DNA of 64,000 nucleotides, taken from assembly GCA_905221105.1 (NCBI GenBank), contig CAJNBW010000007.1, positions 1 through 64,000 of the forward strand, written 5' to 3'. Positions 1-64,000 of the stretch are shown here, piece by piece; the first letter of the stretch is position 1, and each line of letters begins with the position of its first letter. The translations under genes were made by a program, and so were the position numbers. The DNA is from a bacterium. Its GTDB lineage: Bacteria; Bacillota; Bacilli; Lactobacillales; Streptococcaceae. The notes under the pieces are model-generated. The model ran no database searches. It was given only the letters and a program-made list of their open reading frames with translations, and was not told the origin of the DNA.

Positions 1-73
1 ACACAGAAGTTAAGCCCTAGAACGCCGGAAGTAGTTGGGGGTTGCCCCCTGTGAGATATGGAAGTCGCTTAGC
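1..73 (+). rRNA. rrf: 5S ribosomal RNA (3' part)
   Basis: The window opens inside a 5S rRNA. The stretch with AGAAGTTAAGCCCTAGAACG and the closing GAAGTCGCTTAGC is typical of streptococcal 5S. The 5' part lies outside the window. A tRNA-Asn follows within 6 bases, as in the first streptococcal rRNA operon. Confidence 0.93.
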
Positions 74-78
74 TCTAT

Positions 79-152
79 TCCGCCATAGCTCAGTTGGTAG
101 TAGCGCATGACTGTTAATCATGATGTCGTAGGTTCGAGTCCTACTGGCGGAG
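79..152 (+). tRNA. tRNA-Asn (GTT)
   Basis: A 74-base cloverleaf with a 7-bp acceptor stem (TCCGCCA with TGGCGGA), discriminator G, anticodon loop CTGTTAA giving anticodon GTT, and T-loop GGTTCGAGTCC. CCA is not encoded. It is the last gene of the rRNA operon. Confidence 0.95.
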
Positions 153-161
153 TAGTTAATT

Positions 162-187
162 AAAGGAGGTTTCGACCTCTTTTTTTG
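162..187 (+). terminator. rRNA operon terminator
   Basis: The stem AAAGGAGGT / ACCTCTTT closed by a TTCG loop is followed by a T run. It ends the 5S-tRNA transcript. Confidence 0.85.
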
Positions 188-224
188 TTATGTAATTAAT
201 AATCTGTCTTGCACCTAATGACAA

Positions 225-434
225 GTGATATTTTTCTTGACGATAGAAGTCTCAGCTACCATCATTTTCTAACACTGATAGCATTTAAAACGTCGCTTTA
301 TTAGAAGATTTCTAGTAGACATACCAGTCGTTTCGAGGTAAGGAATCTTAGTGTGTACCCCTATTAATGATATCCATAATTTTGATATTAGGGTCTTTAA
401 TGTCGAGTAATTTTGTGATAAGTTGAAGAACTCT
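225..434 (-). pseudogene. ISL3-family (IS1167-like) transposase remnant
   Basis: Read on the minus strand, two broken frames match the N-terminal part of IS1167-type transposases as I remember them. The first, about 428 to 350, reads LITKLLDIKDPN then IMDIINR and hits a stop. The second frame, about 351 to 225, reads KIPYLETTG, RRFKCYQC, a stop, then KMMVAETSIVKKN. Roughly 25 residues, including one zinc-ribbon Cys pair, appear deleted between them. No terminal inverted repeats and no catalytic domain remain, so it is a dead fragment. The rest of the 188-570 gap shows nothing else I can support. Confidence 0.6.
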
Positions 435-576
435 TGAGAAATATTTATTACTATTGAAATAGAACAGGATAATTTTTTCAATCATTTATAGGAAATTTTT
501 TATTTTTAAGGATTTAATAGTTTGTTTTTGATGTAAGATATTTATTTCTATTCTGTCAACTTTTTCTATTTTTTAT

Positions 577-606
577 CTTGTTGAGGTTGCTATTTTAACA
601 ATTCAG
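577..606 (+). promoter_or_regulatory. ComE-box direct repeat upstream of comW
   Basis: Two 9-base half-sites, CTTGTTGAG (577-585) and ACAATTCAG (598-606), are separated by exactly 12 bases. This is the known ComE layout. A -10-like TAGAAT (638-643) follows 31 bases downstream, nearly the same spacing as at the comA box in this window. The first half-site is weak. Confidence 0.6.
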
Positions 607-674
607 GAATTATTAATGATTAATTAAAATTTTTTGTTAGAATAAGGTCATAAAAAGTAAAGGAGTGTATGCTT

Positions 675-911
675 ATGCTACAAAGTATTTATGATCAGAT
701 GACTGATTTCTATGACAGTATCGAAGAAGAGTATGCTACTTTCTTTGATAATAATTGGGAATGGGAAGATTTTCATTTTAAATTTTTGATTTATTATTTA
801 GTTCGATATAGCATTGGGTGTCGTAGGGATTTTATCGTTTACCATTATCGTGTTGCTTATCGTTTGTATCTTGAAAAGATGATAATGAATCGGGGTTTTA
901 TTTCTTGTTGA
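675..911 (+). CDS. comW: ComW, activator and stabiliser of SigX
   Basis: A 78-residue acidic protein with YDSIEEEY near the N terminus and the conserved C-terminal half FHFKFLIYYLVRY, IGCRRDFIVYHYR, MNRGFISC, which I recognise as ComW. In pneumococcus it protects the competence sigma factor SigX from ClpEP and helps it load on core polymerase. The second ATG (675) is preferred to 669: it lies 9 bases after AGGAG (661-665), whereas 669 lies only 3 bases away, and it gives the usual 78 residues. The ComE-type repeat upstream fits early-competence control. It sits alone between the rRNA operon and purA. Confidence 0.93.
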   Translation: MLQSIYDQMTDFYDSIEEEYATFFDNNWEWEDFHFKFLIYYLVRYSIGCRRDFIVYHYRVAYRLYLEKMIMNRGFISC

Positions 912-929
912 GGTAATTTTAGTAAATTT

Positions 930-2428
<1,499 letters not shown>

Positions 2429-2434
2429 GAGATT

Positions 2435-2467
2435 TTTAAGATTTGTTTAAGATAGGTCGGGTATACT
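2435..2467 (+). promoter_or_regulatory. CiaR-controlled promoter
   Basis: TTTAAG (2435-2440), five bases, TTTAAG (2446-2451), then ten bases to TATACT (2462-2467). This is the exact layout reported for CiaR-activated promoters in pneumococcus. Confidence 0.85.
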
Positions 2468-2473
2468 ATAGAC

Positions 2474-2573
2474 AGTTACAAGAAGACCTCCTAACTTGTT
2501 GTAACAAATATCCTAAACTTTTCTTTTTCATAATAATCTCCCTATAGAGTCACCGCATTCGGTGGCTTTTTTT
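2474..2573 (+). ncRNA. csRNA-family small RNA (CiaR-dependent)
   Basis: The transcript predicted from the CiaR promoter is about 100 bases and ends at a GC-rich hairpin (2549-2566) with a T run. It contains ACCTCCTAAC (about 2486), complementary to Shine-Dalgarno sequences, which is how csRNAs pair with targets such as comC. Which numbered csRNA this corresponds to is not determined here. Confidence 0.8.
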
Positions 2574-2627
2574 GTGTTGGGATTCATGATATAATAATAG
2601 AATCGATAAGTAGGAAAAGGGAAATTG

Positions 2628-3095
2628 ATGAATTATACAGTTGAAGAAAAAGAAGCCTTTATGAGGGAGGCTTTGAGAGAGGCTGAGATTGCTCTTGAAC
2701 ACGATGAAATTCCAATTGGTTGTGTGATTGTCAAGGACGGAGAAATCATTGGTAGGGGGCATAATGCGCGTGAGGAATTGCAGCGAGCGGTTATGCATGC
2801 GGAGATTATGGCTATAGAGAATGCGAACCTAAGTGAGGAGAGCTGGCGCTTGCTGGATTGCACACTTTTTGTGACCATTGAGCCGTGTGTCATGTGTAGT
2901 GGGGCGATTGGACTCGCTCGTATTCCAAACGTGGTCTATGGGGCTAAAAACCAGAAATTTGGCGCTGCTGGGAGTTTGTATGATATCTTGACAGATGAGC
3001 GTCTCAATCATCGTGTGGAGGTTGAAACGGGAATTTTGGAAGATGAATGCGCAGCTATTATGCAGGACTTTTTCCGAAATCGACGGAAAAAATAA
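2628..3095 (+). CDS. tadA: tRNA-specific adenosine deaminase TadA
   Basis: A 155-residue zinc deaminase that converts A34 to inosine in tRNA-Arg(ACG). The catalytic HAEIMAI motif (His ligand and Glu proton shuttle) and PCVMCSGAIGLARI (two Cys ligands) are present. The ATG at 2628 follows AAAAGGG at a normal distance; a TTG at 2625 is just upstream in frame. The gene has its own promoter-like ATAATAAT region and is followed closely by the SRP RNA gene. Confidence 0.95.
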   Translation: MNYTVEEKEAFMREALREAEIALEHDEIPIGCVIVKDGEIIGRGHNAREELQRAVMHAEIMAIENANLSEESWRLLDCTLFVTIEPCVMCSGAIGLARIPNVVYGAKNQKFGAAGSLYDILTDERLNHRVEVETGILEDECAAIMQDFFRNRRKK

Positions 3096-3124
3096 TTTTT
3101 CTTTTAAAATGAATAGGAATGTGA

Positions 3125-3214
3125 TATAATAAACAGTGGAGCAACAGTTCTGCGTGAAGCGGGTCAGGGGAGGAATCCAGCAGCCCTAAGCGATTTGAAT
3201 TGTGTGCTCTTTTT
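3125..3214 (+). ncRNA. ffs: signal recognition particle RNA (small type, scRNA)
   Basis: TATAAT (3125-3130) drives an RNA starting near 3136. The conserved SRP domain IV is visible as GGGTCAGGGGAGGAATCCAG followed by CAGCCC, and the outer ends GGAGCA / TGCTCT pair to close the hairpin before a T run. It works with Ffh in co-translational targeting. The location between tadA and dut is the usual streptococcal one. Confidence 0.9.
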
Positions 3215-3225
3215 TTCGTGCTTTT

Positions 3226-3233
3226 TTCGAATA
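3226..3233 (+). promoter_or_regulatory. SigX combox upstream of dut-radA
   Basis: TTCGAATA preceded by a T run matches the combox consensus TNCGAATA. It lies about 50 bases before dut and explains late-competence induction of the dut-radA operon. Confidence 0.9.
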
Positions 3234-3281
3234 AATAAGATAGAATAATCTAGAATAAATGATAATAGAAAAGAGAAGATG

Positions 3282-3725
3282 ATGAAAATTCGTGGTTTTG
3301 AATTGGTTTCGAGTTTTACAGATGAAAATTTATTGCCCAAGCGTGAGACAGCGCATGCGGCTGGTTACGACTTAAAGGTTGCTGTGCGTACGGTTATTGC
3401 GCCAGGAGAGATTGTCTTGGTTCCGACAGGGGTTAAGGCTTATATGCAACCGACTGAGGTTCTTTACCTTTATGATCGTTCTTCAAATCCTCGTAAGAAG
3501 GGCTTGGTTTTAATTAATTCAGTTGGGGTCATTGATGGGGATTATTATGGAAATCCTGGGAATGAAGGGCATATTTTTGCGCAGATGAAGAATATCACAG
3601 ACCAAGAAGTGATTCTCGAAGTTGGGGAACGTGTTGTCCAGGCTGTCTTTGCTCCTTTCTTAATTGCAGATGGAGATGCGGCTGATGGCGTTCGAACTGG
3701 TGGATTTGGATCGACTGGGCACTAG
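3282..3725 (+). CDS. dut: dUTP diphosphatase
   Basis: A 147-residue trimeric dUTPase that hydrolyses dUTP to dUMP and pyrophosphate, keeping uracil out of DNA. Family motifs run in order: AGYDL, YDRSSNPRKKG, GVIDGDYYGNPGNEG, and the C-terminal GGFGSTG that closes over the active site. ATGs at 3279 and 3282 are both possible; 3282 sits better relative to AGAGAAG. It heads the late-competence operon, and the next gene starts one base after its stop. Confidence 0.95.
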   Translation: MKIRGFELVSSFTDENLLPKRETAHAAGYDLKVAVRTVIAPGEIVLVPTGVKAYMQPTEVLYLYDRSSNPRKKGLVLINSVGVIDGDYYGNPGNEGHIFAQMKNITDQEVILEVGERVVQAVFAPFLIADGDAADGVRTGGFGSTGH

Positions 3726-3726
3726 G

Positions 3727-4242
3727 ATGAAGATTATCTTTGTACGCCACGGGGAGCCAGATTACCGTGAGTTAGAGGAGCGTTCTTATATGGGATTTGG
3801 GATAGATTTGGCACCCTTGTCTGATAAGGGACGGCAGCAAGCCCAGAAATTGAGTACCAATCCTTTACTATCCTCAGCTGAAATAATCGTATCTTCTGCA
3901 GTCACAAGAGCTTTAGAAACGGCTTCTTATGTGGTTTGTGCTACAGGACTTCCTTTGAAAGTGGAGCCTTTATTACATGAATGGTAGGTCTATGAAAGTG
4001 GCACAGATAATTTTGAAAAAGCTCGTACTATGTTTCTAGAAAATAAGGGGGAGTTACTTCCTAATAGTTCTATTCAATATGAGACAGCTACGGAGATGAA
4101 GTCTCGTTTTCTAGAATGTATGGCTAAGTATCGAGATTACCAGCTCGTGATAGTGGTAACTCACAACATGCTCATGCGTCAGTTTGTGCCAAATGAGAAG
4201 ATTGATTTTTGCCAAGTAATTGAGTGTGAGTTAGAGATATAG
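3727..4242 (+). pseudogene. histidine phosphatase family protein, nonsense-mutated
   Basis: The frame opens with MKIIFVRHGEPDY, the RHG phosphohistidine motif of the phosphoglycerate-mutase-like superfamily. It runs to a TAG at 3985-3987 just after LLHEW. The same frame then continues without a shift (VYESGTDNFEKAR, then VVTHNMLMRQF, the second catalytic His) to 4242. From memory, the pneumococcal protein has HEWQVYESG at this point, so a single CAG to TAG change explains the break. Intact it would be 171 residues. The truncated product lacks the second His and should be inactive. Confidence 0.88.
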
Positions 4243-4255
4243 AAAGAGGTTTATC

Positions 4256-5617
4256 ATCGCAAAGAAAAAAGCGACATTTGTATGTCAAAATTGTGAATAT
4301 AATTCACCTAAATATCTGGGACGTTGCCCCAACTGTGGGTCTTGGTCTTCTTTTGTAGAAGAGGTTGAGGTTGCCGAGGTCAAGAATGCGCGTGTGTCCT
4401 TGACAGGTGAGAAAACTAAGCCTATGAAACTGGCTGAGGTGACTTCAATTAACGTCAATCGAACCAAGACAGAGATGGAGGAATTCAACCGTGTACTTGG
4501 AGGTGGAGTGGTCCCAGGAAGTCTCGTCCTCATCGGTGGGGATCCTGGGATTGGGAAATCGACCCTTCTCCTACAAGTTTCGACCCAGCTGTCTCAAGTT
4601 GGAACCGTTCTCTATGTCAGTGGGGAGGAGTCTGCCCAGCAGATTAAGTTACGAGCAGAGCGCTTGGGTGATATCGATAGCGAGTTTTATCTCTATGCAG
4701 AGACCAATATGCAGAGTGTTCGTGCTGAGGTGGAACGCATCCAGCCAGACTTCCTCATTATTGACTCTATCCAGACCATTATGTCTCCTGAGATTTCAGG
4801 GGCGCAAGGATCTGTGTCTCAAGTCCGTGAGGTGACGGCTGAACTCATGCAGCTGGCTAAGACCAACAATATTGCGATTTTTATCGTAGGTCATGTGACC
4901 AAGGAGGGAACCTTGGCTGGTCCACGTATGTTGGAGCATATGGTGGATACGGTGCTTTACTTTGAAGGGGAGCGTCACCATACTTTTCGTATCTTGAGAG
5001 CGGTCAAAAATCGTTTTGGCTCCACTAATGAGATTGGGATTTTTGAGATGCAGTCGGGCGGATTGGTTGAGGTTCTCAATCCGAGTCAAGTTTTTCTAGA
5101 AGAGCGTTTGGATGGAGCAACTGGCTCGTCAATCGTTGTGACCATGGAAGGGACACGTCCTATTCTAGCGGAGGTACAGGCTTTGGTGACACCAACCATG
5201 TTTGGAAATGCCAAGCGTACGACGACAGGACTTGATTTTAATCGTGCGAGTCTGATTATGGCTGTTTTGGAAAAGCGTGCAGGTCTTCTCTTGCAAAATC
5301 AGGACGCCTATCTCAAATCTGCTGGCGGTGTCAAATTGGATGAACCTGCCATTGACCTAGCAGTTGCGGTTGCCATTGCTTCGAGCTACAAAGACAAGCC
5401 TACCAATCCTCAGGAATGTTTTGTAGGAGAACTTGGTTTGACGGGTGAGATTCGGCGCGTGAATCGTATCGAGCAACGCATCAATGAAGCTGCTAAACTG
5501 GGCTTTACTAAGATCTATGTACCGAAAAATTCTTTGACAGGAATCACTCCGCCCAAGGAAATTCAGGTCATTGGTGTGACAACCATTCAGGAGGTTTTGA
5601 AAAAGGTCTTTGCATAA
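4256..5617 (+). CDS. radA: RadA, DnaB-type helicase for recombination and transformation
   Basis: A 453-residue protein: a C4 zinc finger (Cys10, Cys13, Cys24, Cys27), a RecA-like ATPase with Walker [11 protein letters not shown], the RadA-specific KNRFG motif, and a C-terminal Lon-protease-like domain. It drives branch migration during transformation and repair. Start choice is unusual: the frame is open from a TAG at 4232 and contains no ATG, GTG or TTG before the zinc finger. ATC at 4256, six bases after AAAGAGG, gives [10 protein letters not shown], which matches other streptococcal RadA starts. It belongs to the combox-driven dut operon. Confidence 0.93.
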
Positions 5618-5689
5618 TCCGTGACAAATCCTCTTAAAAATGATAAGATAGGAGAAATATTTGACTATCAAATTTTCAAGGAGGGAATC

Positions 5690-6187
5690 GTGTCGTATTT
5701 TGAACAGTTTATGCAAGCCAATCAGGCTTATGTTGCCCTACATGGGCAGTTAAATTTGCCACTTAAACCCAAAACCAGAGTAGCCATTGTGACCTGTATG
5801 GATTCACGTTTGCACGTTGCGCAAGCTCTAGGTTTGGCACTTGGGGATGCTCATATCTTGCGGAATGCAGGTGGTCGAGTGACAGAAGACATGATTCGTT
5901 CGCTAGTTATTTCCCAGCAGCAAATGGGAACAAGAGAGATTGTGGTGTTACACCATACAGACTGTGGTGCTCAGACCTTTGAAAATGGTCCTTTTCAGGA
6001 GTATTTGAAAGAGGAACTAGGTGTCGATGTGTCAGACCAGGATTTCTTGCCCTTCCAAGATATAGAGGAGAGTGTACGCGAGGATATGCAACTCCTTATC
6101 GAATCTCCCCTAATACCAGACGATGTCATTATCTCTGGTGCTATTTACGATGTGGATACAGGAAGTATGACAGTTGTAGAATTGTAA
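5690..6187 (+). CDS. beta-class carbonic anhydrase
   Basis: A 165-residue enzyme for CO2/bicarbonate interconversion. The zinc site is CMDSRLH (Cys36, Asp38, Arg40) and HHTDCGA (His and Cys). The GTG at 5690 is chosen over an upstream ATG at 5621 because AAGGAGGG (5678-5684) is ideally placed and the family has no N-terminal extension here. It lies 72 bases after radA and probably shares its transcript. Confidence 0.9.
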   Translation: MSYFEQFMQANQAYVALHGQLNLPLKPKTRVAIVTCMDSRLHVAQALGLALGDAHILRNAGGRVTEDMIRSLVISQQQMGTREIVVLHHTDCGAQTFENGPFQEYLKEELGVDVSDQDFLPFQDIEESVREDMQLLIESPLIPDDVIISGAIYDVDTGSMTVVEL

Positions 6188-6211
6188 ATACTTCATTTAG
6201 AAAGAAAGTGT

Positions 6212-7027
6212 ATGAAGAGAAACAGCATTTTATTTATTGTTATCTTATTGCTATGTATTGGTTTACAATATGAAACCATCTACTATACGGATGGTTCGAT
6301 GTCAGCTGCGGAATATAGACTAATGGGAGTTTCTATCTTTCTAGCTCTCTTTTATATGATTCCGGCTCTTTATTTCCTTTTCCGTATTGGGAAAAAATGG
6401 GAATTGCCAAAGAATGCCTTGATTTTGTCTTTATTGGGTGGGATGTTCCTTTCAGGTTGGTTGTCTAGCTTTGCGAATACCTATATCCATGATTTACTGG
6501 GGGGTCTTTTCCCAGATAGTGCATTTTTAAATGCCTTTGAAAGTGCTATTGTGGCTCCTTTGGTAGAAGAACCGTTGAAATTATTGCCACTTATTTTTGT
6601 TTTAGCTTTGATTCCTGTGCGAAAGTTAAAATCTTTGTTCTTACTAGGGATTGCTTCTGGTTTGGGATTCCAAATGATTGAGGATATTGGCTATATTCGT
6701 ACAGATCTACCAGAGGGATTTGACTTTACCATTTCGAGAATTTTAGAGCGTATTATCTCAGGAATTGCTTCTCACTGGACTTTTTCAGGTTTGGCGGTAG
6801 TAGGTGTTTACTTGCTTTACATAGCCTATAAAGGACAGAAGGTTGGCAAGAAACAGGGGCTTCTTTTCCTAGGTTTAGCCTTGGGAACTCACTTCCTGTT
6901 TAACTCTCCTTTTGTGGAATTGGAGACAGAGTTGCCTTTAGCGATTCCAATGGTTACGGCCATTACTCTTTATGGTTTTTATCAGGCTTATCGCTTTGTT
7001 GAGAAGCACAATGAGTTGATGAACTAG
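6212..7027 (+). CDS. PrsW-family intramembrane metalloprotease
   Basis: A 271-residue protein with about seven or eight hydrophobic segments. The family's metal-binding signatures are present: EEPLK after the third or fourth segment, QMIEDIGY, SHWTFSG and GTHFLFNSP. PrsW in Bacillus cuts an anti-sigma factor; the streptococcal substrate is unknown to me. It is the last gene of the dut-radA transcript and is followed by a terminator. Confidence 0.85.
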   Translation: MKRNSILFIVILLLCIGLQYETIYYTDGSMSAAEYRLMGVSIFLALFYMIPALYFLFRIGKKWELPKNALILSLLGGMFLSGWLSSFANTYIHDLLGGLFPDSAFLNAFESAIVAPLVEEPLKLLPLIFVLALIPVRKLKSLFLLGIASGLGFQMIEDIGYIRTDLPEGFDFTISRILERIISGIASHWTFSGLAVVGVYLLYIAYKGQKVGKKQGLLFLGLALGTHFLFNSPFVELETELPLAIPMVTAITLYGFYQAYRFVEKHNELMN

Positions 7028-7049
7028 AATATTTTTCAAAGGAATGATG

Positions 7050-7080
7050 CAAGGGTACAAATATGGTGCCCTTCTTTTAT
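7050..7080 (+). terminator. terminator of the dut-radA operon
   Basis: AAGGGTAC / GTGCCCTT hairpin (one wobble) followed by a T-rich stretch. Confidence 0.75.
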
Positions 7081-7086
7081 TTTTGA

Positions 7087-7115
7087 TTGAAAAATAGTGC
7101 AAAAAGCGCTACAAT
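7087..7115 (+). promoter_or_regulatory. prs promoter
   Basis: TTGAAA (7087-7092), a 17-base spacer and TACAAT (7110-7115), about 55 bases before the prs start. Confidence 0.65.
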
Positions 7116-7172
7116 GGTAGATGGAAAAATCTTGTGAAAAGCACAAGCGATACATATATACCGGAGGAAATC

Positions 7173-8141
7173 ATGTCTTTTTCTGATTTAAAGCTGTTTG
7201 CCCTTTCTTCTAATAAAGAATTGGCAGAACGTGTGGCGCAGGAGATTGGGATAGAGTTGGGGAAATCAAGTGTTCGCCAATTTTCAGATGGAGAGATTCA
7301 GGTCAACATCGAAGAATCAATCCGTGGGAAACACGTCTTTATCCTACAATCAACTAGTTCGCCTGTAAATGACAATCTGCTTGAAATTTTGATTATGGTA
7401 GATGCTTTGAAGCGTGCGAGTGCAGAATCTGTCAATGTTGTCATGCCTTACTATGGGTATGCACGTCAGGATAGAAAGGCGAGAGCGCGTGAGCCAATCA
7501 CTTCAAAACTTGTCGCAAATATGCTTGAAGTAGCTGGGGTGGATCGTTTATTGACAATCGACTTGCATGCTGCACAGATTCAAGGATTCTTTGATATTCC
7601 TGTGGATCACTTGATGGGAGCTCCTCTGATTGCGGATTATTTTGAGCGTCGTGGCATGGTTGGTTCTGACTATGTGGTTGTCAGCCCAGACCATGGAGGT
7701 GTGACTCGTGCTCGTAAGTTGGCAGAATTTTTGAAAACCTCTATTGCTATCATTGACAAACGTCGTAGCGTTGATAAGATGAATACCAGTGAAGTCATGA
7801 ATATTATCGGTAAGGTTGAAGGAAAGACTTGTATCTTGATTGATGATATGATTGATACTGCTGGAACGATTTGTCATGCGGCAGATGCTCTTGCGGAAGC
7901 TGGTGCTGTTGAAGTCTATGCAAGCTGTACGCACCCAGTTCTCTCTGGTCCTGCTATGGACAATATCCAAAAATCAGCTATTAAGAAATTGGTTGTTTTG
8001 GATACTATCTACTTGCCAGAAGAGCGTTTGATTGATAAGATTGAGCAGATTTCGATTGCTCATCTCTTGGGGGATGCTATTGTGCGTATCCATGAAAAAC
8101 GCCCACTTTCTCCACTTTTCAGTATTGAGAAAAAGATTTAA
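7173..8141 (+). CDS. prs: ribose-phosphate pyrophosphokinase
   Basis: A 322-residue class I PRPP synthase making PRPP from ribose-5-phosphate and ATP. PRPP feeds purF in the purine block of this window, and also pyrimidine, His and Trp synthesis. Visible motifs are the [14 protein letters not shown] region, [35 protein letters not shown] and the PRPP loop [14 protein letters not shown]. The ATG at 7173 follows GGAGGAAATC; an in-frame start at 7134 would add 13 residues not found in the family. Confidence 0.95.
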
Positions 8142-8149
8142 TAACTAAG

Positions 8150-8173
8150 CCTGAGATAATTCTCAGGTTTTTT
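8150..8173 (+). terminator. prs terminator
   Basis: CCTGAGA / TCTCAGG hairpin followed by six T residues. Confidence 0.85.
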
Positions 8174-8182
8174 CGTCTCTTT

Positions 8183-8190
8183 TCCGAATA
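8183..8190 (+). promoter_or_regulatory. SigX combox upstream of the Rpn gene
   Basis: TCCGAATA matches TNCGAATA and directly follows the prs terminator. The inverted copy at 19293-19300 has the same motif, and the flanking bases are alike up to the BOX insertion. Confidence 0.8.
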
Positions 8191-8228
8191 AATAAGTAGT
8201 AGCAGAGAATCTAGTAAACCTAGATTTA

Positions 8229-8380
8229 ATACTCTTCGAAAATCAAATTCAAACCACGTCAACGTCGCCTTGCCGTAGGTATGGTTACTGACTTCATCAG
8301 TTCTATCTACAACCTCAAAGCAGTGCTTTGAGCAGCCTGCGGCTAGTTTCCTAGTTTGCTCTTTGATTTTCATTGAGTAT
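8229..8380 (+). repeat. BOX element (A-B-C type)
   Basis: Contains CGTCAACGTCGCCTTGCCGT, close to the complement of the standard BOX-PCR primer site. It starts with ATACTCTTCGAAAATC and ends with TTTGATTTTCATTGAGTAT. At 152 bases it fits boxA plus one boxB plus boxC. It sits between the combox and the start of the Rpn gene. Confidence 0.9.
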
Positions 8381-8411
8381 AAGACTGTGGTATAATGAAA
8401 GGAGAGAAAGT

Positions 8412-9347
8412 ATGACATTACGTCATCCGGGCATCAGCCCAACCAATGACTTGGTAGCTAAGAAAATCTTTAGCAATCCAGAAATCACTTGTCAATTTAT
8501 TCGCGATATGCTGGACTTGCCAGCCAAAAATGTAACTATTTTGGAGGGAAGTAACATTCACGTCTTGCCTTCGACGCCGTACTCGGCTCAGGATTTCTAT
8601 ACCAGTATAGACGTCTTGGCTGAACTAGATAATGGAACGCAAGTAATTATTGAGATTCAAGTTCATCATCAGAATTTTTTCATTAATCGTTTGTGGGCTT
8701 ATCTATGTAGTCAGGTCAATCAAAACCTAGAAAAAATTCGCCAGCGAGAAGGTGATACCCACCAGAGTTACAAGCATATCGCACCTGTTTACGCAATAGC
8801 TATTGTAGATAGTAATTATTTCTCAGATGATTTGGCTTTTCATAGCTTCAGCATGAGAGAGGAAACGACAGGTGAGGTCTTAACCATCACAAATAATGGA
8901 CCAGAAAACCACCTAGTCAAGATGGCGTTCTTGGAACTAAAAAAATACAGAGAAACCAGCAAAGATGAGGTTCGTAAGCCGTGGTTGGAGTTTTTCGGGA
9001 ACAAACCCTTTACTCAACAACCTGAACGAGCTATCAGCCAAGCAGACCAACTGCTAGACTACAAGAGCTGGTCCGAGGAGGACAGGAAAATGTTTAGTCA
9101 ACTACGTATGCGAGAAGAACAGGCATTGTTGGCACAGGACTATGCCTCGGAGCAAGCTGAAGAAAAAGGCTTAGAACGTGGCCGTGCAGAGGGTATTGAA
9201 CAGGGACTGGAGCGTGGAAAAGTTGAAGGAAGGGAAGAAGGGAAACTTTTTGCATTTTTGGATATGGTCCGTCAAGGTCTTCTGACAGCTGAGGTTGCGA
9301 GTGAGCAATTAGGCATGACGGTCGCAGAGTTTGAGGCCTTGCTATAA
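8412..9347 (+). CDS. Rpn-family PD-(D/E)XK nuclease / transposase-like protein, copy 1
   Basis: A 311-residue protein of the Rpn/PDDEXK_2 family. The nuclease core has an Asp in SIDVLAELDNG and the ExQ pair in VIIEIQVHHQ. The C-terminal part carries a Glu/Gly/Arg-rich repeat tract (ERGRAEGIEQGLERGKVEG), then a conserved tail ending in EFEALL. Family members promote recombination or act in phage defence; the role here is unknown. The position between prs and polA behind a combox recalls the pneumococcal competence-induced gene Ccs16, an identification from memory. The ATG at 8412 follows AAAGGAG. Confidence 0.82.
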   Translation: MTLRHPGISPTNDLVAKKIFSNPEITCQFIRDMLDLPAKNVTILEGSNIHVLPSTPYSAQDFYTSIDVLAELDNGTQVIIEIQVHHQNFFINRLWAYLCSQVNQNLEKIRQREGDTHQSYKHIAPVYAIAIVDSNYFSDDLAFHSFSMREETTGEVLTITNNGPENHLVKMAFLELKKYRETSKDEVRKPWLEFFGNKPFTQQPERAISQADQLLDYKSWSEEDRKMFSQLRMREEQALLAQDYASEQAEEKGLERGRAEGIEQGLERGKVEGREEGKLFAFLDMVRQGLLTAEVASEQLGMTVAEFEALL

Positions 9348-9377
9348 GGTCACATTTTAAATAGTAGAAAGTTGATG

Positions 9378-9413
9378 AAATGGCGAGTTCTTATTAAAAA
9401 ACTTGCCATTTTT
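9378..9413 (+). terminator. terminator after Rpn copy 1
   Basis: AAATGGCGAGTT / AACTTGCCATTT hairpin followed by T residues. Confidence 0.75.
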
Positions 9414-9415
9414 AC

Positions 9416-9582
9416 TTGACATTTAGAAGTGTTTATAAGATAATACCATAGAAGTGAGTTCTGTCCAACTATCTATGTGGATTAGATATGTGAGGTTTGA
9501 CTCAAGGTTTAAGAAATTTGTGAGATTTTCACTTGGAAGCTACGGTATTTGAAGGGTATTTCATCTCACAAAGGCGTTTTTT
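9416..9582 (+). ncRNA. candidate small RNA between Rpn and the first surface gene
   Basis: TTGACA (9416-9421), a 17-base spacer and GATAAT (9439-9444) predict a start near 9451, but no ORF follows. About 120 bases on, TTTGTGAGAT (9517-9526) pairs perfectly with ATCTCACAAA (9563-9572), followed by GGCG and a T run, as in an intrinsic terminator. The surface gene has its own promoter farther downstream. I do not recognise the RNA. Confidence 0.45.
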
Positions 9583-9633
9583 TAACCTTTTTTGAAAAAA
9601 TAGCTGAAAAGTTTAAAAAATCGAAGAAAACCC

Positions 9634-9662
9634 TTGACAAATCCTGCAAATATTTATATACT
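9634..9662 (+). promoter_or_regulatory. promoter of choline-binding protein A
   Basis: TTGACA (9634-9639), a 17-base spacer and TATACT (9657-9662), a near-perfect vegetative promoter. The predicted start lies about 50 bases before the ATG at 9722. Confidence 0.85.
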
Positions 9663-9721
9663 GTATGGTAGTAAGATAGTCTTACGAAAAATATTATAAG
9701 AAAAATGAAGGAGATAAAACG

Positions 9722-10720
9722 ATGAAAAAAGTTTTATTGACAAGTGCAGCAGTTGTAGCTGCAGCAGCAGCTCTTAATGCAGCTCCAGTTCATGCATACG
9801 GAAACTGGACAGGATGGGACAACGGTGGATATAAAAACGGGTACCCAGTTACTAATACTCCAGTTGAAGGTAATTCACGTAACCCAATCGTAAAATATGG
9901 TTATATTAAATATAACCGTGTTGCAGCTGCAGGGTATACAAAACACGTTCGTGTAACAGTTGTTGACGGTGGTGGACGTCCAGTTCCAAATACTGAAATC
10001 GACATCCAAATCATCCCTACAGGTGATCGTGCAAGCGAACAAAAACAATATGAAAACTTCACTGTGAAGACAAATGCTTCAGGAGATGCAGATTTTTCAG
10101 AAATTGAAGTTTTATCATACGATAAAGATGGAAAACCAGTTAAAGACTCAGCTGGAGTACAAGTTAAAGAAGCATTAAAATTCCAAAAAGGTGAAGTGAT
10201 TAAATTCCGTGTTGCTAATCCAACACCGGACTTCAAGTCAGCAACTGGTCTTGAAGCTAAATTTGTAGTTGGTGATGACATGTATACCAATGCTCCTGTT
10301 CAATTGCCATACAAACTTGATGACCGTGGAGTTAAAGTAGGTGAGCAAACTACAACTCAAACTGGTTGGGTTAAAGCTGAAAATGGAACTTGGTCTTACC
10401 TTAAAGAAGATGGTTCAAAAGCAACTGGATGGGTTAAAGACAATGGAACTTGGTACTACCTCAATGCTGAAGGTGTAATGCAAACAGGTTGGGCTAAAGT
10501 TGATGGAACTTGGTACTACTTGAAATCATCAGGTGCTATGGCAACTGGTTGGGTTAAAGACAATGGAACTTGGTACTACTTGAAATCATCAGGTGCTATG
10601 GCAACTGGTTGGTACCAAGTAGGATCTAAATGGTACTACTCATACTCATCAGGTGCTCTTGCAGTTAGCACTACTACACCAGATGGTTACACAGTAAACG
10701 AAAATGGTGAGTGGGTATAA
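9722..10720 (+). CDS. choline-binding surface protein A
   Basis: A 332-residue secreted protein. The signal peptide ends at APVHA (about residue 25). Residues 26-205 form a beta-rich, Ig-like region with VVDGGGRPVPNTEIDIQI and KTNASGDADFSEIEV. Five 20-residue choline-binding repeats of the TGWVKDNGTWYYLKSSGAMA type follow, then the tail DGYTVNENGEWV. It should sit on phosphocholine-decorated teichoic acids. No enzymatic motif is visible; an adhesin or binding role is a guess. It has its own promoter and terminator. Confidence 0.88.
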   Translation: MKKVLLTSAAVVAAAAALNAAPVHAYGNWTGWDNGGYKNGYPVTNTPVEGNSRNPIVKYGYIKYNRVAAAGYTKHVRVTVVDGGGRPVPNTEIDIQIIPTGDRASEQKQYENFTVKTNASGDADFSEIEVLSYDKDGKPVKDSAGVQVKEALKFQKGEVIKFRVANPTPDFKSATGLEAKFVVGDDMYTNAPVQLPYKLDDRGVKVGEQTTTQTGWVKAENGTWSYLKEDGSKATGWVKDNGTWYYLNAEGVMQTGWAKVDGTWYYLKSSGAMATGWVKDNGTWYYLKSSGAMATGWYQVGSKWYYSYSSGALAVSTTTPDGYTVNENGEWV

Positions 10721-10742
10721 TCCTAATAACTAAATATAAGAG

Positions 10743-10767
10743 ACAGGAGAGTAATCTCCTGTTTTTT
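10743..10767 (+). terminator. terminator after choline-binding protein A
   Basis: ACAGGAGA / TCTCCTGT perfect 8-bp stem with a 4-base loop and T6. Confidence 0.88.
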
Positions 10768-10768
10768 C

Positions 10769-10797
10769 TTGCATTTATTTTTTATAAGTATTATAAT
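10769..10797 (+). promoter_or_regulatory. promoter of choline-binding proteins B and C
   Basis: TTGCAT (10769-10774), a 17-base spacer and TATAAT (10792-10797), starting directly after the terminator T run. Confidence 0.75.
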
Positions 10798-10822
10798 AAT
10801 TGAAAATAATAGGAGGTTTCCA

Positions 10823-11806
10823 ATGAAATCAAAAGTGATTAACGTTTTACTAGGTTTTACCTTGGTAAGTGCTACTTTTGTTAGCGCAAAAACAACTGAA
10901 GTAAAAGCTTCGGAAACGAATGTTTATAAGACAGTTATTTGGGTAACAAAACAGGAAGATGGCAAGGAAAAGGTCTTAAAAGAAGCTCAAACTTACGATT
11001 CATCACAACCTGAAGCCACAACTCCAGGTACTTTCTCAGGCTATCAATTTGATACTTCTCTAATCGATGGAACTGTATTAAAATACTATTTTAAGCCAGC
11101 AGTTACCGTTAAGGGAGATAAAGTAGACGGGCTTTCTGGAAAGCCTGATATGTTAAAACCCTTTAAAGACACGGTCCAGGGAACTTCTTGGTTGGTCAAA
11201 GAGTCAGATGGAACTAGTAGAGAATTAAAGAAATTCGTTTCTTCAATCTCTGTTAAAAAGGCTGAGGAAGTTGAGCATGGCTCATTTAAAGGCTATCGTT
11301 TTGTTGAAACTAAAATAGAAGAGGGAGTTCGTAAACATTGGTTTGTAAAAGACGATAGCGTTACTGACGTTGAGAAAGTGGAAGAGAAACTTACAGGTTG
11401 GCAATATATCTCTGGTAAGTGGTACTTCTTTGATCAAGATGGTGTGAAGAAAACTGGCTGGGTCAGTGATGGTAGCTGGTATTACTTAGGGGCAGATGGT
11501 AGTATGCAAACAGGTTGGAAGCTTATCTCTGGTAAATGGTACTATCTCAATAGTGCTGGTTCTATGCAGACTGGCTGGTTAAATCAAGGTGGCAAGTGGT
11601 ACTATCTGCATTCTGATGGCGCAATGGCTACTGGTTGGAGAAAAGTAGATGGTGTATGGTACTATCTAAATACTTCTGGTGCTCTGGTGACTGGTTGGTT
11701 CCAAGCAGGTAGTAAGTGGTATTATGCCTATAGTTCAGGTGCTCTTGCAGTTAGTACTACTACACCAGATGGTTACACAGTAAACGAAAATGGTGAGTGG
11801 GTGTAA
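10823..11806 (+). CDS. choline-binding surface protein B
   Basis: A 327-residue secreted protein. The ATG at 10823 after AGGAGG gives a clean signal peptide ending near EVKASE; the longer frame from 10769 would spoil it. Two similar modules of about 60 residues follow, one centred on FSGYQFDTSLIDGTVLKYYF and one on FKGYRFVETKIEEGVRKHWF. Six choline-binding repeats and the tail DGYTVNENGEWV complete it. The module resembles the small domain found in its neighbours (MucBP-like by pattern). Only 35 bases separate it from the next gene, so the two are probably co-transcribed. Confidence 0.85.
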   Translation: MKSKVINVLLGFTLVSATFVSAKTTEVKASETNVYKTVIWVTKQEDGKEKVLKEAQTYDSSQPEATTPGTFSGYQFDTSLIDGTVLKYYFKPAVTVKGDKVDGLSGKPDMLKPFKDTVQGTSWLVKESDGTSRELKKFVSSISVKKAEEVEHGSFKGYRFVETKIEEGVRKHWFVKDDSVTDVEKVEEKLTGWQYISGKWYFFDQDGVKKTGWVSDGSWYYLGADGSMQTGWKLISGKWYYLNSAGSMQTGWLNQGGKWYYLHSDGAMATGWRKVDGVWYYLNTSGALVTGWFQAGSKWYYAYSSGALAVSTTTPDGYTVNENGEWV

Positions 11807-11841
11807 CATTATACACAGGATAAGTGATAAAGAGGTAAAAG

Positions 11842-13206
11842 ATGAAAGCAAAACACATTTTAGCAGTGGGAGCTGCAGGAGTTTCATTGTTTGGAGCAAG
11901 TGCTTTATTGGCTTCAGTTAGTAATCATAGTGTGGTGTATGCAGACCAAGCACCAGACGGCCAGTTTATTAATGGTACAACTTGGAAAATTTTGAATGGT
12001 AGATATGGCTATGCAGATACAAAGTTTGAGAATGGCTATGTTGCTAATGCAGGTAGTATAGCTGGATATACCTATGTAAGAAGTGGTAGGGATGGTCATA
12101 ATTGGGTTCACTATTTTGACCCAAGCTCTTCAGTTTCAACCAATACAAGTACTGACACAGGTTCTCAAGGTAATAGTTCAGCTAATACAAACAGTAACAC
12201 AAGTAGTAACAATACTTCAAGTTCTAATAATGCTTCATCAACCAATAAAACTGAGTACAAATGGTTAACTGTTAGTGGGAAACTTCAGCTTTATATTAAT
12301 AATAATTTAGCTAAGGGTTGGCAAACTATTGAAGGCAAAACTTATTACTTAGATGAAGATGGTTTTATGAAAACAGGTATCCTAGAACTCAAAGACAAAC
12401 GTTATTACTTTGAGGAAAATGGACTTATGAAAACTGGTTGGGTCAATGAAGGTGGTAAGGATTACTATATCACTGATGATGGTTCTAAACCAACTACTAT
12501 CATTGCAAAAGGTGAGAAGATTTACTACGTTAAAGAGGGAATTCAACAAACAGGTCTTCAACAGATTGATAAGAAGTGGTATTACTTATTGGCAGACGGT
12601 AGCCGTAAAACAGGTCTTGTTCAAGATGCAAATAAGAAATGGTACTATATTACAAATGATGGCGAACGTAAAGTTGGTCTCGTAAAAGATAGTGATGGTG
12701 CTTATCATTACCTTACTCCAGAAGGTGAACGTAAAACAGGTTCTGTCACTATTGACGGTGTGACTTATCGTTTAGCGGATCGTGCTAGTAGCAAGCCAGG
12801 CTGGAATAAAATGGATGGTAAGTGGTACTATTATGATGCGGAAGATAACATGAAGACAGGTTGGGTTAAAGATGGCTCATGGTACTACTTGGATGCTTCT
12901 GGTGTAATGAAGACAGGTTGGCAAAAAATTGATGGGGTATGGTATTATCTCAATGGTTCAGGTGCTATGCAGACAGGTTGGTTGAACCAAGGTGGTACAT
13001 GGTACTACCTCAACAGCTCAGGTGCTATGCAAACAGGCTGGCTCAACCAAGGTGGTACATGGTATTATCTTGCTGGCTCAGGCGCTATGAAGACAGGTTG
13101 GTACCAAGTTAGCGGTAAATGGTATTACTCATATTCATCAGGTGCTTTGGCTGTGAACACAACTATTGATGGTTACACAGTAAATGCCAATGGTGAGTGG
13201 GTGTAA
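11842..13206 (+). CDS. choline-binding surface protein C
   Basis: A 454-residue secreted protein. Signal peptide to about VVYADQ, then one copy of the small module (ending AGYTYVRSGRDGHNWVHYF), then a Ser/Thr/Asn-rich linker of about 40 residues. About 14 choline-binding repeats follow; those from about residue 145 to 310 are divergent and the last five are canonical. The tail is TIDGYTVNANGEWV, like that of PspA. The divergent repeats may form a stalk or a folded module of their own. No catalytic domain is visible. Confidence 0.85.
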   Translation: MKAKHILAVGAAGVSLFGASALLASVSNHSVVYADQAPDGQFINGTTWKILNGRYGYADTKFENGYVANAGSIAGYTYVRSGRDGHNWVHYFDPSSSVSTNTSTDTGSQGNSSANTNSNTSSNNTSSSNNASSTNKTEYKWLTVSGKLQLYINNNLAKGWQTIEGKTYYLDEDGFMKTGILELKDKRYYFEENGLMKTGWVNEGGKDYYITDDGSKPTTIIAKGEKIYYVKEGIQQTGLQQIDKKWYYLLADGSRKTGLVQDANKKWYYITNDGERKVGLVKDSDGAYHYLTPEGERKTGSVTIDGVTYRLADRASSKPGWNKMDGKWYYYDAEDNMKTGWVKDGSWYYLDASGVMKTGWQKIDGVWYYLNGSGAMQTGWLNQGGTWYYLNSSGAMQTGWLNQGGTWYYLAGSGAMKTGWYQVSGKWYYSYSSGALAVNTTIDGYTVNANGEWV

Positions 13207-13220
13207 TAGATATAATAAAG

Positions 13221-13250
13221 AAATAAGGGGAAATTCCTCTTATTTTTTTG
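13221..13250 (+). terminator. terminator after choline-binding protein C
   Basis: AATAAGGGGAAATTCCTCTTATT folds into a hairpin followed by a T run. Confidence 0.8.
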
Positions 13251-13269
13251 TCAATAGGGATGTTATTTC

Positions 13270-13298
13270 TTGATTTTTCCGAAAGAAAATGGTAAAAT
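13270..13298 (+). promoter_or_regulatory. promoter of LPXTG protein D
   Basis: TTGATT (13270-13275), a 17-base spacer and TAAAAT (13293-13298). Confidence 0.65.
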
Positions 13299-13333
13299 GA
13301 CAGCAAAAAGATATTAAAGGTGGTAAATACTTT

Positions 13334-14941
13334 ATGGATAAGAAAAAACTTTTCACTGCTAGCTTGGCTAGTGTTGCCGTTTTGGGAGCAGGTTTCCTTG
13401 CTTCAAACCCATCAGTTGTGAAAGCTGATGATACTACTAATACAGCAACTAATACTGCTACTACTCCAGCTCAACCAGCAGCGACTCAGCCTGCTCCAGC
13501 AACAGAAGCTGAAAAGAAAGAATTTTTTGCTAATTTTGATAGAGCTTTAGAAGATACGGTTAAAGAATTAGAAAAAGCTGATACTCAAGGTGATCAAGAA
13601 TTAGAGAAACAAAAACAAGAAACAATTAAAAAGTTAAAAGAAAAAGCTGCAACTCATAGAGCTGAAATCGAAGAAGGTTTCCAGAACGGGGCTACTGTAG
13701 CTGATGCTGAAAAATTCTTAGAAGAAATTGTTACACCAGTTGCACCAGTTACACCAGCTCCAGGTGCTGAATTAAAACGTAACGAAGCAGGTGAAGTAAC
13801 AGAAGTTAAACCATTAAACGGTGGAATTGACGCTGATGCTCAAGATAAAATCAACAAACAATTAGACAAAGAAAATACGGATGTTACAGATGCAGAAGAG
13901 AGATTAGCTGCAGCAAAACATGATGAAAAAGAAGCTGAAAGCAACAGAGAAGAAGCTAAAGCAGCTGTAGAAGCAGCTAAAGAAAATGTTAAAGCAGCTC
14001 AAGACGAATTAGCCGCTGCAAAAGAAGCTAAAGCAAAATATGAAAAAGAATTAGCAAGCTATGGAGATGCTGATGGCGAACAAGCTGATCAATATAGAGA
14101 AGCAGCAAGAGCTGATTTAGAAAAAGCTGAAGCAGCATTAAAAGAAGCAGAAGAAACATTAAAACAAGCAGAAAAAGAAGCAGAAGAAGCTAAAGCTGCA
14201 TTAGAACAAGCAGATGAAGATTATTATTCATATGTAGCAGACCGTGAAGCTGAAGAAATTCGTGTACTACGTCGTCAAATTGCAAAAGATAAAGCTGAAG
14301 GAAAAGATACTACAGCATTAGAAGAAGAACTTGATATTGCTTTAAATGGTGTAAAACCAGCGGAAAATGAAGTTAACCCATACGAAGGTCCAGTAACTGG
14401 TTTCTTTGACGAAACAGGAGAAAACCCAATTGCAGAAGGTGAATTAGGTACACATGCACCTAGAAATATCCCTGGATACACTTATACAGGAGTTTCATAT
14501 ACAAAAGATGGTATCTTAAGACATATCTATAAGGCAACTGGTTCTAATTCAGGTAACTCAAATTATGGAACTGGTTTCAATGGTGTTCCTGCTGATAATA
14601 GCAATCCAGGTCACCAAGGTGATGGTGGATCAAGACAGGATAATCGTCCTACACCAGCAAATGAAACACCTGCTACACCAGCTACCCCTGCTGCCCCATC
14701 TACACCAGCTCCTGGAACAGATGCTCCATCTGCCCCAACAGCTGAAACACCAGCAACTCCTGCAGTTGCACCAACTGTAGCAGGTACTAGCCAAGATAAT
14801 ACTTATCAGGCTCCAGCTGCAAAAGCAGAAGATAAACAAGAACTTCCAAACACTGGTGGTAAAGATAATGCTGCAGTTGCATCATTAGGTTTCCTTGGAT
14901 TGCTCCTTGGTGCCCTTCCATTTGTGAAACGTAAAAACTAA
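13334..14941 (+). CDS. LPXTG-anchored coiled-coil surface protein D
   Basis: A 535-residue cell-wall protein. The signal peptide [20 protein letters not shown] up to VVKADD is close to that of PspA. An acidic helical region follows, with an Ala/Glu/Lys coiled coil at about 185-310. Next comes the small module (about 350-400, NIPGYTYTGVSYTKDGILRH), a Pro/Ala/Thr-rich wall-spanning segment, and the sortase signal LPNTGG near residue 504 with a hydrophobic span and KRKN tail. The last 165 bases are almost identical to those of the next gene. Its ligand is unknown. Confidence 0.88.
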   Translation: MDKKKLFTASLASVAVLGAGFLASNPSVVKADDTTNTATNTATTPAQPAATQPAPATEAEKKEFFANFDRALEDTVKELEKADTQGDQELEKQKQETIKKLKEKAATHRAEIEEGFQNGATVADAEKFLEEIVTPVAPVTPAPGAELKRNEAGEVTEVKPLNGGIDADAQDKINKQLDKENTDVTDAEERLAAAKHDEKEAESNREEAKAAVEAAKENVKAAQDELAAAKEAKAKYEKELASYGDADGEQADQYREAARADLEKAEAALKEAEETLKQAEKEAEEAKAALEQADEDYYSYVADREAEEIRVLRRQIAKDKAEGKDTTALEEELDIALNGVKPAENEVNPYEGPVTGFFDETGENPIAEGELGTHAPRNIPGYTYTGVSYTKDGILRHIYKATGSNSGNSNYGTGFNGVPADNSNPGHQGDGGSRQDNRPTPANETPATPATPAAPSTPAPGTDAPSAPTAETPATPAVAPTVAGTSQDNTYQAPAAKAEDKQELPNTGGKDNAAVASLGFLGLLLGALPFVKRKN

Positions 14942-14956
14942 TTAGTTGAAGATATA

Positions 14957-14987
14957 AAAGAGAAGGATTTATCGCCTTCTCTTTTTC
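14957..14987 (+). terminator. terminator after LPXTG protein D
   Basis: AGAGAAGG / CCTTCTCT hairpin with T-rich tail. A near-identical hairpin follows the next gene. Confidence 0.85.
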
Positions 14988-15020
14988 TCGTAAAAAAAGA
15001 ATATTTTCTATTCATATTGC

Positions 15021-15049
15021 TTGCTTATACGGCTAGGAAAGGATATAAT
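15021..15049 (+). promoter_or_regulatory. promoter of LPXTG protein E
   Basis: TTGCTT (15021-15026), a 17-base spacer and TATAAT (15044-15049). Confidence 0.7.
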
Positions 15050-15086
15050 GGAGCTGAATATAATTCCAAAAAAAGGGGCTTTTAAA

Positions 15087-18000
15087 ATGGATAAAAAGAA
15101 AATGATTTTAACTAGCTTAGCTAGTGTTGCTGTTTTGGGAGCGGCATTTGTTGCATCTCAACCGTCAGTTGTAAAAGCTGATGATCCTAATACAGCTACT
15201 ACTCCAGCTCAACCAGCAGGAGAAACTGGAGCTACTGCAACTCCTAAATCAGAAGTTACAAGTCCAGAGATTAAAGAAGCTGAAGCTGACGCTAAAGCTA
15301 AGGAAGAAAAAGTTACTGAAGCTCAAGCAAAAGTAGATACAACAACTACTGCAGCTGATGAAGCAGCTGCTAAACTAGAAGCAGAGAAAAAAGAAGCTAC
15401 TGACGCTGAAACTGCAAAAACTGACGCTGAAAAAGCTAAGAAAACTGCTGATGATGAATTAGCTGCTGCTAAAGAAAAAGCTGCTGAAGCCGACGCCAAA
15501 GCTAAAGAAGAAGCTAAAAAAGAAGAAGACGCTAAAAAAGAGGAAGCTGATTCTAAAGATGCTTTATCAAAAGCTTTAGATCAATTAGAAAAAGATATCG
15601 ATGCTGATTCTAAGATTACGAATAAAGAAGAAGCTAAAAAAGCATTAGGTAAAGCAGAACTATTAGCAGCTGTAGAATCTGGTGATTTAAAAGCTGGTGA
15701 TATTCTTAAAGAATTAGAAAACGACAACAATACAGCAGCTAACACTGCTACAACTCCAGCCGAAGCTAAATCTAAAGATCAATTACCAGAAGACATTAAA
15801 GCTGGAATCGACAAAGCTGAAAAAGCAGATGCTGCTCGTCCTGCATCAGAAAAACTTCAAGATAAAGCTGATGATTTAGGAGAAAGCGTAGATGCTCTCA
15901 AAAAAGATGCTGATGCATTAAAAGCTGAAGAAGATAAAAAAGCTGATACATTAACTAAGAGAGATGAAACTCTACAAAAAACTAAAAAAGCTCTTGAAAC
16001 AGCAAAAGCAAATGGTTCATCTGAAGAAATTGTTAAAATTTTAGAAGATGTTGCTAAAAAAGCAGAAGTAGCTCGCGATGCTGCACAAAATGACTTTGAT
16101 CAAGCTGCTTCAGATACTAAAGCTGTTGCTGACGAACTAAACAAACTTACTGATGAGTACAACAAAACTCTAGAAGAAGTGAAAGCTGCTAAAGAAAAAG
16201 AAGCTAACGAGCCAGCTAAACCAGTAGAAGAAGAACCAGCTAAACCAGCAGAGAAAACAGAAGCAGAAAAAGCTGCTGAAGCTAAAGCAGAAGCGGATGC
16301 TAAAGTTGCTGAATTGCAGAAAAAAGCAGACGAAGCTAAAACAAAAGTAGACGAAGCTACAGCTAAAGCTACAAAAGAAGCTGAAGATGTAAAAGTTGCT
16401 GAAACAACAAAAACGGAAGCAGATAAAGCTAAAGCTGATGCAGAAGCTGAATTAGCTAAAGCTAAAGAAGAAGCAGAAAAAGCTAAAGCTAAAGTTGAAG
16501 AACTTAAAAAAGATGAAGCTGACACTAGAACTGCTCTTAAAGACGCTTTAGATCAACTTGAAGAAGATGCAATCGCTGAAATCAATAAAGATGCAAGCAT
16601 CACAGACAAAGAAAAAGCCATTGCTGATAAAAAAGCTGAAATTGGTAAAGAAGCTATCTTAGAAGCAGTTGAAAAAGGTGACTTGACTGCAGGAGATGTT
16701 CTTAAAGAATTAGAAAATGACTATAACACTAGAAATAAAGATCCTGAAGCAGTTGATAAAACTAAAGAATTAGACGCTGAAGAAGCTAAGAAAATCGACG
16801 AAATCAATAAAGCAGATAAAGCTAAAGAAGATGCTAAGACAGAATCAGAAAAATTGCAAGATAAAGCTGATGATTTAGCTGAAAAGATTGAAAAATTAAC
16901 TAAAGTAGCTGATAAAGACAAAGCTGATGCTACTGAAAAAGCTAAAGTAGTTGAAGAAAAAAATAAAGCATTAGAACAACAAAAAGAAACTTTAGAAAAA
17001 GCTAAAACAGCTCTTGAAACAGCTAACAAAAATAATGCTGATCAAGATGTTAAGGATAAATTACAAGATGCTGTTACTAAACTAGAAGCTTCTGTTGCTT
17101 CTGCTAAAGCTGCCGCTGATGAAGCTCAAGCTAAATTTGACGAAGTTAATGAAGTTGTTAAAGCATACAAAGATGCCATCGATGAGCTAACTGATGAGTA
17201 CAACCAAACTCTTAAAGATATAGAGACTGCTAAGGCTAAGGAAGCTGAAAAACCAGCTCCAGGTGAAGAAGCTAAACCTAAAAAAGATGACGAAGATGCT
17301 AAAGTTGAAAAACTTCAAAACGAAGTAGCTGACTTAGAAAAAGAAGTAGCCGACTTAGAAAAATTAGTAGCAGACAATGAAAATAATCCAGATGCAGTTG
17401 ACTATGTTACTGCAGCTAAAGACAAACTAGAAGCTAAAAAAGCTGAATTAGAGAAAAAAGAAGCTGAACTTGAAGAAGCTCTTAAAGGTTTAGAACCTAA
17501 AGTAGAATCTTCAAATGGAGATGCTCTTGTACAACCTGAACTTCCTGAATTTGGTGCTAACAACCCTGAAATCAAGAAAATCTTAGATGAAATCGCTAAA
17601 GTTAAAGAAGAAATCAAAGATAGCGAAGAAAATGAAGGCGTTGAAGATTACTATAAAGAAGGATTAAAATCTCGTTTAGAAGATTTAGAAGAAGCATTAA
17701 ATACATTAATTAATAATAAAGCTGAAGTGTTTAATGCAGATAAAGAAAAAGATAAATTAGTAGTTACTCGTTATATTGATATTGATTCTAATGCTGACAT
17801 TTTGGAGGCCGAAGCAGGTAACTTCAAAGGTAAACCAATTGCAGGTTATACTTTTGTGAAATCTGAAGAAGAAAATGGTATTATTACTAATTATTATAAA
17901 AAAGTAGCTAATAACTACCCAACACCTGGTACACCAGCACCTGGTACACCAGCACCAACACCTGGTACACCAGCACCAACACCTGGTACACCAGCAGCTC

Positions 18001-18224
18001 CAGCTACACCAACAGGTGAAACACCAGCAGCTGAAGCCCCAGCAACGGTAGCGCCAGCTGTAGCAGGTACTAGCCAAGATAACACTTATCAAGCTCCAGC
18101 TGCAAAAGCAGAAGATAAACAAGAACTTCCAAACACTGGTGGTAAAGATAATGCTGCAGTTGCATCATTAGGTTTCCTTGGATTGCTCCTTGGTGCCCTT
18201 CCATTTGTGAAACGCAAAAACTAA
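15087..18224 (+). CDS. PspA-like helical surface protein with LPXTG anchor (E)
   Basis: A 1045-residue wall-anchored protein. The ATG at 15087, after AAGGGG, gives a signal peptide ([20 protein letters not shown] then [11 protein letters not shown]) nearly identical to that of pneumococcal PspA. Most of the protein is a Lys/Glu/Ala coiled coil with an internal duplication: [11 protein letters not shown] to [10 protein letters not shown] near 156-215 recurs as [11 protein letters not shown] to [10 protein letters not shown] near 478-540. Around residues 735-880 it has PspA-like features ([20 protein letters not shown]). Then come the small GYTFV/YYKK module (about 890-940), TPGTPAP repeats and LPNTGG near 1014. 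A sortase signal replaces the choline-binding domain of true PspA. Confidence 0.88.
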
Positions 18225-18238
18225 TTAGTCAAAGATAT

Positions 18239-18270
18239 AAAAGAGAAGGATTTGTGACCTTCTCTTTTTG
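18239..18270 (+). terminator. terminator after LPXTG protein E
   Basis: AGAGAAGG / CCTTCTCT hairpin plus T run, the sister of the one at 14957-14987. Confidence 0.85.
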
Positions 18271-18309
18271 TGATATGGGCTTTAGTGAGAGTTCTGTTAA
18301 AAATAAGAA

Positions 18310-18348
18310 AAAAGTGAACAAAATGATGTTTCAGTTTTGTTCACTTTT
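18310..18348. terminator. bidirectional terminator between converging genes
   Basis: AAAAGTGAACAAAA (18310-18323) pairs perfectly with TTTTGTTCACTTTT (18335-18348). The A and T runs on both sides let it serve the minus-strand Rpn gene and back up the LPXTG gene. Confidence 0.85.
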
Positions 18349-18360
18349 ATGTTTATAAAC

Positions 18361-19224
18361 TTACAACAAGGCCTCAAACTCAACGACGGTCATACCCAAT
18401 TGTTCACTCGCAACCTCGGAAGTCAGAAGACCTTGGCGGACCATATCCAGAAATGCAAAAAGTTTCCCTTCTTCCCTAGCAGTTTCCAAAGCATAGTCCT
18501 GTGCTAACAAGGCTTGTTCTTCACGTCTGCGTTGTTCACTAAACATCTTCCTGTCCTCCTCGGACCAGCTCTTGTAGTCTAGCAGTTGGTCTGCCTGGCT
18601 GATGGCTCGCTCAGGTTGCTGTGTAAAGGGCTTGTTCCCGAAAAACTCCAACCACGGCTTGCGAACCTTGTCTTTGCTGGTTTCTCTGTATTTCTTTAAT
18701 TCCAAAAATGCCATCTTGACCAGATGATTTTCTTGTTCATTATTGGTGATAGTTAAGACCTCACCTGTCGTGTCCTCTCGCATACTAAAACTGTGGAAGG
18801 CTAAATCATCTGAAAAGTAATTGCTGTCCACAATAGCGATAGCGTATACTGGTGCGATGTGTTTGTAACTCTGATGAGTGTTTCCTTCTTGCTGGCGAAT
18901 TTTTTCTAGGTTTTGATTGACCTGACTGCATAGATAAGCCCACAGGCGATTGATGAAAAAATTCTGATGATGAACTTGGATTTCGATAATAACCTGCGTG
19001 CCATTATCTAATTCAGCCAAGACATCAATACTAGTGTAGAAATCCTGTGCCGAGTACGGCATGGAAGGCAAAACATGAATATTGCTTCCCTCCAAAATGG
19101 TCACATTTTTTGCTGGCAAGTCTAGCATATCGCGAATAAATTGACAAGTGATTTCTGGATTGCTAAAAATCTTCTTAGCAACCAAATCGTTGGTCGGGCT
19201 GATGCCCGGATGACGTACAGTCAT
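18361..19224 (-). CDS. Rpn-family PD-(D/E)XK nuclease / transposase-like protein, copy 2
   Basis: A 287-residue near-copy of the protein at 8412-9347 on the opposite strand. The nuclease core (SIDVLAELDNG, VIIEIQVHHQ) is unchanged. The main difference is that the Glu/Gly/Arg repeat tract is absent: DYALETAREEGKLFAF here against 24 more residues in copy 1. It has its own combox at 19293-19300 and no BOX element in its leader. Both copies look intact. This one lies just before polA, where pneumococci carry a single copy, so either could be the original. Confidence 0.82.
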   Translation of the reverse strand: MTVRHPGISPTNDLVAKKIFSNPEITCQFIRDMLDLPAKNVTILEGSNIHVLPSMPYSAQDFYTSIDVLAELDNGTQVIIEIQVHHQNFFINRLWAYLCSQVNQNLEKIRQQEGNTHQSYKHIAPVYAIAIVDSNYFSDDLAFHSFSMREDTTGEVLTITNNEQENHLVKMAFLELKKYRETSKDKVRKPWLEFFGNKPFTQQPERAISQADQLLDYKSWSEEDRKMFSEQRRREEQALLAQDYALETAREEGKLFAFLDMVRQGLLTSEVASEQLGMTVVEFEALL

Positions 19225-19292
19225 ATTTCTTCTCCTTTCATTATACCATAGTTTTAAATCTAGGTTTACTAGATTCTCTGGCTCTATCTATT

Positions 19293-19300
19293 TATTCGGA
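19293..19300 (-). promoter_or_regulatory. SigX combox upstream of Rpn copy 2
   Basis: TATTCGGA on the plus strand is TCCGAATA on the minus strand, about 70 bases before the start at 19224. Confidence 0.8.
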
Positions 19301-19359
19301 AAAAGTTTGAAAAATACTTGCTCTAGCTCTTCCCAATGGTATTTTTTGGTACTTTCCTT

Positions 19360-19365
19360 TATAAT
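19360..19365 (+). promoter_or_regulatory. -10 element giving a possibly leaderless polA mRNA
   Basis: TATAAT ends only six bases before the polA ATG (19372), so transcription would begin at or next to the start codon. No Shine-Dalgarno is seen before the ATG. The -35 region is not convincing. Confidence 0.5.
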
Positions 19366-19371
19366 GGGTGT

Positions 19372-22005
19372 ATGGATAAGAAAAAATTATTATTGATTGA
19401 TGGGTCTTCTGTTGCTTTTCGGGCGTTTTTTGCGCTCTATCAGCAGTTGGACCGTTTTAAGAATGCGGCTGGTTTGCATACCAATGCGATTTATGGTTTT
19501 CAGTTGATGTTGAGCCATTTGTTGGAGCGGGTTGAGCCGAGTCATATTTTGGTGGCTTTTGATGCGGGAAAGACGACCTTCCGTACAGAGATGTATGCGG
19601 ACTATAAGGGTGGTCGGGCTAAGACTCCTGATGAGTTTCGTGAGCAATTTCCCTTCATTCGTGAGTTGCTGGATCATATGGGGATTCGCCACTATGAGTT
19701 GGCTCAGTATGAGGCGGATGATATCATCGGGACGCTGGATAAACTAGCTGAGCAGGATGGTTTTGATGTTACCATTGTCAGTGGGGACAAGGACTTGATT
19801 CAGCTGACGGATGAGCATACGGTGGTTGAGATTTCCAAGAAAGGTGTGGCTGAATTTGAGGCTTTTACGCCAGATTATCTCATGGAAAAGATGGGTCTCA
19901 CACCGACTCAGTTTATCGATCTTAAGGCGCTTATGGGAGATAAGTCGGATAATATCCCTGGGGTGACCAAAATCGGTGAAAAGACGGGTATCAAGCTCTT
20001 GCTGGAGCATGGCTCTCTTGAGGAGATCTATGAAAATATCGATGGGATGAAGGCTTCTAAGATGAAGGAAAATCTCATCAATGATAAGGAACAGGCCTTT
20101 TTGTCGAAAACACTGGCGACCATTGATACCAAGGCACCGATTGAGATTGGTTTGGAGGATTTGGTCTATAGTGGTCCAGATATTGGAAATCTTGGGAAAT
20201 TCTACGATGAGATGGGCTTCAAACAGCTCAAGCAGGCTTTAAATGCATCGTCAGCTGATGTAGCTGAGAATTTGGACTTTACTATTGTTGACCAAGTCAG
20301 TCAAAATATGCTGAGTGAAGAATCTATCTTCCACTTTGAACTCTTTGGCGAGAATTACCATACGGATGATTTGGTTGGTTTTGCCTGGTCTTGTGGGGAT
20401 AAGCTTTATGCTACAGACAAGCTTGAACTTTTGCAAGATCCGATTTTTAAGGATTTTCTAGAAAAAACACCTCTGAGAGTGTATGACTTTAAAAAGGCTA
20501 AAGTTCTCTTAAATCGTTTTGGTGTGGATTTGCAGGCGCCTGCTTTTGATAGCCGTTTGGCTAAATACCTCCTTTCGACTGTGGAGGACAATGAAATTGC
20601 GACCATCGCTAGTCTTTATGGCCAGACTTATTTGGTCGATGATGAGACTTTCTATGGTAAGGGTGTCAAAAAAGCCGTTCCTGAACGCGAGAAATTCTTG
20701 GAACATTTGGCGCGTAAGATTGCTGTTTTGGTCGAAACAGAGCCTGTTTTACTTGAAAAACTCAGTGAAAATGGACAATTAGAGCTTCTTTATGATATAG
20801 AGCAACCTCTAGCCTTCGTCCTTGCCAAGATGGAAATTGCTGGGATTACGGTTAAGAAAGAGACCTTGCTTGAGATGCAAGCTGAAAATGAGCTTGTCAT
20901 TGAAAAACTGACTCAAGAGATTTACGAACTGGCTGGTGAGGAGTTTAATATCAATTCGCCTAAGCAGTTGGGCGTGCTTCTCTTTGAAAAATTGGGACTT
21001 CCTCTAGAATACACTAAGAAAACCAAGACAGGTTATTCGACAGCGGTGGATGTGTTGGAACGTTTGGCTCCTATTACGCCGATTGTTAAGAAAATCCTGG
21101 ACTACCGTCAGATTGCCAAGATTCAATCGACTTATGTGATTGGCTTGCAGGACTGGATTTTGGCTGATGGCAAGATTCATACTCGCTATGTGCAGGATTT
21201 GACCCAGACTGGGCGTCTGTCTAGTGTGGATCCAAACCTGCAAAATATCCCTGTGCGTTTGGAACAAGGCCGTCTCATTCGTAAGGCTTTTGTGCCTGAG
21301 TGGGAGGATAGTGTCCTTCTGAGCTCTGACTATTCACAGATTGAATTGCGAGTTTTGGCTCATATTTCTAAGGATGAGCACTTGATCAAGGCCTTCCAAG
21401 AGGGGGCGGATATCCATACTTCTACAGCCATGCGGGTCTTTGGCATTGAGCATCCTGAGGATGTGACTGCAAATGACCGTCGTAATGCCAAGGCAGTTAA
21501 CTTTGGAGTAGTTTATGGGATTTCAGATTTTGGTTTGTCTAATAATCTGGGCATCAGCCGTAAGGAGGCTAAAGCCTACATTGATACCTACTTTGAACGC
21601 TTCCCGGGCATTAAAAACTACATGGATGAAGTGGTGCGTGAAGCGCGTGATAAGGGCTATGTAGAAACCCTCTTCAAGCGTCGTCGTGAGTTGCCAGATA
21701 TCAATTCGCGTAACTTTAATATTCGTGGTTTTGCGGAGCGGACTGCTATCAACTCTCCTATTCAGGGATCTGCGGCAGATATTCTCAAGATTGCTATGAT
21801 TCAGCTAGATAAAGCCTTGGTTGCAGGTGGTTATCAGACCAAGATGTTGTTACAAGTGCACGATGAAATCGTCCTTGAAGTTCCGAAATCGGAACTGGCA
21901 GAGATGAAAAAATTGGTCAAACAAACCATGGAAGAAGCCATTCAACTCAGTGTTCCCCTCATCGCAGATGAGAATGAAGGGGCAACCTGGTACGAGGCTA
22001 AATAA
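19372..22005 (+). CDS. polA: DNA polymerase I
   Basis: An 877-residue family A polymerase for gap filling and primer removal. The N-terminal 5'-nuclease domain starts MDKKKLLLIDGSSVAFRAFF and contains the metal-binding EADDIIGT and GDKSDNIPGV. The middle 3'-exonuclease-like domain looks degenerate: the DEDD carboxylates are not evident, as in other streptococci. The polymerase domain has DYSQIELRVLAH (motif A), RRNAKAVNFGVVYG (motif B) and QVHDEIVLE (motif C). The in-frame TTG region before 19372 is not family-like, and the length equals that of the pneumococcal enzyme. Confidence 0.96.
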   Translation: MDKKKLLLIDGSSVAFRAFFALYQQLDRFKNAAGLHTNAIYGFQLMLSHLLERVEPSHILVAFDAGKTTFRTEMYADYKGGRAKTPDEFREQFPFIRELLDHMGIRHYELAQYEADDIIGTLDKLAEQDGFDVTIVSGDKDLIQLTDEHTVVEISKKGVAEFEAFTPDYLMEKMGLTPTQFIDLKALMGDKSDNIPGVTKIGEKTGIKLLLEHGSLEEIYENIDGMKASKMKENLINDKEQAFLSKTLATIDTKAPIEIGLEDLVYSGPDIGNLGKFYDEMGFKQLKQALNASSADVAENLDFTIVDQVSQNMLSEESIFHFELFGENYHTDDLVGFAWSCGDKLYATDKLELLQDPIFKDFLEKTPLRVYDFKKAKVLLNRFGVDLQAPAFDSRLAKYLLSTVEDNEIATIASLYGQTYLVDDETFYGKGVKKAVPEREKFLEHLARKIAVLVETEPVLLEKLSENGQLELLYDIEQPLAFVLAKMEIAGITVKKETLLEMQAENELVIEKLTQEIYELAGEEFNINSPKQLGVLLFEKLGLPLEYTKKTKTGYSTAVDVLERLAPITPIVKKILDYRQIAKIQSTYVIGLQDWILADGKIHTRYVQDLTQTGRLSSVDPNLQNIPVRLEQGRLIRKAFVPEWEDSVLLSSDYSQIELRVLAHISKDEHLIKAFQEGADIHTSTAMRVFGIEHPEDVTANDRRNAKAVNFGVVYGISDFGLSNNLGISRKEAKAYIDTYFERFPGIKNYMDEVVREARDKGYVETLFKRRRELPDINSRNFNIRGFAERTAINSPIQGSAADILKIAMIQLDKALVAGGYQTKMLLQVHDEIVLEVPKSELAEMKKLVKQTMEEAIQLSVPLIADENEGATWYEAK

Positions 22006-22032
22006 AAAGGGGGCTAGTCCTCCTTTTTTGTA
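22004..22032 (+). terminator. polA terminator
   Basis: AAAAGGGGG / CCTCCTTTT hairpin ending in a T run. Confidence 0.75.
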
Positions 22033-22089
22033 GTCAAAATCTGCAAGCCTTTTCAAAATATGCTATACTGATGAAAAAGGAGGATTTCT

Positions 22090-22527
22090 ATGAGTCAAGA
22101 ATTTTTCAATCCAAGTGATGGCGTGATTCGTCAGTATCTAGCAACGAGTAAAAACCTTGCTGTGGTGGGCTTGTCAGACCGTGAGGAAACAACTAGCAAT
22201 CGAGTGACCAAGGAAATGCAGGATCGGGGTTATAAAATCATCCCAGTCAATCCCAAGGCGGCAGGTGGCGAAATCTTGGGTGAAAAGGCTTATGCCAGCC
22301 TCGCTGAGATTCCTTTTCCTGTAGATATTGTCAATGTTTACCGTCGCAGTGAGTTTCTGCCAGATGTGGCGCGTGATTTTCTCAAGGCTGATGCCAAGAT
22401 TTTTTGGGCACAGCTCGGGCTTGAAAGTCTAGAAGCGGAAGAAATCTTGCGTGCTGGTGGATGCGATGACATCGTGATGAATCGTTGCATCAAGAGAGAA
22501 CATACACGCTTGATTGAGGAAGCATAA
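22090..22527 (+). CDS. CoA-binding domain protein (YccU-like)
   Basis: A 145-residue single-domain Rossmann protein of the CoA_binding family. NLAVVGLSDREETTSNRV is the nucleotide-binding start, and YKIIPVNPKAAGGEILG and the C-terminal MNRCIKREH segment are typical. The biochemical role is not established. It has a good Shine-Dalgarno (AAAGGAGG) and its own -10-like TATACT (about 22061), and ends at a strong hairpin. Confidence 0.82.
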   Translation: MSQEFFNPSDGVIRQYLATSKNLAVVGLSDREETTSNRVTKEMQDRGYKIIPVNPKAAGGEILGEKAYASLAEIPFPVDIVNVYRRSEFLPDVARDFLKADAKIFWAQLGLESLEAEEILRAGGCDDIVMNRCIKREHTRLIEEA

Positions 22528-22529
22528 GA

Positions 22530-22556
22530 AAAAGGTAGCTGGTGGGCTACCTTTTG
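22530..22556. terminator. bidirectional terminator
   Basis: AAAAGGTAGC / GCTACCTTTT perfect 10-bp stem between two converging genes. Confidence 0.88.
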
Positions 22557-22558
22557 TG

Positions 22559-23569
22559 TTAGAAAATGCCGATAAGGGTCTGCATACCAAGACTGGTGAG
22601 AATGATGGCTATCCAGCAAATGGCTCCGAGGACAATGGATTTTCCGCTAGATTTGACCATAGCGACCAGATTTGTTTTGAGACCGATAGCGCTCATGGCC
22701 ATGATAATGAGGAATTTAGAGAGTTGTTTGAGAGGAGTAAAGAAGCTACTGGACACACCTAGAGAGGTCAGGAGGGTAGTTAGGAGAGATGCAAGGATAA
22801 AGTAAAGGATAAAAAGTGGGAAGACTTTTTTCAGTTGCAATCCTTGCTTATTCTCTTGTTGGCGACTTTGCCAGTAGGAGAGAAAGAGAGTGATGGGAAT
22901 GATTGCTAGGGTTCGCGTGAGTTTGACAATGGTTGCGGATTCGAGAGTATTAGTCTGGTAAAGACTGTCCCAAGCGCTGGCGGTAGCCGTTACAGAGGAA
23001 GTGTCATTGACCGCAGTCCCTGCAAAGAGGGCGAAGCCGTCATTTGATAAGTGAAGCCAGGTTCCTAGAGTCGGAAAGATGAGTGCAGCCAATACATTGA
23101 AGAAAAAGATAACAGAGATGGCTTGGGCGACTTCCTTTTCCTTGGCGTGGATAACGGGCGCTGTCGCTGCAATAGCAGAGCCACCACAGATAGAAGAACC
23201 TACTCCAATCAAGGTAGCCAGTTTTGTGTCTAGTGCAAAGAATCGCTGGAAGAGGTAGGCAACAATCAAGGCTATTGAAATGGTGGATAGGATGACAGGG
23301 AGAGAAGATTGCCCAACTGCGAAGACTTGCGAGATATTGAGACCAAAACCAAGCAAGATAACGGCATACTGGAGCAATTTCTTGGAACTAAAGGTCAATC
23401 CCGCATCCAGTTGTTTATAGGATGAGAGCCAGGGGTGGAGGAGCATTCCAGCAAAAATTGCAAAGACAGGTGCACCCACGACGGGGAAAAGTCCTCCTAG
23501 AAACCAAGATACGATAGAAATGAGAAGGCAGGCCAAGATGCCTGCTCCATTTTTTGATAAAAATGACAT
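22559..23569 (-). CDS. YeiH-family (UPF0324) membrane protein
   Basis: A 336-residue integral membrane protein with about ten or eleven helices, of the conserved YeiH/UPF0324 family of putative anion transporters. [20 protein letters not shown] and [19 protein letters not shown] are the family signature stretches. The ATG at 23569 follows GGAGG. The substrate is not known with confidence. It is the only minus-strand gene between polA and acpP. Confidence 0.85.
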
Positions 23570-23717
23570 AAAAACCTCCAAATAGAATCTGTTACCATTA
23601 TAGACCTGTAAACAGGAAAAGTAAAATAGAAAGTGGAAAGCTATTCTCTCATGTATTTTTGCGGTCGGGGGGCTTTTGTAGTATAATAGAGATACGTTTT
23701 GACAGTAGGAGGTATCT

Positions 23718-24887
23718 ATGGATTTAACTAAGCGCTTTAATAAACAGTTAGATAAGATTCAAGTTTCGTTGATTCGTCAGTTTGACCAGGCTATTTCTGA
23801 GATTCCTGGGGTCTTGCGTTTGACCTTGGGGGAACCTGATTTTACAACGCCAGATCATGTCAAGAAGGCGGCCAAGCGGGCGATTGACCAGAACCAATCC
23901 TACTATACAGGGATGAGTGGTCTGCTGACTCTACGTCAGGCAGCCAGTGACTTTGTTAAGGAAAAGTACCAACTGGACTATGCTCCTGAAAATGAAATCT
24001 TGGTTACAATTGGGGCCACAGAGGCCTTATCTGCTACTTTGACAGCTATTTTGGAAGAGGGAGATAAGGTGCTCTTGCCAGCTCCTGCCTATCCAGGCTA
24101 TGAACCGATTGTCAATCTAGTTGGGGCAGAGATTGTCGAGATTGACACGACTGAAAATGGTTTTGTCTTGACTCCAGAGATGTTAGAAAAGGCTATTTTG
24201 GAGCAAGGAGACAAGCTCAAGGCGGTTATTCTCAACTATCCAGCCAACCCGACAGGAATTACCTATAGTCGAGAGCAGTTGGAAGCCTTGGCAGCTGTTT
24301 TACGCAAGTATGAGATTTTCGTCGTCTGTGATGAGGTTTACTCAGAATTGACCTACACAGGCGAAGCCCATGTGTCTCTAGGAACTATGTTGAGAGATCA
24401 GGCTATTATTATCAATGGTTTGTCTAAATCGCATGCTATGACAGGTTGGCGTTTGGGTCTGATTTTTGCTCCTGCAGCTTTCACAGCCCAGTTGATTAAG
24501 AGCCACCAGTACTTGGTCACTGCTGCAAATACCATGGCCCAACATGCTGCGGTGGCAGCCTTGACGGCTGGTAAAAACGATGCGGAGCCTATGAAGAAGG
24601 AATACATCCAGCGTCGAGATTATATCATCGAAAAGATGACTGCTCTTGGTTTTGAGATTATAAAACCTGACGGTGCTTTCTATATCTTTGCTAAGATTCC
24701 AGCGGGATACAATCAAGATTCCTTTGCTTTTCTGAAGGATTTTGCCCAGAAGAAGGCCGTTGCCTTTATCCCTGGTGCCGCCTTTGGGCGTTACGGGGAA
24801 GGTTATGTTCGCCTATCTTATGCAGCCAGCATGGAGACTATCAAAGAAGCCATGAAACGACTTGAGGAGTACATGAGAGAAGCATGA
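23718..24887 (+). CDS. PLP-dependent aminotransferase (aromatic type)
   Basis: A 389-residue class I/II aminotransferase. PLP is held by Lys237 in [27 protein letters not shown] and the C-terminal YVRLSYA arginine are present. Streptococcal homologues at this locus are annotated as aromatic amino acid aminotransferase (AraT). The substrate is inferred from that. A TATAAT at 23682-23687 and AGGAGG precede it. Its stop overlaps recO by four bases, starting the araT-like-recO-plsX-acpP operon. Confidence 0.9.
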
Positions 24888-25654
24888 TTCAGTCTATCAC
24901 GAGTCAAGGCTTGGTGCTCTACAATCGTAACTTTCGTGAGGATGATAAGCTAGTCAAGATTTTTACAGAGCAGGCTGGCAAACGTATGTTTTTCGTTAAA
25001 CACGCTGGTCAGTCTAAGCTAGCTCCTGTTATTCAACCCTTGGTGCTGGCACGATTTCTCTTGCGAATCAATGATGACGGGCTCAGCTACATCGAGGACT
25101 ATCATGAGGTCATGACCTTTCCCAAGATTAATAGTGATCTCTTTGTCATGGCCTATGCGACCTATGTAGCAGCTCTTGCAGATGCGAGTTTGCAGGACAA
25201 TCAGCAGGATGCTCCCTTATTTGCTTTTTTGCAAAAGACTTTGGAGTTGATGGAAGCGGGTTTGGATTATCAGGTTTTGACCAATATTTTTGAAATTCAA
25301 ATCTTGACCAGATTTGGAATCAGCCTTAATTTTAATGAGTGTGTCTTTTGTCATCGGGTTGGTCAGGCTTTTGACTTTTCTTTCAAATATGGAGCTTGTC
25401 TTTGCCCAGAGCATTATCAGGAAGATGAGAGACGTTGCCATCTCAATCCTAACATTCCTTATCTGCTTAATCAATTTCAAGCCATTGATTTTGAGACCTT
25501 GGAGACCATTTCGCTCAAGCCTGAAATTAAGCAAGGGCTACGACAATTTATGGATCAACTCTACGAAGAGTACGTTGGGATTCACCTAAAATCAAAGAAA
25601 TTTATTGATTCCCTAGCAGACTGGGGACAATTACTAAAAGAGGAAGACAAATGA
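24884..25654 (+). CDS. recO: DNA repair protein RecO
   Basis: A 256-residue recombination mediator that, with RecR, loads RecA on SSB-coated DNA. The N-terminal OB fold begins [20 protein letters not shown], and the zinc site CVFCHRVG / CLCPEHY lies near residues 148-180. It is joined by ATGA overlaps to the genes on both sides. Confidence 0.92.
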
Positions 25655-26643
25655 AAAAAATCGCAGTAGATGCCATGGGGGGCGATTATGCACCCCAAGC
25701 CATCGTTGAGGGGGTCAATCAAGCCCTTGCTGACTTTTCAGATATTGAGGTTCAACTTTACGGAGATGAAGCTAAAGTCAAGCAATATCTGACAGCGACA
25801 GAGCGCGTCAGCATTATCCATACGGATGAGAAGATTGATTCAGACGATGAACCTACGAGAGCTATTCGGAAGAAGAAAAATGCCAGTATGGTCTTGGCGG
25901 CTAAGGCTGTCAAAGAGGGTGAAGCAGACGCTGTCCTCTCGGCTGGGAATACAGGTGCGTTGCTAGCAGCAGGATTCTTCATCGTGGGTCGTATTAAAAA
26001 CATCGATCGACCTGGGCTTATGTCGACCTTGCCGACTGTAGATGGAAAAGGTTTTGACATGCTAGACCTCGGTGCCAATGCGGAAAATACAGCCCAGCAC
26101 CTCCATCAATACGCTGTCCTCGGTTCCTTCTATGCCAAAAATGTCCGAGGGATTGCGCAACCACGTGTTGGTTTGCTCAACAACGGAACAGAGAGTAGTA
26201 AGGGCGACCCACTTCGCAAGGAAACCTATGAATTACTAGCGGCTGATGAAAGTTTGAACTTTATCGGAAACGTGGAAGCGCGTGATTTGATGAATGGCGT
26301 TGCGGATGTTGTTGTGGCAGATGGTTTCACGGGAAACGCAGTGCTTAAATCCATTGAAGGGACAGCCATGGGAATCATGGGCTTGCTCAAGACAGCTATT
26401 ACAGGTGGTGGTCTTCGAGCGAAACTAGGCGCCCTCCTTCTTAAGGACAGCCTTAGAGGTTTGAAAAAACAGCTCAACTACTCAGATGTTGGTGGAGCAG
26501 TCTTGTTTGGTGTTAAGGCACCGGTTGTCAAGACTCATGGCTCAAGCGATGCCAAGGCTGTGTATAGTACGATTCGTCAGATTCGTACCATGCTAGAAAC
26601 AGACGTAGTTGCTCAGACTGCGCGTGAATTTTCAGGAGAATAA
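25651..26643 (+). CDS. plsX: phosphate acyltransferase PlsX
   Basis: A 330-residue enzyme that moves acyl groups from acyl-ACP to phosphate for PlsY-dependent phospholipid synthesis. [18 protein letters not shown] at the start, [12 protein letters not shown] and [16 protein letters not shown] are diagnostic. It precedes acpP by five bases, as in many Firmicutes. Confidence 0.95.
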
Positions 26644-26648
26644 AAGAG

Positions 26649-26882
26649 ATGACAGAAAAAGAAATTTTTGACCGTATTGTGACCATTATCCAAGAGCGAC
26701 AGGGAGAAGACTTTGTTGTGACAGAATCCTTGAGTCTGAAAGACGATTTGGATGCTGACTCAGTTGACTTGATGGAGTTTATCTTGACACTGGAAGATGA
26801 ATTTAGTATCGAAATCAGTGACGAGGAAATTGATCAACTCCAAAGTGTAGGCGATGTGGTTAAGATCATTCAAGCAAAATAA
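26649..26882 (+). CDS. acpP: acyl carrier protein
   Basis: A 77-residue acidic four-helix protein. Ser38 in DADSVDLMEF receives the phosphopantetheine arm. It works with PlsX next door and is probably separate from the ACP of the fab cluster, which is not in this window. Confidence 0.92.
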   Translation: MTEKEIFDRIVTIIQERQGEDFVVTESLSLKDDLDADSVDLMEFILTLEDEFSIEISDEEIDQLQSVGDVVKIIQAK

Positions 26883-26891
26883 AGATAAGAA

Positions 26892-26918
26892 GTTCCAAGG
26901 CATTTGCTTTGGAATTTT
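26892..26918 (+). terminator. acpP operon terminator
   Basis: TTCCAAGGC / GCTTTGGAA hairpin then a T run. Confidence 0.8.
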
Positions 26919-27037
26919 TCTTTGATTCAAGTGACCGTTTAGGAACAGATTTAGTCTTTCTAGGGACAGGAGAGATATGAAAACAAATAAAGGATATAAT
27001 GGAGTCAGAAAAATCAATCTCCAAAAGGAGATAAGAA

Positions 27038-27088
27038 ATGAAGATCAAAAGAAGAGATAGCTTGATTTTCGTAGAACAAAAATGTTAA
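27038..27088 (+). other. possible 16-residue peptide ORF
   Basis: A strong Shine-Dalgarno (AAAAGGAGAT, 27023-27032) precedes ATG at 27038, and a TATAAT lies at 26995-27000. The product would be MKIKRRDSLIFVEQKC. It may be a short signalling peptide, a leader or a fragment of a lost gene. The rest of the acpP-to-27106 gap shows nothing else. Confidence 0.25.
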
Positions 27089-27105
27089 TATAATCACAAT
27101 TTTAA

Positions 27106-27134
27106 TTGACTTTCCTTTTTTCCAGGACTATAAT
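27106..27134 (+). promoter_or_regulatory. promoter of the first tandem choline-binding gene
   Basis: TTGACT (27106-27111), a 17-base spacer and TATAAT (27129-27134). The leader of about 190 bases before the coding start is long. Confidence 0.8.
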
Positions 27135-27212
27135 GTAGATATAAAAAAGGATTTATTTTATAGTTGGGAGAAGGTGATGGCTATGTACTTTTGATAAACT
27201 AGTCTCTATCTT

Positions 27213-27335
27213 ATGTTCGTGGAAATTTTAGGAGGTCTTGTTGTTCAGGTTTATGAACCTGACATCTATTTTGGCTTCGTTTCTATTGGATTTTCTTGCT
27301 TTGGATTTATCTATTTTAGGAGGAAATGGCTATGA
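27213..27335 (+). other. small hydrophobic ORF in the leader, overlapping the next gene
   Basis: A 40-codon frame with a hydrophobic centre (YFGFVSIGFSCFGFIYF) and basic end RRKWL. Its TGA overlaps the ATG of the choline-binding gene (ATGA), suggesting translational coupling. It has no clear Shine-Dalgarno and the sister gene at 29678 has no equivalent, so it may be a relic. Confidence 0.25.
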
Positions 27336-28522
27336 AAAAATCTAAACTTCTCACTCTTGGTTTACTTGCAGGTGCTGGTCTGCTTTTGTCAATCAATCAA
27401 GCACAGGCTGCAGATACTTGGGTTAAAAATGGTGCTGACTGGAATCTTTCTCAAGATGGCAGCCTCGCTAAAAACAAATGGGTGCAAAATGCTGGCTCTT
27501 GGTACCATTTTGACGGTTCTGGTAAAATGCAGACAGGCTGGCTCAAAGATGGTAACACCTGGTATTCACTAGCAGATAGTGGAGCTATGCGCACAGGCTG
27601 GTACAAGGAAGGTAACACCTGGTACTCACTCGCAAATAGTGGAGCTATGCGTACTGGTTGGTACAAAGAAGTGTCTACATGGTACTATCTCAAAGACAGT
27701 GGCGCTATGGCAACAGGATGGGCGACTGCCAATGGTCAATGGTCTTACTTTGAAAAATCAGGTGCAATGGTTGCAGACAGAGCTGTACCAGCTAGTGATG
27801 GAGAAAGTTATGTCATTGGTAAGGATGGTTATATGTTAACGAAACTCCCAAGTCAGGTTGAACAAGATCCTTTTGATGATACAGTTATTACAGATATCGT
27901 TACTTTGTCTGATGGTTATGACTATCACCTTGTTCATAAGAAAGATGGAGTTGTTATCGAAAAGAATGCCTGGTATATCAAACCTATTGTTGAACGTTTT
28001 TCTTATCAAAAGATTGGCGATATAAAACGAAATACTTTAGATGCCATTACTGATAATAAAAAACCAGGGGAAGAAATTGATCCTAAAGCTGTCATAAAGA
28101 ATTTCCAAAACTTACCAAATAAGTATTACTTTGGAGCAGATGGACGTAAGGTTGCGAATTTACCAGAATTCACTACTCACTTCCCTATTCAAAAAGTTGG
28201 GTCTGAACTTTATCTTAAAAACTCAAGTCCAGTTATTAGTCTAGACACATCTAGATTGACAATTAATGACAATAAACTTTATCTAAGAGGTGCCAATGAT
28301 GATAATGGTAAACTTGTAACTGGATATTTTACAATGTTTATGGACGGATTATTATCTAAAGATCACCATATTTTGGGCTATGCAGATGAATCTGGTGAAA
28401 TCGTGAAGATGAAAGTTTTGCCCAATGATTTCCGTGATTATATTGAAAAAGGAATTTCCGGTTTTTATGGAGAAACTGTTAGATATGACAGTTCAACAGG
28501 AAATGTTTATGTTGTGAAATAA
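27332..28522 (+). CDS. choline-binding protein, tandem paralogue 1
   Basis: A 396-residue secreted protein. Signal peptide to NQAQAAD (about residue 27), then six or seven choline-binding repeats at the N-terminal side (about 28-150), then a C-terminal domain of about 240 residues I do not recognise. That domain has GYDYHLVHKKDGVVIEKNAW, KNFQNLPNKYYFGADGRKV and a final FYGETVRYDSSTGNVYVVK. The ATG at 27332 is 8 bases after AGGAGG; the one at 27326 is only 2 away. It is one of three paralogues around an Rgg-type gene. Confidence 0.85.
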   Translation: MKKSKLLTLGLLAGAGLLLSINQAQAADTWVKNGADWNLSQDGSLAKNKWVQNAGSWYHFDGSGKMQTGWLKDGNTWYSLADSGAMRTGWYKEGNTWYSLANSGAMRTGWYKEVSTWYYLKDSGAMATGWATANGQWSYFEKSGAMVADRAVPASDGESYVIGKDGYMLTKLPSQVEQDPFDDTVITDIVTLSDGYDYHLVHKKDGVVIEKNAWYIKPIVERFSYQKIGDIKRNTLDAITDNKKPGEEIDPKAVIKNFQNLPNKYYFGADGRKVANLPEFTTHFPIQKVGSELYLKNSSPVISLDTSRLTINDNKLYLRGANDDNGKLVTGYFTMFMDGLLSKDHHILGYADESGEIVKMKVLPNDFRDYIEKGISGFYGETVRYDSSTGNVYVVK

Positions 28523-28545
28523 ACTATCTGACAACGTAAAACGAA

Positions 28546-28588
28546 AAAAGCGAACAGCTTTGTATACTAGGAAGTCATGTTCGCTTTT
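28546..28588. terminator. bidirectional terminator, paralogue 1 / rgg
   Basis: AAAAGCGAACA (28546-28556) pairs with TGTTCGCTTTT (28578-28588) between converging genes. The same hairpin recurs after paralogue 2. Confidence 0.85.
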
Positions 28589-28610
28589 ATTCATAAAATG
28601 ATAGTTACTA

Positions 28611-29480
28611 TTAGCCCTCTGTTTCAAAAAAATCTGCTTGATAATAATCACTAACTTCTCTTTTCATTTCTCTTAGTAATCGACTTTCATCTGTTGATTC
28701 GAGTAAGGATAATCCTGTATTAATCATAGTATGATCTTCATTAACAATTCCCAGACGTACTTGAGCTACACCTAATAAATCGTATCGTTTCAATATTTTT
28801 GCTAAATCAAGACATTCTTGAATTAAGCATAGACAGGCATCTTTCTTCCCTGCTTCAAGGTACATTCGTGTCATATTGGCTAGAATGGAGTAATGAATAC
28901 TTTGAATTGGACGATAATCTGTGTATTTATTTAGAGATTTTACAAGTCTTTGACGTAGCATTTCTAGTGAATCAACAGGGAAATGGAAAATAATCATCAC
29001 TAACAACCGTAAATCTGAGAGGAACCACTGATCTCTTTTTTCTAATTCTTTCCATAACTCCTCAGCCAAGGCTTGGGCTTTATCGGAAAACTGATTTTCA
29101 ATCACTTCTATAAAAATGGTTAGTTCTTTCACAGCATGCTCTATTGGGATATCATTCTGCACTTCATCTAGATAAATTTGACATTTTGATAGCAGTGTCT
29201 TCATTTCTTCTAGATTAGGCGAAGAAATAACTTGATAATATTCTGAAAATAATTTCTTACGAGAATCCGTTTGGTAATGTTGACAAATATAATGAAATTC
29301 ATCGAAACTCATATCAATTTGCCTCAAAAGCAACTCCATAGTATCATACCTAGGAGTAGAGTGATTATTTTCAAACTTCGATAAGTTAGAATGAGTAATG
29401 TAGTCACCACAGACCTCATTTTGTGTAATCCCTTTTGACTTACGAATGTATTTATAAACTGAACCAATATCCCACCGCAT
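28611..29480 (-). CDS. Rgg/GadR/MutR-family transcriptional regulator
   Basis: A 289-residue cytoplasmic regulator. The N-terminal HTH (about 1-60) reads GSVYKYIRKSKGITQNEVCG then SNLSKFENNHSTPRYDTMELL; the rest is the helical repeat region that binds peptides in Rgg proteins. Rgg proteins usually act on neighbouring genes, often with a short hydrophobic peptide. No convincing SHP gene is visible nearby. It lies between paralogues 1 and 2, divergent from 2, which makes them likely targets. Confidence 0.85.
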   Translation of the reverse strand: MRWDIGSVYKYIRKSKGITQNEVCGDYITHSNLSKFENNHSTPRYDTMELLLRQIDMSFDEFHYICQHYQTDSRKKLFSEYYQVISSPNLEEMKTLLSKCQIYLDEVQNDIPIEHAVKELTIFIEVIENQFSDKAQALAEELWKELEKRDQWFLSDLRLLVMIIFHFPVDSLEMLRQRLVKSLNKYTDYRPIQSIHYSILANMTRMYLEAGKKDACLCLIQECLDLAKILKRYDLLGVAQVRLGIVNEDHTMINTGLSLLESTDESRLLREMKREVSDYYQADFFETEG

Positions 29481-29677
29481 ATTTTTGCCTCCAAAAATGT
29501 TCCAAAAGTAGAAGTTTTAGGAAAATATTTATATTTAGTATATCATAAAGGTGTGGGGTGGGCAATGATGATAGAAAGAAGGTGTTGGTTGACTCTTAAG
29601 GATTATTAGGAGTTATGTAGAATGTTTATGATGGAAAAATATCTTTTTATAACTATTCAATAAAGGAGGAAACGGCT

Positions 29678-30859
29678 ATGAAAAAATCTAAACTTCTCAC
29701 ACTTGGTTTGCTTGCAGGTGCTGGTCTGCTTTTGTCAATCAATCAAGCACAGGCTGCAGATACTTGGGTTAAAAATGGCGCTGACTGGAATCTTTCTCAA
29801 GATGGCAGTCTCGCTAAAAATAAATGGGTACAAAATGCTGGCTCTTGGTATCACTTCGATGGTTCTGGTAAAATGCAGACAGGCTGGCTCAAAGACGGCA
29901 ATACCTGGTACTCACTAGCAGATAGTGGGGCTATGCGCACTGGCTGGTACAAAGAAGGTAGCACATGGTACTCCCTAGCAGATAGTGGCGCCATGCGTAC
30001 AGGTTGGTACAAAGAAGGATCTACTTGGTACTACCTAAAAGGCAGTGGCTCTATGGCAACAGGATGGGCAACTGCAAATGGTCAATGGTCTTACTTTGAA
30101 AAATCAGGTGCTATGGTAGCAGATAGAGCTGTTCCAGCAAGCGATGGGGAAAGTTATGTCATTGGTAAGGATGGATATCTGTTAACCAAACTCCCAAGTC
30201 AGGTTGAACAAACTCAAGCGGATGATACAATTATCACAAATATTGTTACTTTATCTGACGGGTATGATTATCATCTTATTTATACAAAAGATGGAGTCAT
30301 TGTTGAAAAAAATGCTTGGTACATAAAACCTGAATTTAAGAAGTTTTCTGATAAATATGGAGATAAAGTTTCCAATACGATGTTGGCTTTAGTAGATAAT
30401 ACGGAAGAAGGACAAGAAATTAATCCTAAAGCTGTCGTGAAAAATTTCCAAAACTTACCAAACAGGTATTACTTTGGGGCAGATGGTCGTCGCGTAACAA
30501 ATTTACCAGAAATGACCACCTATTCAGAGATTAAAAAAGTTGGAAATGATGTCTATCTAGAAAATCCAGGTGCACGACTTCTTCTTGGAGCTACCAGCTT
30601 CACAATCAATAATAATAAACTATACTATTTAGATGGTGCTAATGGCAAACTCAAAACAGGTTATTTTGCATTGATTGATGATAGACCAAGCTATCATCAC
30701 TATCATATTCTTGTTTATGCAGACCAATCTGGTGAAATTTTTAAAATGAAACGATTGCCAACAGGAATTTCAGATTATCTTAATAAAGAAATTGACGGTT
30801 TCTACGGTCAAACTGTTAAAATCGATAGTAAGACAGGCAATGTTTCTGTTGTGAAATAA
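29678..30859 (+). CDS. choline-binding protein, tandem paralogue 2
   Basis: A 393-residue protein, almost identical to paralogue 1 in its signal peptide and repeats (repeat type TGWYKEGSTWYSLADSGAMR). The C-terminal domain has diverged more (DKYGDKVSNTMLALVDN, then HYHILVYADQSGEIFKMKRL). AAAGGAGG precedes the single ATG. The 197-base gap to the divergent rgg should hold its promoter; TTGACT at 29589-29594 is a possible -35. Confidence 0.85.
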   Translation: MKKSKLLTLGLLAGAGLLLSINQAQAADTWVKNGADWNLSQDGSLAKNKWVQNAGSWYHFDGSGKMQTGWLKDGNTWYSLADSGAMRTGWYKEGSTWYSLADSGAMRTGWYKEGSTWYYLKGSGSMATGWATANGQWSYFEKSGAMVADRAVPASDGESYVIGKDGYLLTKLPSQVEQTQADDTIITNIVTLSDGYDYHLIYTKDGVIVEKNAWYIKPEFKKFSDKYGDKVSNTMLALVDNTEEGQEINPKAVVKNFQNLPNRYYFGADGRRVTNLPEMTTYSEIKKVGNDVYLENPGARLLLGATSFTINNNKLYYLDGANGKLKTGYFALIDDRPSYHHYHILVYADQSGEIFKMKRLPTGISDYLNKEIDGFYGQTVKIDSKTGNVSVVK

Positions 30860-30882
30860 ACTATCAGACAGAGTAAAACGAA

Positions 30883-30923
30883 AAAAGCGAACAGCTTTGT
30901 ATACTAGGAAGTCATGTTCGCTT
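30883..30923 (+). repeat. copied terminator hairpin that lost its T run
   Basis: The AAGCGAACA / TGTTCGCTT stem of 28546-28588 is repeated here with the same loop, but the arm is followed by CACTATAG instead of T residues. It probably no longer stops transcription, so paralogue 3, 25 bases later, can be read from paralogue 2. Confidence 0.7.
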
Positions 30924-30948
30924 CACTATAGAACAGGAGGAAATGGCT

Positions 30949-32127
30949 ATGAAAAAATTTAAACTACTCACACTTTGTTTGCTTGCAGGTGCTGGTCTGC
31001 TTTTGTCAATCAAGCAAGCACAAGCTGCAGATACTTGGGTTAAAAATGGGTCTGACTGGAATCTTTCTCAAGATGGCAGCCTAGCTAAAAATAAATGGGT
31101 GCAAAATGCTGGCTCTTGGTATCACTTCGATGGTTCTGGTAAAATGCAGACAGGCTGGCTCAAAGACGGCAATACATGGTATTCACTAGCAGATAGCGGG
31201 GCTATGCGTACTGGATGGTACAAGGAAGGTAGCACATGGTACTCCCTAGCAGATAGTGGAGCTATGCGTACAGGTTGGTACAAAGAAGGGTCTACTTGGT
31301 ACTATCTTCGTTTTAGTGGTTCTATGCAGACAGGTTGGGAGTTCATAGATAATAATTGGTATTATTTCGAACAATCAGGTGCAATGGCCTCTGATAGAGT
31401 TGTAAATTCTAGTGATGGCACAGGCTATATTCTCAGCAAGGATGGCCATATGTTCACTTTACAAAATAGCCCTTATAAACATGGTGACATTGTTCGTTTA
31501 GGCGATGGATATGAATATCTGATTAAAGCAAAATTTGACGGAAATAACTTTACTGATATTATCGTGGATAAAAACACTTGGTATATTAAACCTGAGTTCA
31601 AGAAGTTTTCCGACAAATATGGGGATGAGGTTGCAAATACAACCTTAGCTTTAGTAGATAATAAAGAAGAAGGACAAGAAATTGATCCTAAAGCTGTCAT
31701 TCGTAATTTCCAAAATCTACCAGGTCGATATTACTTTGGAGCAGATGGTCGTAGAGTATTACCACTTCCAGAGATGACAACTAGATCAGAAATCAAAAAA
31801 GTTGGCAATGATCTTTATCTAGAAGACCCAGGTGTACGACTTCGATTTGATAACTTCACAATCAATAACAATAAACTATATTATTTAGATAATGGACAAG
31901 GTAAGCTCAAAACAGGTTACTTTGTACTGATTGATGATGGTATGGCTACAACCCACTATCATTTCCTTGTATATGCAGACCAATCTGGTGAGGTTCTTAA
32001 GATGAAACGCTTACCATCAAGATTTGTAGATTATCGTGATAAAGAAATCGATGGTTTCTATGGTCAAAAAATTAAGATTACACAGCCAAATAAGTATGAA
32101 TATTACAAGGTTCTTGTGGTAAAATAA
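30949..32127 (+). CDS. choline-binding protein, tandem paralogue 3
   Basis: A 392-residue protein with the same plan as its two neighbours: signal peptide to KQAQAAD, N-terminal choline-binding repeats, then the unrecognised C-terminal domain (NTWYIKPEFKKFSDKYGDE, then NLPGRYYFGADGRRV). Repeats six and seven differ (STWYYLRFSGSMQTGWEFID). No promoter is evident in the 89 bases after paralogue 2. The ATG at 30949 is preferred over 30943 on Shine-Dalgarno spacing. Confidence 0.85.
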   Translation: MKKFKLLTLCLLAGAGLLLSIKQAQAADTWVKNGSDWNLSQDGSLAKNKWVQNAGSWYHFDGSGKMQTGWLKDGNTWYSLADSGAMRTGWYKEGSTWYSLADSGAMRTGWYKEGSTWYYLRFSGSMQTGWEFIDNNWYYFEQSGAMASDRVVNSSDGTGYILSKDGHMFTLQNSPYKHGDIVRLGDGYEYLIKAKFDGNNFTDIIVDKNTWYIKPEFKKFSDKYGDEVANTTLALVDNKEEGQEIDPKAVIRNFQNLPGRYYFGADGRRVLPLPEMTTRSEIKKVGNDLYLEDPGVRLRFDNFTINNNKLYYLDNGQGKLKTGYFVLIDDGMATTHYHFLVYADQSGEVLKMKRLPSRFVDYRDKEIDGFYGQKIKITQPNKYEYYKVLVVK

Positions 32128-32184
32128 ATAGATAAGCAATCTTCACAACGAATATAAAAAATAAAACGTGCAAATCATTTCAAG

Positions 32185-32227
32185 AGGCTTTAGATTTCTT
32201 GTACTTTAAAAGAAACTAAAGCCTTTT
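32185..32227 (+). terminator. terminator after paralogue 3
   Basis: AGGCTTTAG, TTTCTT on the left pair with AAGAAA, CTAAAGCCT on the right, then TTTT. The stem is long with one bulge. Confidence 0.8.
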
Positions 32228-32285
32228 GTGGATGGAATGATACATAGGATTGTAAATATAATAATGGAGAATGTGATTAGATAGT

Positions 32286-33620
32286 ATGATTTTGACTTTT
32301 ATTAAGGAAACTCTATTTGCTTTATTGTTGATAGTCTCCATTATAATTCCTCCAATCTATCTAGGTTACCAAATTACACCGGAATTTCGTAAAAAGAGAT
32401 ACGTAGTCTATTTACTAATGATGCAAGTAATAGCTGGTAAAACTTTTTTTGAAATCATGTATTTGGAAGTTTTAATCTTTTTTTACCTTATTTTCTATAT
32501 GAATAGGAAGAAAAAAGGAGAATCTTTATTTCTTTCATTCTATCTTTTTAGTTTTTATCAGAGTATTCGCTATTTATTGGTATTGTTCTATATTCGGATG
32601 TTAGATATAGATATGCTATCAGAAGTAGGAAATGGGATTGTTAACTCTTCTTTTTCCCTATTAGCTATCGTACTAACAGTAGTTATGATGAAGCGTTGGT
32701 CTTTGGATTTGGATTTATTTTTTTCAGATGCTTTCAAAACCCACTATCGTAAGAGTTTTTTCATTATCCTACCTTTGACTGTATTTAGGATATTCTCTTC
32801 GTTTATGACCAATATAAATAGTTCTTTCTATGTTCGTTTTGACACGACCATTTCTCTTCTGATTTTCATCCTATTTTTCTCTTGGCTCTTTTACATCAAG
32901 CATTTGGAGCAGGTTTATCGTGATGAACAAACCATTCAGAGACAGGAAGATGAAAATCGTTCCTTGCAAGGAATGGTGGATAAGTTGGGTCATCTCTATG
33001 ATGAAGTTCGAGGTTTCCGTCATGATTTTGCAGGGATTGTCGCTAGCATGGAGCCTGCCATAGCGAATCAAGACATGGTTGAGGTGTCTACCATTTATCA
33101 AGATGTTTTTCTAAAGACCAATGAAAAGCTGAGGAAGGCGGATTACACGGCCTTTAATCTCCATAATATTCATGATATAGCCATTCGTAATACCTTGGCC
33201 AAAGCCATGATTGTGGCAGATAAGCAGGGAATTCATTTTAGTTTGGAGACGGTGGGGGTCGTTGAAGAGCTGGCTTTGCCGATGTTGGAGGCTATTCGGA
33301 TCCTCTCTATCCTCACGACGAATGCTTTAGAAGCAGCCAGTGAGGCGGGAAATCCGCAGATTCGGGTTGCTTTGTTGGCAGGTGATAGGAGTGTCCGTTT
33401 TATCATTGAAAACACTCGTAAGAAAGAAGAACTGAATCCTAGCATTCTCAGTCAAAAGGGTTATTCGACTAAGGGAAACCACAGTGGACTGGGCTTAGCG
33501 ACCTTGGAGGATATGGTTTTTCATTATGATTTGAACTTAGATACTCAGCTAGGAGAAACGACCTTTAGACAAGATTTAGAATTGCCATTTAAGGATGAGA
33601 AACGAGGGGGAGAGGAATGA
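32286..33620 (+). CDS. AgrC/ComD-type sensor histidine kinase
   Basis: A 444-residue kinase. About six transmembrane helices fill residues 1-205, then a coiled linker, the dimerisation helix with phospho-acceptor His246 in RGFRHDFAG, and a GHKL ATPase domain (NALEAASEAGN, then KGYSTKGNHSGLGLATLEDM). This is the HPK10 class that senses peptides (ComD, BlpH, AgrC). Its stop overlaps the response regulator by four bases. No double-glycine peptide gene is visible nearby, so the signal is unknown. Confidence 0.88.
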   Translation: MILTFIKETLFALLLIVSIIIPPIYLGYQITPEFRKKRYVVYLLMMQVIAGKTFFEIMYLEVLIFFYLIFYMNRKKKGESLFLSFYLFSFYQSIRYLLVLFYIRMLDIDMLSEVGNGIVNSSFSLLAIVLTVVMMKRWSLDLDLFFSDAFKTHYRKSFFIILPLTVFRIFSSFMTNINSSFYVRFDTTISLLIFILFFSWLFYIKHLEQVYRDEQTIQRQEDENRSLQGMVDKLGHLYDEVRGFRHDFAGIVASMEPAIANQDMVEVSTIYQDVFLKTNEKLRKADYTAFNLHNIHDIAIRNTLAKAMIVADKQGIHFSLETVGVVEELALPMLEAIRILSILTTNALEAASEAGNPQIRVALLAGDRSVRFIIENTRKKEELNPSILSQKGYSTKGNHSGLGLATLEDMVFHYDLNLDTQLGETTFRQDLELPFKDEKRGGEE

Positions 33621-34348
33621 GAATTTTAGTTTTAGAAGACGATAGAGTCCAACAAGGACGGATAGAGCAGACTTTACTAGATATCGGTCGCTCTCGCAAT
33701 TTAAGATTGGAAATTGATATTGCCAAAAACTATGGAGATGTTGAAAAGTATTCTCAGTATTTTGACCATTACCAACTCTATTTATTGGATTTAGAGATTG
33801 ATGGAGAGCGTGAACGGGGCTTTCAGGTTGCTCAACAGGTTCGGGAGCGGGATCCTTTTACAAGCATTGTCTTTGTGTCCACGCACTCGGAGGCCTTACC
33901 TCTAGCTTTTCGCTACCACTTGTCTGCCTTGGATTTTATTTCCAAGGATCAGCCTGAGGAGGATTACCGTCATCAGCTGGAGCGCTGTCTGGACTATGTA
34001 CTGGCAGTGGATAAGAGGGAAAATATGCGTCTCTTTACCTATAGTTTTGAGGGGAGACGGGGCTTTACTCTGCCCTACCATGAGATTTTAGCCTTTGAAA
34101 CCTCAGTGGAATCCCATCGTATCAAGGTCTATTATGCCAATCATTCTATCAAGACCATTTATGGCAGTCTCAAGGATATCGCTGCCAAGGCTGAAAAAGA
34201 TTACTTTGTCTATGCCAATCGCAATACGTTAGTTAGTCTACAGGCCATTGAAGAGATGACTGCGACAGAAGTGACCCTGTTAGAAGGCTTGCACTTCCCT
34301 GTATCACGAACAGCCAGAAGAACCCTTAAAAAACATCTCAATGTATAA
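33617..34348 (+). CDS. LytTR-family response regulator (ComE/BlpR-like)
   Basis: A 243-residue protein with a receiver domain (phospho-acceptor Asp58 in YLLDLEIDG, Lys in DFISKDQPEED) and a C-terminal LytTR DNA-binding domain (EILAFETSVESHRIKVYY, then HFPVSRTARRTLKKHL). It partners the kinase just upstream. It is not ComE itself: identity by eye is moderate. Targets are unknown; the neighbouring small ORFs and choline-binding genes are candidates. Confidence 0.88.
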   Translation: MRILVLEDDRVQQGRIEQTLLDIGRSRNLRLEIDIAKNYGDVEKYSQYFDHYQLYLLDLEIDGERERGFQVAQQVRERDPFTSIVFVSTHSEALPLAFRYHLSALDFISKDQPEEDYRHQLERCLDYVLAVDKRENMRLFTYSFEGRRGFTLPYHEILAFETSVESHRIKVYYANHSIKTIYGSLKDIAAKAEKDYFVYANRNTLVSLQAIEEMTATEVTLLEGLHFPVSRTARRTLKKHLNV

Positions 34349-34375
34349 TATCTGTTAGACTTGAATGAATTTATC

Positions 34376-34417
34376 AATAAGAATGTCGGAAAATTTTCTG
34401 ATATTCTTATTTTTTTG
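34376..34417 (+). terminator. terminator of the two-component operon
   Basis: AATAAGAAT, TC, GAAAA on the left pair with TTTTC, GA, ATTCTTATT on the right, then a T run. Confidence 0.85.
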
Positions 34418-34425
34418 GATTCTTT

Positions 34426-34433
34426 TTCGAATA
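34426..34433 (+). promoter_or_regulatory. SigX combox near comAB
   Basis: TTCGAATA with a T run before it and GATAAGTAAG after it, very like the dut combox. It is 33 bases before the small ORF at 34466. Confidence 0.85.
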
Positions 34434-34465
34434 GATAAGTAAGAGGAAAAAGAAAGGAGTGTGCT

Positions 34466-34636
34466 ATTAAAACATTTTTATTAGGATTCGCTGAGGGATA
34501 TTTTACCGTATCACTCACTATCTACATCGCAACGTATTTGATGTTGAAAAATCCAATCAATACTCTATTTTATCCAGAAATTTACCCTGTTTTATTTGGG
34601 CTCTTTTATCTAGGATATAGGGGCAATAAAAAGTGA
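34466..34636 (+). CDS. small membrane protein, predicted competence-induced, ATT start
   Basis: A 56-codon frame beginning ATT at 34466, six bases after AAAGGAG (34454-34459). It encodes two hydrophobic segments (KTFLLGFAEGYFTVSLTIY, then YPVLFGLFYLGYRG) and a Lys-rich end. There is no ATG, GTG or TTG near the ribosome site in this frame. The combox, ribosome site and membrane pattern argue for a real gene, with ATT used as start or recently mutated from ATG. Function unknown; a bacteriocin-immunity-like or competence accessory protein is possible. Confidence 0.5.
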   Translation: MKTFLLGFAEGYFTVSLTIYIATYLMLKNPINTLFYPEIYPVLFGLFYLGYRGNKK

Positions 34637-34711
34637 GTAGGGTGAACAGTTAAGGATTACTTGTTAGTTTGTGCTGAAAATGGTTAGGAATGCATCACAT
34701 TGGAGTTTAAT

Positions 34712-34918
34712 ATGAAATTCGTTAAATCAATATTGAAAGTTTTGCCTGAAATCATGGTATTACTTAGTTCAATGTCTTATATCATCATTAGATTAGTAGC
34801 TGACACAAATAAAGTATCTTTACCTACTTGGTTTGATAATTTTAATATACCCACGATTGCATTATTTATGATGGTCTTCATTCTTTTATACAGAAGTAGA
34901 GAAAAAAAGAATCGATAA
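34712..34918 (+). CDS. small two-helix membrane protein
   Basis: A 68-residue protein with two hydrophobic segments (ILKVLPEIMVLLSSMSYIII and IPTIALFMMVFILLY) and the basic end RSREKKNR. The ATG at 34712 follows TGGAGT. It lies 75 bases behind the combox-driven ORF and could be on the same transcript. I do not recognise it; bacteriocin or immunity genes commonly look like this. Confidence 0.5.
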   Translation: MKFVKSILKVLPEIMVLLSSMSYIIIRLVADTNKVSLPTWFDNFNIPTIALFMMVFILLYRSREKKNR

Positions 34919-35181
34919 ATTTGAAGCAGTAGACGCTCTATAGGGAATAGGAGTCTTATAGTAACGAATCAAAAAAGGAGTAACTATGAATCGTAACTTA
35001 GAACGGTGTTATCTATTCTGACCATGAATAGATCATACCAGAGGTGGCTTATAAATAACGGGGACATTGGAAATTGAAGTAACTTTAAATAGGATGTCAT
35101 AAATGTTGCTATCAATGATTTATTTGTCCCAAGCTTGCCTAGGGTGTCAGTAAAACATCACTTTCCTTTCATATCATATTT

Positions 35182-35212
35182 TAGGCAGGGCGTTTGTTCT
35201 GCCTATTTTTTT
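35182..35212 (+). terminator. terminator before comAB
   Basis: TAGGCAG / CTGCCTA stem followed by T7. The preceding 260 bases (34919-35181) hold only an 11-codon ORF behind AGGAG at 34986 and nothing else I can support. Confidence 0.85.
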
Positions 35213-35223
35213 ATCCCAAAAGT

Positions 35224-35253
35224 GCATTTGGGAGGTAGATAGGCGCATTTGAG
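35224..35253 (+). promoter_or_regulatory. ComE box of comAB
   Basis: GCATTTGGG (35224-35232), exactly 12 bases, GCATTTGAG (35245-35253). A -10-like TAAGAT follows at 35286-35291. Two clean half-sites make this the best ComE site in the window. Confidence 0.9.
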
Positions 35254-35329
35254 GAGGAAGTCCAGTTTTTGTTTGGTGATTGGGGTAAGATAGTTGTTAT
35301 CAGATGAGTTTAGGAAAAAGGAGATGAAT

Positions 35330-37483
35330 ATGAAATTTGGGAAACGTCACTATCGTCCGCAGGTGGATCAGATGGACTGCGGTGTAGCTTCATTAGCCAT
35401 GGTTTTTGGCTACTATGGTAGTTACTATTCTTTGGCTCACTTGCGCGAATTGGCTAAGACTACCATGGATGGGACGACGGCTTTGGGCTTGGTCAAGGTG
35501 GCAGAGGAGATTGGTTTTGAGACGCGAGCAATTAAGGCGGATATGACGCTTTTTGACTTGCAAGATTTGACTTTTCCTTTTGTTGCTCATGTACTTAAGG
35601 AAGGGAAATTGCTCCACTACTATGTGGTGACTGGGCAGGATAAGGATAGCATTCATATTGCCGATCCAGATCCTGGGGTGAAGTTGACTAAACTGCCACG
35701 TGAGCGTTTTGCGAAGGAATGGACAGGAGCGACTCTTTTTATGGCACCTAGTCCAGACTACAAGCCTCATAAGGATCAAAAGAATGGCCTGCTCTCTTTT
35801 ATCCCTATATTAGTGAAACAGCGTGGCTTGATTGCTAATATCGTTTTGGCAACACTCTTGGTCACCTTGATTAATATTGTGGGTTCTTATTATCTGCAGT
35901 CTATCATTGATACCTATGTGCCGGATCAGATGCGTTCGACGCTGGGGATTATTTCTATTGGTTTGGTCATCGTCTATATTCTCCAGCAGGTCTTGTCTTA
36001 TGCTCAGGAGTATCTCTTGCTTGTTTTGGGGCAACGCTTGTCGATTGATGTGATTTTGTCCTACATCAAGCATGTTTTTCACCTGCCTATGTCCTTCTTT
36101 GCGACACGACGTACAGGGGAAATCGTGTCTCGTTTTACAGATGCTAACAGTATCATCGATGCGCTGGCTTCGACCATTCTTTCGATTTTCCTAGATGTGT
36201 CAACGGTTGTCATTATTTCCCTTGTTTTATTTTCACAAAATACCAATCTCTTTTTCATGACTTTATTGGCACTTCCTATCTACACAGTGATTATCTTTGC
36301 TTTTATGAAGCCGTTTGAAAAGATGAATCGGGATACCATGGAAGCCAATGCGGTTCTGTCTTCTTCTATCATTGAGGACATCAATGGTATTGAGACTATC
36401 AAGTCTTTGACCAGTGAAAGTCAGCGTTACCAAAAGATTGACAAGGAATTTGTGGATTATCTGAAAAAATCCTTTACCTATAGTCGGGCAGAGAGTCAGC
36501 AAAAGGCTCTGAAAAAGGTTGCCCATCTCTTGCTCAATGTCGGTATTCTCTGGATGGGGGCTGTTTTGGTCATGGATGGCAAGATGAGTTTGGGGCAGTT
36601 GATTACCTATAATACCTTGCTGGTTTACTTTACCAATCCTTTGGAAAATATCATCAATCTGCAAACCAAGCTTCAGACAGCGCAGGTTGCCAATAACCGT
36701 CTAAATGAGGTTTATCTGGTAGCTTCTGAGTTTGAGGAGAAGAAAACGGTTGAGGATTTGAGCTTGATGAAGGGAGAGATGACCTTCAAGCAGGTTCATT
36801 ACAAGTATGGCTATGGTCGAGACGTCTTATCAGATATCAATTTGACCATTCCACAAGGTTCTAAGGTGGCTTTTGTGGGGATTTCAGGATCAGGTAAGAC
36901 GACCTTGGCCAAGATGATGGTTAATTTTTACGACCCAAGTCAGGGAGAGATTAGTTTGGGTGGTGTCAATCTCAATCAGATTGATAAAAAGGCTTTGCGC
37001 CAGTATATTAACTATCTGCCTCAACAGCCCTATGTCTTTAACGGAACGATTTTGGACAATCTTCTCCTTGGAGCCAAGGAAGGGACGACTCAAGAGGATA
37101 TCTTACGGGCGGTCGAATTGGCAGAGATTCGGGAGGATATTGAGCGCATGCCACTGAATTACCAAACAGAATTGACTTCGGATGGGGCAGGGATTTCAGG
37201 TGGACAACGTCAGAGAATTGCTTTGGCGCGTGCTCTCTTGACAGATGCGCCGGTCTTGATTTTGGATGAGGCGACCAGCAGTTTAGATATTTTGACAGAG
37301 AAGCGGATCGTAGATAATCTCATGGCTTTAGACAAGACCTTGATTTTCATCGCCCACCGCTTGACCATTGCTGAGCGGACAGAGAAGGTTGTTGTCTTGG
37401 ATCAGGGCAAGATTGTTGAAGAAGGAAAGCATGCTGATTTGCTTGCACAGGGTGGCTTTTATGCCCATTTGGTGAATAGCTAG
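35330..37483 (+). CDS. comA: ComA, peptidase-containing ABC exporter of CSP
   Basis: A 717-residue exporter. The N-terminal C39 peptidase has Cys17 in DQMDCGVASLAM and the His in LLHYYVVTG; it cuts double-glycine leaders. Six membrane helices follow, then an ATPase with GISGSGKTTLAK, ISGGQRQRIALARAL and LILDEATSS. It processes and exports the ComC pheromone and can also handle Blp peptides. The ATG at 35330 (MKFGKRHY) after GGAGATGAAT is the family start; the in-frame extension from 35294 is not. Confidence 0.96.
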   Translation: MKFGKRHYRPQVDQMDCGVASLAMVFGYYGSYYSLAHLRELAKTTMDGTTALGLVKVAEEIGFETRAIKADMTLFDLQDLTFPFVAHVLKEGKLLHYYVVTGQDKDSIHIADPDPGVKLTKLPRERFAKEWTGATLFMAPSPDYKPHKDQKNGLLSFIPILVKQRGLIANIVLATLLVTLINIVGSYYLQSIIDTYVPDQMRSTLGIISIGLVIVYILQQVLSYAQEYLLLVLGQRLSIDVILSYIKHVFHLPMSFFATRRTGEIVSRFTDANSIIDALASTILSIFLDVSTVVIISLVLFSQNTNLFFMTLLALPIYTVIIFAFMKPFEKMNRDTMEANAVLSSSIIEDINGIETIKSLTSESQRYQKIDKEFVDYLKKSFTYSRAESQQKALKKVAHLLLNVGILWMGAVLVMDGKMSLGQLITYNTLLVYFTNPLENIINLQTKLQTAQVANNRLNEVYLVASEFEEKKTVEDLSLMKGEMTFKQVHYKYGYGRDVLSDINLTIPQGSKVAFVGISGSGKTTLAKMMVNFYDPSQGEISLGGVNLNQIDKKALRQYINYLPQQPYVFNGTILDNLLLGAKEGTTQEDILRAVELAEIREDIERMPLNYQTELTSDGAGISGGQRQRIALARALLTDAPVLILDEATSSLDILTEKRIVDNLMALDKTLIFIAHRLTIAERTEKVVVLDQGKIVEEGKHADLLAQGGFYAHLVNS

Positions 37484-37495
37484 GAGGAGGAGAGG

Positions 37496-38845
37496 ATGAA
37501 ACCAGAGTTTTTAGAAAGTGCGGAGTTTTATAATCGTCGTTACCATAATTTTTCCAGTCGGGTGATTGTACCCATGTCCCTTCTGCTCGTGTTTTTGCTT
37601 GGCTTTGCAACTTTGGCAGAGAAGGAGATGAGTTTGTCAACTAGAGCTACTGTTGAGCCTAGTCGTATCCTTGCAAATATCCAGTCAACTAGCAACAATC
37701 GCATTCTTGTCAATCATTTGGAAGAAAATAAGCTGGTTAAGAAGGGGGATCTTCTGCTTCAATATCAGGAAGGGGCAGAAGGTGTTCAAGCGGAGTCTTA
37801 TGCCAGTCAGTTGGACATGCTCAAGGACCAAAAAAAGCAATTGGAGTATTTGCAAAAGAGCCTGCAAGAAGGGACAGATTACTTTCCAGAGGAGGATAAG
37901 TTTGGCTACCAAGCCACCTTTCGCGACTACATCAGCCAAGCAGGCAGTCTTAGGGCTAGTACATCGCAACAAAACGAGACCATCGCGTCCCAGAATGCAG
38001 CAGCTAGTCAAACCCAAGCTGCAATCGGGAACCTCATCAGTCAAACAGAGGCTAAAATTCGCGATTACCAGACAGCTAAATCAGCTATTGAAACAGGTGC
38101 TTCCTTGGCCAGTCAGAATCTAGCTTACTCTCTCTATCAGTCCTATAAGTCTCAGGGGGAGGAAAATCCGCAAGCTAAGGCTCAGGCAGTGGCGCAAGTT
38201 GAAGCACAGCTTTCTCAGTTAGAATCTAGTCTTGCTACTTACCGTGTCCAGTATGCAGGTTCAGGTACCCAGCAAGCCTATGCGTCTGGTTTAAGCAGTC
38301 AATTGGAATCCCTTAAATCACAACACTTGGCTAAGGTTGGTCAGGAATTGACTCTTTTAGACCAAAAGATCTTAGAGGCAGAATCAGGTAAGAAGGTACA
38401 GGGAAATCTTTTAGACAAGGGGAAAATTACGGCAAGTGAAGATGGGGTGCTTCACCTTAATCCTGAGACCAGTGATTCTACCATGGTTGCAGAGGGAAGC
38501 CTGCTAGCCCAACTCTATCCGTCCTTGGAAAAAGAAGGGAAAGCCAAACTTACAGCCTATCTTAGTTCAAAAGATGTAGCAAGAGTCAAGATTGGGGACT
38601 CTGTTCGCTATACTACGACTCATGATGCCAAGAATCAACTTTTCCTAGATTCTACTATTACAAGTATTGATGCGACAGCTACTAAGACTGAGAAAGGGAA
38701 TTTCTTTAAAATCGAGGCGGAGACTAATCTGACTGCTGAGCAGGCAGAAAAACTTCGGTATGGGGTGGAAGGTCGTCTACAGATGATTACAGGCAAGAAA
38801 AGTTATCTACGTTATTATTTGGATCAATTTTTGAACAAAGAATAA
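37496..38845 (+). CDS. comB: ComB, membrane-fusion partner of ComA
   Basis: A 449-residue HlyD-like accessory protein: one N-terminal transmembrane helix (about 25-45), a long coiled-coil hairpin rich in Gln/Ser/Ala (about 100-300), and beta-barrel lipoyl-like ends. It links ComA to export across the wall. AGGAGGAGAGG precedes the ATG, 12 bases after comA. Confidence 0.95.
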
Positions 38846-38874
38846 TGTTCGTGTTTTTAGAGTTAAATGATTTT

Positions 38875-38910
38875 AAAACTGTGAGAAAGATACTTCTTGC
38901 AGTTTTTTCT
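38875..38910 (+). terminator. comAB terminator
   Basis: AAAACTG / CAGTTTT hairpin with a T run. Confidence 0.75.
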
Positions 38911-38940
38911 TTATGATTTTTGAGCTTCCTCCATCTTTTA

Positions 38941-39011
38941 TTCGGTTAAATTCTTGTAATTTTAGGTTTTTTGTGGTAGAATGTGCTCAAGTAATACGAA
39001 AGGCGAACTTT
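38941..39011 (+). promoter_or_regulatory. purC promoter with PurR-like motifs
   Basis: TAGAAT (38978-38983) preceded by TGTGG is an extended -10. CGGTTAAAT (38944-38952) and two CGAA motifs (38999 and 39004) resemble half PurR boxes, but none is a full match. Confidence 0.4.
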
Positions 39012-39014
39012 AAA

Positions 39015-39722
39015 ATGTCAAAACAATTGATCTATTCGGGAAAAGCTAAAGATATCTATACAACAGAGGATGAAAATCTTATTATTTCAACTTACAAGGA
39101 TCAGGCGACTGCTTTTAATGGTGTCAAGAAGGAGCAAATTGCAGGTAAGGGAGTGTTGAATAATAAGATTTCATCTTTTATTTTTGAGAAATTAAATGCG
39201 GCTGGTGTAGCGACTCACTTTGTGGAGAAACTTTCAGACACGGAACAGCTCAATAAAAAGGTGGAAATCATTCCTTTAGAAGTCGTGCTCCGCAACTACA
39301 CTGCTGGTTCTTTTTCAAAACGTTTTGGTGTGGATGAGGGCATCGCCTTGGAGACTCCGATTGTCGAATTTTACTATAAAAATGATGACTTGGATGATCC
39401 CTTTATCAATGACGAGCATGTGAAATTTCTTAAAATTGCGGATGACCAGCAGATTACCTACTTGAAGGAAGAGACGCGTCGGATCAATGAACTCTTGAAG
39501 GCTTGGTTTGCTGAGATTGGGCTTAAATTGATTGACTTTAAGCTAGAGTTCGGTTTCGATAAGGATGGAAAGATTATCTTGGCAGACGAATTTTCACCAG
39601 ATAATTGCCGTTTGTGGGATGCGGATGGCAACCACATGGATAAGGATGTTTTCCGTAGAGGACTAGGTGAATTAACAGATGTTTATGAGATTGTCTGGGA
39701 AAAGTTGCAGGGGTTGAAATAA
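39015..39722 (+). CDS. purC: SAICAR synthetase
   Basis: A 235-residue ATP-dependent enzyme joining CAIR and aspartate. GKAKDIYTT, the [14 protein letters not shown] segment and [12 protein letters not shown] are family signatures. The ATG at 39015 gives the usual [12 protein letters not shown] start. It is the first gene of the purine run. The final 71 bases are repeated just downstream. Confidence 0.95.
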
Positions 39723-39796
39723 TCTGTTTGCAACGGAAAACCTTCGTCTCTCAACTAAAAGGACTCAGGCTGAAAAGGTCCCCCAGACCTTTTCAC

Positions 39797-39867
39797 TCCG
39801 TAGAGGTCTCGGAGAATTGACAGATGTTTACGAGATTGTCTGGGAAAAGTTGCAGGGGTTGAAATAA
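39797..39867 (+). repeat. duplicated purC 3' end (second copy)
   Basis: 71 bases matching 39652-39722, ending in the same stop. The five differences I count are all at third codon positions and synonymous (GGA/GGT, CTA/CTC, GGT/GGA, TTA/TTG, TAT/TAC). Between the copies lies a hairpin, GAAAAGGTC / GACCTTTTC, without a T run. Confidence 0.9.
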
Positions 39868-39875
39868 CAACCCCA

Positions 39876-39908
39876 AGGTCGTTTGGGAACATTGCAAGAG
39901 TTGAAATA
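39876..39908 (+). repeat. degenerate third copy of the purC 3' tip
   Basis: AAGGTCGTTTGGGAACATTG and CAAGAGTTGAAATAA follow the pattern GTCTGGGAAAAGTTG, CAGGGGTTGAAATAA of the purC end, with several changes. Confidence 0.5.
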
Positions 39909-39923
39909 AAGGAATAAGGATTG

Positions 39924-42900
39924 ATGGATAAACGTATTTTTGTAGAGAAAAAGGCTGATTTTCAGGTCAAGTCAGAGAGTTTGGTAAGGGAGCTCCAGCA
40001 TAACTTGGGACTTTCAAGCTTGAAAAGTATTCGTATTGTGCAGGTTTATGATGTCTTTGATTTGGCAGAGGACTTGTTTGCACCTGCGGAAAAACACATC
40101 TTCTCTGAGCAGGTAACAGACCATGTCTTGGACGAAGCGGCAGTGCAAGCGGATCTTGCTAACTATGCTTTCTTTGCCATTGAAAGCCTGCCAGGGCAGT
40201 TTGACCAGCGTGCAGCATCTTCACAGGAAGCCTTGCTTTTGCTGGGAAGTTCGAGTGATGTGACGGTCAATACAGCCCAACTTTACTTGGTCAATAAAGA
40301 TATTGATGCGACTGAGTTAGAAGCGGTCAAGAACTACTTACTCAACCCAGTTGATTCTCGTTTCAAGGACATCACAACAGGGATCGCCAAGCAGGAATTT
40401 TCAGAGTCGGACAAGACCATTCCGAAATTGACTTTCTTTGAAAGCTATACAGCAGAAGACTTTGCCCGCTACAAGGCAGAGCAAGGGATGGCTATGGAAG
40501 TGGATGATTTGCTCTTTATTCAAGATTATTTCAAGTCAATTGGACGTGTGCCAACTGAGACTGAGTTGAAGGTGTTGGATACTTACTGGTCTGACCACTG
40601 CCGTCACACGACTTTCGAGACAGAGTTGAAACACATCGACTTTTCAGCTTCTAAATTCCAAAAGCAATTGCAGGCGACTTATGACAAGTATATTGCCATG
40701 CGTGAGGAGTTAGGGCGTTCTGAAAAACCACAAACCTTGATGGATATGGCGACTATTTTCGGTCGTTATGAGCGTGCTAATGGACGTTTAGATGATATGG
40801 AAGTGTCAGACGAAATCAATGCTTGCTCAGTAGAAATCGAAGTGGACGTTGATGGTGTGAAAGAGCCTTGGCTCCTCATGTTCAAAAATGAAACCCACAA
40901 CCATCCAACGGAAATTGAGCCATTTGGTGGAGCGGCTACTTGTATCGGTGGAGCCATTCGTGACCCGTTGTCAGGCCGTTCCTACGTTTACCAAGCCATG
41001 CGTATCTCTGGTGCGGGTGATATTACAGCACCAATTTCGGAAACTCGCGCTGGGAAATTGCCACAACAAGTTATTTCTAAAACAGCTGCTCATGGTTATT
41101 CTTCATATGGTAATCAGATTGGTCTGGCGACGACTTATGTCCGTGAGTACTTCCACCCAGGCTTTGTAGCTAAACGTATGGAGCTAGGTGCTGTTGTCGG
41201 AGCGGCTCCTAAGGAAAATGTGGTTCGTGAAAAACCGGAAGCTGGTGATGTAGTTATCCTTCTCGGTGGTAAAACTGGTCGTGATGGTGTCGGTGGTGCG
41301 ACAGGTTCTTCTAAGATTCAAACAGTTGAATCTGTAGAGACTGCTGGAGCTGAGGTCCAAAAAGGGAATGCTATCGAAGAGCGTAAGATTCAGCGCCTCT
41401 TCCGTAATGGTGATGTCACTCGTCTCATCAAGAAATCCAACGACTTTGGTGCTGGTGGTGTCTGTGTAGCCATCGGTGAATTGGCAGATGGTCTTGAAAT
41501 CGACCTTAATAAAGTGCCTCTTAAATACCAAGGTTTGAATGGTACAGAAATTGCTATCTCTGAATCACAAGAACGGATGGCAGTCGTGGTTCGTCCTGAA
41601 GATGTGGATGCCTTCGTTGCCGAATGTAACAAAGAAAATATTGATGCTGTTGTGGTGGCGACAGTAACTGAAAAACCAAATCTAGTCATGCACTGGAATG
41701 GTGAAACCATTGTAGACTTGGAACGTCGTTTCCTTGATACCAATGGTGTGCGCGTGGTCGTCGATGCCAAGGTTGTGGACAAGGATGTCAAACTCCCAGA
41801 AGAACGTCAAACATCTGCTGACACACTTGAAGCAGATACCCTTGCGGTTCTGTCTGATCTCAACCATGCGAGTCAAAAAGGTTTGCAAACTATCTTTGAC
41901 TGCTCTGTTGGTCGCTCAACGATCAATCACCCACTTGGTGGTCGCTACCAACTCACACCAACTGAGGCTTCTGTGCAAAAATTGCCAGTTCAGCACGGTG
42001 TGACTCATACTGCATCAGTCATGGCTCAAGGATTCAATCCATATGTGGCAGAATGGTCTCCATACCACGGTGCTGCCTATGCGGTGATCGAGGCAACTGC
42101 TCGTTTGGTTGCTGCTGGTACCAACTGGTCTAAGGCTCGCTTCTCTTACCAAGAATATTTCGAGCGCATGGACAAACAGGCAGAGCGTTTTGGCCAGCCA
42201 GTAGCAGCCCTTCTAGGATCTATTGAAGCACAAATTCAGCTTGGTTTGCCATCTATCGGTGGTAAGGACTCCATGTCTGGTACCTTTGAAGAATTGACAG
42301 TACCGCCAACCTTGGTTGCCTTTGGGGTGACGACGGCAGATAGCCGTAAGGTCCTCTCTCCTGAGTTCAAGACTGCTGGTGAAAACATCTACTACATCTC
42401 AGGGCAAGCCCTCTCTGCAGAGATTAATTTTGCCTTGATTAAGTCTAACTTTGCTCAATTTGAAGCAATCCAAGCTGGCCACAAAGTAACATCTGCATCA
42501 GCTGTTAAATATGGTGGTGTCGTTGAAAGCTTGGCTCTTGCTACTTTTGGGAACCATATCGGTGCAGAGGTAACCTTGCCTGAACTTGAAACAGCCTTGA
42601 CAGCTCAATTGGGAGGATTTGTCTTCACATCGCCTCAAGAAATTGCTGGAGTAGAGAAGATTGGTCAAACGAAGGCAGACTTTACACTCGTTGTCAACGG
42701 TGTGAAGCTAGATGGACAGAAACTTGACAGTGCCTTCCAAGGAAAACTGGAAGAAGTTTATCCAACAGAATTTACCCAATCTAAAGAACTGGACGAAGTT
42801 CCAGCTGTCGCTTCTGACGCAGTTATCAAAGCTAAAGAAAGAGTTGAAAAACCTGTGGTTTACATCCCAGTCTTCCCAGGAACCAACTCAGAATATGACT

Positions 42901-43649
42901 CAGCAAAGGCCTTTGAAAAAGAAGGTGCCGAGGTTAACTTGGTTCCATTCGTGACCTTAAATGAAGAAGCCATTGTCAAGTCAGTTGAAACTATGGTTGA
43001 CAATATTGGCAAGGCAAACATTCTCTTCTTTGCAGGTGGATTCTCAGCTGCTGATGAGCCGGATGGATCAGCTAAGTTTATTGTCAATATCCTTCTTAAT
43101 GAAAAAGTGCGTGTAGCCATTGATAGCTTTATCGCTCGTGGTGGCTTGATTATCGGTATCTGTAATGGGTTCCAGGCCTTGGTCAAATCAGGTCTTCTTC
43201 CATATGGTAACTTTGAAGATGCAAGTAGCACTAGTCCAACCCTCTTTTACAATGATGCCAACCAGCACGTAGCTAAGATGGTGGAAACTCGGATTGCCAA
43301 TACCAACTCGCCATGGTTGGCTGGTGTGCAAGTGAGCGATATCCACGCTATTCCTGTTTCACACGGTGAAGGGAAATTTGTCGTAACAGCTGAGGAATTT
43401 GCGGAACTCCGTGACAATGGACAAATTTTCAGCCAATATGTGGACTTTGACGGAAAACCAAGTATGGATTCTAAGTACAATCCAAATGGTTCTGTCCATG
43501 CCATCGAAGGAATTACTAGCAAGAACGGCCAAATCATCGGTAAGATGGGACACTCAGAACGTTATGAAGACGGTCTTTTCCAAAACATCCCAGGAAATAA
43601 AGACCAGCACCTATTCGCGTCAGCGGTGCGTTATTTCACAGGGAAATAA
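39924..43649 (+). CDS. purL: phosphoribosylformylglycinamidine synthase (large, single-chain)
   Basis: A 1241-residue FGAM synthase. It has an N-terminal linker domain, two AIRS-like ATPase halves (WSDHCRHTTFETE, KNETHNHPTEIEPFGGAAT) and a C-terminal class I glutaminase (VFPGTNSEYD, GICNGFQALV with the nucleophile Cys, HGEGKF). The ATG at 39924 is used rather than TTG at 39921. It converts FGAR to FGAM with glutamine. Confidence 0.95.
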   Translation: MDKRIFVEKKADFQVKSESLVRELQHNLGLSSLKSIRIVQVYDVFDLAEDLFAPAEKHIFSEQVTDHVLDEAAVQADLANYAFFAIESLPGQFDQRAASSQEALLLLGSSSDVTVNTAQLYLVNKDIDATELEAVKNYLLNPVDSRFKDITTGIAKQEFSESDKTIPKLTFFESYTAEDFARYKAEQGMAMEVDDLLFIQDYFKSIGRVPTETELKVLDTYWSDHCRHTTFETELKHIDFSASKFQKQLQATYDKYIAMREELGRSEKPQTLMDMATIFGRYERANGRLDDMEVSDEINACSVEIEVDVDGVKEPWLLMFKNETHNHPTEIEPFGGAATCIGGAIRDPLSGRSYVYQAMRISGAGDITAPISETRAGKLPQQVISKTAAHGYSSYGNQIGLATTYVREYFHPGFVAKRMELGAVVGAAPKENVVREKPEAGDVVILLGGKTGRDGVGGATGSSKIQTVESVETAGAEVQKGNAIEERKIQRLFRNGDVTRLIKKSNDFGAGGVCVAIGELADGLEIDLNKVPLKYQGLNGTEIAISESQERMAVVVRPEDVDAFVAECNKENIDAVVVATVTEKPNLVMHWNGETIVDLERRFLDTNGVRVVVDAKVVDKDVKLPEERQTSADTLEADTLAVLSDLNHASQKGLQTIFDCSVGRSTINHPLGGRYQLTPTEASVQKLPVQHGVTHTASVMAQGFNPYVAEWSPYHGAAYAVIEATARLVAAGTNWSKARFSYQEYFERMDKQAERFGQPVAALLGSIEAQIQLGLPSIGGKDSMSGTFEELTVPPTLVAFGVTTADSRKVLSPEFKTAGENIYYISGQALSAEINFALIKSNFAQFEAIQAGHKVTSASAVKYGGVVESLALATFGNHIGAEVTLPELETALTAQLGGFVFTSPQEIAGVEKIGQTKADFTLVVNGVKLDGQKLDSAFQGKLEEVYPTEFTQSKELDEVPAVASDAVIKAKERVEKPVVYIPVFPGTNSEYDSAKAFEKEGAEVNLVPFVTLNEEAIVKSVETMVDNIGKANILFFAGGFSAADEPDGSAKFIVNILLNEKVRVAIDSFIARGGLIIGICNGFQALVKSGLLPYGNFEDASSTSPTLFYNDANQHVAKMVETRIANTNSPWLAGVQVSDIHAIPVSHGEGKFVVTAEEFAELRDNGQIFSQYVDFDGKPSMDSKYNPNGSVHAIEGITSKNGQIIGKMGHSERYEDGLFQNIPGNKDQHLFASAVRYFTGK

Positions 43650-43661
43650 AAGGTATATAAA

Positions 43662-45104
43662 ATGACATACGAAGTAAAATCTCTTAATGAAGAATGTGGT
43701 GTTTTCGGTATCTGGGGTCATCCAGATGCTGCCAAATTGACCTATTTTGGTCTACACAGTCTTCAGCACCGTGGTCAGGAGGGGGCAGGAATCCTCTCCA
43801 ATGACCAAGGGAAACTAAAGCGCCATCGTGACATGGGCCTTTTATCAGAAGTATTCAGAAATCCTGCTAATTTGGATAAATTGACAGGAACTGGTGCGAT
43901 TGGACATGTACGTTATGCGACTGCTGGCGAAGCTTCTGTAGATAATATCCAGCCCTTCCTTTTCCGTTTTCACGATATGCAGTTTGGATTGGCTCATAAT
44001 GGGAATCTGACCAATGCTGCCTCTCTCAAGAGAGAATTGGAAGAACGAGGAGCGATTTTCAGCGCGACTTCGGACTCGGAAATCTTGGCTCATCTCATTC
44101 GTCGAAGTCATAATCCTAGCCTGATGGGCAAAATAAAGGAAGCGCTCAGCCTTGTCAAAGGTGGCTTTGCTTATATCCTGCTGTTTGAGGACAAGTTGAT
44201 TGCTGCCCTTGACCCTAATGGCTTCCGTCCGCTTTCAATCGGTAAAATGTCCAACGGAGCGGTGGTGGTTTCCTCTGAAACCTGTGCTTTTGAGGTTATT
44301 GGTGCAGAGTGGATTCGTGATTTGAAGCCAGGTGAGATTGTGATCATTGATGACAAGGGCATCCAGTATGACAGCTATACAGATGATACCCAGTTAGCGA
44401 TTTGCTCTATGGAGTATATCTATTTTGCTCGCCCTGACTCCAACATCCATGGTGTCAATGTCCATACAGCTCGCAAACGTATGGGTGCTCAATTGGCGCG
44501 TGAATTCAAGCATGAGGCGGATATCGTGGTCGGTGTGCCAAATTCTTCCCTCAGCGCGGCCATGGGATTTGCAGAAGAATCTGGTCTGCCAAATGAAATG
44601 GGTCTGATCAAAAACCAATACACCCAACGCACCTTTATCCAACCGACTCAAGAATTGCGGGAGCAAGGGGTGCGGATGAAATTGTCTGCTGTTTCGGGTG
44701 TTGTCAAAGGCAAACGTGTGGTCATGATTGATGATTCCATTGTTCGTGGGACAACCTCTCGCCGTATCGTTCAGCTTTTGAAAGAAGCGGGTGCTTCTGA
44801 AGTTCACGTTGCTATTGGTAGTCCAGCGCTAGCTTATCCATGTTTTTACGGGATTGATATCCAGACGCGTCAGGAGCTGATTGCGGCCAATCATACGGTC
44901 GAAGAAACTCGCCAAATCATTGGAGCGGACAGTCTGACCTATCTTTCTATTGAGGGATTGATTGATTCGATTGGTATTGAAACGGATGCTCCAAATGGTG
45001 GTCTCTGTGTCGCTTACTTTGACGGTGACTACCCAACACCTCTCTACGACTATGAAGAAGACTATCGTCGGAGTTTGGAAGAGAAGACTAGTTTTTACAA
45101 GTAG
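43662..45104 (+). CDS. purF: amidophosphoribosyltransferase
   Basis: A 480-residue first committed enzyme of the pathway, making phosphoribosylamine from PRPP and glutamine. A short propeptide precedes the nucleophile Cys12 (NEECGVFG). SLQHRGQEGAGI and the PRPP loop VVMIDDSIVRGTTSRR match. Its PRPP comes from prs at 7173. It starts 12 bases after purL. Confidence 0.96.
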   Translation: MTYEVKSLNEECGVFGIWGHPDAAKLTYFGLHSLQHRGQEGAGILSNDQGKLKRHRDMGLLSEVFRNPANLDKLTGTGAIGHVRYATAGEASVDNIQPFLFRFHDMQFGLAHNGNLTNAASLKRELEERGAIFSATSDSEILAHLIRRSHNPSLMGKIKEALSLVKGGFAYILLFEDKLIAALDPNGFRPLSIGKMSNGAVVVSSETCAFEVIGAEWIRDLKPGEIVIIDDKGIQYDSYTDDTQLAICSMEYIYFARPDSNIHGVNVHTARKRMGAQLAREFKHEADIVVGVPNSSLSAAMGFAEESGLPNEMGLIKNQYTQRTFIQPTQELREQGVRMKLSAVSGVVKGKRVVMIDDSIVRGTTSRRIVQLLKEAGASEVHVAIGSPALAYPCFYGIDIQTRQELIAANHTVEETRQIIGADSLTYLSIEGLIDSIGIETDAPNGGLCVAYFDGDYPTPLYDYEEDYRRSLEEKTSFYK

Positions 45105-45140
45105 GCGTCAGATTCTCCATTAAAGAAAAGGAAAAAACAA

Positions 45141-46163
45141 ATGACAAATAAGAATGCATACGCTCAATCGGGTGTAGACGTTGAAGCGGGTTATGAAGTT
45201 GTTGAACGAATCAAAAAGCACGTGGCTCGTACGGAGCGTGCAGGTGTTATGGGAGCTCTGGGTGGCTTTGGTGGCATGTTTGACCTTTCAAAAACAGGTA
45301 TCAAAGAGCCGGTTTTGATTTCAGGGACTGACGGTGTCGGAACCAAGCTCATGTTGGCTATCAAATACGACAAGCACGATACTATCGGTCAGGACTGTGT
45401 GGCTATGTGTGTCAATGATATTATCGCTGCAGGTGCGGAGCCTCTTTACTTCCTTGACTATGTAGCGACTGGCAAGAATGAACCAGCTAAGCTAGAACAG
45501 GTAGTTGCTGGTGTGGCAGAAGGTTGTGTGCAGGCAGGTGCTGCCCTCATCGGTGGGGAAACAGCTGAAATGCCTGGTATGTATGGCGAAGATGATTACG
45601 ACTTGGCCGGTTTTGCAGTCGGTGTGGCTGAAAAATCTCAAATCATAGACGGTTCAAAAGTAGCTGAAGGTGATGTGATTCTTGGACTTGCTTCAAGTGG
45701 GATTCACTCAAATGGTTACTCACTCGTTCGTCGTGTCTTTGCCGACTATACAGGTGAGGAAGTCTTGCCAGAATTGGAAGGCAAGAAACTCAAGGAAGTC
45801 CTTCTTGAGCCAACTCGTATCTATGTCAAGGCTGTTTTGCCACTCATCAAGGAAGAGTTGGTCAACGGTATTGCCCACATCACTGGTGGTGGCTTTATCG
45901 AAAATGTTCCTCGTATGTTTGCAGATGACCTAGCAGCTGAGATTGAGGAAAGCAAGGTTCCAGTGCTTCCGATTTTCAAAGCTCTTGAGAAATACGGTCA
46001 AATCAAGCATGAAGAAATGTTTGAAATCTTCAATATGGGTGTGGGACTCATGCTGGCAGTTAGTCCTGAAAATGTAGATCGCGTCAAGGAATTGTTGGAT
46101 GAACCAGTCTATGACATTGGTCGCATCGTCAAGAAAGAAAACGAAAGTGTCATTATCAAATGA
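45141..46163 (+). CDS. purM: AIR synthetase
   Basis: A 340-residue FGAM cyclo-ligase. [23 protein letters not shown] and [14 protein letters not shown] are family signatures. AAAGGAAAA precedes the ATG, and purN overlaps its end by four bases. Confidence 0.96.
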
Positions 46164-46705
46164 AAAAAATAGCGGTTTTTGCCTCTGGTAATGGCTCAAA
46201 TTTTCAGGTGATTGCCGAAGAATTTCCAGTGGAGTTTGTTTTTTCAGACCATCGTGATGCCTATGTGCTGGAGCGTGCAGACAAGCTTGGCATTCTGTCC
46301 TATGCTTTTGAACTCAAGGAGTTTGAGAGCAAGGCAGACTACGAAGCAGCCCTTGTCGAACTCTTGGAAGAACACCAGATTGACTTGCTTTGCCTAGCAG
46401 GCTACATGAAAATCGTTGGGCCAACCTTATTGGCGGCTTATGAAGGTCGGATTATCAACATTCACCCAGCCTACCTGCCAGAATTTCCAGGAGCTCATGG
46501 GATTGAGGATGCTTGGAATGCTGGTGTTGCTGAGAGTGGCGTGACCATTCACTGGGTGGACTCAGGTGTGGATACAGGCAAGGTCATCAAACAAGTACGT
46601 GTGCCACGGCTGGCTGATGATACCATAGAAAGCTTTGAAGCTCGCATTCATGAGGCAGAGTACAAGTTGTATCCGGAAGTAGTGAAGGCTCTATTTACAG
46701 ATTGA
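46160..46705 (+). CDS. purN: GAR formyltransferase
   Basis: A 181-residue N10-formyl-THF-dependent enzyme. [11 protein letters not shown] at the start, [19 protein letters not shown] (catalytic Asn and His) and [11 protein letters not shown] are present. Translation is coupled to purM. Confidence 0.95.
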
Positions 46706-46788
46706 CTTTTTGTTGATTCATATGATATCTTTGATTTAAAATTGGAGTCAGTGATTGTTGAAGACGGCTTCAAACGGAGGTATTTGTA

Positions 46789-47298
46789 ATGTTAGAATCT
46801 AAAAAAACAACTCGATATGTATTTTATGTCTATCTGATTTTATTAACTTGGGGAATCTTATTTAAGTTTGAAACCAATCCTGAATTTATAGCATTTTTCT
46901 TAGCTCCAAGGTACATCAATTGGATTCCATTTTCAGAACCACTAATAGTAGATGGAAAAATTGTTTTTGCTGAAATGTTATTTAATTTGATTTCCTTTAT
47001 TCCATTAGGCGTTTGTTTCCCTCTGATAAAAACTAATTTATCTAGTTTAAGAATAGTCGGGACAGGTTTCTTGATTAGTTTATTGTTTGAGTGCTTACAG
47101 TATATTTTAGCAATAGGTATAACAGACGTAACGGATTTGACTTTAAATACGCTAGGTGTTTGTGTAGGCTTGCTGATTTATCAAATTTTTATAAGAGTGT
47201 TCAAATCACAGACTAGAAAATGGGTCAATATCTTAGGTATGCTTAGCCTTGGTTTTGCTTATTTTGTTTTACTGTTACTGCATTTAATTGGTGTTTAA
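46789..47298 (+). CDS. VanZ-family membrane protein
   Basis: A 169-residue protein with four or five hydrophobic segments. NWIPFSEP, FNLISFIPLGVCFPLI and FECLQYILAIGITDVTDLTLNTLG are the VanZ-like signature stretches. VanZ homologues affect teicoplanin or lipoglycopeptide sensitivity; the native role is unclear. It is more AT-rich than its pur neighbours. A homologue lies between purN and purH in pneumococcus too. Confidence 0.85.
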   Translation: MLESKKTTRYVFYVYLILLTWGILFKFETNPEFIAFFLAPRYINWIPFSEPLIVDGKIVFAEMLFNLISFIPLGVCFPLIKTNLSSLRIVGTGFLISLLFECLQYILAIGITDVTDLTLNTLGVCVGLLIYQIFIRVFKSQTRKWVNILGMLSLGFAYFVLLLLHLIGV

Positions 47299-47322
47299 CT
47301 AATGATTAAAAAGGAGAATATA

Positions 47323-48870
47323 ATGACTAAACGCGCCTTAATCAGCGTCTCAGACAAAGCGGGCATTGTTGAATTTGCCCAAGAACTTAAAAAACTTGGT
47401 TGGGAGATTATCTCGACAGGTGGAACCAAGATTGCCCTTGATAATGCTGGGGTGGAGACCATTGCGATTGATGATGTGACTGGTTTCCCAGAGATGATGG
47501 ACGGTCGTGTCAAGACCCTTCATCCAAATATACACGGTGGACTCCTCGCTCGTCGTGACTTGGATAGTCACCTGGAAGCGGCCAAAGACAATCAAATCGA
47601 TCTCATTGACCTTGTAGTGGTCAATCTCTACCCATTCAAGGAAACCATTCTCAAACCAGACGTGACGTACGCGGATGCGGTTGAGAACATCGATATCGGT
47701 GGGCCATCTATGCTTCGTTCAGCAGCTAAAAACCATGCCAGCGTGACGGTTGTGGTAGACCCTGCTGACTATGCAGTGGTTTTGGACGAGTTGTCAGCCA
47801 ATGGTGAAACGACTTACGAAACTCGCCAACGTCTGGCAGCCAAGGTTTTCCGTCACACAGCGGCTTATGATGCCTTGATTGCAGAGTATTTCACAGCTCA
47901 AGTGGGTGAAACAAAACCTGAAAAACTGACCTTGACCTATGACCTCAAGCAAGCTATGCGTTATGGGGAAAATCCTCAGCAGGATGCGGACTTCTACCAA
48001 AAAGCTTTGCCGACAGACTATTCGATTGCATCAGCCAAACAGCTCAACGGTAAGGAATTGTCCTTTAACAATATCCGTGATGCGGATGCGGCTATCCGTA
48101 TTATTCGCGATTTCAAAGACCGTCCAACCGTTGTGGCCCTCAAACACATGAATCCATGTGGAATCGGTCAGGCTGATGATATCGAAACTGCTTGGGATTA
48201 TGCCTATGAGTCTGATCCAGTGTCTATCTTTGGTGGAATTGTCGTTCTTAACCGTGAGGTGGATGCTGCGACAGCTGAAAAGATGCACGGTGTTTTCCTT
48301 GAAATCATTATTGCACCAAGCTATACAGATGAAGCGCTAGCCATTTTGACCAACAAAAAGAAAAACTTGCGTATCCTTGCCTTGCCATTTGACGCTCAAG
48401 ATGCTAGTGAAGTGGAAGCGGAGTACACAGGCGTGGTTGGTGGACTTCTCGTGCAAAACCAAGACGTGGTCAAAGAGAGCCCAGCTGACTGGCAAGTGGT
48501 TACCAAACGCCAACCAACGGAGACAGAGGCGACTGCCCTTGAGTTTGCTTGGAAGGCTATCAAGTATGTCAAATCAAACGGTATCATCGTGACTAACGAC
48601 CACATGACACTTGGTGTTGGCCCTGGTCAAACCAACCGTGTGGCCTCTGTCCGTATCGCCATTGACCAAGCTAAAGACCGTCTGGACGGCGCTGTTCTTG
48701 CTTCGGATGCCTTCTTCCCATTTGCGGATAACGTGGAAGAAATCGCCAAAGCAGGTATCAAGGCCATCATCCAGCCAGGTGGGTCCGTCCGTGACCAAGA
48801 GTCTATCGAAGCTGCGGATAAATATGGCTTGACCATGGTCTTTACAGGCGTGAGACATTTTAGACATTAA
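47323..48870 (+). CDS. purH: AICAR transformylase / IMP cyclohydrolase
   Basis: A 515-residue bifunctional enzyme for the last two steps to IMP. The N-terminal cyclohydrolase domain has [33 protein letters not shown] and [14 protein letters not shown]. The C-terminal transformylase has [11 protein letters not shown] and [12 protein letters not shown]. The ATG at 47323 follows AAAGGAG. The last 58 coding bases recur 2.1 kb downstream, after the AIPR gene. Confidence 0.96.
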
Positions 48871-48871
48871 G
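48813..48871 (+). repeat. direct repeat, left copy (3' end of purH)
   Basis: 59 bases ending at the purH stop codon plus one base, matching 50977-51035 at 57 of 59 positions. Both differences are synonymous third positions (ACC/ACT and GTC/GTA). Confidence 0.93.
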
Positions 48872-48943
48872 ATTTTATTCATTTTCCGTTAAATTTATTT
48901 TATCGTATACTAGTATTAATGATAAAAAATTGTTGAATATAGT

Positions 48944-48975
48944 AAAAGCGCTCAAGTTCAAAGTAGAGCGCTTTT
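48944..48975 (+). terminator. terminator between purH and the AIPR gene
   Basis: AAAAGCGCTC (48944-48953) pairs with GAGCGCTTTT (48966-48975). It separates the insertion from pur transcription and, being symmetric, may work both ways. Confidence 0.85.
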
Positions 48976-49058
48976 CAAATATTATTAAAATTTTATAGTT
49001 AATTTCTACAAATTATATAATTGAAATGTTATAATGTATATTGTATGGAGGATTAATT

Positions 49059-50870
49059 ATGTATAAGTACAAAATGTTAGAGCATGTTTTAGATTCTATT
49101 TGTTTAGAAGCTCCAGAACATCTGAAAAGATATAAGGAAGACAGTGATTCTAAGAAACTTCAGGCTAGATCATTAGCTTATATCCATTTACTTTTAAAAG
49201 CAAAATTTAATCTTACGTCTTTTGATGAAAGAGAAAGATATATTACTGATGGAGGATACGACGGAGGAATAGATGCGTATTATATTGATAAGGAAAATAA
49301 AATAATCTATTTTATTCAATCTAAATATCGCAATACTGAAGAAAATTTCTCAACTAAACCGATAAGTGTAGATGAAATCGTAAAAATGGAAGTCTCTAGA
49401 ATCACTAATGGAGAGGAGACAGATTCTAATGAAAATAAATATAATGGTAAGATATTAGGGTTAATTAGAAATCTACAGGAATTGGATCAGATTGCTAGGT
49501 ATGATTTTAAAATCATTCTATTAGCAAACGTAGATAATGATATTGAAAAAGTATTAGATAAGATATTAGGTTTTCCATATGAAATTTATAATTATAAAAG
49601 AGCATATGAGGAGCTAGTCTTTCCTATCTTGAGAGGTACTTGTCATAGGGCTACTGATATAACAGTTAATTTAAATCTAACATCTAGAAATTATACAATG
49701 GAGTACGAAGTAGAGGACGGGGAATTAAGTACTAATGTTCAACTCTTTTTCGTACCGACTATAGAAATCGCTAAATTGATGAGTGTACATAAAAATGCCA
49801 TTTTAGAATATAATCCTAGAAGTTATCTAGGGTTATCAAGAAATCCCGTTAATAAAGCTATCAAGGATCAGATTGTCAATGAGAATAATAACATGTTTTC
49901 ATTATTCAATAATGGCATTACAATATTATCTGACCAAACAGTGGTAGCTTCTAAGACAGGAAGAAAAGGGGTAGGGCAGCTTATTCTAAAAAATCCACAA
50001 ATTGTGAATGGAGGTCAAACTGCACATACTTTATCAGTTATTTATGAGGATTCTAATTATAGTGAAGACATATTTAAGAATAAAGAAGTTTTGGTGAAAA
50101 TTATTACCTTTGATGAGAATTTGAAGGATGAAAGTAGGAAGTTAAGTTTAATTGAACAGTTATCACAAGCTACAAATACTCAAAGCAAGATTGTGGAAGC
50201 AGACAGAAGATCAAATTTAGAGATTCAAATTGATCTTCAACGCTATTTATTCAATAAATTTGGCTATTGTTATCATAGAAAAACGGGTGAGTTTAATCAA
50301 GGAATAAGTAAAAAGTATCTATCTAATGATCAGATTATTGAGAGAGATATTTTTATTAGAGTTGCCTATGCAGTCAATGGGAACGTTGCTGAAGCTAGGA
50401 GATCTGGTGAAGAACGTTTGTTTAAAAATGAAAATTTTGAAAAATTTTTAAATACTTCAATTGGGGATGAGGGTTATGATAAATTGTTCTATTCTTTTAT
50501 TGTTCACAAGTATTTATCAAAAATTGAGAAGAATCCTTCAGAACAAGATGATAAGTATTCTACTAAAAATTATGGTAATGCGATAAGATACGGTAAATTT
50601 GCAATTGTATATGTAGTCTCTCGGAAGATAGAAGAATTAATTAATAACAAAGAGATCTCCGAAAAAATTGTCAGAGAGTTAACAGATAAAGTCCTTAATC
50701 AATGGAAAGAATTCGAAAATAAACAAATGAAAAAGGATAGCAATAGTCGTTACTTTACTAAGATTATTGACGATAAAGGAGTTACTAATTTTGAAAACAA
50801 CTTTGCAAACTATTATAAAGGAACTACTATAGATTCTGACCTGTCAAGTTATGAATTCAATTATCGGTAG
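49059..50870 (+). CDS. AIPR-family protein with a nuclease-like N terminus (putative phage defence)
   Basis: A 603-residue protein. Residues 60-90 (YDGGIDAYYID, then IYFIQSKYR, i.e. Asp72 and Gln87-Ser-Lys89) look like a PD-(D/E)XK nuclease fold of the Mrr type. The core at about 280-335 carries FSLFNNGITILSD and NPQIVNGGQTAHTL, typical of AIPR (abortive infection phage resistance) proteins. The gene is AT-rich with A/T-ending codons, unlike the pur genes around it. It has its own TATAAT (49030-49035) and TGGAGGATT before the ATG at 49059. The defence role is inferred from the family; no partner gene is present. Confidence 0.82.
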   Translation: MYKYKMLEHVLDSICLEAPEHLKRYKEDSDSKKLQARSLAYIHLLLKAKFNLTSFDERERYITDGGYDGGIDAYYIDKENKIIYFIQSKYRNTEENFSTKPISVDEIVKMEVSRITNGEETDSNENKYNGKILGLIRNLQELDQIARYDFKIILLANVDNDIEKVLDKILGFPYEIYNYKRAYEELVFPILRGTCHRATDITVNLNLTSRNYTMEYEVEDGELSTNVQLFFVPTIEIAKLMSVHKNAILEYNPRSYLGLSRNPVNKAIKDQIVNENNNMFSLFNNGITILSDQTVVASKTGRKGVGQLILKNPQIVNGGQTAHTLSVIYEDSNYSEDIFKNKEVLVKIITFDENLKDESRKLSLIEQLSQATNTQSKIVEADRRSNLEIQIDLQRYLFNKFGYCYHRKTGEFNQGISKKYLSNDQIIERDIFIRVAYAVNGNVAEARRSGEERLFKNENFEKFLNTSIGDEGYDKLFYSFIVHKYLSKIEKNPSEQDDKYSTKNYGNAIRYGKFAIVYVVSRKIEELINNKEISEKIVRELTDKVLNQWKEFENKQMKKDSNSRYFTKIIDDKGVTNFENNFANYYKGTTIDSDLSSYEFNYR

Positions 50871-50976
50871 TAGTATTTTCACCTAAATACCTTAAAAAAT
50901 TTTTAAATTTCTAAAATCATTAGTGAGGCAATCCTAGTTGTTACCTTTTTTATGCATGATGTTAGAAGTCCACTTA

Positions 50977-51035
50977 TGCGGATAAATATGGCTTGACTAT
51001 GGTATTTACAGGCGTGAGACATTTTAGACATTAAG
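50977..51035 (+). repeat. direct repeat, right copy (orphan purH 3' end)
   Basis: Second copy of the purH end, with no coding frame in front. It is directly followed by a terminator that looks like the natural end of purH. The 50871-50976 stretch before it is AT-rich and shows no gene. Confidence 0.93.
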
Positions 51036-51038
51036 AAG

Positions 51039-51073
51039 ATGAAAGGGAAGAAAACAGTTTCTTTCCTTTTTTT
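51039..51073 (+). terminator. likely original purH terminator
   Basis: GAAAGG-GAAGAAA pairs with TTTCTT-TCCTTT around ACAG, then a T run. Confidence 0.7.
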
Positions 51074-51102
51074 GGTTTAAAATGCTAAGTGAAACAAGAT
51101 TT

Positions 51103-51124
51103 AAACGAACGTTTATGGTATAAT
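51103..51124 (+). promoter_or_regulatory. purD promoter with PurR-like palindrome
   Basis: AAACGAACGTTT (51103-51114), containing CGAAC, abuts TATAAT (51119-51124). A regulator bound there would overlap the promoter. Confidence 0.45.
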
Positions 51125-51156
51125 GTTAATAAATAATTCGTAAAAGAGGTTGGAAG

Positions 51157-52419
51157 ATGAAGCTGTTAGTTGTCGGTTCGGGTGGTCGTGAACATGCGAT
51201 TGCTAAGAAGTTACTTGAATCAAAAGACGTTGAACAAGTCTTTGTGGCTCCTGGAAATGACGGGATGACTCTGGATGGTCTGGAATTGGTGAATATCTCT
51301 ATTTCCGAACATTCCAAATTGATTGAGTTTGCAAAAGCCAACGATGTTGCTTGGACCTTTATAGGGCCAGATGACGCCCTTGCAGCTGGTATTGTGGATG
51401 ATTTCCATGAAGCGGGTCTCAAAGCCTTTGGTCCGACAAGATTGGCAGCGGAGCTGGAGTGGTCCAAGGATTTTGCCAAGGAAATCATGGTCAAATACGG
51501 CGTTCCGACGGCAACCTATGGCACATTCTCAGACTTTGAGGAAGCCAAGGCCTATATCGAAAAGCATGGTGCGCCTATCGTAGTCAAGGCGGATGGCTTG
51601 GCGCTTGGAAAAGGTGTCGTCGTTGCTGAGACGGTTGAGAAAGCGGTCGAAGCCGCTCACGAGATGCTTTTGGACAATAAATTCGGTGATTCTGGTGCGC
51701 GTGTAGTCATCGAGGAATTCCTTGACGGGGAAGAGTTCTCTCTCTTTGCCTTTGTCAATGGGGACAAGTTATACATCATGCCGACAGCGCAAGACCACAA
51801 ACGTGCCTACGATGGCGATAAGGGTCCTAACACGGGAGGTATGGGAGCATATGCACCAGTTCCTCACTTGCCACAGAGTGTAATAGATACAGCGGTTGAG
51901 ACTATTGTCAAGCCAGTCCTTGAGGGCATGATCCAGGAAGGGCGCCCCTATCTCGGTGTCCTTTACGCTGGTCTTATCTTAACAGCTGATGGACCGAAAG
52001 TCATTGAGTTCAACTCTCGTTTTGGAGATCCTGAAACTCAGATTATCCTGCCTCGTTTAACATCTGACTTTGCGCAAAATATCACGGATATTCTCGATGG
52101 CAAGGAGCCGAATATCAAGTGGACGGACAAGGGTGTGACTCTGGGTGTGGTTGTCGCATCAAACGGTTACCCACTGGCTTATGAGAAGGGTGTCAAGTTG
52201 CCATCAAAAACCGAGGGAGACATCATCACCTACTATGCAGGGGCTAAGTTTGCGGAAAATAGCAGAGCACTGCTCTCAAACGGAGGCCGTGTTTATATGC
52301 TCGTCACCACGGCAGAGACCGTCAAAGACGGACAAAACATTATTTACAGTGAACTCGCCCAACAAAACACAGAAGGCCTCTTTTGCCGAACAGATATCGG
52401 AAGCAAGGCGATTAGATAA
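51157..52419 (+). CDS. purD: GAR synthetase
   Basis: A 420-residue ATP-grasp enzyme joining phosphoribosylamine and glycine. MKLLVVGSGGREHAIAKKL at the start, KADGLALGKGVVVAET in the ATP-grasp fold and EFNSRFGDPETQ near the metal site are diagnostic. AAGAGGTTGGAAG precedes the ATG. Confidence 0.96.
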   Translation: MKLLVVGSGGREHAIAKKLLESKDVEQVFVAPGNDGMTLDGLELVNISISEHSKLIEFAKANDVAWTFIGPDDALAAGIVDDFHEAGLKAFGPTRLAAELEWSKDFAKEIMVKYGVPTATYGTFSDFEEAKAYIEKHGAPIVVKADGLALGKGVVVAETVEKAVEAAHEMLLDNKFGDSGARVVIEEFLDGEEFSLFAFVNGDKLYIMPTAQDHKRAYDGDKGPNTGGMGAYAPVPHLPQSVIDTAVETIVKPVLEGMIQEGRPYLGVLYAGLILTADGPKVIEFNSRFGDPETQIILPRLTSDFAQNITDILDGKEPNIKWTDKGVTLGVVVASNGYPLAYEKGVKLPSKTEGDIITYYAGAKFAENSRALLSNGGRVYMLVTTAETVKDGQNIIYSELAQQNTEGLFCRTDIGSKAIR

Positions 52420-52433
52420 AGATATAAGAATAA

Positions 52434-52632
52434 CGCGACAAAGTCGCTAAACACGATAATGGTCGTATGGTTTGCGAGCATTAGCGAGCTAATATAGAAC
52501 AATCACCGCCGTTGTGAAAGAACGATTGGAAGATAATCCAATCGTTCAGGGAAATTGGAAGACCTTGGGCTTCCAATTTAGGCATGAGACACCTTGGTGG
52601 CTGCTGCCGTCCCTCACAACTTAAGGTGATTG
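52434..52632 (+). ncRNA. candidate structured RNA between purD and purE
   Basis: No gene, but dense base pairing. GCGAC/GTCGC and ATTAG/CTAAT hairpins come first. A closed multi-arm fold follows: outer helix CAATCACC (52500-52507) with GGTGATTG (52625-52632); second helix GTTGTGA (52511-52517) with TCACAAC (52614-52620); a perfect 10-bp hairpin 52521-52530 / 52537-52546; a second perfect 10-bp hairpin 52552-52561 / 52570-52579; and a weaker third arm GGCA/TGCC (52581-52608). purE starts 29 bases later. I know no Rfam family that fits. Confidence 0.6.
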
Positions 52633-52660
52633 AAAAAAGAAAGGAAAGAAAAGGAAAATT

Positions 52661-53152
52661 ATGACTAAACCAATTATTTCCATCATCATGGGCTCAAAAT
52701 CCGACTGGGCAACCATGCAAAAAACAGCAGAAGTCCTAGACCGCTTCGGTGTAGCCTACGAAAAGAAGGTTGTCTCTGCCCACCGCACACCAGACCTCAT
52801 GTTCAGACATGCCGAAGAGGCTCGTAGTCGTGGCATCAAGGTCATTATCGCAGGTGCTGGTGGCGCAGCCCATTTGCCAGGTATGGTCGCAGCTAAAACA
52901 ACCCTTCCTGTCATCGGGGTGCCTGTCAAATCGCGTGCCCTTAGTGGCGTGGATTCACTCTACTCTATCGTGCAGATGCCGAGTGGCGTACCGGTTGCGA
53001 CTATGGCTATCGGGGAAGCTGGTGCGACTAATGCTGCCCTCTTCGCTCTCCGTCTTCTTTCAGTAGAAGATCAGGCTATCGCGACAGCGTTGGCGGATTT
53101 CGCAGAAGAACAAGGAAAAATCGCAGAGGAGTCTACAAATGAGCTCATCTAA
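52661..53152 (+). CDS. purE: N5-CAIR mutase
   Basis: A 163-residue class I Pur[19 protein letters not shown] and [21 protein letters not shown] are active-site stretches. It pairs with PurK, whose gene overlaps its 3' end by 14 bases. Confidence 0.96.
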
Positions 53153-54230
53153 AACAATCGGAATTATCGGTGGTGGTCAGCTTGGTCAGATGATGGCCAT
53201 TTCTGCTATCTACATGGGGCACAAGGTTATAGCACTGGATCCTGCGGCGGATTGCCCGGCTTCTCGTGTAGCGGAAATCATCGTGGCTCCTTATAATGAT
53301 GTGGATGCCCTCCGTCAGTTAGCTGAGCGTTGTGAAGTTCTCACTTATGAGTTTGAAAATGTCGATGCTGACGGTTTGGATGCTGTTATCAAGGATGGGC
53401 AACTCCCTCAAGGAACGGACCTTCTTCGCATTTCTCAAAATCGCATTTTTGAAAAGGACTTTCTTTCAAATAAGGCCCAAGTCACTGTGGCACCCTACAA
53501 GGTTGTGACCTCAAGCCAAGATTTGGCAGACATCGACCTATCGAAAAACTATGTCCTTAAGACTGCGACCGGTGGCTACGATGGGCATGGGCAAAAGGTT
53601 ATTCGCTCGGAAGCAGATTTGGAAGAAGCTTATGTACTAGCGGATTCAGCAGACTGTGTTTTGGAAGAATTTGTCAATTTTGACCTTGAAATTTCTGTCA
53701 TCGTGTCAGGAAATGGCAAGGATGTTACAGTTTTCCCAGTTCAGGAAAATATCCACCGCAACAATATCCTATCTAAGACAATTGTGCCTGCTCGAATTTC
53801 TGAGACTCTAGCTGAAAAAGCCAAAGTTATGGCTCTACGAATCGCTGAGCAACTCAACTTGTCTGGAACCCTCTGTGTGGAAATGTTTGCGACGGCTGAT
53901 GACATCATTGTCAATGAAATTGCGCCACGTCCACACAACTCAGGGCACTACTCAATCGAAGCCTGTGATTTTTCGCAGTTTGACACCCATATTTTGGGTG
54001 TACTCAGAGTACCATTGCCAGCCATCAAACTACATGCGCCAGCCGTTATGCTAAATGTTCTCGGCCAGCATGTTGAGGCCGCTGAAAAATATGTCGCAGA
54101 AAATCCAAGCGCCCACCTCCACTTATATGGTAAAATAGAAGTGAAACACAACCGCAAGATGGGACATTTGACTTTGTTCAGTGATGTGCCGGATAGTGTG
54201 AGAGAGTTTGGGAAAGGGATTGATTTTTAG
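53139..54230 (+). CDS. purK: N5-CAIR synthetase
   Basis: A 363-residue ATP-grasp enzyme making N5-CAIR from AIR, bicarbonate and [17 protein letters not shown] at the start, [15 protein letters not shown] and [18 protein letters not shown] are diagnostic. Translation is coupled to purE. Confidence 0.95.
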
Positions 54231-54239
54231 GACAAGCAT

Positions 54240-54467
54240 ATGATACAAATTATTGTTAATGCTTTTGTAGAAAAAGATAAGACTGGAGCAGCCGTCGAAG
54301 TCGTGTATGCTAGTAGCAATCACGCAAAAGTGAGGGCTAAATATGAAGAGTTAGTTGCTCAATACCCTGAAAACTATTTAGCAATTTATGACTTGCCACT
54401 GGATACAGACCTTAATTCATTGGAACATTACCCGTCTGTATGGATTGGGAAAGAAGAATTTGAATAA
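54240..54467 (+). CDS. small conserved protein between purK and purB
   Basis: A 75-residue soluble acidic protein with no membrane segment (IIVNAFVEKDKTGAAVEVVY, then YLAIYDLPLDTDLN, ending WIGKEEFE). It starts nine bases after purK and sits in the same place in pneumococcus, where it is hypothetical. The Shine-Dalgarno is weak. Function unknown. Confidence 0.65.
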   Translation: MIQIIVNAFVEKDKTGAAVEVVYASSNHAKVRAKYEELVAQYPENYLAIYDLPLDTDLNSLEHYPSVWIGKEEFE

Positions 54468-54537
54468 TTTGGCTAATCAATGTTCTATGATTTGTTTGCA
54501 CATCGTGAAGTAGAAAAAGAAAGGAAAAATTAACAAC

Positions 54538-55833
54538 ATGATCGACCGTTACTCTCGCCCTGAGATGGCGAACATTTGGAGTGAAGAAAATAAGTACCGT
54601 GCTTGGCTTGAGGTGGAAATCTTGGCTGACGAGGCATGGGCTGAGTTGGGGGAAATCCCTAAGGAAGATGTGGCTTTGATTCGCGAGAAGGCGGACTTTG
54701 ACATCGACCGTATTTTGGAAATTGAGCAGGAGACGCATCACGATGTGGTTGCCTTCACACGTGCGGTTTCTGAGACGCTTGGTGAAGAGCGCAAGTGGGT
54801 CCACTATGGTTTGACTTCTACTGACGTAGTAGACACGGCCTATGGTTACCTTTACAAGCAAGCCAACGACATCATCCGTCGTGACCTTGAAAATTTCACC
54901 AACATCATCGCTGATAAGGCTAAGGAGCACAAGTTCACCATCATGATGGGTCGTACCCACGGTGTGCACGCTGAGCCTACAACCTTTGGTCTTAAATTGG
55001 CGACTTGGTACAGCGAAATGAAGCGTAACATCGAGCGTTTCGAGCATGCGGCTGCTGGTGTGGAAGCTGGTAAGATTTCTGGTGCAGTTGGGAATTTTGC
55101 TAATATCCCACCATTTGTAGAAGAATATGTCTGCGACAAATTGGGTATCCGTGCTCAAGAAATCTCTACACAGGTGCTTCCTCGTGACCTTCACGCTGAG
55201 TACTTTGCGGTTCTTGCTAGTATCGCGACTTCCATCGAACGTATGGCGACTGAGATTCGCGGTCTTCAAAAATCTGAGCAACGCGAAGTGGAAGAATTCT
55301 TTGCTAAGGGGCAAAAAGGTTCATCTGCAATGCCGCACAAACGCAACCCTATCGGTTCTGAAAACATGACAGGTTTGGCACGCGTTATTCGTGGTCACAT
55401 GATTACAGCCTATGAGAATGTCGCTCTCTGGCATGAGCGTGATATCTCTCACTCATCAGCTGAGCGTATCATCACACCAGATACGACTATTCTGATCGAC
55501 TACATGCTCAACCGCTTTGGAAATATTGTCAAGAATTTGACAGTCTTCCCAGAAAACATGATCCGCAACATGAACTCGACTTTTGGCCTGATCTTTAGCC
55601 AACGTGCTATGTTGACTTTGATTGAAAAAGGGATGACCCGTGAGCAAGCCTATGACTTGGTGCAACCAAAAACAGCTTACTCTTGGGACAATCAAGTAGA
55701 CTTCAAACCACTTCTTGAAGCAGATCCAGAAGTAACATCACGCCTCACACAAGAGGAAATCGATGAGATTTTCAACCCTCTTTACTACACTAAACGAGTG
55801 GATGATATCTTTGAACGTCTTGGTTTAGGATAA
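54538..55833 (+). CDS. purB: adenylosuccinate lyase
   Basis: A 431-residue enzyme acting twice in purine synthesis (SAICAR to AICAR, and adenylosuccinate to AMP, after purA). [14 protein letters not shown], the signature [16 protein letters not shown] and [12 protein letters not shown] are present. GAAAGGAAAA precedes the ATG, and a terminator follows. Confidence 0.96.
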
Positions 55834-55845
55834 TTAAAATAAAAT

Positions 55846-55894
55846 CGAAGTTCTATTACTCTATTTACTGGAGTAGAAGAACTTCGGTTTTTCT
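55846..55894 (+). terminator. purB terminator
   Basis: CGAAGTTCT / AGAACTTCG outer stem with an inner ACTC/GAGT helix, then a T-rich tail. The 55895-56011 stretch holds no gene; a TTGACA (55970) and a TATAAT (56000) there are too far apart to pair well. Confidence 0.75.
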
Positions 55895-56011
55895 TGTTTA
55901 TTAAAGCTTTTTTGCTAAAAAGATTCCCAATATTTTAGTAAAATTTAAACAAATTTAATCAATCTTCATTGACATATAGAAAATACAGTTTTGATGGGAT
56001 ATAATAAGCAT

Positions 56012-56042
56012 TGAAAAAGCCCAAGCAAGGCTCAGGCTTTCT
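56012..56042 (-). terminator. bgaR terminator
   Basis: On the minus strand, GAAAGCC and GGGCTTTTTC form the stem and U tract just after the bgaR stop. Confidence 0.7.
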
Positions 56043-56044
56043 TC

Positions 56045-56761
56045 TTAGTGATCACGGTCACATGAGATGAATTTAATCTTGTAGTAATCAGATCGTTTGT
56101 AGGTTTCACTATATTCCAAAACTTGACCAGTAGATTCGAGTTTCGTAATCTTAGTCTGAAGGACAGTGGGGAATTGATCATTGATTCCTAGAATGGAAAC
56201 CACGTGTTCTGGAGTTGGAAATGCTATTTCATTGATTTCTTCAAAGTGTTCATCATTCATGTGAATGTGGTAATCCAATTTGAAACGGCTATAGATAGAG
56301 CTATAGTATTCAAGGTTTGGATAATTTGCGTTGATGTATTGTTCTGGAATGTAAGATGTATGGTAGATGTACACAACACCGTTTGATTTACGTACGCGCT
56401 CAATCTTATAGTAGAACTGATCACCACGTAATCCAAGTTTTTCTAAGTAGCTTAGTTTATTTCCGCGTTCAATAGAAAGGACGGTCACCTTATCATCTTT
56501 AGTTTCAAAAACTTCTACATCTGAAAACTCTACGAGTTTGTGTTTGCGTGCGCGTGAAACGAATGTACCCTTTCCTTGTTGGCGGACAATATAGCCATCT
56601 TTGGCAAGGTCGTTTAAGGCGCGGACAACTGTGATAGAACTCACATCATACATTGAAATCAATTCAGCTTCAGTGTAAAATTTATCTCCACTGGCGAATT
56701 GACCAGAGATGATTTTGTTCTTTAATTCGTCTTTTATATATTGATATTTAGGAATTGCCAT
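56045..56761 (-). CDS. bgaR: GntR/HutC-family regulator BgaR
   Basis: A 238-residue repressor: winged-helix DNA-binding part (YQYIKDELKNKIISGQFASG, then SSITVVRALNDLAKDGYIVR) and a C-terminal UTRA sugar-binding domain. The start MAIPKYQYI at 56761, after GAGGTGAAAAT, is preferred over a 14-residue extension. It is divergent from bgaC; in pneumococcus the homologue represses bgaC. Confidence 0.88.
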   Translation of the reverse strand: MAIPKYQYIKDELKNKIISGQFASGDKFYTEAELISMYDVSSITVVRALNDLAKDGYIVRQQGKGTFVSRARKHKLVEFSDVEVFETKDDKVTVLSIERGNKLSYLEKLGLRGDQFYYKIERVRKSNGVVYIYHTSYIPEQYINANYPNLEYYSSIYSRFKLDYHIHMNDEHFEEINEIAFPTPEHVVSILGINDQFPTVLQTKITKLESTGQVLEYSETYKRSDYYKIKFISCDRDH

Positions 56762-56884
56762 ATTTTCACCTCGATTTTCCTTTTCCATAAAAGATTTTAC
56801 CATAAAAAAGAAAAGAATAGTAGTCTTTTGAATAAAAAATTAAAATAATAGGCTAAAAGGTTAATTTACATCTAAATAATCAGG

Positions 56885-57067
56885 GTTTTATACATTTTTA
56901 TACAAGGTTTTTGGCGAAAAAGAGCGAAGTGCCAGGACTTATACGATTTTATAAGTATTTTTCCTAAAAGTTAGTAAAAAAATAGAAAAATTTTAAATAA
57001 TCTAGTTAAGACTATTGACAAACATGAATGATTGCGCTATATTTAATATAACAATAAATGAAAGCGC
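56885..57067 (+). promoter_or_regulatory. bgaC promoter and candidate operators
   Basis: TTGACA (57015-57020), a 17-base spacer and TATATT (57038-57043). Direct repeats AATGATTGCGC (57027-57037) and AATGAAAGCGC (57057-57067) sit on and just after the promoter, as a repressor site would. Farther up, TTTTATACA twice (about 56888 and 56896) and ACTTATACGATTTTATAAGT (56938-56957) may serve bgaR itself. Confidence 0.6.
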
Positions 57068-57094
57068 AAACTCTTGCAATCAAAAGGTAGTTTT

Positions 57095-58882
57095 ATGACA
57101 CGATTTGAGATACGAGATGATTTCTATCTCGATGGAAAATCATTTAAGATTTTATCTGGCGCCATTCATTATTTTAGGGTTCCTCCAGAGGATTGGTATC
57201 ATTCGCTCTATAACTTGAAGGCTCTTGGTTTTAATACGGTAGAGACTTATGTGGCCTGGAATTTACACGAGCCTCGTGAGGGTGAGTTTCACTTTGAAGG
57301 GGCTCTGGATTTGGAGCGATTTCTTCAGACAGCACAAGATTTAGGTCTCTATGCGATTGTTCGTCCGTCACCCTTCATCTGTGCAGAGTGGGAATTCGGT
57401 GGCTTACCAGCCTGGCTCTTGACCAAGAATATGAGGCTTCGTTCCTCAGATCCAGCCTATATTGAAGCTGTCGGTCGCTACTATGACCAGCTCTTGTCAC
57501 GATTGGTTCCACATTTGTTGGACAATGGTGGCAATATCCTTATGATGCAGGTTGAAAATGAGTATGGTTCTTATGGAGAAGATAAGGCTTATCTGAGAGC
57601 CATTCGACAGTTGATGGAAGAGCGTGGCGTAACCTGTCCACTCTTTACATCAGATGGTCCATGGCGAGCTACTCTGAAAGCTGGAACCTTAATCGAAGAT
57701 GACCTCTTTGTAACAGGGAACTTTGGTTCTAAGGCGCCTTATAACTTTTCACAGATGCAGGAATTCTTTGATGAGCATGGTAAGAAATGGCCGCTCATGT
57801 GTATGGAGTTCTGGGATGGCTGGTTCAATCGTTGGAAAGAACCGATTATCACGCGAGATCCTAAGGAATTGGCAGATGCAGTTCGAGAGGTTTTGGAACA
57901 AGGCTCCATCAATCTTTACATGTTCCACGGTGGTACAAACTTTGGTTTCATGAATGGTTGCTCGGCTCGAGGGACTTTGGACCTACCACAAGTTACATCT
58001 TATGATTACGATGCCCTTCTGGATGAAGAAGGAAATCCAACTGCCAAATATCTGGCAGTCAAGAAGATGATGGCGACACATTTTCCAGAGTATCCGCAGT
58101 TAGAACCACTCTACAAAGAGAGTATGGAGTTGGATGCTATTCCAATAGTAGAAAAAGTTTCCTTGTTTGAAACCTTGGATAGCTTGTCAAGTCCTGTAGA
58201 AAGTCGCTATCCTAAAAAGATGGAGGAGTTGGGACAAAGTTATGGCTACCTACTCTATCGAACAGAAACAAGCTGGGATGCAGAAGAAGAAAGACTTCGT
58301 ATCATTGACGGTCGAGATAGGGCTCAGCTTTATGTCGATGGTCAGTGGGTCGAAACCCAATATCAGACAGAGATTGGGGAAGATATTTTTTATCAAGGTG
58401 AAAAGAAAGCGCTGTCTCGATTGGATATCTTGGTAGAAAATATGGGGCGTGTCAACTATGGACACAAGTTCTTAGCGGATACGCAACGTAAGGGAATTCG
58501 GACAGGGGTTTGTAAGGATTTGCACTTCTTACTAAACTGGAAACACTATCCACTCCCTCTAGACAATCCTGAGAAAATTGATTTTTCAAAAGGATGGACA
58601 GAAGGACAACCAGCCTTTTACGCTTATGATTTTACAATCGAAGCGCCAAAAGATACCTACCTAGACTTGTCTGAGTTTGGTAAGGGAGTTGCCTTTGTTA
58701 ATGGGCAGAATCTAGGACGTTTTTGGAACGTCGGCCCAACCCTCTCGCTTTATATCCCTCATAGCTATCTCAAGGAAGGTGCCAACCGCATTATTATCTT
58801 TGAAACAGAAGGTGAATATAAAGAAGAGATTCATTTAACTCGTAAACCTACACTAAAACATATAAAGGGGGAAAACTTATGA
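57095..58882 (+). CDS. bgaC: beta-galactosidase BgaC (GH35)
   Basis: A 595-residue glycoside hydrolase family 35 enzyme. The TIM barrel carries the acid/base Glu near 156 in QVENEYGSYG and the nucleophile Glu near 238 in MCMEFWDGWFNRW; C-terminal jelly-roll domains follow. The pneumococcal enzyme prefers Gal-beta-1,3-GlcNAc and is surface-associated despite having no signal peptide; none is seen here either. The ATG at 57095 follows AAAAGGTAG. Its stop overlaps the PTS IIB start. Confidence 0.93.
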   Translation: MTRFEIRDDFYLDGKSFKILSGAIHYFRVPPEDWYHSLYNLKALGFNTVETYVAWNLHEPREGEFHFEGALDLERFLQTAQDLGLYAIVRPSPFICAEWEFGGLPAWLLTKNMRLRSSDPAYIEAVGRYYDQLLSRLVPHLLDNGGNILMMQVENEYGSYGEDKAYLRAIRQLMEERGVTCPLFTSDGPWRATLKAGTLIEDDLFVTGNFGSKAPYNFSQMQEFFDEHGKKWPLMCMEFWDGWFNRWKEPIITRDPKELADAVREVLEQGSINLYMFHGGTNFGFMNGCSARGTLDLPQVTSYDYDALLDEEGNPTAKYLAVKKMMATHFPEYPQLEPLYKESMELDAIPIVEKVSLFETLDSLSSPVESRYPKKMEELGQSYGYLLYRTETSWDAEEERLRIIDGRDRAQLYVDGQWVETQYQTEIGEDIFYQGEKKALSRLDILVENMGRVNYGHKFLADTQRKGIRTGVCKDLHFLLNWKHYPLPLDNPEKIDFSKGWTEGQPAFYAYDFTIEAPKDTYLDLSEFGKGVAFVNGQNLGRFWNVGPTLSLYIPHSYLKEGANRIIIFETEGEYKEEIHLTRKPTLKHIKGENL

Positions 58883-59355
58883 CAATTGTAGGATGCCGTA
58901 TCGATGGACGTTTGATCCACGGACAAGTAGCCAATCTATGGGCTGGAAAACTAAATGTTTCACGTATTATGGTTGTAGATGACGAAGTTGTCAACAACGA
59001 CGTTGAAAAGAGTGGTTTGAAACTTGCAACACCACCAGGTGTGAAATTGAGTATTTTGCCAATTGAAAAAGCGGCAGTCAATATTCTTGCTGGAAAATAC
59101 GATAGCCAACGTCTCTTTATCGTGGCTCGTAAGCCAGACCGCTTCCTTGGTTTGGTAGAAGCAGGTGTACCACTTGAAACCCTTAATGTTGGGAATATGT
59201 CTCAAACACCAGAAACTCGTTCTATTACACGTTCTATCAATGTAGTAGACAAGGATGTGGAAGACTTCCACAAATTGGCAGAAAAAGGTGTTAAACTTAC
59301 TGCTCAAATGGTTCCAAATGATCCAATTTCAGACTTTTTGAGCTTATTAAAATAG
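58879..59355 (+). CDS. PTS EIIB, mannose/sorbose family
   Basis: A 158-residue cytoplasmic IIB subunit. The phosphorylated His14 lies in CRIDGRLIHGQVANLW. It passes phosphate from IIA to the sugar entering through IIC/IID. An ATGA overlap ties it to bgaC, implying import of a sugar that bgaC releases, probably galactose or an amino-hexose. Confidence 0.9.
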   Translation: MTIVGCRIDGRLIHGQVANLWAGKLNVSRIMVVDDEVVNNDVEKSGLKLATPPGVKLSILPIEKAAVNILAGKYDSQRLFIVARKPDRFLGLVEAGVPLETLNVGNMSQTPETRSITRSINVVDKDVEDFHKLAEKGVKLTAQMVPNDPISDFLSLLK

Positions 59356-59381
59356 GAAAAAATTTTTAGGAGGTCATTGTT

Positions 59382-60287
59382 ATGATACAATGGTGGCAAA
59401 TTTTACTTCTCACTTTGTACTCAGCTTATCAAATCTGTGATGAGTTGACGATCGTTTCATCTGCAGGTTCCCCTGTATTTGCTGGTTTCATTACTGGTTT
59501 AATTATGGGAGATGTGACTACTGGTCTGCTTATCGGTGGTAACTTGCAACTGTTCGTTCTTGGGGTTGGTACCTTCGGTGGTGCTTCTCGTATCGACGCA
59601 ACTTCTGGTGCGGTTCTTGCGACAGCCTTCTCTGTTTCACAAGGAATTGATGCATCACTGGCGATTACAACAATCGCTGTGCCAGTAGCAGCGCTCTTGA
59701 CTTACTTCGACGTTCTTGGACGTATGACAACTACTTTCTTCGCTCACCGTGTGGATGCTGCAATCGAACGCTTTGACTATAAAGGTATTGAACGCAACTA
59801 CTTGCTTGGTGCGATTCCTTGGGCTCTATCTCGTGCTCTTCCAGTCTTCTTTGCCCTTGCTTTTGGTGGTGCCTTCGTACAATCAGTGGTAGACTTCGTT
59901 GAAGCCTACAAATGGGTTGCAGATGGCTTGACACTTGCAGGACGTATGCTTCCAGGTCTTGGATTTGCAATCTTGCTTCGTTACCTTCCAGTTAAACGTA
60001 ACCTTCACTACCTTGCTATGGGATTTGGTTTGACAGCTATGTTGACTGTTCTTTACTCATATGTAACAGGTCTTGGTGGCGCTGTTGCAGGTATTATCGG
60101 TACTCTGCCTAAAGATGTTGCTGAAAAAATTGGTTTCGTGAACAACTTCAAAGGATTGTCTATGATTGGTATCTCTATCGTAGGTATCTTCCTAGCAGTG
60201 CTTCACTTCAAAAATAGCCAAAAAGTAGCTGTAGCAGCACCTTCTACACCATCAGAAAGTGGGGAAATCGAAGATGACGAATTCTAA
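59382..60287 (+). CDS. PTS EIIC, mannose/sorbose family
   Basis: A 301-residue membrane permease with multiple helices (YSAYQICDELTIVSSAGSPV, then MGDVTTGLLIGGNLQLFVLG). The acidic tail ESGEIEDDEF overlaps the next gene by 14 bases. A good Shine-Dalgarno (TAGGAGG) precedes the ATG. Confidence 0.92.
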   Translation: MIQWWQILLLTLYSAYQICDELTIVSSAGSPVFAGFITGLIMGDVTTGLLIGGNLQLFVLGVGTFGGASRIDATSGAVLATAFSVSQGIDASLAITTIAVPVAALLTYFDVLGRMTTTFFAHRVDAAIERFDYKGIERNYLLGAIPWALSRALPVFFALAFGGAFVQSVVDFVEAYKWVADGLTLAGRMLPGLGFAILLRYLPVKRNLHYLAMGFGLTAMLTVLYSYVTGLGGAVAGIIGTLPKDVAEKIGFVNNFKGLSMIGISIVGIFLAVLHFKNSQKVAVAAPSTPSESGEIEDDEF

Positions 60288-61095
60288 TTACAAACTTACA
60301 AAAGAAGATTTTAATCAAATCAACAAACGTAGCTTGTTTACTTTCCAATTGGGTTGGAACTACGAACGTATGCAAGCTTCTGGTTACCTTTACATGATCC
60401 TGCCTCAGTTGCGTAAAATGTATGGGGATGGCACTCCTGAATTGAAAGAAATGATGAAAGTTCATACTCAATTCTTCAATACTTCACCATTCTTCCATAC
60501 CATTATCGCTGGTTTTGACCTTGCCATGGAAGAAAAAGATGGTGTGGGTGCAAAAGACGCCGTTAACGGTATCAAGACAGGTTTGATGGGACCATTCGCT
60601 CCTCTTGGAGATACAATCTTTGGTTCACTTGTACCTGCTATCATGGGGTCAGTCGCAGCAACTATGGCTATCGCTGGCCAACCTTGGGGTATCTTCCTTT
60701 GGATTGCAGTTGCAGTAGCTTATGACATCTTCCGTTGGAAACAATTGGAATTTGCTTACAAAGAAGGGGTTAGCCTTATCAACAACATGCAAAGTACTTT
60801 GACAGCTTTGATTGACGCTGCATCTGTACTTGGTGTTTTCATGATGGGTGCTCTTGTAGCAACATTGATCAACTTTGAAGTTTCTTATAAATTGCCAATC
60901 GGTGAAAAAATGATTGACTTCCAGGACATCTTGAACTCAATCTTCCCACGCTTGCTTCCAGCAATCTTTACTGCCTTTATCTTCTGGTTGCTTGGTAAGA
61001 AAGGTATGACTTCTACAAAAGCAATTGGTATCATCATTGCTCTTGCATTAGGTCTTTCATTCATCGGTAAATTCTTACTTGGAATGGGCGCATAA
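60274..61095 (+). CDS. PTS EIID, mannose/sorbose family
   Basis: A 273-residue membrane subunit. SLFTFQLGWNYERMQASGYL, TGLMGPFAPLGDTIFGSLVP and a helical C terminus match the family. The ATG at 60274 gives the usual short N terminus and overlaps EIIC. Confidence 0.92.
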   Translation: MTNSNYKLTKEDFNQINKRSLFTFQLGWNYERMQASGYLYMILPQLRKMYGDGTPELKEMMKVHTQFFNTSPFFHTIIAGFDLAMEEKDGVGAKDAVNGIKTGLMGPFAPLGDTIFGSLVPAIMGSVAATMAIAGQPWGIFLWIAVAVAYDIFRWKQLEFAYKEGVSLINNMQSTLTALIDAASVLGVFMMGALVATLINFEVSYKLPIGEKMIDFQDILNSIFPRLLPAIFTAFIFWLLGKKGMTSTKAIGIIIALALGLSFIGKFLLGMGA

Positions 61096-61098
61096 TCT

Positions 61099-61503
61099 AT
61101 GGCTAAATCATTAATTTTGGTGAGCCATGGTCGTTTCTGTGAAGAACTTAAAGGTAGCACAGAAATGATTATGGGTCCACAAGACAATATTTATACAGTG
61201 GCTCTTCTTCCAGAAGATGGACCAGAAGACTTTACTGCAAAATTTGAAGCTGCTATTGAAGGATTGGATGATTTCCTAGTCTTTGCGGATCTTCTCGGTG
61301 GAACACCATGTAACGTGGTAAGCCGTTTGATCATGGAAGGTCGTGATATTGACCTTTACGCAGGGATGAATCTTCCAATGGTGATTGAATTTATCAATGC
61401 GAGCCTTACAGGTGCAGATGCGGACTATAAGAACCGTGCTACAGAAAGCATTGTGAAAGTCAATGACTTGTTAGCTGGCTTCGATGATGACGAAGATGAA
61501 TAA
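61099..61503 (+). CDS. PTS EIIA, mannose/sorbose family
   Basis: A 134-residue cytoplasmic IIA. His10 in ILVSHGRFCEELKG is the phospho site, and LLGGTPCNVV is typical. The acidic tail ends at a TAA that is also the first bases of a BOX element. Confidence 0.92.
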   Translation: MAKSLILVSHGRFCEELKGSTEMIMGPQDNIYTVALLPEDGPEDFTAKFEAAIEGLDDFLVFADLLGGTPCNVVSRLIMEGRDIDLYAGMNLPMVIEFINASLTGADADYKNRATESIVKVNDLLAGFDDDEDE

Positions 61504-61607
61504 TACTCTTCGAAAATCAAATTCAAACTACGTCAACGTCGCCTTGCCGTACTCAAGTACAGCCTGTGGCTAGTTTCCTAGTTTGCTCTTTGATTTTCAT
61601 TGAGTAT
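61503..61607 (+). repeat. BOX element (A-C type, no boxB)
   Basis: Starts at the EIIA stop codon with ATACTCTTCGAAAATC, contains CGTCAACGTCGCCTTGCCGT, and ends TTTGATTTTCATTGAGTAT. Its 105 bases fit boxA plus boxC. Confidence 0.9.
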
Positions 61608-61655
61608 ACGATGTGACAACGTGAAAATCGTTAGAGCATTTTATATAGAATATAC

Positions 61656-61684
61656 ATGGGAATGGGGCTTACTCCCATTCCCAT
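61656..61684 (+). promoter_or_regulatory. strong hairpin just upstream of agaS
   Basis: ATGGGAATGGG (61656-61666) pairs perfectly with CCCATTCCCAT (61674-61684). No proper T run follows. The agaS ATG is 25 bases on, so it may tune readthrough, mRNA decay or translation. Confidence 0.65.
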
Positions 61685-61708
61685 ATTTGATAGAAAAAGA
61701 GGAACTTA

Positions 61709-62875
61709 ATGCTACATTATACAAAAGAAGATTTGCTCGAATTGGGTGCAGAAATCACGACGCGTGAAATCTACCAACAACCAGATGTATGGAAAGAAGC
61801 TTTTGAATCTTATCAAGCACAACGTGAAGAAATTGCAGCCTTCCTACAAGGGATTGCTGATAAACATGATTATATCAAGGTTATCTTGACGGGTGCTGGT
61901 ACTTCTGCTTATGTGGGAGATACCTTGGTACCTTACTTTAAGGAAGTCTATGACGAACGCAAATGGAATTTCAATGCTATTGCAACAACAGATATCGTTG
62001 CCAATCCAGAAACTTATTTGAAAAAAGATGTGGCGACTGTCCTTGTATCTTTTGCTCGTAGTGGAAATTCGCCTGAAAGTGTGGCGACTGTTGATTTGGC
62101 CAAAGCCTTGGTGGATGAGCTTTACCAAGTGACCATTACTTGTGCAGCGGACGGTAAATTGGCTCTTCAAGCTCACGGCGATGACCGTAATCTCTTGCTC
62201 TTGCAACCAGCTGCTTCGAACGACGCTGGATTTGCCATGACTTCTAGCTTTACGTCTATGATGCTAACAGCTCTCTTGGTTTTTGATCCTACAGAATTTG
62301 CTGTGAAAGCTGAACGTTTTGAAGTTGTGTCTAGTCTTGCTCGTAAAGTTCTAGACAATGCAGAAGATGTCAAAGAACTTGTTGATTTAGACTTTAACCG
62401 TGTCATCTATCTAGGAGCTGGTCCTTTCTTCGGTCTTGCTCATGAAGCTCAGCTCAAGATTTTGGAATTAACAGCTGGTCAAGTTGCGACCATGTATGAA
62501 AGCCCAGTTGGCTTCCGTCACGGTCCAAAATCATTGATCAATGAAGATACAGTTGTCTTGATCTTTGGTACAACGACAGACTACACTCGCAAGTACGACT
62601 TGGACTTGGTTCGTGAAGTTGCTGGTGACCAGATTGCTCGTCGTGTTGTGCTTTTGAGTGATCAAGCCTTTGGTCTTGAAAATGTCAAAGAAGTGGCCCT
62701 TGGTTGTGGCGGTGTCTTGAATGATATTTACCGTGTCTTCCCTTATATCGTTTATGCCCAACTCTTTGCCCTATTGACTTCACTCAAGGTAGAAAATAAA
62801 CCAGATACACCGTCTCCTACAGGTACAGTGAACCGTGTGGTACAAGGTGTTATCATCCACGAATATCAAAAGTAA
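61709..62875 (+). CDS. agaS: AgaS, SIS-domain sugar isomerase
   Basis: A 388-residue protein with two SIS domains (LTGAGTSAYVGDTLVP, SFARSGNSPESVATV, then YESPVGFRHGPKSL). Homologues are annotated as tagatose-6-phosphate ketose/aldose isomerase or galactosamine-6-phosphate deaminase, so it likely handles the sugar phosphate delivered by the upstream PTS. AAAGAGGAAC precedes the ATG. The stop merges into a BOX element. Confidence 0.9.
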   Translation: MLHYTKEDLLELGAEITTREIYQQPDVWKEAFESYQAQREEIAAFLQGIADKHDYIKVILTGAGTSAYVGDTLVPYFKEVYDERKWNFNAIATTDIVANPETYLKKDVATVLVSFARSGNSPESVATVDLAKALVDELYQVTITCAADGKLALQAHGDDRNLLLLQPAASNDAGFAMTSSFTSMMLTALLVFDPTEFAVKAERFEVVSSLARKVLDNAEDVKELVDLDFNRVIYLGAGPFFGLAHEAQLKILELTAGQVATMYESPVGFRHGPKSLINEDTVVLIFGTTTDYTRKYDLDLVREVAGDQIARRVVLLSDQAFGLENVKEVALGCGGVLNDIYRVFPYIVYAQLFALLTSLKVENKPDTPSPTGTVNRVVQGVIIHEYQK

Positions 62876-63069
62876 TACTCTTCGAAAATCTCTTCAAACC
62901 ATGCTAGTGTCGCCTTGCCGTATAGATGTTACTGACTTCGTCAGTTCTATCTGCAACCTCAAAACAGTGTTTTTAGCTGACTTCGTCAGTTCTATCCACA
63001 ACCTCAAAGCAGTGCTTTGAGCAGCCTGCGGCTAGCTTCCTAGTTTGCTCTTTGATTTTCATTGAGTAT
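62875..63069 (+). repeat. BOX element (A-B-B-C type)
   Basis: 195 bases with boxA, two TGACTTCGTCAGTTCTATC-type boxB units (about 62932 and 62980) and boxC ending TTTGATTTTCATTGAGTAT. It starts in the agaS stop codon. Confidence 0.9.
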
Positions 63070-63186
63070 AAGACAGTGTTTATGAATTCTTGACAAGAGG
63101 ATTTGTAAATTATCAGATAAACCATAGATTGTCAGTAGGCTTTCTATGGTTTGTTTGCTTGAGAGAAATAGTAAAAGGAGAACAGA

Positions 63187-64000
63187 ATGAAAGCATACAC
63201 AGAGCGTGTATTTGGAAATCATGAGGGACAAGATGTCTTGGCCTATCGCTTTGAGACTGACGGTGGTTACCAGCTTGAGGTCATGACTTATGGTGCGACC
63301 ATTTTGCGCTATGTCACACCTGACAAGGCTGGAAATTTTGCCAACGTTATCTTGGGATTTGATGATTTTAATAGCTATGTAGGCAATAGTCCCAAGCATG
63401 GAGCTAGCGTAGGTCCTGTGGCAGGTCGTATCGCAGGTGCGACCTTTGAGCTCAATGGTAAGACCTATGACCTTGAAGTCAACAATGCTAGCAACTGTAA
63501 CCACAGTGGTTCAACAGGTTGGGATTCAAGCTTGTTTGAACTATCTGAAGTGAGCGATCATGGCTTGACTCTCTATACAGAGCGTACAGATGGGACAGGA
63601 GGGTTCCCTGGCAATCTCAAGATTTGGATTAGCTACAACTTGGAAGAAACTGGTGCCTACGAAATCAGCTATAAAGTAACAACTGATCAAGATACGCTGG
63701 TCAATCCAACCAACCACAGCTATTTCAACTTGTCTGGTGATTTCACGCAGACAATTGACCGCCATGTCTTCCAACTAAACACAGAGGGCATTTACCCAAT
63801 AGCTCCCGATGGTGTTCCTGCCAAAACTCCAGATGCTAATCGTGATGTGCTTAAACACATCTACAATGGAACTTTGTTGAAGGATATCTTTGCAGAGGAA
63901 GATGAGCAAATCCAGCTGGTATCTGGTTTGGATCATCCATTTGCTCTTCCTGTGGATCATGATAATGCTGGTTTCCTTTATGACCAAAATTCAGGTCGCT
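63187..64000 (+). CDS. galM: aldose 1-epimerase (partial, runs off the window)
   Basis: At least 271 residues of a GalM-type mutarotase interconverting alpha and beta galactose or glucose. VMTYGATILRYV, KHGASVGPVAGRIAGATFEL, NCNHSGSTGWDS and NPTNHSYFNLSG (catalytic His) are present; the C-terminal Glu region lies outside. AAAGGAGAAC precedes the ATG. Context suggests it conditions galactose freed by BgaC. Confidence 0.93.
   Translation, partial: MKAYTERVFGNHEGQDVLAYRFETDGGYQLEVMTYGATILRYVTPDKAGNFANVILGFDDFNSYVGNSPKHGASVGPVAGRIAGATFELNGKTYDLEVNNASNCNHSGSTGWDSSLFELSEVSDHGLTLYTERTDGTGGFPGNLKIWISYNLEETGAYEISYKVTTDQDTLVNPTNHSYFNLSGDFTQTIDRHVFQLNTEGIYPIAPDGVPAKTPDANRDVLKHIYNGTLLKDIFAEEDEQIQLVSGLDHPFALPVDHDNAGFLYDQNSGR

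Follow-up and report, generated by a model that had tools for sequence, protein, structure and literature searches.

Between purH and purD of a Streptococcus genome lies an AT-rich gene of the AIPR family, and behind this gene the end of purH recurs. How did the gene come to occupy this position, and where did the second purH end come from? We analysed the whole 64,000-nt stretch of contig CAJNBW010000007.1 (assembly GCA_905221105.1), called the window below, and compared its purH locus with those of other streptococci.

The AIPR gene and the repeated purH end

In a self-BLAST of the window, the two purH ends formed a direct repeat with 58 of 60 positions identical, a spacing of 2164 and an E value of 2.3e-21 (Table 1). 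This agrees with the original prediction of an AT-rich AIPR gene followed by a recurring purH end, and of differences between the copies that are all synonymous: both mismatches fall on third codon positions of purH (ACC/ACT and GTC/GTA). The insert has a GC content of about 0.28-0.31, and the pur genes one of about 0.45-0.50. The tail, counted as the 58 nt to the stop codon, matches the purH end of an empty-site genome (G001) at 57 of 58 positions.

Table 1. Features of the purH-purD region in the window (nt positions).
Feature	Position	Strand	Remarks
purH	47323..48870	+	intact; the upstream repeat copy is its final 58 nt
Upstream purH 3' end, repeat copy 1	48813..48872	+	60/60 identity to the purH end of G095 and G101
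Cassette left end	48871..49058	+	hairpin at about 48945-48974 behind purH; promoter-like match at 48992-49021
AIPR-family gene	49059..50870	+	ATG 49059, stop 50870, 603 aa
Downstream purH 3' end (tail), repeat copy 2	50977..51036	+	rest of purH absent
purH terminator, ancestral	51041..51070	+	today behind the AIPR gene
purD, right flank	51157..52419	+	

The gene had also been credited with its own promoter and terminator. The promoter is a consensus match only (10/12), one of 21 such matches in the sequence against 13.9 in shuffles. The terminator downstream of the gene is of a type found behind purH in 40 empty-site junction types, and for this reason we assign it to the ancestral purH and not to the cassette; the hairpin behind the intact purH belongs to the AIPR cassette's own left end. 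By eye, this left edge resembles that of the cassette in G124. A search for RNA families returned none in 46600-53000 at gathering thresholds. Other direct repeats in the window were listed as possible second cases; the one followed up, at about 14.7 and 17.9 kb, is a pair of surface-protein paralogues.

The AIPR protein matched the Pfam AIPR family (PF10592) with 124.1 bits (cut-off 25; E 1.2e-35) over residues 249-556, numbered from the second codon. The PADLOC model for AbiU gave a partial match (E 7.5e-30), confined to residues 244-566. The N-terminal residues 1-197 are predicted to form a PD-(D/E)XK-like domain, in which D72, Q87 and K89 are invariant in 49 sequences. The PD-(D/E)XK superfamily has a nuclease fold with one or more acidic residues and a (D/E/Q)-x-K pair. 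Sequence searches with the protein or with the 49-sequence profile found no solved structure at E 1, and Foldseek gave no match at E 0.001. Judging from fold and family only, the protein probably functions in phage defence as a nuclease. Its relatives on plasmids (19 records) and phages (3 records) are all less than 60% identical, and PMC7593597 places an AIPR gene at a spa locus.

Filled and empty sites behind purH

We took a census of purH loci from among the matches listed, using one genome per species and taking two-copy genomes first; its counts are not an unbiased frequency. Two purH-end matches were present in 16 genomes among the matches listed, and one of these (G219) was left out, as were G058, G258, G261 and G263. 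G018 and G175 were added for their AIPR matches, the former being dropped again with its purH outside its stretch; L053 (G192) and L056 (G042), chosen for AIPR matches, were left out as well.

Among the matches listed, 137 genomes were read at purH. The purH-purD gap is short in 77 of them, the empty sites with one purH end that the original prediction had called for. The remaining 60 include one contig edge (G095), seven genomes with no purD in view downstream (G021-G026 and G242), and ten with a CHAP gene belonging to their clade. At all 60 the last purH codons (up to 80 checked) are intact. Gaps of more than 900 bp were found between purH and purD in 45/122 genomes (35/112 without the clade having its own gene there), and in the next gap, purD-purE, in 3/93, again among the matches listed. 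Other cargo between two purH ends was also found, and the relatives do not uniformly carry the same gene and repeat. The AIPR gene of the window is one case of a hotspot at the 3' end of purH. Varied defence-type cargo at one conserved position, together with empty sites, makes this a defence hotspot as judged from sequence.

The cargo includes AIPR, PARIS-like, AbiL-like and PADLOC-candidate genes, a DUF6119 gene, and a TetR/HXXEE pair; these labels are HMM matches for one representative per BLAST cluster. Genes of DpnII and DpnI type were also found at this site, in G059 and in the cluster mates G256 and G065. When 284 genomes were searched, three cargo families were found only within about 5 kb behind purH: all ten matches to the RES operon with at least 65% identity, AriB in all eight genomes with at least 64% identity, and HXXEE in all eight with at least 65%. 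Inserts of the tail type are mostly 1-4 kb long, and wherever it could be seen their cargo begins 0-12 nt past the purH stop. Insertions of RES, helicase-DUF2290 and DpnII type lack a tail, as do six filled sites in S. suis, S. orisratti and other relatives.

Among the matches listed, the cargo is followed in 18 genomes and the window by another purH 3' end, 13-336 nt long. The 5' edge of this tail is specific to the cargo, with about 12 joints (near -13, -24, -58, -63/69, -76, -79/83, -80, -81, -135, -232 and -336, and a decayed one). Alignment scores were at most 12 at tail-less sites and ranged from 12 to 143 for tails. A search for TTTTAGACATTAAG, allowing one mismatch, over the 120,742 positions of filled purH-purD gaps returned 16 matches: 14 in terminal tails and two at the inner PARIS/c13 joint. 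In G202, G125 and G127 a remnant was recognized by eye only, with scores of 9-10 that are within chance; G195 has a 10-nt remnant by eye, with a score of 11.

Some cassettes are stacked. In five PARIS loci two cassettes follow one another, each closed by a purH tail or remnant, and the inner remnant lies between AriB and a third gene, c13. This third gene also occurs at purH without AriA and AriB, in G015 and G127.

The cassette had been described as lacking an integrase, and this holds across the tail-bearing loci: in 21 genomes with a tail or remnant, purH has no Phage_integrase (PF00589) match closer than 25 kb, as far as the contigs reach. The search covered this one family, with a match list that extends to scores lower than its cut-off, and several of the contigs with purH are short. 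The nearest match is about 29 kb from purH, in G103. Phages and plasmids were considered as vehicles and rejected. Searching 50,697 phage records with the purH end yielded nothing, and the two matches among 72,556 plasmid records are both annotated as purH.

Origin of the second purH end

We compared the two ends in the 13 of 19 tail loci whose tails measure at least 51 nt. The mean identity between the two ends of the same genome is 0.897. With 58 nt compared, the purH ends of different empty genomes are 0.915 identical (SD 0.037), and other lengths give 0.87-0.91; for G103 the class means are invalid, most loci lacking 336 nt upstream, while its own two-copy value is valid. When 138 purH ends were ranked as matches to the tail (ties unresolved), the genome's own upstream end came 33rd or worse in ten of the 13 loci; it ranked better in the window (2), G020 (5) and G146 (15). 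The prediction that one purH end came from another lineage thus gains from the 13 loci, whose ends are on average as unlike as those of different species. The window itself provides no proof of a foreign end, because its two ends are 0.966 identical, a level (96.6%) that also marks the 95th percentile for pairs of purH ends taken from different genomes.

In three different backgrounds the tail runs on into the recipient's own downstream context. The cassette had been thought to bring along a donor end that kept purH intact; since the tail is joined to the recipient's own downstream DNA, the imported end is more likely the upstream copy, and the downstream copy the displaced native end.

The reading we favour, with a probability of roughly 55%, is that homology-facilitated illegitimate recombination during transformation creates each cassette and that recombination at purH spreads it. 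The DNA taken up by the recipient would come from a relative whose purH is already followed directly by the cassette. The purH side would join by homology, and the opposite end would join illegitimately within the 3' region of the recipient's own purH. The enzyme would stay intact because of the imported purH end, and the recipient's displaced end would persist as a relic behind the cargo, with its native downstream DNA still attached. From then on the unit could move between strains by recombination that involves purH as well as the tail or the downstream genes, and new cassettes may enter in front of old ones. Transformation is described as a source of merodiploids in PMC3784515.

The TetR/HXXEE cassette is the one for which collinearity with a donor through homology was found on one side. 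In G274 and G111 this pair lies directly behind purH, with no tail above chance, and both align unbroken with G116, G123 and G149 from inside purH through the cassette of about 1.45 kb, at 86.7-88.0%. On the opposite side the joints are variable and non-homologous: the five tail-bearing TetR/HXXEE genomes have three right-joint types (that of G149 being a variant of the first), among about 12 in all. Because the donor-type sequences have diverged by about 10-15%, the exact right joints cannot be read and microhomology cannot be demonstrated. A search for a donor-type, tail-less site of the AIPR cassette found none.

Several observations lower our confidence in homology-facilitated illegitimate recombination. 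In G146 and G149 both ends are clade-like, so that the upstream end is not visibly foreign today, and in G064 the upstream end is clade-like and the tail is not, the opposite of the simple expectation. A donor tract in purH would be expected and is absent, since near-identical cargo pairs (G116-G123, 98%; G128-G131, 99%) have flanks at background similarity on both sides; later recombination could have erased it. The start of the cargo so close behind the purH stop is left unexplained by illegitimate joining alone. The tail-less insertions of RES, helicase-DUF2290 and DpnII type, and the six tail-less filled sites of S. suis, S. orisratti and other relatives, also count against this reading.

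Integration of the Campbell type, in which a circular DNA with cargo and a purH 3' fragment enters by one homologous crossover in purH, is unlikely. The same structure would be expected, the outer flanks on either side being recipient DNA, and both the sharp borders and the clade-like upstream ends would fit. However, the purH fragment of every circle would have to stop almost exactly at the stop codon, the cassette in G274 and G111 is linearly continuous with purH and has no such fragment, and none of the plasmid records searched has a purH fragment beside cargo.

If the purH end were an attachment site, the repeats would be attL and attR, and the integrase would have acted in trans or been lost, as in a CIME-like remnant. 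The spread of 5' edges over 13 to 336 nt leaves no constant attachment core, the cargos have no common end motif by eye, and a single cassette has three types of right joint. With the missing integrase matches and the absence of the purH end from phages and, other than as annotated purH, from plasmids, these observations make site-specific integration quite unlikely, even though the intact purH product, the sharp-looking borders and the start of the tail cargo 0-12 nt past the purH stop are what it would produce.

It is very unlikely that the arrangement is old and inherited or homogenised and that the hotspot is merely a tolerant gap hit by unrelated insertions. Tail-less insertions do occur in the same gap, and the S. 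suis work of Sekizaki and colleagues reportedly concluded that integration was incidental and without repeats; the neighbouring gap is seldom filled, though, and three cargo families are locked to purH.

Insertion with target duplication, in which the cassette or a transposase-like process doubled the purH end and the copies then drifted, would account for the 97% identity in the window and for an architecture like that of the H. pylori elements discussed below, but it is most improbable and, on the sequences compared, already contradicted for most of the 13 loci, where the two ends are no more alike than those of different species and the own upstream end mostly ranks low as a match to the tail.

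The purH end might further serve as a docking handle for integrase-free mobile defence cassettes, a proposal that we hold tentatively. The piece of purH at the right end would let any competent streptococcus with purH accept a cassette by recombination, whatever lies downstream; cassettes would stack, and recombination between purH ends would remove them cleanly and leave an intact empty site. The pattern suggests that the ordinary uptake and recombination of DNA, with no dedicated integration enzyme, is how these genes spread. Each double purH end is a fossil of a single event and can reveal the homologous side, the illegitimate joint and the order in which cassettes arrived. In other competent bacteria, new defence genes could come to light by looking for cargo that is followed by a repeat of the preceding core gene's 3' end; the candidates here are c13, the DUF6119 protein and the RES-domain operon.

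Comparison with known systems

The hotspot had been predicted to be undescribed. In titles and abstract openings of the open-licence literature, we found no paper describing Streptococcus purH/purD as a site of hotspots, defence, restriction-modification, integration or abortive infection. Sekizaki and colleagues are nevertheless said to have reported, in 2001 and 2005, foreign genes including SsuDAT1I between purH and purD of S. suis, to have seen no long repeats, and to have proposed illegitimate recombination in the intergenic gap. That locus is reported to share with ours the site, low-GC foreign genes including restriction systems, and empty sites in other strains; it differs in that here a second purH end, other species and stacks are found. 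The site is therefore known in S. suis, and the purH tails, donors and stacking seem new.

Restriction-modification genes of H. pylori are described as inserted with long target duplication (Nobusato et al. 2000, as presented in PMC1643837 and PMC3154945). There, too, defence genes lie between two direct copies of the target in a naturally competent species. In our loci the two copies are as distinct as alleles from separate lineages, and one cassette also occurs without a second copy, so the repeat does not look like the duplication of one target. The double purH end offers a testable explanation for the pattern in that other competent species.

Homology-facilitated illegitimate recombination has been proposed for the T6SS immunity arrays of V. 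cholerae (PMC5361080). The arrays resemble our loci in having one homologous anchor, one illegitimate joint, leftover displaced 3' ends, and stacking. Our loci differ in holding mainly genes with a probable role in phage defence and in being anchored by a gene of purine synthesis, and their displaced end is the relic of a housekeeping gene.

The core defence hotspots cDHS1 and cDHS2 of P. aeruginosa, the former holding 1 to 224 kb (PMC10250203), likewise carry variable defence genes between fixed core genes, with no obvious single mobile element, according to the available text. How defence genes arrive at fixed hotspots without an integrase is, in that text, an open question left to future work. 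Our tail-type inserts are short by comparison, and their joint is marked by a purH tail, a footprint that the accessible part of the P. aeruginosa paper does not mention.

Occupancy of the purH-purD gap

The 60-base purH end was searched against 284 genomes of the nearest genome's genus. It had a match in 237/284 genomes, with two copies in 16 among the matches listed. The purH flank was used for 138 genomes, of which 137 were readable; this is a non-random sample with one genome per species. Empty sites with one repeat, and other cargo between two purH ends, had been named as the check on the original prediction, and both were found. Within this sample the site was empty or nearly so in 77/137 genomes (gap of 120-123 bp in 75, 126 in one, and 203 in one; such sites occur in S. 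oralis BCC10 and S. infantis D6t1, for instance) and non-empty in 60/137, with several types of cargo (see table). The purH-purD gap exceeded 900 bp in 45/122 genomes with both genes in view, and in 35/112 after leaving out a clade with its own CHAP gene there; for the neighbouring purD-purE gap the count was 3/93. At 60/60 non-empty sites purH kept its terminal codons intact, as far as checked (up to 80 codons). At one site (L025, from G092), purH is broken into two frames near codon 480; the gap behind it is empty.

Features of the window and cargo at the purH end (G, genomes; L, sequence stretches; cargo names stand for one representative per BLAST cluster)
Feature	Coordinates	Second purH end	Genomes or remarks
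Upstream repeat (3'-terminal 58 bases of purH and the next two)	window 48813-48872		
AIPR gene	window 49059-50870	yes	Pfam AIPR, E 1.2e-35; also G097
Downstream repeat	window 50977-51036		58/60 identical to 48813-48872
Terminator behind AIPR gene	window 51041-51070		ancestral purH terminator of mitis-type empty sites
VanZ-like small gene	window 46789-47298		between purN and purH; well under VanZ resistance-model cut-offs
Dispersed 102-bp repeat	window 8288-8389, 62977-63078		96% identity, ~54.7 kb between copies; we take it to be possibly a BOX- or RUP-type element
Reversed AIPR beside rve-type transposase		yes	G124
PARIS-like AriA/AriB		yes	G070, G106, G209, G114, G220; by remnant G202, G125
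AbiL-like		yes	G027
PDC-M12		yes	G103
PDC-M62		yes	G064
AAA protein, weak IetA match		yes	G020
DUF6119		yes	G223
TetR/HXXEE pair		yes	G116, G123, G145, G146, G149
c13 alone		yes	G015; by remnant G127
c13, 254 aa	L052:5113-5874		relatives at purH in G015, G127, G070, G209, G202, G125
RES-domain operon, three genes (RES last)	L070:492-3367 (G131)	none of its own	relatives G064, G077, G080, G108, G121, G122, G128, G192, G201
Helicase-DUF2290		no	G109
GmrSD/HEC-06-like enzyme		no	G249
DpnII + methylases		no	G059
DpnI		no	G256; cluster mate G065
Distant AIPR-like, not at purH end	L054 (G229) 4681-5673; L057 (G175) 8145-8291		downstream of purE
Distant AIPR-like	L055 (G018) 8281-9231		upstream of purD

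In the window, the AT-rich AIPR gene does lie between two purH ends, as indicated by the Pfam match, the repeat, and the GC content of the insert (about 0.28-0.31 against about 0.45-0.50). The AbiU model of PADLOC also matches residues 244-566 of the protein (E 7.5e-30). The terminator that had been assigned to the AIPR gene is not its own; it is the purH terminator found at empty sites, and the second end with the DNA downstream is thus the original purH-purD gap.

The PADLOC model 'cll' matches the first gene of the RES-domain operon (E 7e-14), which may be a defence or toxin system not described before. The TetR/HXXEE pair had no PADLOC match; therefore, known defence genes are not the only cargo at this site. 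For c13, the protein found behind AriB, neither Pfam nor PADLOC gave a match.

The second purH end

Each purH end was aligned with the insert behind it. Scores were at most 12 at sites lacking a second end, versus 12 to 143 in 18 genomes and the window; the lowest two (12 and 13, in G114 and G220) were accepted because the match ends at the purH stop and continues into native flank. Six filled sites, in S. suis, S. orisratti and other relatives, had no second end (scores 9-11). The 5' edge is constant for each of about 12 joints and varies with the cargo, lying about 13 to 336 nt ahead of the stop. In three backgrounds, the 3' side continues into the downstream DNA native to the recipient. Cargo followed by a second end joins 0-12 nt after the purH stop, a spacing that illegitimate joining alone would not account for. 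No constant core was found across the second ends, and by eye the cargo ends shared no motif. An integrase had been noted as absent from the window, and the evidence here also speaks against one: no Phage_integrase match lay within 25 kb of purH in 21 genomes with a second end or remnant, some of whose purH contigs are short. The nearest match, in a list extending below the family cut-off, was about 29 kb away (G103).

An origin of one purH end in another lineage, as had been proposed, agrees with the 13 loci whose second ends span at least 51 nt: the two ends within one genome have a mean identity of 0.897, like ends from different genomes (0.915, SD 0.037, between empty genomes at 58 nt; 0.87-0.91 at other lengths). 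With 0.966, the window itself stands at the 95th percentile of the values between different empty genomes and therefore does not, taken alone, decide the origin of the copies. The window's second end matches the empty site of G001 at 57/58 positions; G097 shares the AIPR joint at -58, but its allele differs and resembles other genomes. Both ends resemble their own clade in G146 and G149; in G064 the upstream end does and the second does not. The alleles do not show which of the two copies arrived later.

Donor-type sites, stacking and spread

In G274 and G111 the TetR/HXXEE pair directly follows purH. Its left edge is that of the cassettes bearing a second end, and the alignment scores (11 and 10) give no sign of a second end beyond chance. 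Both genomes align without a break to G116, G123 and G149, starting inside purH and running to the end of the cassette (1576-1577 bp, 86.7-88.0% identity). The right joints of the five TetR/HXXEE genomes with a second end are of three types, that of G149 being a variant of the first. A homologous purH side with a variable other side is the pattern that homology-facilitated illegitimate recombination would be expected to leave. No such donor-type site was found for the AIPR cassette. S. orisratti DSM 15617 carries distant TetR/HXXEE homologues (64-68%) and a PDC-S49 gene at the site, with no second end.

Five PARIS loci hold two consecutive cassettes: AriA-AriB, a remnant of a purH end, c13, and a second end or remnant. 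In G202 and G209 the inner remnant differs from TTTTAGACATTAAG by one mismatch at most; in G070, G106 and G125 its decay has gone further. The c13 match to these loci starts 11-12 nt before the purH stop, within the remnant, and c13 also occurs behind purH without AriA/AriB (G015, G127); c13 appears to move in a purH cassette of its own. In the G070 insert (L051), AriA and AriB are each broken into two open frames, which suggests that this PARIS-like system is decaying.

Some species pairs have nearly identical cargo and ordinary flanks. Between G116 and G123, identity is 98% in the cargo (99% in its last 300 bp), 92% in the second end, and 88% in purH directly upstream; differences increase at the second end (Fisher p 0.003, single pair, uncorrected). 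The RES-operon gap is 99% identical between G128 and G131, with flanks near 89-90%. For G070 and G209, the cargo end and intergenic DNA are 98-99% identical (short second end 23/25) and divergence begins from purD on (90%), as a recombination tract would predict.

Three cargo families were searched over the 284 genomes, and match positions were compared with purH. Matches lay within about 5 kb behind purH in 10/10 cases for the RES operon (middle-gene query, at least 65% identity), in 8/8 genomes for AriB (at least 64%), and in 8/8 genomes for HXXEE (at least 65%; also two further matches at 49%). Four HXXEE matches at 56% comprise G082 and a second one of G274, both elsewhere, and G086 and G133, on contigs other than that of purH.

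The purH-purD gap was reportedly already known as an insertion site in S. suis from the work of Sekizaki et al. Okura et al. 2017 (PMC5398294) centre on a different locus, rpiA-trmE.
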